The notes under the pieces were generated by a model. That model saw only the letters and a list, made by a program, of their open reading frames with translations, made no database searches and was not told the DNA's origin. Below, in pieces: positions 1 to 50,862 of a stretch of DNA of 50,862 nt (the first letter of the stretch is position 1; the number at the start of each line of letters is the position of its first letter). The DNA is from Candidatus Goldiibacteriota bacterium. GTDB taxonomy: Bacteria; Oederibacteriota; PGYV01. The translations under genes were made by a program, and so were the position numbers. The stretch lies in NCBI GenBank assembly GCA_016937715.1, contig JAFGWA010000014.1, positions 1-50,862 of the forward strand, in the 5' to 3' direction.

Positions 1-2
1 AG

Positions 3-305
3 CTCTCTAAAAATAGCAAGATTAATGGAGTGATTGTAACAACTACTAAATTATCTGATGTGGCTAAAAAATTTGCGGAGCAGTTAAATATTGAAGTGAA
101 GGAAGGTTTCGAGTTTAAAAGATATCCGTGCATAAAGTGTAACATTTCAAAAGGCACGGGAGATAAAATTTATCACCTTCCTATGGATCAACAATATGAT
201 AAAGTTATAATTGAGCCAGAAATGGGAGAGTTTTATGCGGAAACGACTCAAGAAGCGGAAGAGCAAGGATTCAGGAGAGCGTACAAATGGAAAGGCAGTA
301 AGTGA
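3..305 (+). CDS. C-terminal fragment of a nuclease-like protein with a sunset-type tail (partial)
   Basis: The frame is open from the left edge of the window, so this is the 3' end of a longer gene and the GTG at 30 is probably not its start. The first 40 or so residues (VIVTTTKLSDVAKKFAEQLN) look like the last strand and helix of Mrr-like restriction endonuclease domains, where a 'VTT..F...A..YA..LNI' pattern is usual. The rest (KCNIS, KIYHLP, YDK, EAEEQGFRRA) matches the small 'sunset' domain found at the C-terminus of thermonucleases and restriction endonucleases, inferred by pattern only. It lies 75 bases before a SIR2-like gene, so the left edge may be the end of a defence island. The product could also be a general DNA-damage nuclease. 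Confidence 0.55.
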   Translation, partial: LSKNSKINGVIVTTTKLSDVAKKFAEQLNIEVKEGFEFKRYPCIKCNISKGTGDKIYHLPMDQQYDKVIIEPEMGEFYAETTQEAEEQGFRRAYKWKGSK

Positions 306-380
306 GGGTTAATTATTACTTCTTAAAGATTAAACGGAATGAATAAATAGTTTTTATGAAAAGTGTTTACTTGGTGAAAA

Positions 381-1436
381 ATGTCAATAACACAATATTT
401 GGATGTTAATAATAAAATAAATTATTTACCACATGTAGTTATTTTGGGCGCTGGTGCGAGTCTTGCAGCTTTTCCGGATGGTGATGCAACGGGAAAAAGA
501 TTACCTTTAATGAATAATTTAGTTGAGACTATAGGATTGAGTAAACTGCTAGAAAAAGAATCTATAAATTATTTAAATAGAAATTTTGAAGATATATATT
601 CGGAAGTAGCAAGCAAGAAAGAAAATCACGAGTTATTAAAGTTAATGCAATCTAAAATAAAAAAATACTTTTATAATTTGAAGTTACCTAAACATGCTAC
701 TCTTTATGACAGGCTAATTCTTTCCCTTAGAAAGAAGGATATTATTGCTACTTTTAATTGGGATCCGTTACTAATGCAGGCCTATAAAAGAAATGTACAC
801 TTAAAAGAATTGCCGCAAATAGTATTCCTTCATGGTAATACATATATTGGGATATGCAGGAAAGACAAGATAAAAGGTTATGTTGGAAGTGTGTGTTTAA
901 AGTGTGGTGCCAAGTTAAAACCATCTCAACTACTATATCCAATAAGCGACAAAAAATATACTGAAGACTTGTATATTAAGGACGAATGGAATAGATTGTC
1001 TGTTTTGATAAAAAATGCATACTTGGTGACAATTTTTGGATATAGCATTCCTAAAACAGATGTAGCTGCAAGGAAAATATTAGTTGATTCTATTAATTGC
1101 AATAAATCAAAAGAACTATTAGAAATTGAAATAATAGACATCAAAGATCATAGCGTTTTGGCAAATAATTGGAAAAAATTTAACGATAAAAAACACTATA
1201 CCTTTTTTGAAAGTATAGAATATAGTTTTATTACAAATCATCCACGAAGAACCTGTGAGGCACTAGCTTTTGCAACTTTACAACAAGACCCGTTGCTGAA
1301 TAGTTCATATTCAAAAACTAATGATTTAAAAGTTTTACAGGCTGAGGCAAAAGTCCTCATTCAAGATGAACTGTCGAAACGAGTTGCGTTTACACCTTTC
1401 GAGAATTGGGAGAAAGTAGATCTACCGAATTTTTAG
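381..1436 (+). CDS. SIR2-like domain protein, possible NAD-consuming defence effector
   Basis: The N-terminus carries the NAD-binding turn VVILGAGAS (G23-A-G-A-S27). This is followed by TFNWDPLL with N126 and D128, and by FLHGN with H151, at the positions where SIR2-like proteins keep their catalytic Asn and His. A CxxCG pair lies just after H151, and FGYSIPKTD resembles the late sirtuin nucleotide-binding loop. The 351 residues and the non-classical TFNWD motif fit the bacterial SIR2-like (SIR2_2) group rather than CobB deacetylases. Several members of that group degrade NAD+ during phage infection. The gene is AT-rich with many AAA/ATA/TTA codons, unlike the genes after 1.8 kb, which suggests transfer. 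No partner gene is visible except the nuclease tail upstream. The ribosome site is weak (GGTG). Confidence 0.7.
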   Translation: MSITQYLDVNNKINYLPHVVILGAGASLAAFPDGDATGKRLPLMNNLVETIGLSKLLEKESINYLNRNFEDIYSEVASKKENHELLKLMQSKIKKYFYNLKLPKHATLYDRLILSLRKKDIIATFNWDPLLMQAYKRNVHLKELPQIVFLHGNTYIGICRKDKIKGYVGSVCLKCGAKLKPSQLLYPISDKKYTEDLYIKDEWNRLSVLIKNAYLVTIFGYSIPKTDVAARKILVDSINCNKSKELLEIEIIDIKDHSVLANNWKKFNDKKHYTFFESIEYSFITNHPRRTCEALAFATLQQDPLLNSSYSKTNDLKVLQAEAKVLIQDELSKRVAFTPFENWEKVDLPNF

Positions 1437-1560
1437 TATTGTTAGGCCACAAATATGTATTCTATGGCTCTTTTATTTATATGAGTGATAGAGGTTTGAT
1501 TCCCATTTGTTGACCGTTTCTTTTTGGGGTATAATTTATAAAGAAGAAAGGGGAAAGAAA

Positions 1561-1749
1561 ATGAAATGCAATTTATGTGAAAAAGAAATTGAAAACTACA
1601 CCAAACAGTTTCATCAGTTTGTTGTCGATGAAAAACACGTTTATGACATATGCGGAAGCTGTATTGATAAGTTTATAAAATGGCAGGGAGAAAAGTATTC
1701 TGTCCTGTTTCCGACAAGGGCTATGAAGAAAAGGTTTAAAAAAGATTGA
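1561..1749 (+). CDS. Small protein with two CxxC motifs, possible zinc-binding
   Basis: The 62-residue protein begins MKCNLCEKEI and has CNLC near the N-terminus and CGSC near residue 33, a spacing suited to one zinc ribbon. The rest is basic and ends KKRFKKD. The ATG at 1561 follows a purine-rich AAGGGGA ribosome site. The frame stays open upstream to a TTG at 1507, but that stretch contains the promoter-like TATAAT (1530-1535) and is unlikely to be coding. The function is unknown; it could be a nucleic-acid-binding or adaptor protein. It stands alone between the SIR2-like gene and the nitroreductase. Confidence 0.6.
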   Translation: MKCNLCEKEIENYTKQFHQFVVDEKHVYDICGSCIDKFIKWQGEKYSVLFPTRAMKKRFKKD

Positions 1750-1830
1750 CCTGGCATTTAATCCGGATATTATAAAATGACGCGGTTTATTTTAAATATC
1801 TAAAATACAAACTAATTATTGGAGGTAAAC

Positions 1831-2451
1831 ATGCAGGATCCTAAAACGCATCTGGACAGAAATGAAACCCTGCGCAGTATAAGGGACAGAAGGAGTATAC
1901 GCACGTTTGCTGACAGGCAGGTAAGCGACGATGACCTGCTGACAATTCTTCACGCTGCTCATCAGGCGCCGTCGGCCCATAATCAGCAGCCCTGGAAATT
2001 TATCGTTTTAAAAGACAGCGCGAAAAACAGCCTTGCGGCTATGGTAAGCGAGCGTTCGTCAAATTTTCCAAAGCCTTCAGCCGCGCTTTTAAGGATGGCT
2101 TCCCGCAGCATTATTAACGCTCCGGTTGTCGTGGCTGTAATGAATACCGGCGAGCTTATTGAAAGGGGAACAGAACTTTTTAAGATAGAAAAAGAAGCCG
2201 CGCATGACTTTTTCAGGATAATGGAGGTTCAAAGTTCGGCGGCAAGCGTGCAAAATATGCTGTTGGCCGCAACTTCGCTGGGGCTGGGTACAGTATGGCT
2301 TGGCGTGCTTGCCTTAATGCAGAAAGAGGTGCTTGGATTTTTGGGCGAGCCCGGAGGAGAATTTGTGGCGATTGTCCCGATAGGATATCCAATTAAACCC
2401 GGCGTTCAGCCAGCCAAACACACGCTTGATATGGTGGTAAAATATTTGTAA
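1831..2451 (+). CDS. Nitroreductase family FMN oxidoreductase
   Basis: The protein opens with the family signature RRSIRTFADRQVSDDDL. It then has AAHQAPSAHNQQPWKFIVL, where the Arg-Ser-Arg and Ser-x-x-Asn-x-Gln-Pro-Trp segments bind FMN phosphate and the isoalloxazine ring in this fold. A later ATSLGLGTVWLGV segment is the usual glycine-rich turn. At 206 residues the length is normal. The start at 1831 is set by GGAGG at 1821-1825; an in-frame TTG at 1819 overlaps that site and was rejected. Family members reduce nitro compounds, quinones or flavins with NAD(P)H, and the substrate cannot be told from sequence. The gene is followed by a strong terminator shared with the convergent gene. Confidence 0.9.
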   Translation: MQDPKTHLDRNETLRSIRDRRSIRTFADRQVSDDDLLTILHAAHQAPSAHNQQPWKFIVLKDSAKNSLAAMVSERSSNFPKPSAALLRMASRSIINAPVVVAVMNTGELIERGTELFKIEKEAAHDFFRIMEVQSSAASVQNMLLAATSLGLGTVWLGVLALMQKEVLGFLGEPGGEFVAIVPIGYPIKPGVQPAKHTLDMVVKYL

Positions 2452-2503
2452 TTTCAGGGAATAGGAAACAAAGCGCATAAAACCGGAAAACATGATTGTT
2501 AAT

Positions 2504-2537
2504 AAAAAAGCCCCTGCCTTTTGGCAGGGGCTTTTTT
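2504..2537. terminator. Bidirectional intrinsic terminator
   Basis: GCCCCTGCC and GGCAGGGGC form a perfect GC stem around a TTTT loop. An A-run precedes the stem and a T-run follows it, so it can terminate both the nitroreductase transcript (+) and the serS transcript (-), which converge here. Confidence 0.92.
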
Positions 2538-2549
2538 ATTGTGATAAGT

Positions 2550-2771
2550 TTATTCGTCCCAGCCGATTAAAATCCCGACCGCTATCGTTACATATCCGCC
2601 AATGATAAGAAACGGAGCCACAGCGCCCGCCCAGTTGCTGGCGTCCGGATTGACAAGCGATAAAACATAATATCCAAGCACAAGCACCACAAGCGCCACT
2701 CCTATTACATATAAGCCTGTTTTCTTTTTTGTCTTTACGTCTTTTTTAACTTCCTTGATTTCATCAGCCAT
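2550..2771 (-). CDS. Small two-helix membrane protein
   Basis: The 73-residue protein has a charged N-terminus (MADEIKEVKKDVKTKKK). Two hydrophobic segments follow, near residues 19-41 and 47-69, and it ends GWDE. It resembles no family I can name. It lies 17 bases after serS on the same strand with its own GGAGGG ribosome site, so it is probably cotranscribed with serS. The N-terminal Lys-rich tail likely faces the cytoplasm. The coding reading is supported by hydrophobic periodicity, the ribosome site and a stop just before the shared terminator. Confidence 0.7.
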   Translation of the reverse strand: MADEIKEVKKDVKTKKKTGLYVIGVALVVLVLGYYVLSLVNPDASNWAGAVAPFLIIGGYVTIAVGILIGWDE

Positions 2772-2788
2772 TTTATCCCTCCATAACC

Positions 2789-4063
2789 CTATTTTGTTAT
2801 CTTTTCCATCCCGCCCATGTAAGGCCTTAAGGCTTCAGGAATTATTACTTCCATGTTTTCTGTCTGGTACGCTTCAAGTATAGCGGGCAATAATCTTGAT
2901 GTGGCAAGCCCGGAGCCGTTTAATGTATGCACGTGGCGGGTTTTGTTCTCTTTGTCTTTAAAACGAATCCTGGCCCTGCGTGCCTGATAATCTGTAAAAC
3001 AGCTGCAGGAAGATGTTTCCCAGTAACGCGCCGCGCCTTCATGCCATACTTCAATGTCATATGTTTTAGCGGAAGAAAATGTCATGTCTCCCGTGGACAG
3101 CAGTAATATCCTGTAGTGCAGGTTAAGCTTCTGCAGAATGCTTTCTGCGTCTTTCAAAAGTTTTTCAAGTTCGTCATAGGATGATTCGGGGGTGGTGAAT
3201 TTTACCAGCTCCACTTTATTAAACTGGTGCATGCGTACAATGCCTTTCATATCCTTGCCGTAGCTTCCGGCTTCTTTTCTGAAACAGGGGGTATACGCGG
3301 TATAACAGACAGGAAGGCTTTTTTCCGGAAGTATTTCGTCCCTGTGTATATTTGTCACAGGCACTTCCGCGGTAGGGGTTAAGAAGAAATCCGGGCCTGT
3401 AAGTTTAAAAGAGTCTTCTTCAAACTTGGGCAGCTGACCCGTGCCTGTCATGGATTCGCGGTTCACAAGAATAGGGGGCAATAATTCCGTATAGCCGTTT
3501 TCAACTGTCTGTGTATCAAGCATAAAGTTAATAAGCGCGCGTTCAAGCCTTGCGCCCGCGCCTTTATAAAATACGAACCTTGCGCCTGTTACCTTTACAG
3601 CGCGTTCTGAATCAAGTATGCCAAGGTGTTCCGCTATTTCCCAGTGGGGTTTTGGCTTAAAAGAAAAAGTTTTTTTCTGCCCCCATTGTGAAGTTTCCAC
3701 GTTTGCCGTTTCATCCGCGCCAACAGGTACTGATTCATCAGGCATGTTGGGGATGTATAAAAGTTTAAGGGTAAGCTCCTCATCAAGTTTGGAAAGGTCC
3801 GCGTCCATTGCTTTTACTTTGTCAGAGCAGGTTTTCATTTCCGCCAGAAGGGCTGTTGCGTCTTTGCCCTCTTTTTTTAATTTTGCAATTTCCGGGTTCT
3901 TTTTATTGTTTTCTGCTTTTAGCGCTTCAACGGTGCCTATAATTTCGCGGCGCTTTAAGTCAATTGCCAGCACTTCGTCTATAGCTTCCGGTTTTACCCC
4001 TTTTTTTGCAAGGGAGGTTTTTATAGCCGCCGGGTTATCGCGTATTAATTTAATGTCAAGCAT
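2789..4063 (-). CDS. serS: Seryl-tRNA synthetase
   Basis: This is the class II enzyme that activates serine and charges tRNA-Ser, in the cytoplasm. The first 110 residues form the Lys/Glu-rich antiparallel coiled coil that grips the tRNA long arm. The catalytic domain shows TAEVPVTN, motif 2 around [40 protein letters not shown], and motif 3 [16 protein letters not shown]. The 424 residues are typical. The start is the ATG at 4063, with GGAG six bases before it; a TTG four codons upstream overlaps this site. A consensus promoter sits just upstream. The small membrane gene at 2550 follows in the same transcript. Confidence 0.97.
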
Positions 4064-4103
4064 GTCACACTCCAAATATAAGTAAGATTGTTAAACAGGG
4101 TAT

Positions 4104-4131
4104 ATTATAAAGGAAAGAGGGATTTTTTCAA
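4104..4131 (-). promoter_or_regulatory. Sigma70-type promoter of serS
   Basis: On the minus strand TTGAAA (4131-4126) and TATAAT (4109-4104) are separated by 16 bases. They lie about 40 bases upstream of the serS start. Confidence 0.8.
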
Positions 4132-4140
4132 GAAAATAGT

Positions 4141-4312
4141 ACGAAGAGCGGAGGGACGGAGGGACGGAGGGACGGAAGGAGGGAAGGAGGGAAGGAGGGA
4201 AGGAGGGAAGGAGGGACGGAGGGACGGACGGACGGACGGACGGAGGGAGGGACAGACAGACAGAAGGTTTTTTATACCGACCATCCGTACATCTGTGCAT
4301 CCGTCCCTCTAT
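4141..4312. repeat. Purine-rich short tandem repeats (GGACGGA / GGAAGGA units) with a partly complementary right arm
   Basis: From 4149 to 4262 the sequence is almost only G and A with scattered C, built from GGGACGGA, then GGGAAGGA, then GGACGGAC and GACAGACA units. Several G3 runs with 5-base spacers meet the usual G-quadruplex pattern on the + strand. The segment 4278-4312 (CCATCCGT, CATCCGTCCCTC) is the complement of the same unit type, giving a potential long hairpin. It fills the space between the divergent serS and hemolysin III genes. The frames open through it on both strands are repeat artefacts. Confidence 0.85.
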
Positions 4313-4363
4313 TATTATATTTTTTCTTGACTTTCCCTGTGCCGGGAGTAACATTGTTATATT

Positions 4364-5017
4364 ATGGCTGAAAACACAGTGCAAATATCAGAAAAACAGA
4401 CAGTGGGCGAAGAGATTGCCAACAGTATAATTCACGGGATAGGCGCTTTATTAAGCATTGCCGGGCTGGTTATAATTATTGTAATTGCCGCTAAAAAAGG
4501 GGGCGCTTTAAGGATAACCACTCTTTCTATTTACGGCGCCAGCATGATAATAATGTTTCTTATGTCCACCATGTCGCACAGCCTTGTTCCGGTTAAGGCA
4601 AAAAATGTTTTTGAAATACTTGACCATTCCGCCGTATATACCCTGATAGCCGGCACATATACTCCCATATGCCTGCTTTTAACCGGCGGAGCGTGGGGGT
4701 GGACGTTTTTCGGAATAGTGTGGGGGCTTGCCATACTTGGGATTGTATTCAAAGTATTTTTTACGGGAAGATATATTAAACTGTCATCGGCAATTTATGT
4801 AATTATGGGCTGGCTTATACTGGCTGCCATTTGGCCTGTGATAAAAACAGTTCCAAAAGAGTTTCTGTTGTGGCTTTTAGCCGGCGGCCTGCTTTATACT
4901 TTTGGCGTAATATTTTATGTCTGGCGTAAGATTAAATACCACCACGCCATATGGCATATGTTTGTACTTGGCGCGGCTGTGTGCCATTTTTTTGCCCTGT
5001 TGATGTTTGTGGCATAA
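4364..5017 (+). CDS. Hemolysin III / PAQR family membrane protein
   Basis: The 217-residue protein has seven predicted membrane helices. It carries the family signatures EEIANSIIHGIGA at the N-terminus, STMSHSL, LDHSAVYTLIAGTYTPICLL, GWLIL, and HHAIWHMFVLGAAVCHFF at the end. The conserved Ser, Asp and three His residues form the zinc site known in PAQR receptors. The role in bacteria is unsettled; the name comes from a Bacillus cereus protein. No good ribosome site precedes the ATG. Only a weak TTGACT...TAACAT promoter lies at 4327-4354, so the mRNA may be nearly leaderless, or a slightly later start may be used. Confidence 0.9.
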   Translation: MAENTVQISEKQTVGEEIANSIIHGIGALLSIAGLVIIIVIAAKKGGALRITTLSIYGASMIIMFLMSTMSHSLVPVKAKNVFEILDHSAVYTLIAGTYTPICLLLTGGAWGWTFFGIVWGLAILGIVFKVFFTGRYIKLSSAIYVIMGWLILAAIWPVIKTVPKEFLLWLLAGGLLYTFGVIFYVWRKIKYHHAIWHMFVLGAAVCHFFALLMFVA

Positions 5018-5028
5018 CGGATAAAAAA

Positions 5029-5068
5029 GTTACAGGTTGCAGGTAACAAGTAGCGAGTAACAAGTAAA
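5029..5068. repeat. Short degenerate heptad repeat (GTAACAA type)
   Basis: GTTACAGGTTGCAGGTAACAAGTAGCGAGTAACAAGTAA is built from 7-base units of the same family as the longer array at 18946-19128. Confidence 0.65.
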
Positions 5069-5105
5069 ACATAAAAACTATATTTTAAATATCAGGAGGA
5101 AAGGT

Positions 5106-5420
5106 ATGGCGATAATGGACATTTCTATTGTTCCCATAGGAACCAATAAAACATCTGTAAGCGGGTATCTGGTAAACGCGATAAAGATTCTTCAGGAAAA
5201 AGGGGCGAAATATCACATTTGCCCCATGGGTACTGTAGTTGAAGGCGAAGTAAATGAACTTTATGACTGCGCGCGTACCATGCACGAAGAAGTGTTCTGT
5301 GACATTGACGTGCAGAGGGTTGTAGTAACAATAAAGATAGATGACAGGCGGGATATTCACGCGGTTACAATGGAAAAAAAGGTAAAATCACTTAACGACA
5401 AGGTAAGGTATAAAAAATAA
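5106..5420 (+). CDS. MTH1187-family thiamine-binding protein
   Basis: This 104-residue protein begins MAIMDISIVPIGT and continues with a segment rich in Val, Glu and Gly (CPMGTVVEGE). That pattern is typical of the small ferredoxin-like alpha-beta proteins of the MTH1187/YkoF-like group (COG0011), which bind thiamine or a related ligand as oligomers. A strong AGGAGGAAAG ribosome site sets the start at 5106. It is 13 bases from the radical SAM gene downstream and probably in one transcript with it and the DUF89 gene. Ligand identity is known only for relatives. Confidence 0.85.
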   Translation: MAIMDISIVPIGTNKTSVSGYLVNAIKILQEKGAKYHICPMGTVVEGEVNELYDCARTMHEEVFCDIDVQRVVVTIKIDDRRDIHAVTMEKKVKSLNDKVRYKK

Positions 5421-5433
5421 TGGCGGTGGAAAT

Positions 5434-6369
5434 GTGAAATATTTATTTGGGCCGGTTGCTTCAAGAAGGCTTGGTTTGTCGCTTGGTGTTGACCTGCTTG
5501 AAAAAAAACACTGCAACTTAAACTGTGTTTATTGCGAACTTGGAAGGACAGAAGGCAAATCGCTTTCAGCTGAACGCGGCCTGTTTGTTAAAACGCAGGA
5601 TGTTGCCGCGGAGCTTGAAGAGTTTTTCAAAAATGGCGGAAAAGCCGATGTGGTTACGTTTTCCGGCGCAGGCGAGCCTACGCTTGCCTTAAATTTAAAA
5701 GAAATGATTCTGGCCGCCAAAAAAATATCACCCTGCAAAGTCGCTGTCCTGACAAACGGCGTGCTTTTATACATGCCGGAAGTAAGAGACGCATTAAACG
5801 AAGCTGATATAGTGGTGCCTTCGTTTGATGCGGCCACAAAAAATACTTTTTTAAAGGTTAACAGGCCTGCGGCGGGTGTGGATTTTGACTTAATGCTGCA
5901 GGGTTTGAAGGATTTTTGTGCCGGATACAAAGGCAGGATATTTTTAGAGATACTGCTTGTGGAAGGAATAAACGACAGCCTTGCGGAATTGTTTGAAATG
6001 CGTAAATTTATTAACAGCGTTGAAAACATAGAAAAAATACAGTTAAACACCGTTGCCCGCGCCGGCGCGGAAGAATACGCAAAACCCGTTGACGCGGACG
6101 CGGCAAAACGCGCCTGCCTGATACTGGGGCCAAAGGCAGAAGCGGTTTCGGGATATTCCGGCGCAAGAATTGAAGCGCAGGAAGAAGAGTTAAAGAGCAT
6201 TGTATATGAAAGTGCCAGATTAAGGCCTGTATCTGCCGAAGAGGTAAGCGCTATGCTGAATGTAAACCAAAGTGAAGCGCAGGAGCTTTTATGGGAACTT
6301 GAATATGACGGGCTGGTGAATAAAACAGTCAGGGATGGTATAGAATTCTTTATTGGCAAGCATGTTTAA
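5434..6369 (+). CDS. Radical SAM protein (COG0731 group)
   Basis: The N-terminus FGPVASRRLGLSLGVDLL leads into CNLNCVYCELGRTEG. C27, C31 and C34 form the CxxxCxxC site for the [4Fe-4S] cluster that cleaves S-adenosylmethionine. FSGAGEPTL is the GGE-like SAM-binding motif. The middle part completes a TIM barrel. The last 60 or so residues (SAEEVSAMLNVNQSEAQELLWELEYDGLVNK) look like a winged helix. The 311-residue length fits the COG0731 Fe-S oxidoreductases distantly related to wybutosine enzyme TYW1; the substrate is not known. The start is a GTG with a GGTGGA ribosome site. It lies between the thiamine-binding protein and DUF89 genes. Confidence 0.88.
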   Translation: MKYLFGPVASRRLGLSLGVDLLEKKHCNLNCVYCELGRTEGKSLSAERGLFVKTQDVAAELEEFFKNGGKADVVTFSGAGEPTLALNLKEMILAAKKISPCKVAVLTNGVLLYMPEVRDALNEADIVVPSFDAATKNTFLKVNRPAAGVDFDLMLQGLKDFCAGYKGRIFLEILLVEGINDSLAELFEMRKFINSVENIEKIQLNTVARAGAEEYAKPVDADAAKRACLILGPKAEAVSGYSGARIEAQEEELKSIVYESARLRPVSAEEVSAMLNVNQSEAQELLWELEYDGLVNKTVRDGIEFFIGKHV

Positions 6370-6400
6370 ATTGTAAATAAACCCACGGAGAAAATAATAT

Positions 6401-7252
6401 ATGAAAACATATCCCGAATGCCTGCCGTGCCTTTTAAAGCAGGCAATACAGGCGGCGCGCCTTGTCGGAGCTGATGAAAAGAACATTATGAGGGTCGCGG
6501 CCAAAGTTGAAGAATTTCTTGAAACCGTGGATATTGATAAAAATCCTCCAAGTATCAGCCGTAATATGCACAGGCTTATAAGGGCGGAATTGAAAGATTC
6601 TGACCCGTATCTGGCGATAAAAGAGAAGTATAACCGTATTGCTATGGAAATGTATGAGAGTGTGAAGGTAAAAGTTAAAGGGTCCAATGACCCGCTTCTG
6701 GCGGCTGTAAGGGCGGCAATAGCCGGAAATGTCATAGATTTTGGAGTACAGCTTGAGTTTGACCTTGAAGCTGATTTGAATGACATAATGCGGAAAGACT
6801 TTGCCGCGTTTGATTATGAAAGTTTTAAAGAGGCATTGTCGGCGAATAGAGAGGTTTTGTATCTTGGTGATAACACGGGAGAAACCGTATTTGACAGGAT
6901 ACTGATAGAAGAGATAAAACGCATATACGGTACAAAGATTACTTATGCTGTGAAAGAAAGCCCCATCTTAAACGATGCGCTTCATGAAGACGCGGTTTTC
7001 GCGGGAATTGATAAAATTGCGGATGTAATTTCCTCCGGCGCTGATTCGCCCGGCATTGTCCTTGAATACGCGTCCGAAGATTTTAAAAAACGTTTTTATT
7101 CCGCGGGAATGATAATAAGCAAAGGGCAGGGTAATTTTGAATCGCTGTATGGGGAACCTGTACCGGCATTTTTTCTTTTGAAATTAAAGTGTGAAGTGAT
7201 AGCAAAACATATAGGTTTACCGCTGGGCGGGATTGTACTTAAGAAGGGATGA
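6401..7252 (+). CDS. DUF89 / ARMT1-like metal-dependent phosphatase
   Basis: The protein starts MKTYPECLPCLLKQAIQAARL, the CxxC-containing opening of prokaryotic DUF89 proteins. It has the core LYLGDNTGETVFDRILIEEI, with the metal-binding Asp and Asn, and later AVKESPILNDAL and MIISKGQGNFESL, all diagnostic of the family. Characterised members are metal-dependent phosphatases acting on damaged or surplus sugar phosphates and nucleotides. The CxxC subfamily is thought to work in nucleotide or cofactor clean-up. Length (283) is normal. It follows the radical SAM gene by 31 bases, and an inverted repeat array lies directly after the stop. Confidence 0.9.
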   Translation: MKTYPECLPCLLKQAIQAARLVGADEKNIMRVAAKVEEFLETVDIDKNPPSISRNMHRLIRAELKDSDPYLAIKEKYNRIAMEMYESVKVKVKGSNDPLLAAVRAAIAGNVIDFGVQLEFDLEADLNDIMRKDFAAFDYESFKEALSANREVLYLGDNTGETVFDRILIEEIKRIYGTKITYAVKESPILNDALHEDAVFAGIDKIADVISSGADSPGIVLEYASEDFKKRFYSAGMIISKGQGNFESLYGEPVPAFFLLKLKCEVIAKHIGLPLGGIVLKKG

Positions 7253-7376
7253 GGGACAGAGGGACGGAAGGTCGGAGGGACAGAAGGTTTAAACCGAACA
7301 TCCGTGTATTTGTCTCAGCGTCTTTTGTGTTTTAGCCGACCCTCCGACCCTCTGTATATCCGTCCCTCGTGTTTTA
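7253..7376. repeat. Inverted array of GGACGGA-type short repeats
   Basis: The left half (7250-7290) reads GAGGGACAGAGGGACGGAAGG and on. The right half (7341-7370) reads CCGACCCTCCGACCCTCTG then CCGTCCCTC, its near reverse complement. The pair can fold into a hairpin with about a 50-base loop. The units are the same family as at 4141 and around 46730 and 47150. Confidence 0.8.
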
Positions 7377-7388
7377 GATTTTTAGCTA

Positions 7389-7416
7389 TTGATAATTATC
7401 ATCCTATAAGTATAAT
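7389..7416 (+). promoter_or_regulatory. Sigma70-type promoter of the deaminase gene
   Basis: TTGATA (7389-7394) and TATAAT (7411-7416) are spaced by 16 bases, about 40 bases before the start at 7456. Confidence 0.8.
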
Positions 7417-7455
7417 GTTTGCCAGGGAAAGCAATAATAAAAGATGAGGTGGAAT

Positions 7456-8484
7456 ATGTTTCTGGGATTCACGGGACCTAACGCGTCAGGCAAAGGCGAG
7501 GCCATAAAATATCTTGTTGAAAGAAAAAAATTCATAGCCGCTTCGCTGTCCGATATTCTGCGTGACGAAGCCAAATTAAGGGGCAAAGAACCGGTAAGGG
7601 ACAACCTTATTATTATAGGAAATGAATTAAGGAATAATGAAGGCCCCGCGGTTCTTGCCGCAAGGACAATCAAAAAAATAAAAAATTCGCCTCAGGCGGT
7701 TATTGACAGCATTAGAAATGTATATGAAATTGAGGAATTAAGAAAGAACCTTCCCGGCTTTAAATTAATAGGGATAAGCGCTGACGTAAAAACGCGTTTT
7801 GAAAGGTCGCTTAAGCGGGCACGCCCGGGTGATGCCGCCACCATTGAAGACTTTATAAAAAAAGAAGAAAAAGAAAATACCGCGGATGAAAAGGCACAGC
7901 AGCTTTCCCGGTGCTATGATCTGGCGGATATAAAAATAGATAATTCAGGAACCTTTGAACAGCTGACAGGTAAGCTGGATACAATTCTTAAAGAACTTGA
8001 ATATCAGCCGTATTCACGCCCGTCGTGGGATGAGTATTTTATGAAAATGGCGTATCTTGTGGCGGAGCGTTCCACCTGCCTGCGCCACCACGTGGGTGCT
8101 GTTATTGTTAAAAATAATTATGTTGTCAGTACCGGTTATAACGGCGCGGCGGCAGGGGTTAAAGACTGCACGGAACTTGGCTGTCTTCGCGACCAGATGG
8201 GAATTGCGTCAGGAACTAGGCACGAAATCTGCCGCGCGATTCATGCGGAGCAGAATGCCATAATACAGGCCGCGCTTCATGGCGGCGGTACGCAGGGCGC
8301 CACAATTTACTGCACTCATTCGCCTTGTATTATTTGCGCAAAGATGGTTGTTAACGCCAAAATAAAAAGATTCGTGACCGCCAACCATTATCCTGATAAA
8401 AATTATCAGGATCTTTTTGCTGAAGCCGGAATTGAATTCTGCGTGGTAAAAAGGCCGGAGCTCACGATATCTGTGCTTGATTAA
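7456..8484 (+). CDS. P-loop kinase-like domain fused to dCMP/cytidine deaminase domain
   Basis: Residues 1 to about 185 form a P-loop NTPase with Walker [10 protein letters not shown] (7-15), resembling dephospho-CoA or nucleotide kinases. Residues from about 195 on are a zinc-dependent deaminase, with [27 protein letters not shown] (H263, E265) and SPCIIC (C291, C294) giving the zinc ligands and the proton-shuttling Glu. The closest characterised role is dCMP deaminase, which makes dUMP for thymidylate synthesis. The N-terminal domain may be a real kinase or a regulatory domain. The ATG at 7456 has AGGTGG at 7447-7452; the ATG at 7444 overlaps this site. It is coupled to the next gene with one base between stop and start. 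Confidence 0.88.
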
Positions 8485-8485
8485 A

Positions 8486-9235
8486 ATGCGCAGGGTAATA
8501 ATTCTTTTTTCCCTCATAGCGGCAGCTTTTACGGCTGTTTACGCGTCTAATTTTGACTTCCTTAAGGAATTTTTAGAGGAAGGCGACACCCATGTGATAT
8601 ATGTCAATAAACCGGAGAAAAAGCTTTATCTGCTTTCTTCCGCGCTTGAAGTGATGCTTGTTTATGATATAGCGTCCGGTTCGGGCGGCGGCGACAAAGT
8701 ATATCAGAAAGACATGTGCACTCCGGCGGGCGAGTACAGAATAACAGAAATATACACGTTAATGGAACCATGGCAGCTTGTGCTTGCGGAAGAACGGTTA
8801 AAAGACGCAGTGATGCGCAACGAAGATACAGGTGAAATTAAGCAAAAGGTAAAGCAGCTGCGGGATAATTTTAATCAGGGCAGAAATAACCTGACTTCTT
8901 TAAATAAAACATATTACAGGGCAAAAGACGGATATACACGGTATGGGACAACACAGGACCTTGGCATTAATTCTTACGGCCCGGTTTTTATGAGGCTTGA
9001 TTTTCCCAACGCGAAAGATTATAAAAAGTACAGAAAGGCCGTCCGTGAAGGGCGCGTGCCGAAAAACGAAGACGGGACATACGCGGAAATTGGCGGTGGT
9101 ATTGCGATACACGGAACAAATGACCCGGTATCCATAGGTCATGACGCTTCTCAGGGCTGCGTGCGGATGCGTAATTCAGATGTTATAGAGTTGTCAATGT
9201 ATGTGAAAGAAGGGATGAGGGTTGTTATTAGATAG
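8486..9235 (+). CDS. Secreted L,D-transpeptidase (YkuD domain)
   Basis: A signal peptide ([20 protein letters not shown]) is followed by a YkuD domain starting [17 protein letters not shown]. The active site is seen as IAIHGTND (H209) and SQGCVRM (C225), the His and Cys of L,D-transpeptidases that form 3-3 peptidoglycan cross-links or attach proteins to the wall. The 249-residue protein has about 80 residues between the first strand and the active site that include a charged helix. The ATG at 8486 lies just after the deaminase stop, which suggests translational coupling; an in-frame TTG three codons earlier overlaps the upstream gene. Confidence 0.92.
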
Positions 9236-9290
9236 GAAGCTTGGATGCTTGGATGCTTGGATGCTTGGATGCTTGGATGCTTGGAAAAAC
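9236..9290. repeat. Tandem GCTTGGAT octamer repeat
   Basis: About five uninterrupted copies of the 8-base unit GCTTGGAT follow the transpeptidase stop. The same unit occurs at 23210-23345 and 46684-46720. Confidence 0.9.
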
Positions 9291-9297
9291 GGAAGGT

Positions 9298-9524
9298 CAG
9301 ACGGTTTGGTAGGCGCACCCTTTTAGGGTGCGGTTGGAGCGAGCTTGCGAGCGGAAATCCCCCCGCTGAAGCGAGTTTACGAGCGTAAGCAGGCGGGGAC
9401 TGGTTTTAATAAGAACTAATTAAGCATAAAGCAGATAAGCAGAAGCGAAAAGGCAGCAGAAAGACACTTGGCAGCACGGATGCACGGAAGGTTTGGTAGA
9501 CGCGGGTCTTTAGCCCGCGGCAGT
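9298..9524. repeat. Two related GGTTTGGTAG hairpin repeats and a GC-rich inverted repeat
   Basis: GGTTTGGTAGGCGCACCC-TTTTA-GGGTGCG (from 9305) and GGTTTGGTAGACGCGGGT-CTTTA-GCCCGC (from 9490) share the same leader and a hairpin in the same place, but with different stem bases. Between them, CCCCGCT and AGCGGGG-like arms (9360-9400) enclose CGAG-rich repeats. The 356-base gap has no convincing gene. Confidence 0.65.
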
Positions 9525-9591
9525 TAAATAGAAGAGCAGAAAGAAAAATTGAAAGCCAGAAATAATACTAATATCGCACGGAGGAATTGAA

Positions 9592-10575
9592 ATGGCAAAG
9601 ATTGTTAAATTATCGGCAAAGGATAAAGAACTGTCGGAAAAGATTCAAACGGTTTTTGATGAAACTGAAAAAGTAATTGTTGGGCAAAAGCACATGGTGC
9701 GATGCCTTATAACAGGACTTTTATGCAGGGGCCACATATTGCTTGAAGGCGTACCCGGCCTTGCAAAGACACTTGCGGTAAAGACCCTTTCCGCGACTAT
9801 TCAGGCGTCGTTTTCACGCATTCAGTTTACCCCGGATTTATTGCCTGCTGATTTAACCGGAACAAGAATTTATAACGCGAAGACAGGAGAATTTTCGGTT
9901 TCGCAGGGGCCGATATTTGCCAATATTATACTGGCTGACGAAATTAACAGGGCGCCTGCCAAAGTGCAGTCCGCGCTTTTAGAAGCCATGCAGGAAAAAC
10001 AGGTAACGATAGGAGATAAGACTTTTAAACTTGAAGAACCTTTTGTGGTAATGGCCACGCAGAATCCCATAGAGACAGAAGGGACATATCCGCTGCCTGA
10101 AGCGCAGGTGGACAGATTTCTTATGAAGGCTGTTGTAGGGTATCCCACAAGGGAAGAAGAAAAAGAAATACTTACAAGGATGACCGCGGGCGAAGAGGTA
10201 AAAACCGGCAGGATATTAAAACCAAAGGATATTCTTGATATGAGGGCGTCAGTTGATTCTGTTTTTGTGGATGAAAGTATTAAGGATTATGTCACAGATA
10301 TAGTATTTGCCACACGCAATCCCGAAGAACACAAACTGAAACTTTCCCACCTTATAGAATACGGCTGTTCGCCAAGGGCTTCCATAAGCCTTATCCTGTG
10401 CGCCAAAGCCCTGGCTTTTATGGATGGCAGGGGCTATGTCTCTCCGGATGACATAAAAGAGTGCGCGTATGACGTATTAAGGCACAGAATAATCCTGTCT
10501 TACGAAGCGGAAGCGGAAGAAATAAAACCTGACGATGTTATAGCGCAGATAATCAACAAAATAAAAGTACCGTAA
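9592..10575 (+). CDS. MoxR-family AAA+ ATPase
   Basis: A cytoplasmic AAA+ chaperone-like ATPase of 327 residues. Walker A is GVPGLAKT (53-60). Walker B and the following region read ILADEINRAPAKVQSALLEAMQEKQVTIG, diagnostic of MoxR proteins. Sensor 1 (ATQNPIETEGTYPLPEAQVDRF) and a lid domain (GCSPRASISLILCAKALAF) complete the domain. MoxR proteins help mature von Willebrand A domain partners, and here the gene leads a DUF58-BatA-BatB cluster on the same strand. The ribosome site is GGAGG, 7 bases before the ATG. The upstream gap is a repeat-rich spacer and I see no clear promoter in it. Confidence 0.95.
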   Translation: MAKIVKLSAKDKELSEKIQTVFDETEKVIVGQKHMVRCLITGLLCRGHILLEGVPGLAKTLAVKTLSATIQASFSRIQFTPDLLPADLTGTRIYNAKTGEFSVSQGPIFANIILADEINRAPAKVQSALLEAMQEKQVTIGDKTFKLEEPFVVMATQNPIETEGTYPLPEAQVDRFLMKAVVGYPTREEEKEILTRMTAGEEVKTGRILKPKDILDMRASVDSVFVDESIKDYVTDIVFATRNPEEHKLKLSHLIEYGCSPRASISLILCAKALAFMDGRGYVSPDDIKECAYDVLRHRIILSYEAEAEEIKPDDVIAQIINKIKVP

Positions 10576-10599
10576 TATAAACGGTATACGGGCATACAG

Positions 10600-11481
10600 A
10601 TGATTTCAAAAGATATCCTGAAACGAATAAAAAAAATAGAGATTACCGCGAAGCACCTTGTAAACACGGAGCTTCAGGGCGAATACCTTTCGTCGTTCAA
10701 GGGGCGCGGCATAGAATTCACAGAGGTCAGGGAGTATAATCCCGGCGATGACGTCAGGGTAATTGACTGGAATGTCACCGCCAGGATGAATATGCCCTAT
10801 ATCAAAACATTTATTGAAGAGCGCGAAATGCAGGTGGTCTTTGCCGCGGATTTAAGCGGCTCTTTAAATTTTGGCACCAGGCAGACCTTAAAAAGCGGGC
10901 TGATGCTTGATTTTACCGCGGCGCTTGCTTTTGCCGCGGCGATAAACAGCGACAGGGTGGGGCTTATGGGTTTTACTTCTGTTCCTGAAAAATATATTCC
11001 GCCAAAAAAGGGAAAAAAACACGTCTTAAGGATTCTGCGCGAAATTGTCTACCACGAAACAAAAAACAAAGGAACTGATATAGGCGCTGCAATTACGTAC
11101 CTGGCGCACGCCTTAAAAAAGAAAAGTACGGTATTTATAGTTTCTGATTTTATTGATGAAAAAGACATATCGGAACCGCTTAAGATACTCTCGCACAGGC
11201 ATGAAGTTATTGCCGCGGTACTGCGCGACCCTGCTGAATATGAAGTCCCGGATATGGGCATAGTGCCTTTTTTTGATCCGGAAACAGGGGAGACTCAGTG
11301 GGTGGATACTTCCGGCAGCGGAGGAAAAGAGAAGGCCTTAAAACTTCAGAAAGCAAAAGATGATAAATTATTCAAGCTGTTTCGGTCCACGGGGGTTGAT
11401 TATATTAAACTTGAATGCGGCGGTTCTTATCTTAAGGAAATAGTCTCCTTTTTCAAAAAACGCGAAAGGAGATTAAGATGA
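10600..11481 (+). CDS. DUF58 protein of the MoxR-Bat cluster
   Basis: The 293-residue protein has the DUF58 signature GRGIEFTEVREYNPGDDVRVIDW, with VTARMN and IKTFIEEREM next to it. A degenerate von Willebrand A-like fold follows, with DLSGSL in place of the metal site DxSxS. Proteins of this family sit between moxR and bat genes in many phyla and are thought to be a substrate or partner of the MoxR ATPase, but their biochemical role is unknown. It follows moxR by 24 bases and overlaps batA by 4 (ATGA), showing one transcript. It has no membrane segment of its own. Confidence 0.93.
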   Translation: MISKDILKRIKKIEITAKHLVNTELQGEYLSSFKGRGIEFTEVREYNPGDDVRVIDWNVTARMNMPYIKTFIEEREMQVVFAADLSGSLNFGTRQTLKSGLMLDFTAALAFAAAINSDRVGLMGFTSVPEKYIPPKKGKKHVLRILREIVYHETKNKGTDIGAAITYLAHALKKKSTVFIVSDFIDEKDISEPLKILSHRHEVIAAVLRDPAEYEVPDMGIVPFFDPETGETQWVDTSGSGGKEKALKLQKAKDDKLFKLFRSTGVDYIKLECGGSYLKEIVSFFKKRERRLR

Positions 11482-12476
11482 GGTTTGAAAACGAAAATCT
11501 GTTTCTGGCAGCGGGGATAATGGCGGCTGTATTCATATTATCTCTGGTGCTTAGGATAATATTCAGGGGTAAAGTTGTCCATTCCAATATAAAAGGGATA
11601 AGCAGGGGGAAAACAACCGCGCCGTTTGTTGTGTACCTTCCGGATATCTTAAAATTAGCCGCTGTAATACTGCTTATAATAGCGCTGCTGCGGCCGCAGT
11701 CGGTGAAAAAAGAGACGGAAGAGGTAATAAAAGGCATTGATATAATCGCGGTGCTGGACGTTTCCGGAAGCATGCAGGCGGATGATTTAAAACCAAACAG
11801 GCTTGAAGCGGCAAAAAAAGTAATAAATGATTTTGTGTCGGGTTTAAAAAATGACAGGGTGGGTATGGTGGTTTTTGCCGGCAAAAGTTTCACCCAATGC
11901 CCGCTGACAAATGATTATGAAATTATCCGTACTTTTATAGAGCAGATAAATTTTGAAACGGTAAAGATAGACGGCACAGCGGTGGGCGAGGCCATATTAA
12001 ACGGCGTAAACAGGCTTGAAAGTTCCGGCGCTTCCAAGGTAATGATAGTGACAACGGACGGAAGAAGCAACAGGGGAATAATGCCTGAAGAAGCGGCAAA
12101 GATTGCCGCATATAAGGGAATAAAAATATATACGATAGGAATAGGAAAAAAAGGCGGCGCGCAGGCGTATGGTTTTGATATTTACGGAAACCGCAGGCCT
12201 TATGTTGACAATTACGGCAGGCCTGTAATGTATGAAGAACCGGACGAGGAATCTTTGGGACGCGTGGCCGCTGTGACAGGCGGAAGATATTTCAGGGCAA
12301 CCGATAACAATGCCCTGCAGAAAATATATGACACTATAGCGCAGCTTGAAAAACAGGAAATTAAGGTAAAAAATTATGAAAAGCACGAAGACAAGTTTTA
12401 CGCGTTTTTAATAGCAGGCGTTATTTTGCTTCTTCTGGCGCTTCTGCTTGAAGCGGTTAAATTATTAAGGATTTGA
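11478..12476 (+). CDS. batA: BatA-like von Willebrand A domain membrane protein
   Basis: Two N-terminal membrane helices (about residues 8-27 and 58-76) precede a von Willebrand A domain with an intact metal-ion site: DVSGSM (D94, S96, S98), the TA(VG) Thr loop, and TTDGRSNRG. A final helix lies near residues 308-328. This is the BatA layout, with the A domain facing the periplasm between helices. Bat proteins are linked to stress tolerance and envelope functions in Bacteroides and spirochetes. It shares four bases with DUF58 and is followed by its paralogue batB. Confidence 0.9.
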   Translation: MRFENENLFLAAGIMAAVFILSLVLRIIFRGKVVHSNIKGISRGKTTAPFVVYLPDILKLAAVILLIIALLRPQSVKKETEEVIKGIDIIAVLDVSGSMQADDLKPNRLEAAKKVINDFVSGLKNDRVGMVVFAGKSFTQCPLTNDYEIIRTFIEQINFETVKIDGTAVGEAILNGVNRLESSGASKVMIVTTDGRSNRGIMPEEAAKIAAYKGIKIYTIGIGKKGGAQAYGFDIYGNRRPYVDNYGRPVMYEEPDEESLGRVAAVTGGRYFRATDNNALQKIYDTIAQLEKQEIKVKNYEKHEDKFYAFLIAGVILLLLALLLEAVKLLRI

Positions 12477-12484
12477 TTTAGAAA

Positions 12485-12525
12485 GTTTTTGCAGGGGGAC
12501 GTGCTCCCTTGCGACCCGCAAAAAT
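12485..12525 (+). other. Hairpin between batA and batB
   Basis: TTTTTGC (12486-12492) pairs with GCAAAAA (12518-12524), and GGGA pairs with TCCC inside. The stem is followed by an AT-rich stretch and then the batB ribosome site. It could be an mRNA-processing or partial attenuation hairpin that tunes batB relative to batA. Confidence 0.5.
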
Positions 12526-12543
12526 ATTTTTAAGGAGTTAATT

Positions 12544-13566
12544 TTGAACTTAGGAAATGAGAAGGCATTATTAATTTTAATAGCTGTGGTGCCGCTGTGC
12601 GCTTACCTTGGATACAGGGTATTCAGAATACTGCGTAATATGTATGGATTTGCCGACAAAAATACGGCGGCTAATATTATGACGCCGGTAGATTACAGGC
12701 TGGCGGCGGCAAAATATGTTTTTCTTTTTGCCGCGCTGGCGCTTATAATTATTGCCCTTGCACGTCCGCAGGGAAAACCCATTCCGTTTGTTAATGAAAC
12801 GTCCGGTATTGATATAATGATTGCCATGGATGTCTCTTCAAGCATGGGCGCGGTTGACATACAGCCCAACAGGATGGAAGTTGTAAAAAAAGGGCTTCGT
12901 GATTTTATAAACAGCCTTGCGGGAGACAGGGTGGGAATGATGACTTTTGCGGGCGTGGATTTTATGCAGTGCCCGCTGACGCTGGATTACGAAACTCTAA
13001 ATCTAATTATAGACGGGCTTTATCCGGGAATGCTGGCAAAAGACGGCACCGCACTGGATACATCCATCCGCAGTTCTGTTGACCGCCTGCAGTCAAAGGG
13101 AGGAAAGTCCAAGATACTGATTCTTATTACTGACGGCGAAAATACTGAAGGCGGCGACCCGATAGCGGCGGCAAAGTATGCGGCTGAAAAGGGCATACGG
13201 ATATACGCCGTGGGCGTGGGTACAAAAGAGGGCGGAAAAATCCCGGAAGGGCGCGACGCGTGGGGCAGGGTTTATAATAAAATATACAAAGGGCAGGAAG
13301 TAATATCCAGGCTTGATGATAAAGAACTGCGCCAGATAGCGGGAATTACCGAAGGCAGGTTTTACAGGATAACGGACGCCGGCGCGTTTAGAAAGATTAA
13401 GGATGATACGTATTTAATGGAAAAGAATAAAAGTAAAAAAGAACAGATAAAGTATGAAGAGAATTATACAATTTTTCTCCTGTGGGGGTTGATTCTGTTA
13501 ATTCTTCATTACGCCCTGCCGGTAAGGATAATGCGGAGCCCAAAGAGAATAACCAATAAGATATAA
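12544..13566 (+). CDS. batB: BatB-like von Willebrand A domain membrane protein
   Basis: This is a paralogue of the gene just upstream: two N-terminal helices, a von Willebrand A domain with DVSSSM (D96, S98, S100), the KDGTALDTSI loop and ITDGENTEGG, then one C-terminal helix near residue 318. The 340 residues are normal for BatB. The start is a TTG with AAGGAG six bases before it. No batC, batD or batE homologue follows directly, although the small TPR-like protein at 13762 may play a BatC/E-like part. It belongs to the moxR transcript or to a 3' segment of it set off by the hairpin upstream. Confidence 0.9.
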   Translation: MNLGNEKALLILIAVVPLCAYLGYRVFRILRNMYGFADKNTAANIMTPVDYRLAAAKYVFLFAALALIIIALARPQGKPIPFVNETSGIDIMIAMDVSSSMGAVDIQPNRMEVVKKGLRDFINSLAGDRVGMMTFAGVDFMQCPLTLDYETLNLIIDGLYPGMLAKDGTALDTSIRSSVDRLQSKGGKSKILILITDGENTEGGDPIAAAKYAAEKGIRIYAVGVGTKEGGKIPEGRDAWGRVYNKIYKGQEVISRLDDKELRQIAGITEGRFYRITDAGAFRKIKDDTYLMEKNKSKKEQIKYEENYTIFLLWGLILLILHYALPVRIMRSPKRITNKI

Positions 13567-13708
13567 AAAATAAAATAGGATATAGAACGTTATTTTTGAG
13601 TTGTAGTCTAAACTTCTTGACTTAATTTTCAACCAAATTAAAGTGAGTATTTATTTGTGCGTGTCTTGGAAGTCATTCTATTTTGTGGCTATAGCCGTTA
13701 AAATAAAC
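13567..13708. other. AT-rich spacer, no feature recognised
   Basis: The spacer marks a shift to AT-richer sequence that lasts to about 15.8 kb. No coding frame or strong hairpin was seen. Confidence 0.5.
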
Positions 13709-13738
13709 TTGACAAAACGACACGGGAAAAGTTATATT
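13709..13738 (+). promoter_or_regulatory. Strong sigma70-type promoter
   Basis: TTGACA (13709-13714) and TATATT (13733-13738) are spaced by 18 bases, 24 bases before the start of the small TPR-like gene. Confidence 0.85.
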
Positions 13739-13761
13739 ATTAAAAAAATTGGAGGGTTTCA

Positions 13762-14145
13762 ATGAAAAAATTTATCTTTGCTTTATTATTTGTTGTTTTT
13801 GTTGTTGGCATTATATTTGCTGAATACAATGTAAATGTAAAAAATGGGGATGAGGCTTACGCGAATAAGGATTATGAAATAGCTCTGGGATTTTATAAAA
13901 GAGCATACGCGGAAAAACCCAATCAGGATCTTAAAGTGTTAATTCAGGCAATTGAAAAGAAAATTGTATCAACTTCCGTTGACGAAGTTAAACCGGCGGT
14001 TAATAGTTTAACTGTATCTTCAGAACCTGCTACGAAAGTTGTTTATGTTGAGAAAGAAGAAAAAAAAGACAACACTGTTTTGGCAACGTGTGGAACGATA
14101 GCGTTAGTAGCTTTAGCTGTAATAGGAGTTCTGGTTTTAATATAA
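13762..14145 (+). CDS. Small exported TPR-like protein with C-terminal membrane helix
   Basis: The 127 residues comprise a signal peptide (MKKFIFALLFVVFVVGIIFA) and one or two TPR-type helices with the consensus GDEAYANKDYEIALGFYKRAYAEKP. A linker follows, then a C-terminal helix of about 20 residues (TIALVALAVIGVLVLI). It has its own promoter and a GGAGG site. The position after batA-batB recalls TPR proteins BatC/BatE of Bat operons, but the protein is far shorter, so the link is only suggested. It likely anchors in the inner membrane with the TPR outside. Confidence 0.7.
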   Translation: MKKFIFALLFVVFVVGIIFAEYNVNVKNGDEAYANKDYEIALGFYKRAYAEKPNQDLKVLIQAIEKKIVSTSVDEVKPAVNSLTVSSEPATKVVYVEKEEKKDNTVLATCGTIALVALAVIGVLVLI

Positions 14146-14166
14146 AATAGCGGTGGTAAATATCGA

Positions 14167-14718
14167 TTGTTAAAAGTAACAGTTTGTACGTTTTGGTTCG
14201 TTTTTTTAGTGATAGAAATTATTTTATTTTTTAAAAATAGAAATAAAGCAAGATATCGCATGAATAATAAATTCATCATTTTAAGTATGATATATTCTGC
14301 CGTGGTGGCTGTTTTTATTATATATATAATTTATAACCAAAATCTTCAATTTCTATATAAAAGCACGGCTTTGAACGGTTATATTTTCAAACTTACCGGG
14401 TTAGTATTAGTTTGTTTGGGTCTGTTTATTGCCATATACACAAGATTATATATGGCCGGGAACTGGTCTCCTTCGATATTGCCAAATGGAAACCACGAAT
14501 TAATAACAAAGGGACCCTATGCCTTTTTGCGGCATCCATTATATTTTGGCGTTATTATTGCATTGGCGGGGAATGCAGTAATATTTGCCGGTCACTGGAT
14601 TCTAATTTTATTTGTTGCTTTCATTTTCTTGTTAATAAAAATACGCGAAGAAGAAAAATATCTTAAGGAAAAGTATGGATTGCTCTATCAGCAATATGCA
14701 AAAAAGGTAATCATATGA
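14167..14718 (+). CDS. Isoprenylcysteine carboxyl methyltransferase-like membrane protein
   Basis: The 183-residue protein has about five membrane helices. The family signature is near the C-terminus: GPYAFLRHPLYFGVII, then REEEKYLKEKYGLLYQQYAKK, the SAM-binding and active-site region of the ICMT/phospholipid methyltransferase superfamily. Bacterial members methylate lipids or small hydrophobic substrates; the true substrate is unknown. The start is a TTG with only a distant GGTGG, so the exact N-terminus is uncertain, but the first helix begins right after it. Its last bases overlap the next gene (ATGA), so the two are cotranslated. Confidence 0.85.
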   Translation: MLKVTVCTFWFVFLVIEIILFFKNRNKARYRMNNKFIILSMIYSAVVAVFIIYIIYNQNLQFLYKSTALNGYIFKLTGLVLVCLGLFIAIYTRLYMAGNWSPSILPNGNHELITKGPYAFLRHPLYFGVIIALAGNAVIFAGHWILILFVAFIFLLIKIREEEKYLKEKYGLLYQQYAKKVII

Positions 14719-15260
14719 AAAAACAGAAATACTGCGTTTTGTTATTTATTCTTATTTTTTGTAATGTGTTAAAAGCTGATATCTCGATTGATGCTGTGAA
14801 TTATTATCAGCGTTATTTAAGCCCGTTGCTGCCTTTTTCCTGTATATATCATCCTACTTGTTCGTCTTTTATGAAAGAGGCGGTTGGTAATTACGGATTT
14901 CAGGGTTTATTAATGGGTGTAAACAGGCTGCAGCGTTGTAACTTATGGGCTGATATTAGCGATCATACAGATAAGCCGGATGACCATTTAATATTTGAAT
15001 ATGCAGGACAAAAAGATCAGTTTGTTAATACAATTGTGCCGACTGCTATGTCTGTGTTATTACCGGGGATGGGTTTTGTTTATCACGGGAAAATATCAGA
15101 GGGTATATTTGCATTTCTTTCTACGGCTGGATTTGCGGCGCTTACTTATGAATGTATATCCAAGAAAGCTTGGGGTTCCGGCGTTGTTATGGGCAGTTTT
15201 TGCCTTTTATTTTATAGCGCAAATATATATGGGACTTTAGAAGTAAGTTCAAAAAAATAA
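14715..15260 (+). CDS. YidD-like domain with signal peptide and C-terminal membrane helices
   Basis: After an N-terminal signal sequence (MKKQKYCVLLFILIFCNVLKA), residues 25-80 carry the YidD/DUF37 pattern: AVNYYQRYLSPLLPFSC, HPTCSSFMKEAVGNYG, GVNRLQRC. YidD helps the YidC/Sec insertase place membrane proteins and is normally a stand-alone protein of 70-100 residues. Here the domain is followed by about 80 extra residues with two helices and the TM2-like turn LLPGMGFVYHGKISEGIFAF. That makes an exported or membrane-anchored fusion rather than the peripheral cytoplasmic form. The gene overlaps the methyltransferase by four bases. Confidence 0.75.
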   Translation: MKKQKYCVLLFILIFCNVLKADISIDAVNYYQRYLSPLLPFSCIYHPTCSSFMKEAVGNYGFQGLLMGVNRLQRCNLWADISDHTDKPDDHLIFEYAGQKDQFVNTIVPTAMSVLLPGMGFVYHGKISEGIFAFLSTAGFAALTYECISKKAWGSGVVMGSFCLLFYSANIYGTLEVSSKK

Positions 15261-15396
15261 AGTAATAATTATTGAGTTGAAATTTTTATTAGTTATAAGA
15301 AAGGCAGATAGATCAAATTTTTCATACGTGGACTTTAATAACAATAATCTAAGACGTACTGATTGTCAGTTATCATAAGATAATAAATATTACATG

Positions 15397-15425
15397 TTGC
15401 AAGTTATCTTAAAGTTTTATATAAT
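15397..15425 (+). promoter_or_regulatory. Promoter of the toxin-antitoxin pair
   Basis: TTGCAA (15397-15402) and TATAAT (15420-15425) are spaced by 17 bases. Transcription would begin near 15432, so a start codon at 15438 would be almost leaderless. Confidence 0.8.
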
Positions 15426-15437
15426 TGAGGTGCAGGG

Positions 15438-15758
15438 GTGGGGATTTCGGAGGGGACGTTGGAATTAATCCGCGAACTGGCAAAATCGCAGGATTTTACC
15501 ATTGCTGACAGGCTTAAAAATACAGAGACTTTTGACCGTTTGAATTTTATTCCGCCGTTTATAAATGACATATCTGAAGTCATAAGCGCTTTAAAAGTTG
15601 AAGAGTATTCAAAAGGCCCTGAAAATGATGATGGAGGGTATGAAGGGGAAATCTATACTTTCAGGAAAATAGTTCAGGGGATTAATGTTTATATAAAAAT
15701 AAGATTTCTGGAAGATGACGGGATGACGTATATGACAGTTATTTCATTTCATAATTGA
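15438..15758 (+). CDS. MqsR-like toxin (RelE-fold) of a toxin-antitoxin pair
   Basis: The C-terminal half (EIYTFRKIVQGINVYIKIRFLE... VISFHN) has the strand pattern of MqsR and related RelE-fold mRNA interferases, which end in a 'YIKI..... ISFH' motif. A position just upstream of a zinc-ribbon/HTH antitoxin supports this. The frame opens with GTG at 15438 (GAGG upstream), giving 106 residues. However, the promoter places transcription start near 15432, and a TTG at 15459 behind GGAGGGG would give a 99-residue protein, close to MqsR's 98. The toxin is encoded first, as in mqsRA. The gap to the antitoxin is 19 bases. Activity is inferred, not shown. Confidence 0.72.
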   Translation: MGISEGTLELIRELAKSQDFTIADRLKNTETFDRLNFIPPFINDISEVISALKVEEYSKGPENDDGGYEGEIYTFRKIVQGINVYIKIRFLEDDGMTYMTVISFHN

Positions 15759-15777
15759 TAAAGAATAAGAGGGTGCT

Positions 15778-16791
15778 ATGAAAAAAGTATTGTGTCCGGA
15801 GTGCGGCAAACTAACTGTACCGAAAATCATAACTGCAGAGCGTGAAGTCATAATAAGGGGAGAGAAAATAACTGTTATATCGGATATGCCAAAATGTACC
15901 TGCTGCGGCAGTGAATTGCTTATGAAAAGTGAAGGCAGGGATTCGTATACGCTTGCCTATGACATCTATAGAAAAAAACACAACCTTTTAACTGCGGAGG
16001 AGATAATAACAATAAGGAAAAAGTATGAACTTAGCCCCAAACCGTTTTCCCTGCTTCTTGGCTGGGGGGAACTTACAATTTATAAGTATGAAAAAGGAGC
16101 TTTGCAGGACGATGCACATGATGAAGTCCTGAAGTTTGTTAATGATCCGGAAAACATGAAGATGATATATGATGATAAACTTAAGGACAATCTGGCAGAA
16201 GCGGACAGGGGTGAATTTGAAAAAACATTAGATAGGCTTCTTGGGCAGATAAATCCTTATGAAAAAATAATTCAGCTTAAATTCAGGTATAAACCCGATG
16301 AATTCAGCGGGAACAGGCCTTTTAGTATTGAAAAGGCGGCAAACCTTATATTAAAAATTATTAAATGTTCGGTAAAGAAAAGCCTGTTTGAAGTTCAGCT
16401 GGTAAAGTGTTTGTTTTATTCTGACTTTTTAAATTTTAAAAACAGCGGAATATCTATGACCGGCCTGCGTTACGCGCATGGCCCTTATGGGCCGGTTGTT
16501 GATGAGTATCATGACTTATTTGATTATATGGCCGCCAAGAAAATGGTTAATATGCAGGTTATACCTTTTGAAACCGGAGAAGGGCATCAGTATACGAATT
16601 TATCTGAACCCGATGAATCGGTTTTTTCTGAAAGTGAAAAGAAACTTGTGGATGAAATCTGCGTGAAACTAACTCCGCTAAGTTCCAAACAACTTTCCGA
16701 GAAAACACACAAGGAAGTTCAAGGCTGGAAAGATACAGCCAGCGGGCAGTACATTACCTATAGGTATGCGGAGAGAATTGAAAATATATAG
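15778..16791 (+). CDS. Panacea (DUF4065) antitoxin with MqsA-type zinc ribbon and HTH
   Basis: Three parts are visible. Residues 1-50 form a YgiT/MqsA-type zinc ribbon (CPECG near residue 8, CTCCG near residue 43). Residues 70-115 form an Xre-like helix-turn-helix (ITIRKKYELSPKPFSLLLGWGELTIYKYEKG). Residues 180-320 form a Panacea/DUF4065 domain with LVKCLFYSDFLNFKNSG, GLRYAHGPYGPVVDEYHDL and the closing helices. Panacea domains are known as antitoxin modules that can neutralise many unrelated toxins. The ribbon and HTH suggest autorepression of the promoter at 15397. The gene is directly downstream of an MqsR-like toxin with a GAGGGTG ribosome site. Confidence 0.88.
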   Translation: MKKVLCPECGKLTVPKIITAEREVIIRGEKITVISDMPKCTCCGSELLMKSEGRDSYTLAYDIYRKKHNLLTAEEIITIRKKYELSPKPFSLLLGWGELTIYKYEKGALQDDAHDEVLKFVNDPENMKMIYDDKLKDNLAEADRGEFEKTLDRLLGQINPYEKIIQLKFRYKPDEFSGNRPFSIEKAANLILKIIKCSVKKSLFEVQLVKCLFYSDFLNFKNSGISMTGLRYAHGPYGPVVDEYHDLFDYMAAKKMVNMQVIPFETGEGHQYTNLSEPDESVFSESEKKLVDEICVKLTPLSSKQLSEKTHKEVQGWKDTASGQYITYRYAERIENI

Positions 16792-16888
16792 CTGTTACTT
16801 ATATACTCTATAGAGGCGCCAAGATAATGAATAAGTCAAATATAAGATTCCATAAGGCATAGGTAATAAAATAGGGTTAAAAGTATTA

Positions 16889-16959
16889 TTTATGGGTTAT
16901 GGGATATTTGGTTATGTATTAACGTTTTATTTATGGGATATGGGATAAAAGGCTATGGG
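16889..16959. repeat. Short TTATGGGATATGGG repeats
   Basis: TTATGGGTTATGGGATAT and TTATGGGATATGGGATAAAAGGCTATGGGTT are degenerate 7-base units (TATGGGN) running into the 3' end of the TSUP gene. They are another short-unit intergenic repeat. Confidence 0.6.
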
Positions 16960-17739
16960 TTAAATATATGCCCTATAAAACATCCAGATTGACACACCCA
17001 GCATAATTACCGCAAGCGCGATATTTATAAATCGTTTATCCGCTTTGGCGGAGATATGCGAACCTAAATACCCGCCGGCAAAAACTGCCACACCCAGAAT
17101 TCCAACCAGTTTAAGGTCAAGGTTGCCGGCTGCAAAATGTCCCGCTGCCGCTGCAGAGGCTGTAAGGACAATAAGGGCGGAAGATGTGGCAACAGCCACT
17201 TTTGAAGGCACCCGAAAAATAAAAGTCATAATAGGCACTTTGGCAAAACCGCCGCCTATTCCAAGTATGGAAGCGATAAAACCGGCCAGAAAAAATAAAG
17301 GAACTCCAAGCCACAGGTTAATAAAATAAGTGATACCCTGCATTCTGCTCTCTATAAAACCTATTTTTTTGGGTTTTGGCTGGTTTATTTCCGCGGGAGT
17401 TTTAAACATTAACACCGCCGATATAAGCATCATTATTCCAAAAAGAATTTCCAGAAGCTGTTCTGAAAAAACAACTGAATTCAGCCCTCCTATAAGCGCG
17501 CCGATTATCGCGCAGGGCCCCATAAAAAGCACAATTTTCCAGTCAATCAGTTTATTTAAATGATAAACGGCTGTGGCGGTGACGGACATTATTATCATTA
17601 TACAGACAGAGACCGCGGCGGCTTCGTGAAAGGTAAGCCCTATTTGAAGAAGAAGCGGCACATAGAATATCCCGCCGCCAAGGCCAAGCATTGAAAATAT
17701 TACGGCGACGCAGAAAAAGAGGATAAAAGTAATAGCCAC
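16960..17739 (-). CDS. TauE/SafE (TSUP) family permease
   Basis: The 259-residue protein has eight hydrophobic helices in two related halves. Each half carries the family's glycine-rich motif (FSMLGLGGGIFYVPLLL near residue 16 and ASILGIGGGFAKVPIMTFIF near residue 155). TSUP carriers move sulfite, sulfoacetate or other organic anions across the inner membrane; the substrate cannot be told. The start is a GTG whose G is the last base of the stop of the upstream glycosyltransferase, so the two are coupled. Confidence 0.92.
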   Translation of the reverse strand: MAITFILFFCVAVIFSMLGLGGGIFYVPLLLQIGLTFHEAAAVSVCIMIIMSVTATAVYHLNKLIDWKIVLFMGPCAIIGALIGGLNSVVFSEQLLEILFGIMMLISAVLMFKTPAEINQPKPKKIGFIESRMQGITYFINLWLGVPLFFLAGFIASILGIGGGFAKVPIMTFIFRVPSKVAVATSSALIVLTASAAAAGHFAAGNLDLKLVGILGVAVFAGGYLGSHISAKADKRFINIALAVIMLGVSIWMFYRAYI

Positions 17740-18446
17740 TATTTATATCTTCCGGACAGGCGTTTAAAAACTATCTCTATTAAATTGAAAAACATCTTCG
17801 CTGAATCACGCAGCGGGCTGACCTTTGTACCGGGCGCGTCAAACCATTCCACCGGGCTTTCGCATATTTTATATTTAAGCAGTTTTGCAATGTACAAAAA
17901 TTCCACGTCAAATCCGAAACCGTCTATGGTTCTTCTTTTTACTATTTCAAGGGCACAGCTGCGCCTGAAACTTTTAAAGCCGCACTGGGTATCGTTTATC
18001 TTTAAGCCTGTCATTGTTTTTACAAATAAATTAAAGGTTCTGCCCATAAAGTCCCTGTAAAAAGGCTGTTTGATTTTTTTTGCGGCGCCCGGTACCGCGC
18101 GTGACGCAACGACGATATCAAAACCGTCATTATGAAGTTTAAGAAAAGGCGCCATGAATTCTATGGGGGTGGAAAGGTCGGCGTCGGAAAAAAATATAAT
18201 TTCGCCGGATGCTTTTAAAAAACCGTGCGCGACAGAGTAACCTTTGCCGCGGTTGCCGGGGTTCTTAACGACGGATATACCGTATTTTTCCGCGACAGAA
18301 ACGGTGGCATCAGTGCTTCCGTCATCCACAACTATAATTTCGGCATCTGCACCGCTTTCCGCAATGTACTCTTTTACGCGTTCAAGCGTTTTTGGAAGCC
18401 GTTTTTCCTCGTTAAACGCCGGTATTATAACTGAGACTGAGGGCAA
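17739..18446 (-). CDS. GT2 family glycosyltransferase, dolichyl-phosphate glucosyltransferase-like
   Basis: A GT-A fold enzyme: VSVIIPAFNEEKRLPKTL, VVDDGSTD, then FSDADLSTP, the DxD metal and nucleotide-sugar motif, and later INDTQCGFKSFRR and GFGFDVEFLYIAK. These are typical of polyprenyl-phosphate glucosyl/mannosyl transferases, which charge a lipid carrier for envelope glycans. The TTG at 18446 is preferred because AAGGAG lies six bases before it and a promoter ends just upstream. The ATG at 18473 would lie upstream of the likely transcription start. The protein has 235 residues from this start and no extra C-terminal helices, unlike larger GT2-membrane fusions. It overlaps the TSUP gene by one base. 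Confidence 0.88.
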   Translation of the reverse strand: MPSVSVIIPAFNEEKRLPKTLERVKEYIAESGADAEIIVVDDGSTDATVSVAEKYGISVVKNPGNRGKGYSVAHGFLKASGEIIFFSDADLSTPIEFMAPFLKLHNDGFDIVVASRAVPGAAKKIKQPFYRDFMGRTFNLFVKTMTGLKINDTQCGFKSFRRSCALEIVKRRTIDGFGFDVEFLYIAKLLKYKICESPVEWFDAPGTKVSPLRDSAKMFFNLIEIVFKRLSGRYK

Positions 18447-18475
18447 ATTTTTCTCCTTAAAGTTTATATGCATTT

Positions 18476-18504
18476 ATAATAATGAAAAGCGGTGAAAATG
18501 TAAA
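18476..18504 (-). promoter_or_regulatory. Promoter of the glycosyltransferase-TSUP operon
   Basis: On the minus strand TTTACA (18504-18499) and TATTAT (18481-18476) are spaced by 17 bases. The predicted transcription start lies between the ATG at 18473 and the TTG at 18446, which supports the TTG start. Confidence 0.65.
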
Positions 18505-18525
18505 TAAGTATTTCAACGGCGGGTT

Positions 18526-18554
18526 TTGACTTTAAAGGTGTTTATTGATAAACT
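18526..18554 (+). promoter_or_regulatory. Promoter of the tautomerase gene
   Basis: TTGACT (18526-18531) and TAAACT (18549-18554) are spaced by 17 bases. The same -10 form occurs before the giant secreted protein gene (47265-47270). Confidence 0.6.
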
Positions 18555-18582
18555 TATTCAAAATAAAAAGACGGAGGGTAAT

Positions 18583-18945
18583 ATGCCAAAAGTTACAATA
18601 TCATTAAAAAAGGGAAAGACAGCGGCAGAGAAGAAAATAATATTCGGTGCGGTTCATAAAGCGCTGGTGGACGCTTTTAAAATACCGCAGACAGACCGCA
18701 CGCTTTTCATGAATGAGTATGAACCGGAAAACATGGATGGGAAAGACAGTTTTACACTTGTAGAAGTGTCTGCGTTTAAAGGCAGGACACAGGAGATGAA
18801 AAAGCTGTTATACAGGCTGATTGTTGAAAATCTGAAAAATGACGCCGGGATAGACCCTCAGGCGGTTATGATAATAATTTATGACGTGCCAAAAGAAGAC
18901 TGGGGAATCCGCGGCGGACAGATGGCATCGGAGATATTCAAGTAA
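18583..18945 (+). CDS. Tautomerase family protein
   Basis: The 120-residue protein begins Met-Pro-Lys. After Met removal the N-terminal Pro would be the general base of the 4-oxalocrotonate tautomerase superfamily. KVTISLKKGKTAAEKKIIFGAVHKALVDAF, then LVEVSAFKGRTQEMKKLLYRLI and IIYDVPKEDWGIRGG, show two beta-alpha-beta units. This is a long tautomerase of the kind seen in many bacteria; the substrate is unknown. GGAGG places the start at 18583, and the frame upstream of it (from 18526) overlaps the promoter. A repeat array begins right after the stop. Confidence 0.88.
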   Translation: MPKVTISLKKGKTAAEKKIIFGAVHKALVDAFKIPQTDRTLFMNEYEPENMDGKDSFTLVEVSAFKGRTQEMKKLLYRLIVENLKNDAGIDPQAVMIIIYDVPKEDWGIRGGQMASEIFK

Positions 18946-19128
18946 CAAGTGGCAAGTGACAGGTGACAAGTGACAAGTGACAAGTGACAAGTGGCAAGTG
19001 GCAAGTGACAGGTGACAAGTGACAAGTGACAAGTGACAAGTGACAAGTTGTAACCTGTAAGTTGTGACCTGTAACCTGTTACCTGTAACTTGTAACCTGT
19101 AACTTGTAACCTGTCAGTTGTGACCTGT
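18946..19128. repeat. Heptad tandem array (CAAGTGA, then GTAACCT) as an inverted pair
   Basis: About 15 copies of CAAGTGA/CAGGTGA (18946-19047) are followed by about 10 units of GTAACCT/GTAACTT (19049-19128). The second half is close to the reverse complement of the first (CAAGTTA units) with one G-A mismatch per heptad, so the region could fold into a long imperfect hairpin. The 354-base gap before nrdJ holds this array, the candidate regulator box and the promoter. Confidence 0.9.
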
Positions 19129-19153
19129 AGATTGTGGTGTATACACTCTTCAA

Positions 19154-19169
19154 ATACAACATATTGTAT
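19154..19169. promoter_or_regulatory. Candidate NrdR box upstream of nrdJ
   Basis: ATACAACATATTGTAT is a 16-base palindrome-like site that agrees with the NrdR box consensus ACACTATATATAGTGT at 13 of 16 positions when A and T are interchangeable at positions 5 and 12. It lies about 20 bases before the -35 element. NrdR usually binds two boxes about 31 bases apart; no clear second box was found, although GTGTATACAC (19137-19146) is a nearby palindrome. Confidence 0.4.
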
Positions 19170-19189
19170 ATGAACGGGTAAAAAATGGC

Positions 19190-19217
19190 TTGACACCACA
19201 CCGTTGGGGTGTATAAT
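19190..19217 (+). promoter_or_regulatory. Consensus sigma70 promoter of nrdJ
   Basis: TTGACA (19190-19195) and TATAAT (19212-19217) are both perfect consensus, spaced by 16 bases. ACACC and GGTGT arms (19193-19197 and 19208-19212) are inverted within the spacer and could be an operator. Confidence 0.9.
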
Positions 19218-19299
19218 CACATTCCTGTTTTAAATAAAAATGGTGAAATCCCATAAAAAAACTTATACGCATTTATTACGTATATTCAGGAGGAATAAT

Positions 19300-21561
19300 A
19301 TGGACGCAAACAAACTGCGCGAACCGGTACTGTCGGATAACGCGCTTACGGTATTAAGAAAAAGGTACTTTGTAAAAGATGACAAGGGTAATCCCATAGA
19401 AGGCACTAAGGAGCTTTTTGCAAGGGTGGCGAATAATATTGCCCAGGCAGAAAGAAATTACGGGGCAAACCAGGCTGAAGTTGATAATATGGCGGAAGAT
19501 TTTTATAATCTTATGACCTCGCTTGATTTTTTGCCAAACTCCCCCACGTTAATGAACGCCGGGCGCGACCTTCAGCAGCTTGCGGCGTGTTTTGTACTTC
19601 CCATAAAAGACTCTATTGACGGGATTTTTGACGCGATTAAGTCGGCTGCTATAATACATAAAAGCGGCGGCGGAACAGGTTTTTCTTTTTCGCGTTTAAG
19701 GCCAAACCGTGACAAGGTTAAAACCACCAATGGCGTGTCATCCGGCCCGGTATCATTCATGAAAGTGTTTAACGCCGCCACAGAAGCGGTAAAGCAGGGC
19801 GGAACGCGCCGCGGCGCCAATATGGGTATTCTGCGCGTTGACCATCCGGATGTCCGCGAATTTATCACCTGCAAAGCGGATGATAAAGACATAAATAATT
19901 TTAATATTTCCGTTGCAATCACCGAAAAGTTTATGGAAGCGGTAAAACACGGTAGAAAGTATGACCTGATAAATCCGCGCAACGGCGAAGTGATAGCGCA
20001 GGAAGACGCGCGTGAAATATTTGACATGATAGTGGAATATTCGTGGAGGAACGGCGACCCGGGTATTGTATTCATTGACAGGATTAACAGGGACAACCCG
20101 ACGCCCAACGTGGGCGAAATGGAATCCACTAACCCGTGCGGGGAACAGCCTCTTCTGCCGTTTGAAGCGTGCAACCTGGGTTCTGTCAATCTTGGAAATA
20201 TGATTGATGATAAAAAAGTAAACTACACCAAACTTGCAAAGACCGTAAAACTTGCCGTGCGCTTTCTTGATAACGTAATAGACATGAGCAAGTACCCCCT
20301 TGAAGAAATTGAAAAGATGGTACGGGGCAACCGCAAGATTGGGCTGGGGGTTATGGGCTGGGCTGATATGCTTTTGGAAATGGGAATATCATATAAATCA
20401 GAAGCGGCGGTAAAACTTGCGGAAAAAGTAATGAAGTTCATACATGAAGAGGCGGAAAAAGAATCCGTGGAACTTGGAAAAAAGCGCGGATTGTTTCCGA
20501 ACTATAAAGGCTCTGCGATCGAAGCGAAAGGAAGAAAATTAAGAAACGCCACATTAACAACGATAGCGCCTACGGGTACTTTAAGCATGATAGCCGCCTG
20601 CAGTTCCGGTGTTGAACCGTTATTTGCGGTGGCGTACATTAAAACTGTTATGGATAACGACAGGCTTCCGGAAATAAATGAAAGTTTTTTAAAAGCCGCC
20701 CGCGAGCGCGGTTTTTACAGTGATAATCTGATGATGAAGATAGGTGAACACGGGCACATTACAGATGACATGAAAGAAGTACCGGAAGATATTAAGAAAA
20801 CTTTTGTAACGGCGCACGATATTGACCCTGAATGGCATATAAAGATGCAGGCTGCATTTCAGAAATATACAGATAACGCGGTGTCAAAAACGGTTAATTT
20901 TAAAAACAGCGCCACAAAAGAAGATGTGCGTGAAGTGTATATGCTGGCATATGAAATGGACTGCAAGGGCGTTACAATTTACCGCGACGGCTCACGCGAT
21001 GTCCAGGTATTAACGGTGTCAACAAAAGATTCTTCCAAGTCGAAGATAAAAGCTGTTGATCCGGACAGTATTTTAAAGCATGCGGATATAGAACCAAGAA
21101 AAAGGCCGGATATTACTTTTGGCCGTACTATCAAGATGAAGACAGGGTGCGGCAACCTTTATGTGACTGTTAACGAGGACGAAGAGGGTATCTGCGAATT
21201 GTTTACCACAATGGGAAAATCCGGCGGATGCGCCAGCGCGCAGGCAGAGGCAATATCACGCCTTGTGTCAGTGGCATTAAGGGCGCACGTAAAACCGGAT
21301 GTAATAGTCAAGCATTTAAGGGGCACCCGCTGCCCGGCGCCCGCGTGGCAGGACGGCGGAATAGTATTAAGCTGTCCGGACGCGATAGGAATAGCAATGG
21401 AAAAATACATACATGAAAAGAGCGAGAATACAGAAAAATTTATTTTTAAAAATACAATGGAAAAGACAATGGGCGAGACCTGCCCGGAATGCGGCACTAC
21501 AATGGAACATGAAGGCGGCTGTAACGTGTGCAGGGTGTGCGGCTATTCCAAGTGCCTTTAA
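19300..21561 (+). CDS. nrdJ: Adenosylcobalamin-dependent (class II) ribonucleotide reductase
   Basis: The enzyme makes all four deoxynucleotides using a B12 radical, independent of oxygen. LDFLPNSPTLMNAG and LAACFVLP (C97) begin the barrel. NPCGEQPLLPFEACNLGSVNL gives the thiyl-radical Cys C280, E282 and redox partner C291; the C97-C280-C291 spacing fits class II enzymes. ATLTTIAPTGTLSMIAACSSGVEPLF is the other core motif. The C-terminal 30 residues carry a four-Cys zinc-ribbon-like tail (CPECG, CRVCG) and SKCL, probably the swinging redox arm. There are 753 residues from the ATG at 19300 (AGGAGG site); the in-frame GTG/TTG-like extension upstream lies in the leader. ppnP follows by 18 bases and fits nucleotide metabolism. 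Confidence 0.96.
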   Translation: MDANKLREPVLSDNALTVLRKRYFVKDDKGNPIEGTKELFARVANNIAQAERNYGANQAEVDNMAEDFYNLMTSLDFLPNSPTLMNAGRDLQQLAACFVLPIKDSIDGIFDAIKSAAIIHKSGGGTGFSFSRLRPNRDKVKTTNGVSSGPVSFMKVFNAATEAVKQGGTRRGANMGILRVDHPDVREFITCKADDKDINNFNISVAITEKFMEAVKHGRKYDLINPRNGEVIAQEDAREIFDMIVEYSWRNGDPGIVFIDRINRDNPTPNVGEMESTNPCGEQPLLPFEACNLGSVNLGNMIDDKKVNYTKLAKTVKLAVRFLDNVIDMSKYPLEEIEKMVRGNRKIGLGVMGWADMLLEMGISYKSEAAVKLAEKVMKFIHEEAEKESVELGKKRGLFPNYKGSAIEAKGRKLRNATLTTIAPTGTLSMIAACSSGVEPLFAVAYIKTVMDNDRLPEINESFLKAARERGFYSDNLMMKIGEHGHITDDMKEVPEDIKKTFVTAHDIDPEWHIKMQAAFQKYTDNAVSKTVNFKNSATKEDVREVYMLAYEMDCKGVTIYRDGSRDVQVLTVSTKDSSKSKIKAVDPDSILKHADIEPRKRPDITFGRTIKMKTGCGNLYVTVNEDEEGICELFTTMGKSGGCASAQAEAISRLVSVALRAHVKPDVIVKHLRGTRCPAPAWQDGGIVLSCPDAIGIAMEKYIHEKSENTEKFIFKNTMEKTMGETCPECGTTMEHEGGCNVCRVCGYSKCL

Positions 21562-21579
21562 TAAGAAACGGAGGCGATT

Positions 21580-21855
21580 ATGAAACATTCAGAGTATTTT
21601 GAAGGAAAAGTTCAGAGTTTAAGCTTAAACGGAAAATTTGGCAATGCCACAGTCGGCGTGATAGAGCCGGGTCAGTATACTTTTGGAACTGCCACACAGG
21701 AAACAATGACAGTGGTGGAAGGGCAGCTGTCAGCCAGGCTTCCCGGGCAGGAATGGCAAGTGTATAAAAAAGGCGAAAGTTTTATTGTGGAGCCAAAAGT
21801 GTCTTTTGACTGCAAATGTGAAGAGCCCGCGGCGTATATCTGTTATTATAAATAA
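21580..21855 (+). CDS. ppnP: Pyrimidine/purine nucleoside phosphorylase (PpnP, DUF1255)
   Basis: The 91-residue single-domain cupin starts MKHSEYFEGKVQSLSLNG, with GVIEPGQYTFGTATQETMTVVEGQLSARLPG and GESFIVEPKVSFDCKC, the signature of the YaiE/DUF1255 family. PpnP splits many nucleosides with phosphate into base and ribose-1-phosphate. It sits 18 bases after nrdJ with a GGAGG site and is likely cotranscribed, joining nucleotide salvage to deoxynucleotide synthesis. Confidence 0.93.
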   Translation: MKHSEYFEGKVQSLSLNGKFGNATVGVIEPGQYTFGTATQETMTVVEGQLSARLPGQEWQVYKKGESFIVEPKVSFDCKCEEPAAYICYYK

Positions 21856-21938
21856 TTACAGACTTGTTCTGAATAAATATTTTGATGTAAAATCTTATCT
21901 GTACGCGTAATGTATTTATATATGATAATTGTAATTTT

Positions 21939-22142
21939 CCGGGGTTTGGGCATATTTTTTCAGTGCGCGCCGCAAATTGGTATTCTTGTATCCAAACAAA
22001 CTTGAAATCAACAGGTATGTTAATTCATTGGCAGCCGGGAGCCTGCGGTATATACTTGTTTGCCGGCGCGGCATTACATTCGGATTGCCGGACACGCAGC
22101 CGGTTTGCGCGGCGCTTCTGAAAAAACATACCCAAACCACGG
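21939..22142 (-). ncRNA. Structured repeat element, copy A (candidate RNA or MITE)
   Basis: A 204-base element whose ends pair: 21939-21963 with 22118-22142, 22 of 25 bases paired. Two of three mismatches are A-C on the plus strand, hence G-U in minus-strand RNA. Inside is a 62-base core (21972-22033, GCAAATTGGTATTCTTG on) that differs from copy B at only one base. Smaller hairpins follow, such as CCGGC/GCCGG near 22064-22091. A frame from 21977 reads through but is broken in copy C, so it is not a conserved gene. The strand is inferred from the G-U pattern. Confidence 0.6.
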
Positions 22143-22245
22143 ATATATTTGATTTAATTAATAATTCTGATTTATTGCTTAGTTTTCTTGAGTATCAAAA
22201 AAAATGACAATTCCAAAAAGAATGATTTTAGCCGGGAATGTTTTA

Positions 22246-22254
22246 TGATATAAT
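22246..22254 (+). promoter_or_regulatory. Extended -10 promoter of the PilZ pair
   Basis: TGATATAAT is an extended -10 (TGn-TATAAT) with no clear -35, 27 bases before the GTG start. Confidence 0.6.
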
Positions 22255-22280
22255 CGTTGATAAATACAGGGAGGTGGGTT

Positions 22281-22751
22281 GTGGAAAATACAAAAAACGG
22301 GGAGCTTCACTTGAAAGCAAATGAAAAAAGGGAATATCCAAGGCAGTCTATGGCAGTATCCGTAAGATATAAACTTTTAACGCCTGAAGAGGCGGAAAAA
22401 GCAATGGCACGCCATTTTGACCCTGATAAAATGATGCAGGATTACAGCCAGGGTGAATCATCCGATGTTTCCAAGAACGGCCTTTCCATGTATGTGAATG
22501 AAGAAATACGGTTAAAGAGCCTGATGGCGGTTACCATGTATCTGTCTGTGCCGGGAATATCGTGCAACTGTAAGGCGCTGGCAGAAGTGGTAAGAAGGGA
22601 ATCCAATACCGAAGGCGGTTTTTACGCTTATAAAGTGGGGCTGCGGTTTGTAAAAATAATTCACCACAACCTTAAAAATTATACATATCTGAATTTAAAT
22701 GACCTTTTAAATATTAAAGAGCAGGGCTTCGAGGGGCAGGCAGGCAGATGA
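22281..22751 (+). CDS. PilZ domain protein (first of a tandem pair)
   Basis: The 156-residue protein has KREYPR (RxxxR) near residue 17 and DVSKNGLSMYV near residue 70, the two motifs of PilZ domains that bind cyclic di-GMP. It then has a beta-barrel ending KVGLRFVKI. Between the two motifs lies an insert of about 30 residues (EEAEKAMARHFDPDKMMQDY) shared with the next gene. The GTG at 22281 has GGGAGG six bases upstream. It overlaps its paralogue by four bases (ATGA). Its output is unknown, since no effector domain is attached. Confidence 0.82.
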   Translation: MENTKNGELHLKANEKREYPRQSMAVSVRYKLLTPEEAEKAMARHFDPDKMMQDYSQGESSDVSKNGLSMYVNEEIRLKSLMAVTMYLSVPGISCNCKALAEVVRRESNTEGGFYAYKVGLRFVKIIHHNLKNYTYLNLNDLLNIKEQGFEGQAGR

Positions 22752-23203
22752 CCGAAAAGCAAGAGAAAGAAGGCGACCTGCTTTTCCCGCAGGAAAGGCG
22801 CGAATACCCCAGGGTGGCGCTGAATGTAAAGGTGCGTTACAGGGTGCTGGGCGACAGCAAGGAAGATACTGAACTTGTTAAAAAGTTTGACCCTGAAGAG
22901 ATTTTCAGGGTTTTTAAAGAAAATGAAACGGTAAATATTTCCACATCAGGCCTTCTGATGTATTCAGACGAAAGTATCCCCGAAAAAGCCATAGCGGCTG
23001 TAAATTTTTATATGCCGCTGCCCGGGCTGTCGTGCACATGCGCGGCGCTTGCGGAAACCATAAGGTGTATAAAGACAGTAAGCGGCAGGTACCTTGTAGC
23101 GCTGAAGTTTTTGAAAATAATCCACCATGACACGACAAAATATAAATACCTTACCCTTACAGAAATCCTTGCCATAAAAGGGGCGGAGATAAAGCTGGAT
23201 TGA
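22748..23203 (+). CDS. PilZ domain protein (second of a tandem pair)
   Basis: This paralogue of the preceding gene has RREYPR near residue 18 and NISTSGLLMYS near residue 63. It has the same inserted segment (KKFDPEEIFRVFKENE) and the same C-terminal IIHHDTTKYKYLTLTEIL. The shared tail IIHH(N/D)..K.YTYL outside the PilZ core suggests a dedicated subfamily. Likely a cyclic di-GMP sensor; whether the two form a heterodimer is unknown. Length is 151 residues and the ATG overlaps the stop of the first. Confidence 0.82.
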   Translation: MTEKQEKEGDLLFPQERREYPRVALNVKVRYRVLGDSKEDTELVKKFDPEEIFRVFKENETVNISTSGLLMYSDESIPEKAIAAVNFYMPLPGLSCTCAALAETIRCIKTVSGRYLVALKFLKIIHHDTTKYKYLTLTEILAIKGAEIKLD

Positions 23204-23345
23204 TAGACGCGTGGATGCTTAGAGGCTTGGATGCTTAGCAAAAGCGGATATGCGAGCGTTAGTATCCAATCCGGCACGAATCTATAAGCGGAAGCATAGG
23301 TGGCGGTTCGTAGGTTTCCAAGCATCCAATCATCCAAGCCTCTAA
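23204..23345. repeat. Inverted GGATGCTT-type repeat
   Basis: GGATGCTTAGAGGCTTGGATGC (23213-23234) is matched by the reverse-complement array CCAAGCATCCAATCATCCAAGCCTC (23318-23342). The two arms enclose a GC-rich spacer with GCGAGCGT. It can form a long hairpin upstream of the nucleotidyltransferase promoter. Confidence 0.8.
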
Positions 23346-23370
23346 CCCTCTGTCTTTAAATAAACCACTA

Positions 23371-23399
23371 TTGAATCCGCATTAATTGTATAATATAAT
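23371..23399 (+). promoter_or_regulatory. Promoter of the nucleotidyltransferase-mutase gene
   Basis: TTGAAT (23371-23376) and TATAAT (23394-23399) are spaced by 17 bases; a second TATAAT lies at 23389-23394. Confidence 0.75.
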
Positions 23400-23438
23400 A
23401 ATTAATATGAATTCATACCACTCTACCGGAGGTATTCA

Positions 23439-25943
23439 ATGAAAGCAGTTATTCTTGCAGGCGGATTTGGAACAAGGTTAAGGCCGCTTACCACAAACAT
23501 TCCCAAACCCATGGCGCCGGTAATGAACACGCCGATGCTGGAGCACATAATAAACCTCTTAAAAAAATACGGCATGACGGACATCACAATGATGCTGTAT
23601 TTTCAGCCGGAAGTGATAACAAGTTATTTCAGGGACGGCGCGGATTTTGGCGTTAAAATTAATTACGTCACGTCCGAACAGGACCTTGGTACCGCAGGCT
23701 GCATAACGCTTGCAAAAGAAAAACTGAAAGATGACAGTTTTCTGATAATAAGCGGCGATGTTTTTACCGGCTTTAATCTTGGCGATGCCATTGCAAGCCA
23801 CAAAAAAAATAAAGCGCTTGCCACCATAGTGCTTACAAAGTCCACAGACCCTTTAAGATACGGCATTGTGGTTACAGAAAAGGATGGGAAGGTATCAAAA
23901 CTTCTTGAAAAACCATCCTGGGGTGAAGTGTTCTCTGACACTATTAATACCGGCATCTACATATTTGAACCGGAAATTTTTAAACATATTCCCGAGAATG
24001 TGGACTATGATTTTGCCAAACAGCTTTTTCCGGATTTGCTTGCAAAGAAAAAAGCCCTGTATGGTTTTACCGGGGACGGTTACTGGAAAGACATCGGTAC
24101 GCTTGCGGAATACAGGCAGGTGCATGAGGATATATTAAAAGGCGAAATAGAATGCGACATTAAAGGGGAAAGAAAAGGCAAGATAGGACGCGACGTATGG
24201 GTAGGAAAAGACGTAAAGATAGCAGCCGGCGTAAAATTCAGGGATGCCGTGGTTATTGGAAATAATGTCACTATTGAAGAGGGCGCGGAAATAGCAAGTT
24301 CTGTAATCGGCGATAACTGTTACATTGACAGCGGCGCAAAAATTGTGCGTTCTATTATCTGGGACAACAACAAAATAGAAAAAGAAGCTGACATTAAAGA
24401 AGCCGTAATTGGGCGCAACAACATGATACGCTATAAAGCGTATGTGGGAGTGGGCGCGGTTATTTCTGACGACTGTTATATAGGAAAAGAGACTATAATT
24501 AAGCCGGAAGTTAAACTGTGGCCAAAAAAGACAGTAGATGATTTTTCGGTCATCTCCGGGTCGCTTATTTACGGCGAACGGTGGAGCAACAGGCTGTTTG
24601 ATATTTACGGCATAACCGCCATGGCAAACACCGAAATTACCCCGGAAATAGGCGCAAGGATAGGCGGCGCATTTGGTTCCACTCTTAAAAAGGGCGGGCA
24701 TGTGCTGGTATCGCGCGATTATCACAGGGCTTCATTTATGATAGAGCGCAGCATAATGGCAGGCATACTGTCAACGGGAGTCAACATTTTCGACTTTCGC
24801 ATAATGCCGCTTCCTGTCACAAAATACGTCGCCAAGTCATTAAAAGTGGCGGGAGGGCTTCATATAAGAAAGTCGCCGTATGATTCAAAAATGCTTGATA
24901 TTAAATTCTTTGACAGTGACGGCATGGACATATCGCTGGCGCAGGAAAAATCAATAGAAAATTCCTTCTTCCGCGAAGAATACAGAAGGGCAGAAAGCGA
25001 TGATGTGGGGATAATTTCATACCCGCCAAGGGCGCTGGAATATTATCAGGAAGGTTTCATAAAATTTGTGGACGTGGAAAAGATAAAAGCCAGAAGGTTT
25101 AAAATAATCATAGATTATTCATACAGTAATGCTTTAAATATTTTCCCGTCTATTTTGGGAGGGCTTAACTGCGAAGTAATAGCGTTAAACGCCCATAATA
25201 ACGAGAAAAAGCTGACCCGTTCCGCGGAAAAATTTCAGACAGACTTAGACAGCCTTGCAGGAATGGTAAAGACCTTAAAAGCGGACGCCGGCATAATGAT
25301 AGACGCGGGCGCGCAGAAAATATTTATTGTGGATGATAAAGGCCAGCTGCTTATTGAAGATGACGGCCTTATGATAATGGTAAAACTTTTCCTTGGTTCA
25401 AATAAAGGCGCCACTGTGGCGGTGCCGGTAAATGTGCCGGGTGTTTTTGAAAAAATGGTGCAGGCAGACGGCGGCAAAGCATTGCGCGTGGGGACCAGCT
25501 ACCGCGCCATGATGACAGCCGCAAATACAGGCAAGGCAAAGTTTGTGGCGGAAGAAAAAGGCGGGTATATTTTTTCGGAATTTCAGCCTGCTTTTGACGC
25601 CATGATATCCACGGTAAAATTTCTTGAATACCTTGCAAAATACGGCAAACCGCTTTCCACTCTGGTGGCGTCGCTTCCAAAGTACATAAAACTTACGGAT
25701 ACAGTGCCTGTACCCTGGGATAAAAGGGGCGCGGTTATGATGGCGCTTGGCGAGATGAAGAAAAAGAACGACGTTAATGAAGTTGAAGGCATAAGGTTCA
25801 CTGAAACCACGTCCAACGCGCTTATAATTCCGGATAATGACAGGCCGTATTTTCATATTTACGTGGAAGGCGCCACAAAGGCGGCTGCGGCAAAATATAT
25901 GCAGAAACAGAAAGATATGCTGGTAAAGATTATAAAAAAGTAA
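23439..25943 (+). CDS. Sugar-1-phosphate nucleotidyltransferase fused to a degenerate phosphohexomutase
   Basis: Residues 1-235 form a nucleotidyltransferase (GGFGTRLRPLT at 8-18, KPMAPVMNTPMLEH, GDGYWKDIGTLAEY) of the GDP-mannose pyrophosphorylase type. Residues 245-365 are left-handed beta-helix hexapeptides (VVIGNNVTIEEGAEI). Residues 380-834 align with the phosphomannomutase fold (GITAMANTEITPEIGARIGGAFG, HVLVSRDYHRAS). The mutase lacks its key sites: the TASHNP-like loop reads HIRKSPYD around S479, and the metal motif DGDGDR is replaced by D622-A-G-A-Q-K. The fusion is known from many bacteria, and the mutase half here is probably inactive or regulatory. The likely role is GDP-mannose or a similar activated sugar for surface glycans. 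Confidence 0.9.
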   Translation: MKAVILAGGFGTRLRPLTTNIPKPMAPVMNTPMLEHIINLLKKYGMTDITMMLYFQPEVITSYFRDGADFGVKINYVTSEQDLGTAGCITLAKEKLKDDSFLIISGDVFTGFNLGDAIASHKKNKALATIVLTKSTDPLRYGIVVTEKDGKVSKLLEKPSWGEVFSDTINTGIYIFEPEIFKHIPENVDYDFAKQLFPDLLAKKKALYGFTGDGYWKDIGTLAEYRQVHEDILKGEIECDIKGERKGKIGRDVWVGKDVKIAAGVKFRDAVVIGNNVTIEEGAEIASSVIGDNCYIDSGAKIVRSIIWDNNKIEKEADIKEAVIGRNNMIRYKAYVGVGAVISDDCYIGKETIIKPEVKLWPKKTVDDFSVISGSLIYGERWSNRLFDIYGITAMANTEITPEIGARIGGAFGSTLKKGGHVLVSRDYHRASFMIERSIMAGILSTGVNIFDFRIMPLPVTKYVAKSLKVAGGLHIRKSPYDSKMLDIKFFDSDGMDISLAQEKSIENSFFREEYRRAESDDVGIISYPPRALEYYQEGFIKFVDVEKIKARRFKIIIDYSYSNALNIFPSILGGLNCEVIALNAHNNEKKLTRSAEKFQTDLDSLAGMVKTLKADAGIMIDAGAQKIFIVDDKGQLLIEDDGLMIMVKLFLGSNKGATVAVPVNVPGVFEKMVQADGGKALRVGTSYRAMMTAANTGKAKFVAEEKGGYIFSEFQPAFDAMISTVKFLEYLAKYGKPLSTLVASLPKYIKLTDTVPVPWDKRGAVMMALGEMKKKNDVNEVEGIRFTETTSNALIIPDNDRPYFHIYVEGATKAAAAKYMQKQKDMLVKIIKK

Positions 25944-26130
25944 GAAACTGCCGTTATACAAAAAAGTATAGAAAATAGCCAAAAAATGTGTATAATATAA
26001 AAACCATTTTTTAACCTGTAAGTTTAATACATTTTCGGGTAAAAAATCAGGATATAGGGCTAAAATTGCCTTTATTGTGTTTTGTGCGTATTACTGCATT
26101 ATATAATAAGAATAGCGGAGGACTTTTTTA
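25944..26130. other. AT-rich leader before the ribokinase-transketolase gene
   Basis: It contains TATAAT at 26102-26107, with no good -35 at normal spacing, and a second TATAAT-like site near 25992. GGAGG lies at 26117-26121. No gene is seen. Confidence 0.5.
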
Positions 26131-27918
26131 GTGGATGAAATTACGGTTATAGGCAGCATTAACATAGATTTTATGGTAAAAACAGAACGCATGCCTGAAC
26201 GCGGCGAGACGGTTGCCGGGGATAATTTTTATGTGTTACCGGGCGGAAAAGGTGCTAATCAGGCGGTGGCAATTGCCAGGCTTGGAAAAAAAGTTAATTT
26301 TATAGCAAAAAAAGGCAACGATCAGGTTCCTGACATTGCCATGAAAAATTTAAAACACCCCAATATAAATCTTGAATATTTTATAACAGATGAATCTGTT
26401 TCAACAGGCGTAGCGCTTGTAAACACCACAGGGCAGAAAGGTAATAAGGTCACCTGGTTCACCGGGTCTAACGATACGCTTATGCCGTCTGACATTGATA
26501 AAGCCGAAGAGGCAATTAAGCGCAGCAAAGTGGTGGTGGTCTGCACGGAAATACCGATACCCGCAATCAAACGCGCGCTGGAACTGGCGCAGAAGTATAA
26601 AGTCAAGACAGTGATGAACGTAGGCAACGCCGGCACCAAACAACGCGATGAAATAAAAGAAGTCCTGCGCGGCCTTGATATAGTAATAATGAACGAACGC
26701 GAGGGCGGCTACCTTACAAACAGGCTTATATCACACATGGAAACCGGCTCGCTTGCGGGCAATGAACTGCGCAAGCTTGGCGTTAATCACGTAATTATAA
26801 CAATGGGAAAAGAAGGCACGCTTCTTGTAAATGAACACGGCTCCACCGTATTTCACGGTTATGGTATGGATGTAAAAGACACCGTGGGCGGCGGGGATGC
26901 TTTTGTTGGGGCGGTTGCGTGCGCCATTGCTGACGGTAAATTTGTAATTGACGCCATTGACTGCGGCAACGCGGCAGGCGCTATAGTGACGCAGACAATA
27001 GGCGCGCAGGAAGGGCTTCCGGACAAAGCGCAGCTGGATTCATTTCTGGCGGAACATCACAAGGCGGGCGGAAGCTATAAGAAATACACAGACACCATAA
27101 AAATGCTGGAACAGACAGCGCTGAAAATGAGAGTCAATATAATCAAAATGCTTGGATACGCGTGTTCGGGCCATCCGGGAGGGTCGCTGTCCGCGGCTGA
27201 TATTATTGCCGTGCTTTATAAACACGTTATGAAGATTGACCCCAAAAATCCAAAATGGGAAGAACGCGACCGTTTTGTCCTTTCAAAAGGCCATGCTGCT
27301 CCCGCGCTTTATACGGCGCTTGCCGAAGCGGGATTTATAAAAGAAGAAGAACTATGGCAGTTAAGGAAAATTGACGGGGACCTGTCCGGACATCCTGACA
27401 TGAAAAAAACTCCGGGCGTTGACATGACAACCGGTTCGCTTGGACAGGGATTATCAATAGCAAACGGAATGGCGCTTGCCGCTAAACTGCAGAAAAAAGA
27501 CAGCAGGGTATATGTAATGCTTGGCGACGGCGAAATACAGGAAGGCCAGATATGGGAAGCGGCCATGTCCGCGTATACCCGAAGGCTTGACAATGTATGC
27601 GCGATTCTTGATTACAACGGGCTTCAGATAGACGGCAGCATAGGACAGGTAAAATGCGGGCTTGAACCTGTGGTGGAAAAATGGAAGGCGTTTAACTGGA
27701 ACGTAATAGAAATTGACGGTCATAACATTGAAGCAATAATGGAAGCTTTTGAAGAGGCAAAAAAGGTCAAGGGAATCCCGACCATAATAATAGCAAGGAC
27801 AATTAAAGGCAAAGGCGTGTCGTTTATGGAAAGAAAAGTTGAATATCACGGAGCCGCGCCCAACGAGGCAGAGACAGAAAAAGCCCTTAATGAACTTGGA
27901 GGGTGCAAATGCAAATGA
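26131..27918 (+). CDS. Fusion of ribokinase-family (PfkB) kinase and transketolase N-terminal domain
   Basis: Residues 1 to about 305 are a PfkB sugar kinase: GSINIDFMVKTERMPERGETV, GGKGANQAVAIARLG, and DTVGGGDAFVGAVA with catalytic base D256, most like ribokinase. Residues from about 325 form the transketolase N-terminal (thiamine-diphosphate-binding) half: SGHPGGSLSAADI (H348), FVLSKGHAAPALYTALAEAG, and GDGEIQEGQIWEAA (D466) with the later Asn of the metal site. The reading frame runs through the joint without a stop. The next gene supplies the C-terminal half of transketolase. The protein may join ribose phosphorylation to the non-oxidative pentose phosphate pathway. The start is a GTG with GGAGG nine bases before it. 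Confidence 0.9.
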   Translation: MDEITVIGSINIDFMVKTERMPERGETVAGDNFYVLPGGKGANQAVAIARLGKKVNFIAKKGNDQVPDIAMKNLKHPNINLEYFITDESVSTGVALVNTTGQKGNKVTWFTGSNDTLMPSDIDKAEEAIKRSKVVVVCTEIPIPAIKRALELAQKYKVKTVMNVGNAGTKQRDEIKEVLRGLDIVIMNEREGGYLTNRLISHMETGSLAGNELRKLGVNHVIITMGKEGTLLVNEHGSTVFHGYGMDVKDTVGGGDAFVGAVACAIADGKFVIDAIDCGNAAGAIVTQTIGAQEGLPDKAQLDSFLAEHHKAGGSYKKYTDTIKMLEQTALKMRVNIIKMLGYACSGHPGGSLSAADIIAVLYKHVMKIDPKNPKWEERDRFVLSKGHAAPALYTALAEAGFIKEEELWQLRKIDGDLSGHPDMKKTPGVDMTTGSLGQGLSIANGMALAAKLQKKDSRVYVMLGDGEIQEGQIWEAAMSAYTRRLDNVCAILDYNGLQIDGSIGQVKCGLEPVVEKWKAFNWNVIEIDGHNIEAIMEAFEEAKKVKGIPTIIIARTIKGKGVSFMERKVEYHGAAPNEAETEKALNELGGCKCK

Positions 27919-28856
27919 GCGCAAAACCCACATCAATGAGAAATACATACGGCGACACGCTGGCAAAGCTTGGCGCGACGCATAAGAATCTGGTTGTATT
28001 GGACGCGGACCTTGCAAAGTCCACGCAGACCGCGCGTTTTGGAAAAGTTTATCCTGAAAGATTTTTTGATATGGGAATCGCGGAACAGGATTTAATGGGA
28101 ACAGCCGCGGGCCTTGCGGCATCCGGAATGTCCGTTTTTGCTTCCACCTTTGCCATGTTCGGTTCCGGAAGGCCATGGGAACAGATAAGAAATTCCATCT
28201 GCTATCCGAACTTACCTGTAAAAATAGCTGTGACGCACGCGGGAATATCCGTGGGCGAAGACGGCCCCACGCACCAGGCGTGCGAGGACATTGCCATAAT
28301 GAGGGCAATACCTAATATGAAAGTAATTGCGCCGGCCGACTCTGTTGAAGCGGAAAAAATAGTTGAATACCTTGCGGATTATTACGATTCGCCGGTGTAT
28401 TTAAGGCTGGCAAGGATGAACACGCCGGTGGTATTTGATTCAAATTATAAGTTTGAATTTGGAAAAGGAATAATCGCGGAAGAAGGCAAAGATATAACCG
28501 TTATCAGCACCGGTGTTATGTTGTTCAAAGCGCTTGAAGCGAATAAGCTGCTTGCGTCAGAAGGTATATCCGCGGAGATAATACACATGCCGTCAATTAA
28601 ACCCATAGACGCGAAGATGATTATTCAGTCCGCGGGAAAGACGCGCAATGTGATAACAATAGAAGAACACAGCATAATAGGCGGGCTTGGTTCCGCCGTG
28701 TGTGAAGTGCTTTCGGAAAATCTGCCTGTAAGGGTAAAAAGAATAGGTATGATGGACATGTTCGCGGAATCCGGCGAACCGGAAGCATTATTTAATAAAT
28801 ACGGTTTATCAGGCAATAATATAGCTGCAGAAGCAAAAAAACTGCTTAACAGATAA
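27909..28856 (+). CDS. Transketolase C-terminal subunit
   Basis: This has the pyrimidine-binding and C-terminal domains of transketolase: NLVVLDADLAKSTQTARFG, ERFFDMGIAEQDLMGTAAGLA (with the Glu that activates thiamine diphosphate), HAGISVGEDGPTHQACEDIAIMR and YLRLARMNTPVVF. The last domain begins near residue 190 (DITVISTGVMLFKALEANKLL). The ATG at 27909 is six bases past GGAGG, which lies inside the end of the fusion gene, and the genes overlap by ten bases. It probably pairs with the N-terminal transketolase domain of the preceding protein. 315 residues. Confidence 0.93.
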   Translation: MQMSAKPTSMRNTYGDTLAKLGATHKNLVVLDADLAKSTQTARFGKVYPERFFDMGIAEQDLMGTAAGLAASGMSVFASTFAMFGSGRPWEQIRNSICYPNLPVKIAVTHAGISVGEDGPTHQACEDIAIMRAIPNMKVIAPADSVEAEKIVEYLADYYDSPVYLRLARMNTPVVFDSNYKFEFGKGIIAEEGKDITVISTGVMLFKALEANKLLASEGISAEIIHMPSIKPIDAKMIIQSAGKTRNVITIEEHSIIGGLGSAVCEVLSENLPVRVKRIGMMDMFAESGEPEALFNKYGLSGNNIAAEAKKLLNR

Positions 28857-28887
28857 AATAGAAATAATTATATAAGGAGGAAATTTG

Positions 28888-30225
28888 ATGAGAAAGATTC
28901 AGTTTGTTGCTGCTTTAACATTCGCGTTATTAATCCTTGCGGTATGGCAGATATGGCCGCCGCTGGACGTAAAGGACGCGGAAGGAAATGTCACTAAAAA
29001 AGGAAGTATAAAACTTGGGCTTGACCTTCAGGGCGGCATGCTTTTAAAGCTTGCCGTGGATGAAACCAAGCTGCCGGAAAACATAAAACTTGAAGAAGCC
29101 GTGTCGCGTGCCCTTGAAATTTTAAGGAACAGGATTGACGCGCTTGGAGTGGCAGAACCTTTAATTCAAAGGGAAGGCGATAAGTATATTGTTATCCAGC
29201 TTCCGGGTATTAAAGATACAAACCGCGCGCTTGATATCATAGGCAAGACCGCGCTTCTTGAATTCAAGCTTGTAAGTGAAAGGTATAAAGTAACGGAAAT
29301 GACGGATGTTGACGGAAATATTGACCCTGCAAAAGTACCGGCAGAAGTAATGGTGCTGGAAGGCAAGGAAGGCGAACGCTATGTTATAGAAAAAAAAGAT
29401 TTAATTACCGGTGCTGACCTTGTTGACGCGAAAGTGCAGATGGGACAGTACGGAGAGCCTGTTGTAGGATTTAAATTATCACCCGCGGGCGGCAGAAAGT
29501 TTGCCGAAATCACGGGCGACAATGTAAACCGAAACCTGGCAATTGTACTGGATGATAAAGTATATTCCGCGCCTGTTATCAAAAGCAGGATAAGCGGCGG
29601 CGAAGGCGTTATAGAAGGCAACTTTACAATTGATACTTCAAGGGACCTTGCGCTTATATTAAGGGCCGGCGCCCTGCCTGCCCCTGTCAAGATTGTCAAC
29701 AAGCAGATAATAGGGCCTTCAATGGGAGCCGACGCTGTTAAAAAAGGTATGATGTCCATGTTTATCGGCGCGATATTGGTTTTAGTTTTCATGGCAATTT
29801 ATTATGGAATGTCGGGTATCATAGCTGATTTCGCGCTTGCCCTTAATGTTATTTTCATTTTTGGCGTGCTTGCCGCGCTTGACGCCACGCTTACGCTTCC
29901 GGGTATCGCGGGTATTACGCTTACTTTGGGTATGGCGGTTGACTCTAATATTTTAATACTTGAAAGAATCAGGGAAGAACTAAGAACAGGAAAGACAATC
30001 AGGGCGGCCATTGACGCGGGTTACAATAGGGCGCTTTGGACTATCATTGACTCTCACGTGACTTCGCTTATCACTGCGGCGATATTGTTCCAGTTTGGCA
30101 CCGGCCCTATCAGGGGATTTGCGGTTACCATGTTCTGGGGTATTACCATAAGCCTCTTCACGGCATTCTTTGTTACAAAGTCTGTTTTTGATTTAAGAAA
30201 AAATTATAAAACCTTAAGTATATAA
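28888..30225 (+). CDS. secD: Protein translocase subunit SecD
   Basis: SecD uses the proton gradient to aid late steps of Sec export. An N-terminal helix is followed by the periplasmic P1 head, with LGLDLQGGM near residue 45. The membrane part of five helices ends in AVDSNILILERIREEL, conserved in RND-type SecD/SecF proteins. At 445 residues it is a normal stand-alone form with secF next. AAGGAGG sets the ATG at 28888; the codon before it (TTG at 28885) is too close. It forms a transcript with secF. Confidence 0.96.
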   Translation: MRKIQFVAALTFALLILAVWQIWPPLDVKDAEGNVTKKGSIKLGLDLQGGMLLKLAVDETKLPENIKLEEAVSRALEILRNRIDALGVAEPLIQREGDKYIVIQLPGIKDTNRALDIIGKTALLEFKLVSERYKVTEMTDVDGNIDPAKVPAEVMVLEGKEGERYVIEKKDLITGADLVDAKVQMGQYGEPVVGFKLSPAGGRKFAEITGDNVNRNLAIVLDDKVYSAPVIKSRISGGEGVIEGNFTIDTSRDLALILRAGALPAPVKIVNKQIIGPSMGADAVKKGMMSMFIGAILVLVFMAIYYGMSGIIADFALALNVIFIFGVLAALDATLTLPGIAGITLTLGMAVDSNILILERIREELRTGKTIRAAIDAGYNRALWTIIDSHVTSLITAAILFQFGTGPIRGFAVTMFWGITISLFTAFFVTKSVFDLRKNYKTLSI

Positions 30226-30238
30226 AGGAGTATGAAAA

Positions 30239-31162
30239 ATGATTGAATTGATAAAAAACACAAAGTTTGATTTTATCGGAAAAAGAAAGATCGCGTATGT
30301 AATCTCCGCGATACTTCTGCTTAACGGCCTGTTTGGTATTTTTAAGGTTATTACCGGTACCGCGAATATGGGGCTTGATTTTACCGGCGGTTCCACTGTG
30401 CAGGTTAAGTTCAGCGCGCCGATGACGGTGGGCACGATAAGGGATGTAATGACTAAAAATGATTTCAGTAAAGCGGTTATTCAGCAGGTGGGCGGCGCTG
30501 ACAGTAATGAGTTTATGATAAGGATAGGGGTAAAAGACGCGGAAGCAGGACAGGCGGAACAGAAAATTGTGTCCGCGCTTGCCGCAGGGACAGGCGACAA
30601 GGCAATTACCGTATCCGGTACAAGTGAAGTGGGGCCTGTAGTATCTTCACAGCTTAAAGAGAAAGCTTTTCTTGCTGTATTCTGGGCGCTTGTGGGTATA
30701 CTTATATATATATGGATAAGGTTCAAGTTTAAATTCGCGGTAGCGGCCACACTTGCAACTTTCCATGATGTTATTGTTGTTATAGGTATACTTGTCCTGT
30801 TTAATAAAGAAATTGACCTTCTGGTTGTAACAGCGCTTTTAACCCTTGCGGGTTATTCGCTGACAGATACGGTTGTTGTATTTGACAGAATAAGGGAAAA
30901 CATGAAAAACATCCTTAAACAGCCTTTAAATGAAATAATGAATTCCAGCATAAACCAGGTTCTAAGCAGAAGCGTAATAACCGCTTTAACAACCATGTTT
31001 GTGGCGGCAGCGCTTTTATTTTATGGCGGCAGCGTGCTCTTTAACTTTTCTTTTTCGTTTGTAATCGGAATAGTGCTTGGTGTTTATTCTTCGGTATTTG
31101 TGGCAAGCCCCATGGTATATGACTGGGAAATGTTTGAGAAAAAACACAGGACGGTAAAATAA
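30239..31162 (+). CDS. secF: Protein translocase subunit SecF
   Basis: This is the partner of SecD, with six helices. The N-terminal FDFIGKRKIAYVISAILLL and MGLDFTGGSTVQVKF begin the head domain. LAGYSLTDTVVVFDRIREN and SINQVLSRSVITALTTMFVAAALLFYGG are the conserved membrane motifs. At 307 residues the length is normal. It starts at 30239 with AAGGAG eight bases upstream, 13 bases after secD; an ATG at 30232 is in another frame. A hairpin lies right after the stop, before the unknown membrane operon. Confidence 0.96.
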   Translation: MIELIKNTKFDFIGKRKIAYVISAILLLNGLFGIFKVITGTANMGLDFTGGSTVQVKFSAPMTVGTIRDVMTKNDFSKAVIQQVGGADSNEFMIRIGVKDAEAGQAEQKIVSALAAGTGDKAITVSGTSEVGPVVSSQLKEKAFLAVFWALVGILIYIWIRFKFKFAVAATLATFHDVIVVIGILVLFNKEIDLLVVTALLTLAGYSLTDTVVVFDRIRENMKNILKQPLNEIMNSSINQVLSRSVITALTTMFVAAALLFYGGSVLFNFSFSFVIGIVLGVYSSVFVASPMVYDWEMFEKKHRTVK

Positions 31163-31183
31163 AAGCGGCTTGCTTTGCCGCTT
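31163..31183 (+). other. Hairpin after secF
   Basis: AAGCGGC and GCCGCTT form a perfect 7-base stem around a 7-base loop. No U-run follows, so it looks like an mRNA-stabilising or processing hairpin rather than a full terminator. Confidence 0.7.
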
Positions 31184-31197
31184 AAAGGGCTTTGACC

Positions 31198-31602
31198 GTG
31201 CAGATATTTATTATAGCTATTTTGCTTATAATGCAGCCGGCTGTTTATTTTATAAATAACAGCCGCGCTGCTTTTCTTTTTCTGGCGGCATGCAGCGCCG
31301 GAATTTTCGCGTGCATGCGGTCAATGGGAATTGACGCGGGGGCTTCCATGATATTTGCTTTCTTTTCTTTTGCCGCTGATCTTTTAATTTTTCGGTGCGA
31401 CGAAAAATCACCCTGGAGTTTCCGGGATATTCTGCCGTTTCTGCTGTCAGCCGCTGTCATTGTATTTGCGATTTACAGGGGTGCTGCCGGTTTTTTTGCC
31501 GGTTATGTCACATTAAGCGGTAATATTCTTTCATCATCGCTGGTGTTTTTATGCCTGTATTCAGCCGGAATGCTGATTAATACTTTAAGGAGTAAAGAAT
31601 AA
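31198..31602 (+). CDS. Small polytopic membrane protein, first gene of an unknown operon
   Basis: The 134-residue protein has about four hydrophobic helices (from MQIFIIAILLIMQPAVYF to SLVFLCLYSAGMLINTL). A charged loop CDEKSPWSFRD lies between helices three and four. I recognise no family; size and helix pattern are loosely like small subunits of NADH dehydrogenase or Mrp antiporter complexes, but no diagnostic residues are present. The GTG at 31198 with AAAGGG eight bases upstream is the best start, and a TTG two codons earlier is possible. It overlaps the next gene by one base (TAATG), so they are coupled. Confidence 0.65.
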   Translation: MQIFIIAILLIMQPAVYFINNSRAAFLFLAACSAGIFACMRSMGIDAGASMIFAFFSFAADLLIFRCDEKSPWSFRDILPFLLSAAVIVFAIYRGAAGFFAGYVTLSGNILSSSLVFLCLYSAGMLINTLRSKE

Positions 31603-32813
31603 TGGCTGTTTTTATTGTTATTTTGACGGCTGCAGCCGTGATAAGCGTATATTTTCTTTTTTATAAAGGCGATAAAAAAGGTTTTCTTATTATGTCCGCG
31701 CTTATGCTTAAAGCGGGGATTATTTATCTTATACTGGGCGGCGGTATGGCTGTGCAGTATACAGTATTTCTGGCGGGGGTTTTATTCTGTTTTTATTTTA
31801 TGGCATCAGCGGGCGGCGTTGTGAAAATAAAAAAAGAGTATTATCTGGCTGCGGGCGTCCTGCTTGTGTCGCTTATTTTTTTTAACGGATGCGCGGGCAA
31901 GCCGGAAATGCCGGCGGTCACGGGTGAAATTAAACTTGAATTTACCCCGGGTGAAGTTTACGTGTCGCAGGATGATGAACTTATTGTGGGCAGCCTGACC
32001 GGAAATACTGTTAAGGTTTTTGGCGGAGATTTGAAGGAAAAATATAAGTTTCAGGCGGGAGGGTATCCCTGCGATATAATAAAACAGGATAAAAAAATAA
32101 TATCCGCTGACAGGCTGTCCGGAACGGTAACGGTTTATGATACCGTAACAAAAGAAACATACAGTATATCCACCGAAGGGCAGTTTCCTGCCGCGGTTGT
32201 ATATGACGCTAAAAAAGGGCTTATTTATGCCGCCAACATGGGTTCTTCCAGGATATCCGTGATAGATATCGCGCAGAAAAAAGTGACGGGCAAAATAGAA
32301 TCGGGCAGATGGCCTTCGGCTCTGTTTTTATCGCCTGACGGTAAGTATCTGTACATTACCTGCAAATACACAAATACAATAGAAGTGGCGGAAACGGAGA
32401 AAAGGCAGATTGTTTTTACAAGGGCGCAGACGGGTACGTCGCCTGTGGCGCTGCTGCAGCTGAATAAAAAAGAGCTTGCTGTTGTAAATGAATGGGAATA
32501 TTCATATAACGGAAAAGGCAGCGTTACTGTATTTGATATGGCGCGATACAGGATTACGGAAAGCATTATTGTTCCGGGCGGCCCTTCGGCAGGGGCGGTT
32601 TCCAGAAGCAGAAGGCACATCTTTTTAAGTGTACCTTTAAAAGATGAAGTGGTATCGGTGAATGTTAAAACGGGACAGGCAGAGCATACAATGAAATTTG
32701 ACGCAGGAACCCTTCCCGGCAATATGGCATTTTCAAAAGACGGAAGAAAACTTTTTGTGGCGTCAAGAAAAGATAATAAAATTGTGATAATACAGGTCAA
32801 CGGGCTGATATGA
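31602..32813 (+). CDS. Membrane segment fused in frame to a lipoprotein-like YVTN beta-propeller
   Basis: Residues 1-70 hold three hydrophobic helices (MAVFIVILTAAAVISVYFLF on). From residue 74 the sequence reads like a fresh lipoprotein start: V74-K-I-K-K, a hydrophobic core, and FFNGC97 as a lipobox. The rest is a beta-propeller of YVTN-type blades (FVASRKDNKIVIIQV, GLIYAANMGSSRISVIDI, PDGKYLYITCKYTNTIEV). The codon at 31821 is GTG, so a separate lipoprotein of about 330 residues could be made from within. AAGGAG lies nine bases before the ATG at 31602. Propellers of this kind usually bind partners outside the cell membrane. It overlaps the genes on both sides. Confidence 0.7.
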   Translation: MAVFIVILTAAAVISVYFLFYKGDKKGFLIMSALMLKAGIIYLILGGGMAVQYTVFLAGVLFCFYFMASAGGVVKIKKEYYLAAGVLLVSLIFFNGCAGKPEMPAVTGEIKLEFTPGEVYVSQDDELIVGSLTGNTVKVFGGDLKEKYKFQAGGYPCDIIKQDKKIISADRLSGTVTVYDTVTKETYSISTEGQFPAAVVYDAKKGLIYAANMGSSRISVIDIAQKKVTGKIESGRWPSALFLSPDGKYLYITCKYTNTIEVAETEKRQIVFTRAQTGTSPVALLQLNKKELAVVNEWEYSYNGKGSVTVFDMARYRITESIIVPGGPSAGAVSRSRRHIFLSVPLKDEVVSVNVKTGQAEHTMKFDAGTLPGNMAFSKDGRKLFVASRKDNKIVIIQVNGLI

Positions 32814-33988
32814 CGTTTATAGAACGGTATCTTATTTTTCTGCCGCTTATTATTATGTTTTCCGGTTTTTTAATAAGCGTAATGAACGCTAAAATCATGC
32901 AAAAAGCGCAAAGCGCTTTTTTTGCGGCCGCGGGAATAATTGCCGCTTATGCGGTGCTGTATACCGCGGGTGCGGACGCTGTTTTCGCGCGTTTTTCACT
33001 TTCGTCCATGTCCGCGTCTGCCGCGTGTGTGCTTTTAATAATGGCGGTTCTGTCGGGAAGTAAAGATATAAAAGCCATGTTTCTATTTATGTTTTGCGTT
33101 ATGGTATCGTTAAATACGCAGACACCTGCTTTAAAAGCTGCGGCTTTTGCCGGAGCGGGTTTTGCGCTTTTATACGCGTCAGGAATTAACAGGGAACTTT
33201 CAGCGCAGAAAGCTTTTTATTCTGCCGCTTGCGTGCTGTTTTTAAGCGCGGGTAATACCGTATTTTTTCAAAGTATGGGTTTCTTTTTCGCGCTTGCTTC
33301 TTCCAATAGCGCGCTTTTAAGCAATAAAAACGGTTTAACGGAAAAAGGGGCAAAGCCCGAAATGTTAATGGGTATTTATTTTGAACTGATAACCTTAACC
33401 GCGCTGGCGGGCCTGCTTAACCCTTATGCGATAGCCGGCGCGCTTATATTTTTTATGGCGGTATCTGTTTACAATACAATCACGCAGGAAAACCGCGGTG
33501 AATTCTTCTTTGCGGGGTCAGTGTCAATCCTGTTTTTATTCATGTTTGGAATACTTTTTACCAAAGGCGCGGGTTTAATGTTAAAAGGCGCCGGCGTATA
33601 TTATGTTCTGATATTTGCCGCTTTTGCGCTTTTAAGCAGGCATAAAGATGCTTCGGGCAATGTAACACAGCTGAAATTCAGGCCGGATGAAATTGTTAAA
33701 CCGGCGCTTCCTGTAATTATTTCTTTTTTAACCCTGGCAGCGGAAATTTTTGCCTTAAGCGTGATTTTTTTATTTCCTCCGCGGAATCAGTTTCTTCAGA
33801 TGGCGGGGTATGTTGGAGCGGCTTTATTTTTGGTGAGCGCTGTAAATAATCTTATAATAATACTTGGGGTAATTTCTAAACTTAACCCCGGTTTTATAAA
33901 AAATATTTTTATTTCGGCGGATACCTTTAAATTTTTGTTTGTTTCTGTTTCGTTTATCTTTATTTTATACCGCGGAGGGGTGTTGTGA
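32810..33988 (+). CDS. Polytopic membrane protein of unknown function
   Basis: The 392-residue protein is hydrophobic throughout, with about ten helices and few charged residues. A basic loop SRHKDASGNVTQLKFRPDEIVKP lies near residue 280. I do not recognise a family. Length and helix number would fit an NuoN-like or transporter-type subunit, but there is no conserved Lys/Glu pattern I can trust. The ATG overlaps the propeller gene by four bases, and the stop overlaps the next small gene. Confidence 0.65.
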   Translation: MTFIERYLIFLPLIIMFSGFLISVMNAKIMQKAQSAFFAAAGIIAAYAVLYTAGADAVFARFSLSSMSASAACVLLIMAVLSGSKDIKAMFLFMFCVMVSLNTQTPALKAAAFAGAGFALLYASGINRELSAQKAFYSAACVLFLSAGNTVFFQSMGFFFALASSNSALLSNKNGLTEKGAKPEMLMGIYFELITLTALAGLLNPYAIAGALIFFMAVSVYNTITQENRGEFFFAGSVSILFLFMFGILFTKGAGLMLKGAGVYYVLIFAAFALLSRHKDASGNVTQLKFRPDEIVKPALPVIISFLTLAAEIFALSVIFLFPPRNQFLQMAGYVGAALFLVSAVNNLIIILGVISKLNPGFIKNIFISADTFKFLFVSVSFIFILYRGGVL

Positions 33989-34137
33989 ACATGTCGGGAA
34001 TGCTGATATTCGCCTCTGCGGGCGCGGTTTTTGCAATAGCGGGCGCGGCGGGCGCCGTGCCTGCGGTGTTTTTTGCCGCGTCAGCCGCTGTTATATGCGG
34101 GCTGGTATTTGTGTTTTTTGAAGGTGATGACAAATGA
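33985..34137 (+). CDS. 50-residue membrane peptide
   Basis: Frame GTG(33985)-AAC-ATG encodes MNMSGMLIFASAGAVFAIAG and on to EGDDK, two short Ala/Gly-rich helices with an acidic tail. CGGAGGGG lies 4 bases before the GTG and 10 before the ATG at 33991, so either may be used. It overlaps the upstream stop (GTGA) and the next start (ATGA), exactly like the other joints in this operon. This supports it as a real gene despite its size. Confidence 0.65.
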   Translation: MNMSGMLIFASAGAVFAIAGAAGAVPAVFFAASAAVICGLVFVFFEGDDK

Positions 34138-34760
34138 ACTTGTTATATTTCTTTTCGGTATTTATACTGTTGATAATTCTGTTTTGCATAAGGCAGCTTG
34201 GGACGGGGTTTAAGAAGCGTTTTTTAATAAATGATTATGTGCTGACGGTAATTACCGCCGGAATTTTTGCGCTATATTTTACCGGGCAAAGCGCTTATGC
34301 GGCTGCTGTATATTCTTTCATTTTCTGCGCGGGCGTTATATTTATTGCCGGTAAAAATGGTGAAAATGAATCAAATGTTTTTATCGCTTTATTGGCGGTA
34401 AGCGCTCAGGCCGGTGCGGCATATTATGGAGGCGCGGGGGTTATGGCAGCGTTTATAATTCTGCCTGCCGGTATAATATCCACTGTCTGTTTTGCTTTGC
34501 TGGCACAAAACGCGGATAAGAATTTAAACAGTGAAATAACTAAAATATTGATGTATCTGTGGCCTGTGTTTTCTGTTTCAATACCCGCGGCAGGGGAGGC
34601 AGTTTTAACTGTTGTAATATCAGCGGTTTTTTATTTTGTACTTTTCCATTATATAAAACTGAAATCAGGTTATTCGCAGCGTATTGGTGCTATATTATTC
34701 TTCATTTTTTCGCTTCAGGCGTTGCTGATAATGGTTTTGAAAGGCGTTGCTAATTTTTAA
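34134..34760 (+). CDS. Polytopic membrane protein, last gene of the unknown operon
   Basis: The 208-residue protein has six or seven hydrophobic helices, with a charged loop RQLGTGFKKRFLIND after the first and another (QNADKNLNSEITK) near residue 128. No family was recognised. It completes a five-gene run (31198-34760) in which every gene overlaps the next by 1-4 bases. A terminator-like hairpin follows after about 70 bases. Confidence 0.65.
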   Translation: MNLLYFFSVFILLIILFCIRQLGTGFKKRFLINDYVLTVITAGIFALYFTGQSAYAAAVYSFIFCAGVIFIAGKNGENESNVFIALLAVSAQAGAAYYGGAGVMAAFIILPAGIISTVCFALLAQNADKNLNSEITKILMYLWPVFSVSIPAAGEAVLTVVISAVFYFVLFHYIKLKSGYSQRIGAILFFIFSLQALLIMVLKGVANF

Positions 34761-34828
34761 ATAGGCTTCAATTTATTAGATAGAGTTAATATGGCCTGCC
34801 TATAGAACGTTTCATAATAAAACAAACA

Positions 34829-34868
34829 AAAAAATAGCATGTTTCAAAATGAAACGCTATTTCTTCTT
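34829..34868. terminator. Terminator-like hairpin before dnaK
   Basis: AAATAGC-AT-GTTTC and GAAAC-GCTATTT form a stem with an AAAAT loop and a 2-base bulge. A-rich sequence precedes it and TTCTTCTT follows, so it ends the membrane operon. Confidence 0.65.
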
Positions 34869-34911
34869 ATCAGAAATAAAACCTTTATAAAATAAGGCAA
34901 AAAATTCCGGC

Positions 34912-34932
34912 ATAGCAATTGCTATATATAAT
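34912..34932 (+). promoter_or_regulatory. Palindrome and -10 element upstream of dnaK
   Basis: ATAGCAATTGCTAT (34912-34925) is a perfect 14-base palindrome lying directly before TATAAT (34927-34932). No good -35 was found at the right distance. The palindrome is a candidate operator or activator site for heat-shock control; it is not a CIRCE element. Confidence 0.45.
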
Positions 34933-34986
34933 AAATGGAAGGATTACAATATTTGATTTTGAACTCTGGAAAAGGAGATGGATAAG

Positions 34987-36921
34987 ATGGGAAAAGTTAT
35001 CGGAATTGACCTTGGTACCACTAATTCTTGCGTTGCGGTAATGGAAGGAAAAGAACCAAAAGTAATTGTAAATGCGGAAGGCAACAGAACTACGCCGTCG
35101 GTTGTGGGTTTTTCAAAAGACGGGGGAAGGGTGGTAGGGCTGCCGGCAAAAAGGCAGGCGGTTGCCAATCCGGAAAATACAATTTTTTCCATCAAGCGTT
35201 TTATGGGAAGAAAGCATTCTGAAGTTGGAACGGAAACCAAAGAAGTTCCTTTCCACATAGTCGCGGCAAACAACGGCGACGCGCATGCTGAAGTAATGGG
35301 CAAACGTTACAGCCCGCCGGAAATTTCCGCAATGGTGCTTGCAAAGCTTAAAGCCGACGCTGAAAGTTATCTTGGCGAAACTGTAACGCAGGCGGTTATT
35401 ACGGTGCCGGCGTATTTCAACGATTCGCAGCGTCAGGCTACAAAGGACGCGGGTAAAATTGCGGGCCTGGAAGTATTAAGGATAATTAACGAACCCACCG
35501 CGGCTTCTCTTGCTTACGGGCTTGATAAGGCAAAAAATGAAAAGATAGCCGTATATGACCTTGGCGGCGGAACTTTTGATATTTCAATTCTTGAAATAGG
35601 CGACGGTGTATTTGAAGTTAAGTCCACAAACGGCGACACGCATCTTGGCGGCGATGACTTTGACCAGGCGATAATGAACTGGATTGCCGAAGAATTTAAA
35701 AAAGAAAACGGAATAGATTTAAGGACAGACAGGATGTCCCTGCAGAGATTAAAAGAAGCCGCGGAACGCGCCAAGATAGAGCTTTCATCCACCATGCAGA
35801 CAGAAATTAACCTTCCTTTTATAACAGCTGACGCAAGCGGGCCAAAGCACCTTGTTATGACAATGACAAGGTCAAAGCTGGAACAGCTTGTGGGTAATTT
35901 GGTTGAAAGGACTGTTCAGCCGGTTAAAGACGCGCTTCGCGATGCCGGAATGGAAGCCAAAGACATAGATGAAGTGGTGCTTGTGGGCGGAATGACAAGG
36001 ATGCCCGCGGTACAGGAAATAGTAAAGAAACTTTTCGGTAAAGACCCGCATAAAGGCGTAAACCCGGATGAAGTCGTGGCGATAGGCGCTGCCATTCAGG
36101 CGGGCGTGCTTCAGGGAGAGGTTAAAGACGTGCTTCTGCTTGATGTTACCCCTCTTTCGCTTGGCATTGAAACGCTTGGCGGTGTTTTCACCAGGCTTAT
36201 TGACAGGAATACCACGATTCCCACAAAAAAATCGGAAGTGTTTTCCACCGCTGCTGATAACCAGACCAGCGTGGAAATACACGTGCTTCAGGGCGAGCGC
36301 GACATGGCGTCCGGAAACAAGACAATAGGCCGTTTTCATCTTGACGGCATCCCGCCGGCGCCGCGCGGAATTCCGCAGATTGAAGTTGCGTTTGACATTG
36401 ACGCCAACGGCATAATCAATGTTTCCGCAAAGGACATGGCGACCAATAAGCAGCAGAAGATAACCATTACGGCGTCTTCCGGGCTTAACAAGGATGAAAT
36501 TGAAAACATTGTAAAAGACGCGGAAGCGCACAGGTCTGAAGACCAGAAAAAGAAAGAGGCTATTGACACAAAAAATCAGGCTGAATCGCTTGCGTATAAC
36601 GTGGAAAAATCTCTTAAAGAAGCCGGCGATAAAGTGACAGAACAGGAAAAGAAAGACATAGAGGCCGCGGTGGCATCGCTTAAAGAAAAAGTTAAAAACG
36701 AAGCTTCTTCGGAAGACCTGAAAAAATCAATGGAAGAACTTACCAATAAGTTCCATACTGTGGCGCAGAAGATGTACGCGGGCGCACAGCCCGGAGCAGC
36801 CGGAGCACCAGGAGCTGAAACCGGAGCTGCAGGAGCAGAAGGCACAGGCGAAAAGAAAGACAAAGACGGTGTTGTTGACGCGGAATATGAAGTTGTGGAT
36901 GAAGACAAAAAGAAAAAATAG
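34987..36921 (+). CDS. dnaK: Chaperone protein DnaK (Hsp70)
   Basis: The N-terminal ATPase domain shows [37 protein letters not shown] and [16 protein letters not shown]. The linker and substrate-binding domain follow [19 protein letters not shown]. The Lys/Glu-rich lid ends in an Ala/Gly/Pro stretch and [12 protein letters not shown]. The 644 residues are normal. The ATG at 34987 is nine bases after GGAG; an ATG at 34978 touches the ribosome site and was rejected. groES and groEL follow within 400 bases, then dnaJ, so this is a chaperone region, but grpE and hrcA are not here. Confidence 0.98.
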
Positions 36922-36955
36922 ATTTTAATAAAAATTTAAAGGAGGAAACAGAATT

Positions 36956-38940
<1,985 letters not shown>

Positions 38941-39199
38941 GCGGAACGCTTGCCGAAGCAAAGCCGAAAGGCTGCAGCTGAGGCTTAGCGGCGCTTACTC
39001 AGGTGGAATGCCGAAGGCTGACGCCTGAGTTAATGAAATAGATTTTATTTATCCCCGGAGCCATTATAATTAACTTATGGCGAAGCGGGATGGTTTAAAA
39101 GATTACATATTGCTGACCGCGGCCTTGAAAAAGGCCGCGGCATGCAATGTGCAGTCGTTCTATTTTGTGTTCTTTGATAAATATTTAAGTGTAATAATT
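38941..39199. other. Hairpin-rich spacer between groEL and repeat copy C
   Basis: ACTCAGG (38997-39003) pairs with CCTGAGT (39024-39030) around GCCGAAGGC-type repeats. CCGCGGCCTT-GAAA-AAGGCCGCGG (39117-39140) is a perfect 10-base stem with a GAAA tetraloop. A frame from 39077 (62 codons) covers the second hairpin and repeat copy C and has no ribosome site; I do not call it a gene. Confidence 0.6.
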
Positions 39200-39401
39200 A
39201 CACGCGCCGGATATATTTTTTTATGCCTCCTGCAAATTGGTATGCTTGCAGTCATGAAAGCTTGAAAATTTCAGTAAGTTTATTCGTTGGCATACGCTTA
39301 CTCCCGACAGGTACGGATTTGCCGGCGCTGCATTAAATCCGGATTTCGGGGGATACAGGGAACTTGGGCAGGAGTCATAAAAAAATACACCCGGCGCGTG
39401 T
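39200..39401 (-). ncRNA. Structured repeat element, copy C (candidate RNA or MITE)
   Basis: A 202-base element. 39200-39233 pairs with 39368-39401 over 34 bases with three mismatches, two of which are A-C on the plus strand and so G-U in minus-strand RNA. The outer stem starts CACGCGCCGG, unlike CAGGGG or CCGGGG in copies B and A, yet it is fully complementary. The core at 39232-39292 begins GCAAATTGGTATGCTTG and ends TTCGTTGGCA, clearly related to copies A and B but diverged and with stops in all frames that are open there. dnaJ starts 115 bases to the right. Confidence 0.6.
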
Positions 39402-39515
39402 TTAAGTTTTATTTTAATGTATACTTTTTGTATTACGGCATTTACACCACGGTTTTATCAGGGCGAAGTTTGTACTTTAAGACAGGCGCAAATTCAGAAA
39501 GAAAAGGTGTCTTAT

Positions 39516-40649
39516 ATGCAGTTAAAAGATTATTATAAAGTGCTTGGGTTAACCGACAAAGCTGGCGATGATGATATAAAAAAAGCATTCCGCCAGCTTG
39601 CAAAAAAATATCATCCTGACGCGCATCCCGGCGACAAAGCCGCGGAAGAGCGCTTTAAAGAGATAAGTGAAGCGTATGAAGTGCTTTCCAACACTGAAAA
39701 AAAAGCTCAGTATGAAAAATTAAAACAGGCGCAGGCGGGCGGCTATGATTTTTCCAATATGGGACGCGGCGGACAGAATGGTAATTATCAGGGGAATGTG
39801 GATTTTTCATCAATTTTTGGCGATATGTTCGGGCAGAACCGCTCCGGCGGATTTTCTGATATTTTTGATATGTTCTTTGAAAACGGGCAGCGAGGCAGAG
39901 GGCAAAGCCGCGGCAGGTCAGCCGCCCCGCAAAAAGGCGATGATGTAAACATAAGAATAAAAATTCCTTTTGACCTGTCTTTAAAAGGCGGCGAAACTAT
40001 TGTAAAAGTACCCCGTGCTTCGCAGTGCACATTGTGCGGCGGCACCGGTGCTGCGCCCGGCACAGGCGTGCAGCAGTGCCCCACATGCAATGGCAGCGGA
40101 AGCATACATTTTTCACAGGGCGGTTTTATGATAAATAAACCCTGCCCCAATTGTGACGGAAGAGGCACCGTGATTAAAACCCCATGCATAAAATGCGCCG
40201 GTACGGGCAGTGAAAAAGAGATAGAAAAAATAAGGATAAAAATACCGCAGGGCGTGACTGACGGGACAAAGTTAAAAATAAGCGGGCACGGCGATTATGG
40301 CAAAGGCGGCCGCGGTGATTTGTATGTGATTTTTGGCGTTGAAGAAAGCGCGCAGTTTGAACGCAGGGGCGACGACCTTTATTACGGCGCGTCAATAAAT
40401 CTTGCGCAGGCGGCTTTGGGTTCAGAAATTGAAATACCTCTTACGGACGGCGCGGTAAAGGTAAAAATTCCCGCAGGCACTCAGCCGGGGTCGGCGCAAA
40501 AAATAAAAGGAAAGGGCGCCAAGAATATAAAGACGGGTAAAAACGGCGACCTTATTATTGTTATAAACGTGGAAATTCCCTTGAAGTTAAATGATAAAGA
40601 AAAAAAGCTTATACAGGAACTTGCAAAATTAAAAGATATGAAGTACTGA
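39516..40649 (+). CDS. dnaJ: Chaperone protein DnaJ
   Basis: Residues 1-70 form the J domain with KKYHPDAHPG, whose HPD stimulates DnaK ATPase. A Gly-rich segment follows. Four CxxCxGxG zinc motifs (CTLCGGTG, CPTCNGSG, CPNCDGRG, CIKCAGTG) lie near residues 170-235, followed by the C-terminal substrate domain. The 377-residue length is normal. The ATG at 39516 has AAGGTG six bases upstream; the frame is open back to 39417, but that stretch is spacer. It works with DnaK, which is about 3 kb upstream. Confidence 0.96.
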   Translation: MQLKDYYKVLGLTDKAGDDDIKKAFRQLAKKYHPDAHPGDKAAEERFKEISEAYEVLSNTEKKAQYEKLKQAQAGGYDFSNMGRGGQNGNYQGNVDFSSIFGDMFGQNRSGGFSDIFDMFFENGQRGRGQSRGRSAAPQKGDDVNIRIKIPFDLSLKGGETIVKVPRASQCTLCGGTGAAPGTGVQQCPTCNGSGSIHFSQGGFMINKPCPNCDGRGTVIKTPCIKCAGTGSEKEIEKIRIKIPQGVTDGTKLKISGHGDYGKGGRGDLYVIFGVEESAQFERRGDDLYYGASINLAQAALGSEIEIPLTDGAVKVKIPAGTQPGSAQKIKGKGAKNIKTGKNGDLIIVINVEIPLKLNDKEKKLIQELAKLKDMKY

Positions 40650-40670
40650 AAACGCTTAAGGGGAGAGGCC

Positions 40671-41621
40671 ATGATAGAACTTGTCAATGTAAGCAAAAAA
40701 TTCGGCGGTAAAACTGTGGTGGATGGCGTCACCTTTACCGTTAACAAGGGTGAAATTATAGGTTTTCTTGGGCCTAACGGCGCGGGCAAAACCACCACTA
40801 TGAGGATGATTACAGGTTTTTTTCCGCCGTCAGCGGGAACTGTAAAAGTGGCGGGTTATGATATCACCAAAGAACCCATAAAGGTAAAAGAGCAGATTGG
40901 ATACATGCCTGAAAACGTACCGCTTTACAAAGAGTTGTCTGTAAGTGATTATTTGAAATTTATAGCTGATATAAAAGGCGTGGCCAAAGGCGATAAGAAA
41001 GCGGCGATAGAGCGCGTGATGGAAGAGACAGGGCTGACAGGTGTTAAAAATTCCATAATAGGAAAACTTTCCAAGGGTTATAAGCAAAGGGTGGGGCTTG
41101 CACAGGCAATATTAAATGACCCAAAGGTGCTGATACTTGACGAGCCCACGTCAGGGCTTGACCCAAAACAGATAAAAGAAATAAGGACGCTGATAAAAAA
41201 AATGAGCGGCGACCGCACCATAATACTGTCCACCCACATTCTGCCTGAAGTAAGCGTCACGTGTGATAAAGTTATTGTCATCAATGAAGGCAGGATAATA
41301 GCGCAGGATAATGTCGCTGACCTTGAAAAGACTTTTAACAAAGGTGCAAGAATACACCTTGAAGTTGAAGCCCCTAAAGATAAATTTATTAAGGAAATGC
41401 TTGCCATTAAGGGTGTTTCATCTGCTGAAGAAAAAAACGAAATAGAACCGGGGATTTATACCTATACAATTGATACGGCTGAAGGCGCGGATTTAAGGCG
41501 CGAAATTGTGCAGAGTATAGCGCGCAATAAATGGGCGCTTCTGGAATTAAAGCGCGAACAGCTTACACTGGAAGACGTTTTCCTGAAGCTTGTCACCAGG
41601 GAGGATGAAAATGTTCAGTAA
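40671..41621 (+). CDS. ABC transporter ATP-binding protein, GldA-like
   Basis: Residues 1-225 are an ABC ATPase: Walker A FLGPNGAGKTTT, Q-loop region NVPLYKELS, signature LSKGYKQRVGLAQAIL, Walker B VLILDEPTSGLD and the switch His in LSTHIL. An extra domain of about 85 residues follows. It is 316 residues long, as in GldA and many ABC-2 exporters. The following genes (ABC-2 permease, GldG-like, DUF4340) make the GldAFG-type set, known from gliding Bacteroidetes but also common in non-gliding phyla. The start has GGGGAGAGG upstream. Confidence 0.93.
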   Translation: MIELVNVSKKFGGKTVVDGVTFTVNKGEIIGFLGPNGAGKTTTMRMITGFFPPSAGTVKVAGYDITKEPIKVKEQIGYMPENVPLYKELSVSDYLKFIADIKGVAKGDKKAAIERVMEETGLTGVKNSIIGKLSKGYKQRVGLAQAILNDPKVLILDEPTSGLDPKQIKEIRTLIKKMSGDRTIILSTHILPEVSVTCDKVIVINEGRIIAQDNVADLEKTFNKGARIHLEVEAPKDKFIKEMLAIKGVSSAEEKNEIEPGIYTYTIDTAEGADLRREIVQSIARNKWALLELKREQLTLEDVFLKLVTREDENVQ

Positions 41622-42387
41622 ATTTACCGGACTGTATAAAAAAGAAATAAGGATATTTTTCAGCCAGCCAATTGCGTACGTTCTAATAGTGGTTTTTATG
41701 GCTATTTCCGGATATTTTTTCGCGTCTATCGCCAATTACTATTCCGAAGTGTCGTTAAGAAGCATGAACACGTACCAGCAGAATATGATGGACCTGACCA
41801 CGCTGGATGGAATTTTTCGGCCGTGGTTTTTTAATATTTCGTTCATACTTCTTCTTATACTGCCGCTGATAACCATGAGGACGTTCGCGGAAGAAAAACG
41901 CGAAGGTACAATGGAACTGCTTTTCACTTTTCCCGTAAGCGATGCCGCTGTGGTGGCGGCAAAATTCTGCGGCGCGTACACGGTCTTTCTTGCAATGCTT
42001 ACAGGGGCCATGTCGTCCGTGATTACATTAAAACTGTCCGCTAACTTTGATATGGCGCCGGTAATCGGCGGCTTTTTTGGGCTTATGCTTTTAGGCGGCG
42101 CTTTTATAATGCTGGGCACATTTATATCCGGGCTTACCGACAGCCAGATAGTGGCGGCGGTAATCACTTTTGCGGTGCTTTTGTTTATCTGGATAATTGA
42201 CTGGTTAAGCGCTGTAGTGGACCCGGCATTGGGAAGGGTGCTTTCAAACCTGTCCGTCATACGGCACTATGACAGTTTCAGCAAAGGCGTAATTGATACC
42301 GCTGACCTTGCGTATTACGGGGTATTTATGTTTATTTTCTATTTTTTAAGCCTTCGCGTGCTTGAATCAAAACAGTGGAGGGGATAA
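41611..42387 (+). CDS. ABC-2 type permease, GldF-like
   Basis: The 258-residue protein has six hydrophobic helices beginning IFFSQPIAYVLIVVFMAISGYFF. The conserved LPLITMRTFAEEKREGTMELLFTFPVSD segment is typical of GldF-type ABC-2 permeases. It overlaps the ATPase gene by eleven bases and has GGGAGG six bases before the ATG at 41611, so it is translationally coupled. It likely forms the membrane part of the exporter with the ATPase upstream. The substrate is unknown. Confidence 0.92.
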   Translation: MFSKFTGLYKKEIRIFFSQPIAYVLIVVFMAISGYFFASIANYYSEVSLRSMNTYQQNMMDLTTLDGIFRPWFFNISFILLLILPLITMRTFAEEKREGTMELLFTFPVSDAAVVAAKFCGAYTVFLAMLTGAMSSVITLKLSANFDMAPVIGGFFGLMLLGGAFIMLGTFISGLTDSQIVAAVITFAVLLFIWIIDWLSAVVDPALGRVLSNLSVIRHYDSFSKGVIDTADLAYYGVFMFIFYFLSLRVLESKQWRG

Positions 42388-42389
42388 AG

Positions 42390-43919
42390 ATGAACAATAA
42401 TTTATTAAATAAAATACTGCTGATAACCGGGCTTGTGCTTATAATGCTTTCAGGGCTGTCAGCGGCGCTTATAGGAAAATTTAATACAGCCGCGCTTATT
42501 TCGCTCGTGCTTGGGTTTGTCTGCGCTGGTTATACCGTTTTTATGGAGAGAAAAACCATTATAACGGCGCTGTCCGGAAAAAACGCGAAGCAGGGAATAA
42601 ATTCTGTTGTTTATTCGCTTTTAGTTATGGGTATAGCTGCGCTTGTACTGGCTGTGGCAATATCCAACGCGAAACAGTTTGACCTGACGAAAAATAAAAA
42701 ATATTCCCTGTCTGATCAGACCAAAAAGACCCTTCAGGCATTAAAGAAAGACATGGACGCGTATTACTTCTATTCTGTTACCGCAAGAAATATGCAGGTG
42801 GAAGACACGCTTAGATCATATGAAAAAATTAATTCAAAGTTCAGATATAACCCTGTTGACGCGGATAAAAATCCCGCGATGGGGAAAAAATTCAACGTGG
42901 ACCGTTACGGCGTTGTGGTAATAAGCAGGAAAGATAATAATACATCGGAAACGGTGGATGACCTTACTGAAGAAGGTTTTACAAACGCCGTTATAAGGCT
43001 TTCAAGCGATATAAAGAAGAAGGTATATTTTACAAAAGGCCACGGAGAGCCGTCGATTGATTCTCCTGCCAATGATAAATCCGGATATGGGTCGGCAAAA
43101 AAAGCCCTTGCTTCACAGAATTATGAAGCCGAACAGGTGGAACTTTTTACGATGACATCTGTGCCGCGCGACGCGGCCGTGCTTATAGTAGCCGGCCCGC
43201 AGGCTGATTTTTTTCCGCGTGAAATTAAGGTGATAAAGGATTTTATTTCCAATAACGGAAGGGTGTTTGTGCTTTATCCTCCGCTTGTAAAACTGCCCAA
43301 TCTTGAAAGTCTGATTGCCGCATACGGATTTAAACCGCATAACGACATAGTGGTGGATAAGATAAGCAGGATGCTTGGCGGTGATTTTCTTATGCCCGTT
43401 ATTTCATCGTATGAAAGCCATGAAATTACAAAGGGCTTCACTGTCGCGACCTTTCTTCCAATGTGCCGTACGTTTGAACTGTCCGGCAATGCGGTATCGC
43501 TGTCACGCACAAATCCCGGCAGCTGGGGCGAAACAGACCTTGCGGGTATAAAGGAAGCAAAGGCAGGGCTTGATTCAAAAGATATAGAAGGGCCGCTTGT
43601 AGTCAGTGCGGTTACGGAAATTACAAATGAAGGCAATACCCTGGCGGCAAAAGCCGCGATGGCGGTGTTTGGCAGCAGTGAGTTTGCCAATAATACTTTT
43701 ATAGCTTCGTCGGGAAACAGGGATATGTTTTTAAATGTGGTAAGTTTTCTGGCGCGGGATTCGGACATGATATCCATAAGGCCGAAGGGAAGGAATTTTG
43801 AGCCCCTGTTTATAACCAAAATACACGGAACAATGCTGTTTGTAATACCCATAATTGTGCTTCCCCTGCTGGTGATAACGGCGGGAATACTGGTGTTTTT
43901 AAGGAGAAGAAAGCCATGA
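42390..43919 (+). CDS. GldG-like ABC transport auxiliary protein
   Basis: The 509 residues comprise N-terminal helices (about residues 10-50 and 75-95). A large exported domain follows, with FDLTKNKKYSLSDQTKKTLQALKKD, RYNPVDADKNPAMGKKF, KVYFTKGHGEPSI and VLIVAGPQADFFPREI, the pattern of the GldG/ABC_transp_aux family. One C-terminal helix lies near residue 485. GGAGGGG sets the start at 42390, two bases after the permease stop. It shares four bases with the DUF4340 gene. Confidence 0.92.
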   Translation: MNNNLLNKILLITGLVLIMLSGLSAALIGKFNTAALISLVLGFVCAGYTVFMERKTIITALSGKNAKQGINSVVYSLLVMGIAALVLAVAISNAKQFDLTKNKKYSLSDQTKKTLQALKKDMDAYYFYSVTARNMQVEDTLRSYEKINSKFRYNPVDADKNPAMGKKFNVDRYGVVVISRKDNNTSETVDDLTEEGFTNAVIRLSSDIKKKVYFTKGHGEPSIDSPANDKSGYGSAKKALASQNYEAEQVELFTMTSVPRDAAVLIVAGPQADFFPREIKVIKDFISNNGRVFVLYPPLVKLPNLESLIAAYGFKPHNDIVVDKISRMLGGDFLMPVISSYESHEITKGFTVATFLPMCRTFELSGNAVSLSRTNPGSWGETDLAGIKEAKAGLDSKDIEGPLVVSAVTEITNEGNTLAAKAAMAVFGSSEFANNTFIASSGNRDMFLNVVSFLARDSDMISIRPKGRNFEPLFITKIHGTMLFVIPIIVLPLLVITAGILVFLRRRKP

Positions 43920-45238
43920 AGCCGAATAAGACCGTGACGGCGCTTATAATTTTCGCGCTGCTTGGCGCGTACTATTATTTTGTGGAAATTAAAAAGAAAA
44001 GCGCCGATAAGGAAAAAAAGGCGGAACAGGAAAAACTTTTTCCGGGATTTGATGAAGGCGCTGTAAATAAAATTACGGTCAATAACGGGAAAGAAATCAT
44101 TACCGTCATAAAACAGGGTGATACATGGATGCTTGAAACGCCTTTGAAAGCGCCGGCTGATGACGGAATGATAAATGGAATGCTGAAAGATTTCGCGCAG
44201 GCAAAGGTGCAAAGAAAAATTGAAGATGGAGACCCGGAAGAATACGGCCTTGGAAAAAAAGAGAACACGGGTTTTAAGTTTTATGCGGACAGCGAATATT
44301 TTGTTGATTTTGGCGATGAAAACCCCACGGAAAGCTACGCTTACGTGGTAAAAAATGGAGACGACAATTTCTATATAATTGACAGCATACTTAAAAGGTA
44401 TTCCGAAAAAAAGCTGTTTGATTTCAGGAATAAAGGTTTGTTTAAAATAGAAGAGCCCGGCGTAAGCGCCGTGGAAATTGATTTAAAAGACAGGAAATAT
44501 ACGCTTGAGAAAGATGATAAAGGCAATTGGAATCTTATAAAACCGTTTAAGGCTGCTGTAAAGAAAGACAGGGCGGGCGCAATAATTGCTTATATGAAAA
44601 ACAGCGCGGTTAAGTATTTTGAAGCTGACAAAGACGCGGCTAAGTTCGGCCTTGCGTTACCTTCGCAGAAGGTTGTTCTGACAACATCTGACGGCAAAAA
44701 GACTGTTTATTTTGGTGTTCTGGACGGAGTGAAAAAATCTGTTTTTGCCAAAGCGCAGGGTGTTCCCGGAATATTTGAACTGCCGGATTACATTTATACA
44801 AATATTCCAAAAGCGGATGAAATTTTAAATAAACAGATACTTGTGATTGAAGATGACGGTGTTGACAGGGTGGAGATTAAATACAAAAATAAGTTTATTG
44901 AGGGAGCCAGGGGAAAAGATAAAAAATGGAAGACCGTTAAAGCGCAAGGTTTATCCAAAGAAGAGAAAAAAATAACAGATACAGGGGCGGTAATTTCCGC
45001 GATAAGGCAGATGGAGTACGCTGAAAAATTTGATGCCGGAGCAAAGGCGGAATTTTTTACACGGTCACAGCCTTCGCTTGAAATCATAATGAAAAAAACG
45101 GGCGCTGAAGATATCAATGTCATCTTTGGTGATAAAGCAGACGGGGAATTATATTATATAAAGACGGCTGACGGCGTGTTTTCGTTTGATAAAAATAAGA
45201 TGAATAGCATTAATCTGCCGGGATTTGACAGTTTTTAA
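43916..45238 (+). CDS. DUF4340 domain protein
   Basis: An N-terminal signal anchor (VTALIIFALLGAYYYFV) is followed by a 410-residue exported part made of repeated DUF4340 units: ITVNNGKEIITVIKQGDTWMLETPLKAPADD, then EYGLGKKENTGFKFY, and again near residue 180. The family is always found beside GldG-like genes and is thought to be an outside partner of the ABC complex; its function is unproven. The ATG overlaps the GldG-like stop by four bases. It is the last gene of the operon. Confidence 0.9.
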   Translation: MKPNKTVTALIIFALLGAYYYFVEIKKKSADKEKKAEQEKLFPGFDEGAVNKITVNNGKEIITVIKQGDTWMLETPLKAPADDGMINGMLKDFAQAKVQRKIEDGDPEEYGLGKKENTGFKFYADSEYFVDFGDENPTESYAYVVKNGDDNFYIIDSILKRYSEKKLFDFRNKGLFKIEEPGVSAVEIDLKDRKYTLEKDDKGNWNLIKPFKAAVKKDRAGAIIAYMKNSAVKYFEADKDAAKFGLALPSQKVVLTTSDGKKTVYFGVLDGVKKSVFAKAQGVPGIFELPDYIYTNIPKADEILNKQILVIEDDGVDRVEIKYKNKFIEGARGKDKKWKTVKAQGLSKEEKKITDTGAVISAIRQMEYAEKFDAGAKAEFFTRSQPSLEIIMKKTGAEDINVIFGDKADGELYYIKTADGVFSFDKNKMNSINLPGFDSF

Positions 45239-45306
45239 ATTTGAACTTTTTTAAAAAGGCAGACGTCAAATATCAGTAAGGTTTGTAAAAAAACAGGAGG
45301 TAATTT

Positions 45307-46683
45307 ATGAAAAAACTTATCGTCTTGTTGTTGGTTTTTATGTTTCCTTTTACCCTTCCGGCAGTGCCCATGATACCTTCAAGTTTCAGTGAAATCGCGC
45401 AGATTGCGGAGCCTTTTGTGGTAAATATTTCAACCGTTAAAATTGAAAAAAGGCAGCGCGACCCTTATTATGACAGGTTTTTTAATGATCCCTTTATGCA
45501 GGAATTCTTCGGAGTTCCTCCGCAGAGCGGGCGGGACAATTCCATAAAAAGAAGAAGTTTAGGAAGCGGTTTTATAGTATCAGATGACGGATATATCCTT
45601 ACCAATAATCACGTGGTGGGAGGAGCCGATGAAATAACCGTAAAACTTTTCAATGAAAAAGAGTATAAGGCAAAGGTTATAGGCGTTGATAAAGAAACCG
45701 ACCTTGCAGTTATAAAAATAGACGCAAAAGGTTTAAAGGCCGCGGTGCTTGCCGATTCGGACGCGATAAAAGTGGGCGACTGGGTGGTGGCGATTGGAAG
45801 TCCGTTTGGACTTGAAAAAACAGTTACGCAGGGGATAATAAGCGCCAAGGGCAGGGTAATAGGCGCCGGCGCGTATGATGATTTTCTGCAGACAGATGCC
45901 GCTATTAATCCGGGAAATTCCGGCGGCCCGCTTGTTGATCTGGAAGGGAAAGTTGTGGGGATAAATACCGCGATTTCTTCCGCTTCCGGCGGATATGACG
46001 GTGTGGGTTTCGCGATACCGTCAAACATGGCAAGAAAAATTTATGATGATATCACGCACGGCGGAAAAGTCGTAAGGGGATGGCTGGGCGTGGGCATACA
46101 GGAACTTACCCCCGAACTGGCAAAACATTTCAAGGTAAAAGAAGGCGTGCTTATTTCGCAGGTATTCAAAGAAAGCCCGGCGGAAAAAGGCGGCATCAAA
46201 AACGGCGACGTAATCACGCGGTTTGACGGAAAAAAAGTTACAAAATACCGCGAGCTTCAGTCGCTTGTGGCAAGCACGCCTGTGGGCAAGACTGTTATTG
46301 TAAAGGTGTCAAGGAAAGGCGCGGAAAAAGAACTTAAAGTGAAAATATTTGACAGAAGTAAAGCTGAAACCGCGCAGGTAAGCGAAAAAGCGCAGTCCGG
46401 TTCGCTTGGGATGCTTGTGGTTGACATGAATGAAGAATATGCAAGGCAGTATGGTACGGATTCCACAGCCGGAGTTGTGGTGGTAAATGTAGAACCCGGT
46501 TCGGTGGCGGATGAGGCCGGCGTAATGAAAGGTGATATTATTCACGAAATAAATACCGTAAGGATAAAAAATTCAGATGTGTTTAATTCGGTCACGGGAA
46601 AGCTTGGCAGGGGCAGTGAAGTGGTAATGTTAATTGAACGCAGAAACGCGATGATATACCTGGCGTTTACGATAAGGCAGTGA
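45307..46683 (+). CDS. degP: DegP/HtrA-like periplasmic serine protease
   Basis: A signal peptide (MKKLIVLLLVFMFPFTLPA) precedes a trypsin-like domain with H102 (TNNHVVGG), D132 (ETDLAVIKI) and S205 (NPGNSGGPL). Two PDZ domains follow, starting near residues 255 (VRGWLGVGIQELT) and 365 (GSLGMLVVDMNEE). DegP cleaves and chaperones misfolded envelope proteins. At 458 residues and with two PDZ domains it is a full DegP/DegQ-type protein. AGGAGG precedes the ATG. It may share stress functions with the Sec and Bat systems. A repeat-rich spacer follows. Confidence 0.95.
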   Translation: MKKLIVLLLVFMFPFTLPAVPMIPSSFSEIAQIAEPFVVNISTVKIEKRQRDPYYDRFFNDPFMQEFFGVPPQSGRDNSIKRRSLGSGFIVSDDGYILTNNHVVGGADEITVKLFNEKEYKAKVIGVDKETDLAVIKIDAKGLKAAVLADSDAIKVGDWVVAIGSPFGLEKTVTQGIISAKGRVIGAGAYDDFLQTDAAINPGNSGGPLVDLEGKVVGINTAISSASGGYDGVGFAIPSNMARKIYDDITHGGKVVRGWLGVGIQELTPELAKHFKVKEGVLISQVFKESPAEKGGIKNGDVITRFDGKKVTKYRELQSLVASTPVGKTVIVKVSRKGAEKELKVKIFDRSKAETAQVSEKAQSGSLGMLVVDMNEEYARQYGTDSTAGVVVVNVEPGSVADEAGVMKGDIIHEINTVRIKNSDVFNSVTGKLGRGSEVVMLIERRNAMIYLAFTIRQ

Positions 46684-46810
46684 AGCCGGATGCTTGGATG
46701 CTTGGAAGGTTAGATGCTTGGTGAAAAACTGAGGGACGGATGCACGGATGCACCGAGGGACGGAAAGAACTGAGGATTGGATGATCGGATGCACGGAGGG
46801 ACGGAAGAAA
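46684..46810. repeat. GCTTGGAT and GGACGGA repeat array, left arm of a nested inverted repeat
   Basis: GCTTGGATGCTTGGAAG (from 46689) is followed by GGACGGATGCACGGATGCACC units. GGATGCACCGAGGGACGGAA at 46746-46765 is repeated as an exact reverse complement at 47149-47168, on the other side of repeat element copy B. Confidence 0.85.
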
Positions 46811-46882
46811 AACCAGCGGCTCGGCAGTACAACGGCATGATAGCCGGGTTTTGACTTGGAAGGAGTTATTCCTCCGTTTTTA

Positions 46883-47085
46883 CAGGGGTTGGGTGTGTTT
46901 TTTCAGCACGCGCCGCAAATTGGTATTCTTGTATTCAAACAAACTTGAAATCAACAGGTATGTTAATTCATTGGCAATCGCGGGTTTGCGGCACATACAT
47001 ATTTGCCGGCGTTGCATTAAAACGCCCCTGACGCATACATACCATTCTTTCGCGGCACGTACTGAAAAAACACACCCAACCCCTG
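46883..47085 (-). ncRNA. Structured repeat element, copy B (candidate RNA or MITE)
   Basis: 46883-46906 pairs with 47062-47085 over 24 bases without a mismatch. The core 46915-46976 differs from copy A at one base. The element is flanked on both sides by TTTTA (46878-46882 and 47086-47090), as a 5-base target duplication would be. The frame open across it (46851-47123) is not a gene by comparison with copy C. The element is itself enclosed by a perfect 20-base inverted repeat. Confidence 0.65.
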
Positions 47086-47145
47086 TTTTAAACCCGAGGC
47101 AACTCACCCGAATCTTGTTTTGATGTTTGGTGGTATATTTATTTT

Positions 47146-47235
47146 AACTTCCGTCCCTCGGTGCATCCGACCATCCGACCATCTGTTTTTACCGTCCCTA
47201 CGTGCATCCGACCTTCTATCCCTCCGGTTTTTTTA
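47146..47235. repeat. Right arm of the nested inverted repeat
   Basis: Reverse-complement units of the GGACGGA family (CCGTCCCTCGGTGCATCC and following CGACCATC copies) end just before the next promoter. The 46684-47347 gap has no convincing gene. Confidence 0.85.
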
Positions 47236-47241
47236 ATTCTT

Positions 47242-47270
47242 TTGACAGGTATATAAATATCTGTTAAACT
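47242..47270 (+). promoter_or_regulatory. Promoter of the giant secreted protein gene
   Basis: TTGACA (47242-47247) and TAAACT (47265-47270) are spaced by 17 bases, giving a leader of about 70 bases. Confidence 0.65.
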
Positions 47271-47347
47271 CATTAATTAGGGGAACTATTTTATAGTTAT
47301 GATGTCTAATATAATTAAGGAATGCGCTCTCGTTTAAGGGGGATGCG

Positions 47348-50300
47348 ATGAAAGGGAAAAAAGCGGTAAGAAAGACAGCCGCAATAAGAAAAATTGCCTT
47401 CATTGCAGTTTTTTTGGCAATGGTAATAATTCTTATTAATACCCCTGCTTATTCTGCATGCACCCCCGCTTCTGCCCAGCTTTGCGCGGCTGTTGATGAC
47501 ATAGCACAGGTGTATTTAAACGGCACATTGATAACCAATACGGATTTATGGGATTTTCCCGGCGGAGAAGTGGATTCAGCATTTCCTTATTCCGATATAA
47601 GCGGAAGCCCCGGGCCTCCTGCTCCTCTTTGTATCAGTTTAGATGCCGCGCAGCTTGCTTTGCTGCAGCCCACAGGAAATGTGATTTCTGTAAGGACGCT
47701 TAACACCGGCGCGTATGAACTTTGGACATCTTACAGCCTTGATGTTGTGTGTGCTGAAGGCGGCCATTCTTATGTCAGCAGCGCGGATATTGCAAATATT
47801 GATTTGTATTACGATGATTCCTGTCCTGCAGGCGATATTCCGCAGTATGCGGGGCTTAATTGGTATGACCCGCTGTACGATCAGGATAATTCCGGGTTAT
47901 CGTGGAATCTGCCGCAGTATGAAGAGGGGCTGAAATACGGCAAAAGAATTTATGATCCTGCCACAAACAGTCTTTTGCCTGCGCTAAGTTATTCCACTGA
48001 TTCTGAAACCACTGACGGTGACTGCAAAGAAATATTCACAAGGCAGGGATTTGACCTTACTATAGACCCCACTCCCGAACCGCCGCACTTTACATTAAGT
48101 AAGACCGCAAACCCGGCCACAAATGTGGGGCTTACAACCCCTTATGAAGTTACGTTCACGCTGCACATCTGCAATACGGGCGGAGGAACTTCAGGGAATC
48201 CTGTAACAATTGCGGATGACTGGTCAAGCGCGGTTGATGACTGGCAGTATTTCTGGCCAAATGATTACACTGATACCATGCTTGGTTTTATTGATTATAG
48301 CGGCAGCGGACAGACAGGTTCTATTACTTTTGCAAACGGATTTCCTGCTGATACATGTTATGATTACAATTACGCTGTAAAACTTTACAGCGGCTCTCCC
48401 ACTTTCTGCGATGTCTGGGATAATACGGCAAATTTAACTTACCTTGCGTCGCCGACGGTTGTGGCAACTGCGGTGGTTGAAAATTACTGCCCGGATCCGC
48501 CGGTATTTACAATGGTAAAATCGGCAAGTAAAACAACTGTAAGCGGAAATAACGATTACCTTACTTACACAATACACCTGTGCAATACGGGCGGCGCCGC
48601 GTGGCAGGGCGTAATGACAATTTATGACGATATGACATCAGCGCCGGGGGACTGGCAGTTTGACGGCCCGTATAATGTGGACAACCCCGCGGTTGGAATA
48701 GATTATTATGATACAACCGGCGGCAATGATTACAGGACTTTTAACATCCATTTTCAGCAGCCCGGTTTTACAGGGTGCGTGGATTTAGAGTACCGTGTGC
48801 ATTCGGCTAACAATTACGGCTGCGGGCCCTGGCATAATGACGCGACCCTTAACAGCTATATGGGTTCGCCCACAATTGTTTCAACCGTGGTTATGAATAA
48901 TTACTGCTCGCCGACATTTACACCTTCGGTGACAAGGACGATAACGCCTACAATGACACCTACAATGCCGCCGAATTTCACAATAGTAAAATCGGCAAGT
49001 AAGACCACAGGTATCGTGGCGGGTGATGAAATAACATTTAATATTCAGATATGTAATACAGGAGGCGCTGTGTCTTCTGGGAGTCTGGTTATAAGAGATG
49101 ACTGGTCATCTTCCACCGACAGCTGGAGTTATCTTGATCCTTACTATATTGGTAATCCTGTGTCCGGAATAAGCAGTGTTTCCCACAGTGGAAGCGGTAA
49201 AGTGCGTGATTACACTGTCAGTTTTACATCGCCCGGTTTTACCGGGTGTTATACATTGCCTATAAGGGTTCGTATGGACACGCGCGTGGGGTGCGACTGG
49301 TATAATCTTGCATCGCTGGCCTATCAGACAACGCCTACAATAGTATCAACCGTTGATATGCATAATTTATGCGCGTCGCCCACGCCCACTGCTACAAGGA
49401 CTGTGACAAGGACAGTAACAAGAACCGCGACACGTACAGCCACCTTAACAGTAACGCGCACAAGGACGCTTACAAGCACGCCGACCAGTACTTTAACAGC
49501 GACGCCGTCTGTCACCTTTACGCGGACTGCCACGCCGACTTCTACAAGAACAATCACTTATACAATAACAAATACAGCAACGCCCACATCGACGCTTACT
49601 TCAACGCGGACAATTACTTTTACCGCCACGCGGACGATAACGTTTACGGTGACAAGAACGGCAACTCCCACAATGACAGTAACATCCACGCCAACGGTCA
49701 CGTTCACCGCCACACGGACTATAACGTTTACGGTGACAAGAACGTCAACGCCCACCATGACTGTTACGGCAACACCGACAGTTACGTTTACCGCCACGCG
49801 GACAATAACATTTACGGCAACCCCAACGGTAACTGTGACCGCGACATCAACGCTTACGGCAACGCAGACAATAACATTTACGGCAACAAGAACGGCAACT
49901 CCCACAATGACTGTTACGGCAACGCCTACGGTTACGTTTACCGCCACGCGGACGATAACATTTACGGCAACGCCAACGGTAACTGTGACCGCGACATCAA
50001 CGCTTACGGCAACGCAGACAATAACATTTACGGCAACAAGAACGGCAACGCCGACAATGACGGTAACGGCAACACCTACGGTTACGTTTACCGCCACACG
50101 GACGATAACATTTACGGCAACGCCCACTGTGACTGTGACCGCGACGTCAACGCTTACGGCAACGCAGACAATTACTTTTACGGTAACGGCAACTGCAACG
50201 CCCACAATGACAGTGACATCCACGCCTACGGTCACGTTTACGGCGACCGGTACGATAACATTTACGGCAACGCCCACTGTGACTGTGACCGCGACGTCCA

Positions 50301-50862
50301 CACTCACCGCCACGCAGACTATAACATTTACGGTCACAGCAACGGCAACGCCTACTATGACTGTTACAGCAACGCCAACGGTCACGTTTACCGCGACAGG
50401 GACTATAACATTTACGGCAACGCCGACTCAGACATTAACAGCAACGCCTACAAATTCGGTGTCGCAGACAGATACTCCGACAATTACATTTACAGCAACG
50501 CCTACGTCTACAAATACAGTCTTAGATACGCCGACATCCACAATAACTTTTACAGCCACACCCACGCAGACTTTAACGGCTACTCCTACCAATACTGTAT
50601 CACAGACATACACGCCGACAGTGACATTAACGGCAACACCGACGGCTACAGTAACCGCGTCGCCTACGGTTACGCATACGGCGACAGGCACAATAACATT
50701 TACATCAACTCCTACACAGACTCTAACGGCCACGCCGTCAAATTCCGTATCACAGACAGACACGCCGACAGTGACATTAACGGCAACACCGACGGCTACT
50801 GTAACCGCGTCGCCTACGGTTACGCATACGGCAACGGGGACAATAACATTTACATCAACACC
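47348..50862 (+). CDS. Giant secreted protein with three Cys-containing repeat domains and Thr-Pro stalk (partial)
   Basis: The frame stays open from ATG 47348 (AGGGGG five bases before) to the window edge, at least 1171 codons. A signal sequence ends near residue 38 (IILINTPAYSA). Residues 40-245 are an N-terminal globular part with several Cys. Three related domains of about 140 residues start at 247, 386 and 543. Each has a KSASKTT or KTANPAT opening, an ICNTGG or LCNTGG turn, a DDWSS or DDMTS segment and a closing NYC or NLC, like DUF11-type beta-sandwiches. From about residue 678 the sequence alternates Thr with V/F/A/P/R (TPTVTFTATRTITFTATPT). This is likely an exported, probably O-glycosylated surface fibre. 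The C-terminal anchor or sorting domain is beyond the window. Confidence 0.88.
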   Translation, partial: MKGKKAVRKTAAIRKIAFIAVFLAMVIILINTPAYSACTPASAQLCAAVDDIAQVYLNGTLITNTDLWDFPGGEVDSAFPYSDISGSPGPPAPLCISLDAAQLALLQPTGNVISVRTLNTGAYELWTSYSLDVVCAEGGHSYVSSADIANIDLYYDDSCPAGDIPQYAGLNWYDPLYDQDNSGLSWNLPQYEEGLKYGKRIYDPATNSLLPALSYSTDSETTDGDCKEIFTRQGFDLTIDPTPEPPHFTLSKTANPATNVGLTTPYEVTFTLHICNTGGGTSGNPVTIADDWSSAVDDWQYFWPNDYTDTMLGFIDYSGSGQTGSITFANGFPADTCYDYNYAVKLYSGSPTFCDVWDNTANLTYLASPTVVATAVVENYCPDPPVFTMVKSASKTTVSGNNDYLTYTIHLCNTGGAAWQGVMTIYDDMTSAPGDWQFDGPYNVDNPAVGIDYYDTTGGNDYRTFNIHFQQPGFTGCVDLEYRVHSANNYGCGPWHNDATLNSYMGSPTIVSTVVMNNYCSPTFTPSVTRTITPTMTPTMPPNFTIVKSASKTTGIVAGDEITFNIQICNTGGAVSSGSLVIRDDWSSSTDSWSYLDPYYIGNPVSGISSVSHSGSGKVRDYTVSFTSPGFTGCYTLPIRVRMDTRVGCDWYNLASLAYQTTPTIVSTVDMHNLCASPTPTATRTVTRTVTRTATRTATLTVTRTRTLTSTPTSTLTATPSVTFTRTATPTSTRTITYTITNTATPTSTLTSTRTITFTATRTITFTVTRTATPTMTVTSTPTVTFTATRTITFTVTRTSTPTMTVTATPTVTFTATRTITFTATPTVTVTATSTLTATQTITFTATRTATPTMTVTATPTVTFTATRTITFTATPTVTVTATSTLTATQTITFTATRTATPTMTVTATPTVTFTATRTITFTATPTVTVTATSTLTATQTITFTVTATATPTMTVTSTPTVTFTATGTITFTATPTVTVTATSTLTATQTITFTVTATATPTMTVTATPTVTFTATGTITFTATPTQTLTATPTNSVSQTDTPTITFTATPTSTNTVLDTPTSTITFTATPTQTLTATPTNTVSQTYTPTVTLTATPTATVTASPTVTHTATGTITFTSTPTQTLTATPSNSVSQTDTPTVTLTATPTATVTASPTVTHTATGTITFTST
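49781..50862 (+). repeat. 150-base tandem repeat coding a 50-residue Thr-rich unit
   Basis: GTTACGTTTACCGCC-type segments recur at 49781, 49931, 50081, 50231 and 50381. A related unit (CACGCCGACAGTGACATTAA) recurs at 50611 and 50761, always 150 bases apart. The repeat is in phase with the reading frame (50 residues). Third-base changes dominate between copies, so the protein sequence is kept while the DNA drifts. Confidence 0.9.

Follow-up and report, generated by a model that had tools for sequence, protein, structure and literature searches.

The element of about 200 bases that a first-pass annotation found in three copies in a 50,862-nucleotide stretch of a Candidatus Goldiibacteriota genome (the window; contig JAFGWA010000014.1) is, with a probability that we put at roughly 60%, a member of a new family of extragenic repeats that are miniature, non-coding and confined to one genus, that form a long hairpin, and that function as a folded single strand. 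Its copy number, lack of a coding signal, covariation, wobble bias, orientation lock, genus restriction and insertion polymorphism were observed directly. We propose that the machinery which copies, processes or uses the element would recognise the minus strand in its folded, single-stranded form, that the element would spread as a non-autonomous unit into the intergenic space 3' of genes, and that the remaining copies would stay under selection for the fold.

The three copies, named W1, W2 and W3, were seen in the sequence at the places first reported, with the core, the T-run and the paired ends described for them. Arms are given in minus-strand 5' to 3' order.

21937-22144, minus strand: W1, standalone, flanked by the genes for Ppnp (21580-21855) and PilZ (22257-22751)
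22107-22142, minus strand: W1 outer stem, 5' arm, limits approximate, from folding
21939-21974, minus strand: W1 outer stem, 3' arm, limits approximate, from folding
39198-39403, minus strand: W2, standalone, between GroEL (37297-38940) and DnaJ (39417-40649)
39368-39401, minus strand: W2 outer stem, 5' arm, from inverted-repeat search and folding
39200-39233, minus strand: W2 outer stem, 3' arm, from inverted-repeat search and folding
46880-47088, minus strand: W3, embedded in a mosaic, lying downstream of a gene for an HtrA-like protease (45307-46683)
47049-47086, minus strand: W3 outer stem, 5' arm, from inverted-repeat search and folding
46882-46919, minus strand: W3 outer stem, 3' arm, from inverted-repeat search and folding
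46724-46812, no strand assigned: 8-bp periodic array left of W3, of the GGAGGGAC/GGATGCAC type, inverted relative to 47143-47231
47143-47231, no strand assigned: 8-bp periodic array right of W3, a neighbouring module

Each copy contains the core GCAAATTGGTAT once, and the window has no further exact occurrence of it; the arms are 91% matched in W2 and 92% in W3 by inverted-repeat search. The minus-strand RNA fold was compared with dinucleotide shuffles and gave minimum free energy z-scores of -6.2 (W1), -8.1 (W2) and -11.9 (W3), with no shuffle equal to the real sequence in any of the three. The two 8-bp arrays are modules that adjoin W3 and lie outside the minimal unit of the element. The copies in the window are of two kinds: W1 and W2 occupy gene junctions at which a sister species also has a copy, and the site of W3 is element-free in both sisters.

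The count of three holds for the window, but whole-genome search and a covariance model revealed dozens of copies in the genome. We used the window's own genome (G000) and those of two congeneric sister species (G001 and G002); the core and paired ends recur by the dozen in G000 and are also present in G001 and G002. One search of the own genome returned 42 full or partial copies. A covariance model was built from 27 copies and a second one from divergent copies; after filtering, full-length copies numbered 38 in G000, 23 in G001 and 24 in G002, duplicates, truncated copies and insert-bearing copies being left out of these counts. With both models, no family match survived inspection in 40+ other genomes of the phylum. 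Weak model matches in other genera (L088-L090) were rejected, as the sequence there looks coding, and no significant model match accompanied either the one exact copy of the core seen in an Ignavibacteria record (L058) or a match on a viral contig (L151). Pairwise identity within the family averages 77% and falls to a minimum of 51%, indicating an old family within the genus and not a recent burst.

The unit spans about 205 bases, ending in ACAGGG...CCCTGT; its ends pair over about 36 bp, and the loop domain that they enclose, about 130 nt long, contains conserved blocks. It is multicopy, lies within 70-300 bp, has terminal inverted repeats and has no coding capacity. Of 86 copies, 36 have one plus-strand frame without stops; coding on either strand was nevertheless rejected, because codon periodicity is absent (p = 0.53) and the frames of standalone copies are closed by stops. 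The earlier remark that no named family carries this core agrees with Rfam, which gave no match in the window at the gathering threshold and, in a lenient search (E up to 5) of three loci, nothing over the element. HEARO, OMEGA and retron types, as far as Rfam holds them, likewise have a closed terminal stem and a conserved loop domain, but none of these families matched. A retron or other retroelement would call for a reverse transcriptase, and PF00078 was found in none of the three genomes.

Pairing of the outer stem is kept by compensatory change. In an alignment of 14 representative copies with 29 outer-stem pairs, tested against 500 shuffles, double-sided change was seen at 15 of the 29 pairs against 5.8±1.7 in shuffles (0/500 as high), double-sided cells numbered 33 against 7.4±2.3, and 94.3% of stem cells were paired against 84.6±0.9. 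When the partner was shifted by one, two or three columns, the double-sided cells fell from 33 to 3-8. Compensation also extends to orthologs at the RNR-PilZ and GroEL-DnaJ junctions, where W1 and W2 differ from their G001 counterparts by six and five double changes, respectively, all still paired (1.8 and 2.0 expected from one-sided rates). The claim of covarying ends therefore stands for the stem that had been proposed, at 15 of 29 pairs, but not for a blind search: when all column pairs of 85 copies were tested in an R-scape-like manner, under a null model in which the changes of every column are laid out along the tree, no pair reached E < 1. Stem pairs 6-204, 12-198 and 28-182 ranked first, second and fifth in this test, with all-pairs E of at least 7; if only the 35 pairs of the proposed stem are counted, the two best come to about 0.01 each by arithmetic from the same test, so that significance is confined to tests on the proposed stem. 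The all-pairs test has low power because the mosaic-embedded copies, which are abundant, have nearly invariant stems. Among orthologs of this embedded kind, most show slower change in the stem than in the interior (for example, 0.01-0.07 vs 0.11-0.18 per site). None of the interior helices covaries convincingly, and covariation thus supports the outer stem only.

The wobbles in this stem are one-sided. A G-U bias on the minus strand, first noticed in three copies, is real and much stronger across the family: read on the minus strand, the outer stems of 87 mosaic-embedded copies hold 335 G-U but only 20 A-C juxtapositions. Counted on a tree, WC-to-GU changes outnumber WC-to-AC changes by 74 to 23 (binomial p about 1e-7), reversions amount to 51 GU-to-WC and 0 AC-to-WC, and there are 42 WC-to-WC double changes. 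Among all listed ortholog pairs, single differences comprise 66 WC-GU vs 12 WC-AC, and about 23 to 7 (hand count) where the two orthologs are nearly each other's best relatives; in standalone orthologs except W2, the bias is weak or absent. Base composition does not account for it, because the interior, with 48.6% A+C on the minus strand, has no keto skew. One-sided wobbles together with a covarying stem imply that selection, or else a strand-specific process, keeps the minus-strand fold, and they speak for a single-stranded molecule of minus sequence, be it RNA or DNA, rather than for a palindrome in duplex form or a hairpin in plus-strand mRNA. The proposal that selection acts on minus-strand structure is upheld by the compensatory changes and the one-sided wobbles, with a strand-specific process as an alternative cause.

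The orientation of the copies is nearly absolute. With gene orientation taken from simple ORF calls, the folded strand at codirectional gene pairs is antisense to its neighbours by 63:1 (63/64); 19 copies lie between convergent genes and five between divergent genes, and copies are mostly situated 3' of genes. In the fetched G001 contigs, all 22 of 22 copies have the folded strand on the strand of negative GC skew, opposite about 90% of genes, and W1, W2 and W3 likewise have it on the negative-skew strand. Other modules are less strictly oriented, at 62:11 for a GTAG-tagged REP and 66:18 for the 8-bp repeat; the element core, found by pattern, stands at 19:1. The copy at G002:C44:17324 follows the local genes against the skew, the copies on G000:C86 follow genes where the skew is near zero, and copies flanked by divergent genes are oriented like the majority on their contig. 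The directions of genes and of replication correlate too closely in these genomes to be separated as causes of the orientation. Replication asymmetry is very strong in G001 contigs C1-C5, C7 and C15 and in the window: GC skew is about ±0.11 to 0.16, and within each contig one strand has about 90% of the genes. At codirectional gene pairs, L025:1501-1708 alone is inverted, and the same locus in G001 (G001:C1:60835-60947) holds a partial copy in the usual orientation; the inversion may represent a flip of the interior between inverted arms.

Most copies are embedded in intergenic mosaics with a recurrent module order, which on the minus strand reads from a TTCGAA-rich stretch ending in ATTAGATTAACAC through the element to AAGGCCGAGGGACGGATGCAC-type 8-bp repeats and often on to a GTAG-tagged hairpin. 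About ten divergent copies, including W1 and W2, are mostly standalone. W1 has its ortholog in G001 at the same RNR/Ppnp-PilZ junction (L097:3001-3208) and W2 at the same GroEL-DnaJ junction (L101:1001-1207), and the proteins flanking these orthologs are 89-99.6% identical. In G002, the element is absent from the W1 site, where a short remnant similar to the terminal part of one arm is left, suggesting a deletion; the W2 site there coincides with a contig end. At the W3 site, both G001 and G002 have other repeat modules and no element. Further sites are filled in one species and element-free in another, with exact junctions blurred by the mosaics. At some orthologous positions, the G000 copy and the G002 copy each have a closer relative elsewhere, so that re-insertion at hot spots or conversion blurs the signal of in-situ evolution. 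Some G001 and G002 copies have lost much of the interior, yet both arms of the outer stem survive. At several G002 loci (L117-L126), a repeat of about 71 bp, GGTTGGAGCGAGCCTGCGAAGCGGAAATCCCCGGGCTTGCGCGAGTTTACGAGCGCAAGTGTTAGGGGAC, is nested inside element copies, sometimes twice.

The suggestion of a non-autonomous mobile element (MITE) is borne out in part, by filled and unfilled sites between sister species. TA adjoins one end of most copies, the other end is variable, and mosaic flanks prevent clean junctions; no clean target-site duplication was found at element copies. No autonomous relative with the same ends is present in G000-G002, where the arms occur only as parts of short copies, and the inspected Y1/RAYT genes are flanked by other repeats.

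In anatomy and distribution, the family fits a known kind of repeat represented by ERIC, NEMIS, RUP, YPAL and REP/REPIN, but it is set apart from that kind by a long stem that varies in sequence yet stays paired, by wobbles biased to one strand and by the orientation lock. Our comparisons with YPAL and with the bacterial MITEs rely on a portion of one account (PMC2229807). YPAL or RU-2 of Yersinia (about 168 bp) is, by description, also a long single-stem palindromic intergenic repeat of similar size, with filled and empty sites between sister species and a position close to upstream genes. It makes target-site duplications of 3-26 bp, whereas none was found for the element, and, unlike the element, it is not reported in that portion to have a one-strand wobble bias or a near-absolute antisense orientation. 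ERIC, NEMIS/Correia and RUP resemble the element in being non-autonomous, 100-200 bp long and often bounded by TA, with highly paired transcripts, but they form 7-24 contiguous pairs, fewer than the roughly 36 bp of the outer stem described here. The element further differs from them in arms that vary between copies while staying paired and in the lack of any visible target-site duplication. REPs, too, are extragenic palindromes that lie beyond the 3' ends of genes where ORFs are unidirectional or convergent (PMC3733652), and the frequency of G-T pairing in REP stems has been taken as support for their transcription (PMC3733652). REPINs, which are linked to RAYTs, show compensatory changes (PMC3116915), and the host genome of the element has RAYT-type Y1 genes. 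The element is, however, five to ten times larger than a REP, its ends are without the GTAG/CGTC tag of REP/REPIN, it does not flank the inspected Y1 genes, and these genomes also contain a distinct REP with a GTAG tag. An integron attC site was also considered, given arms resembling GTTRRRY/RYYYAAC and folding of the bottom strand; this was rejected on inspection of the sequence, as the motif order is reversed, W2 is without the motifs and copies lie among housekeeping genes.

As to the nature of the folded molecule, we have a weak preference for RNA of the antisense strand, at slightly better than even odds, over single-stranded DNA, at about one chance in three, leaving about one in ten for neither. 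The proposal of a structured RNA from the minus strand gains from compensatory pairing and the minus-strand constraint, but it is weakened by the lack of a promoter in standalone copies and by a strand that is antisense to neighbouring genes. In its full form, each copy would be a structured sRNA, a minus-strand RNA of about 205 nt with a terminal stem that acts antisense on a neighbour or in trans, W1 and W2 being old RNA genes and the rest amplified copies. Such a family would account for the one-strand G-U bias and the compensatory changes, for conserved loop blocks in a family with pairwise identities as low as 51%, and for the retention of W1 and W2 at orthologous junctions. No sigma-70-like promoter was found before the minus-strand 5' end in standalone copies, though; several copies keep the stem without most of the interior, and interior helices are without convincing covariation. 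The promoter score exceeded the cut in 16 of 85 mosaic copies, where the flank is repetitive and AT-rich. On balance, we regard an sRNA family as rather unlikely, albeit the strongest of the rivals.

A slightly less probable alternative is a single-stranded DNA element, REPIN-like or IS200/IS605-like, in which an HUH (Y1) transposase binds the hairpin of one strand and insertion is coupled to replication and strand-specific. This would be in keeping with compensatory changes, which REPINs also show (PMC3116915), and with insertion polymorphism between species. Each of the three genomes has two RAYT-type Y1_Tnp genes and none a reverse transcriptase (PF00078 in 0/3), and the strand lock relative to GC skew is near-absolute. 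No element was found beside Y1 genes, however, at four Y1 loci scanned with the model and three searched for inverted repeats, the inspected genes being flanked by other repeats, and the ends of the element are a 36-bp stem in place of short subterminal hairpins. By strand logic, the lagging-strand template carries G-rich sequence. The constrained strand is C-rich and so is not the lagging-template sequence that IS608-type elements use; targeting of the lagging strand is described in PMC6006769.

It is tempting to speculate, as an equally doubtful extension of the RNA reading, that the family represents a new class of structured antisense-strand RNA, with about 40 members per genome beside gene 3' ends, which multiplied in a SINE-like manner in one genus without reverse transcriptase, and in which a few ancestral loci (GroEL-DnaJ, RNR-PilZ) had their stems rewritten by compensatory change while their neighbours hardly changed.

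Selection might also be dispensed with altogether. Quasipalindrome correction, in which template switching of a nascent strand matches the arms and G-T mismatches escape more often than A-C, yields compensatory double changes without function, agrees with the fast change of W1 and W2 that nevertheless stay paired, and, through a replication-linked strand lock, would have a strand-specific outcome. Templated correction on one nascent strand may apply to W1 and W2. For the family we judge it improbable, since the stem is slower than the interior in most mosaic-embedded orthologs, its sequence is conserved in most copies, and deletion derivatives retain both arms. Marginally more improbable is a hairpin of the 3'-UTR that acts in plus-strand mRNA, serving as terminator or stabiliser like REP/BIME: the position 3' of genes between unidirectional or convergent ORFs is that of REPs (PMC3733652), but plus-strand wobbles are A-C and not G-U by 335 to 20, and W1, W2 and W3 have no terminator-like site. 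Decayed ends or fragments of a coding transposon, as palindromic ends and dispersal might suggest, are very improbable given that the three genomes hold no longer version with the same ends, that codon periodicity is absent and that stops close the frames of standalone copies.

If the one-strand constraint is true, the family provides more than 80 natural sequence replicates, some of them orthologous, with which to ask whether a hairpin repeat is kept up as RNA, as single-stranded DNA or as a mere palindrome, a question that stands equally for REP, ERIC and YPAL. The per-strand ratio of G-U to A-C wobbles is a cheap test, applicable to every dispersed hairpin-repeat family.

Several other repeats were observed in these genomes. 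The Y1/RAYT-type genes at L148, L147 and L150 are each flanked by inverted repeats of their own: a 45-bp perfect palindrome on both sides of the gene at L148:1325-1369 and 2400-2444, arms at L147:1262-1287 and 2455-2480 that contain GGGACGGA, a word shared with the 8-bp arrays, and inverted repeats at L150:1349-1380 and 2457-2488. The GTAG-tagged REP-like hairpin GGTAGACGCGGGTCTTCAGCCCGCGGCAG, with its variants, occurs in 62 gene-sense vs 11 antisense cases in 1.33 Mb (fetched G000, G001 and G002 contigs), with examples in the flanks of L003, L018 and L022. Intergenic arrays with an 8-bp period lie in the window at 4134-4283, 7222-7383, 9218-9313, 23188-23251, 46679-46812 and 47143-47231; they are of the GGAGGGAC, GGATGCTT and CCGTCCCT types, are abundant in the genome and stand in recurrent order with other repeats. 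Long internal repeats with a unit of about 150 nt occupy 49382-50825, over a minus-strand ORF (49558-50385) without a Pfam match, and an array at 18925-19142 has a 7/14-bp period in which CAAGTGACAAGTGA changes to AACTTGTAACCTGT.
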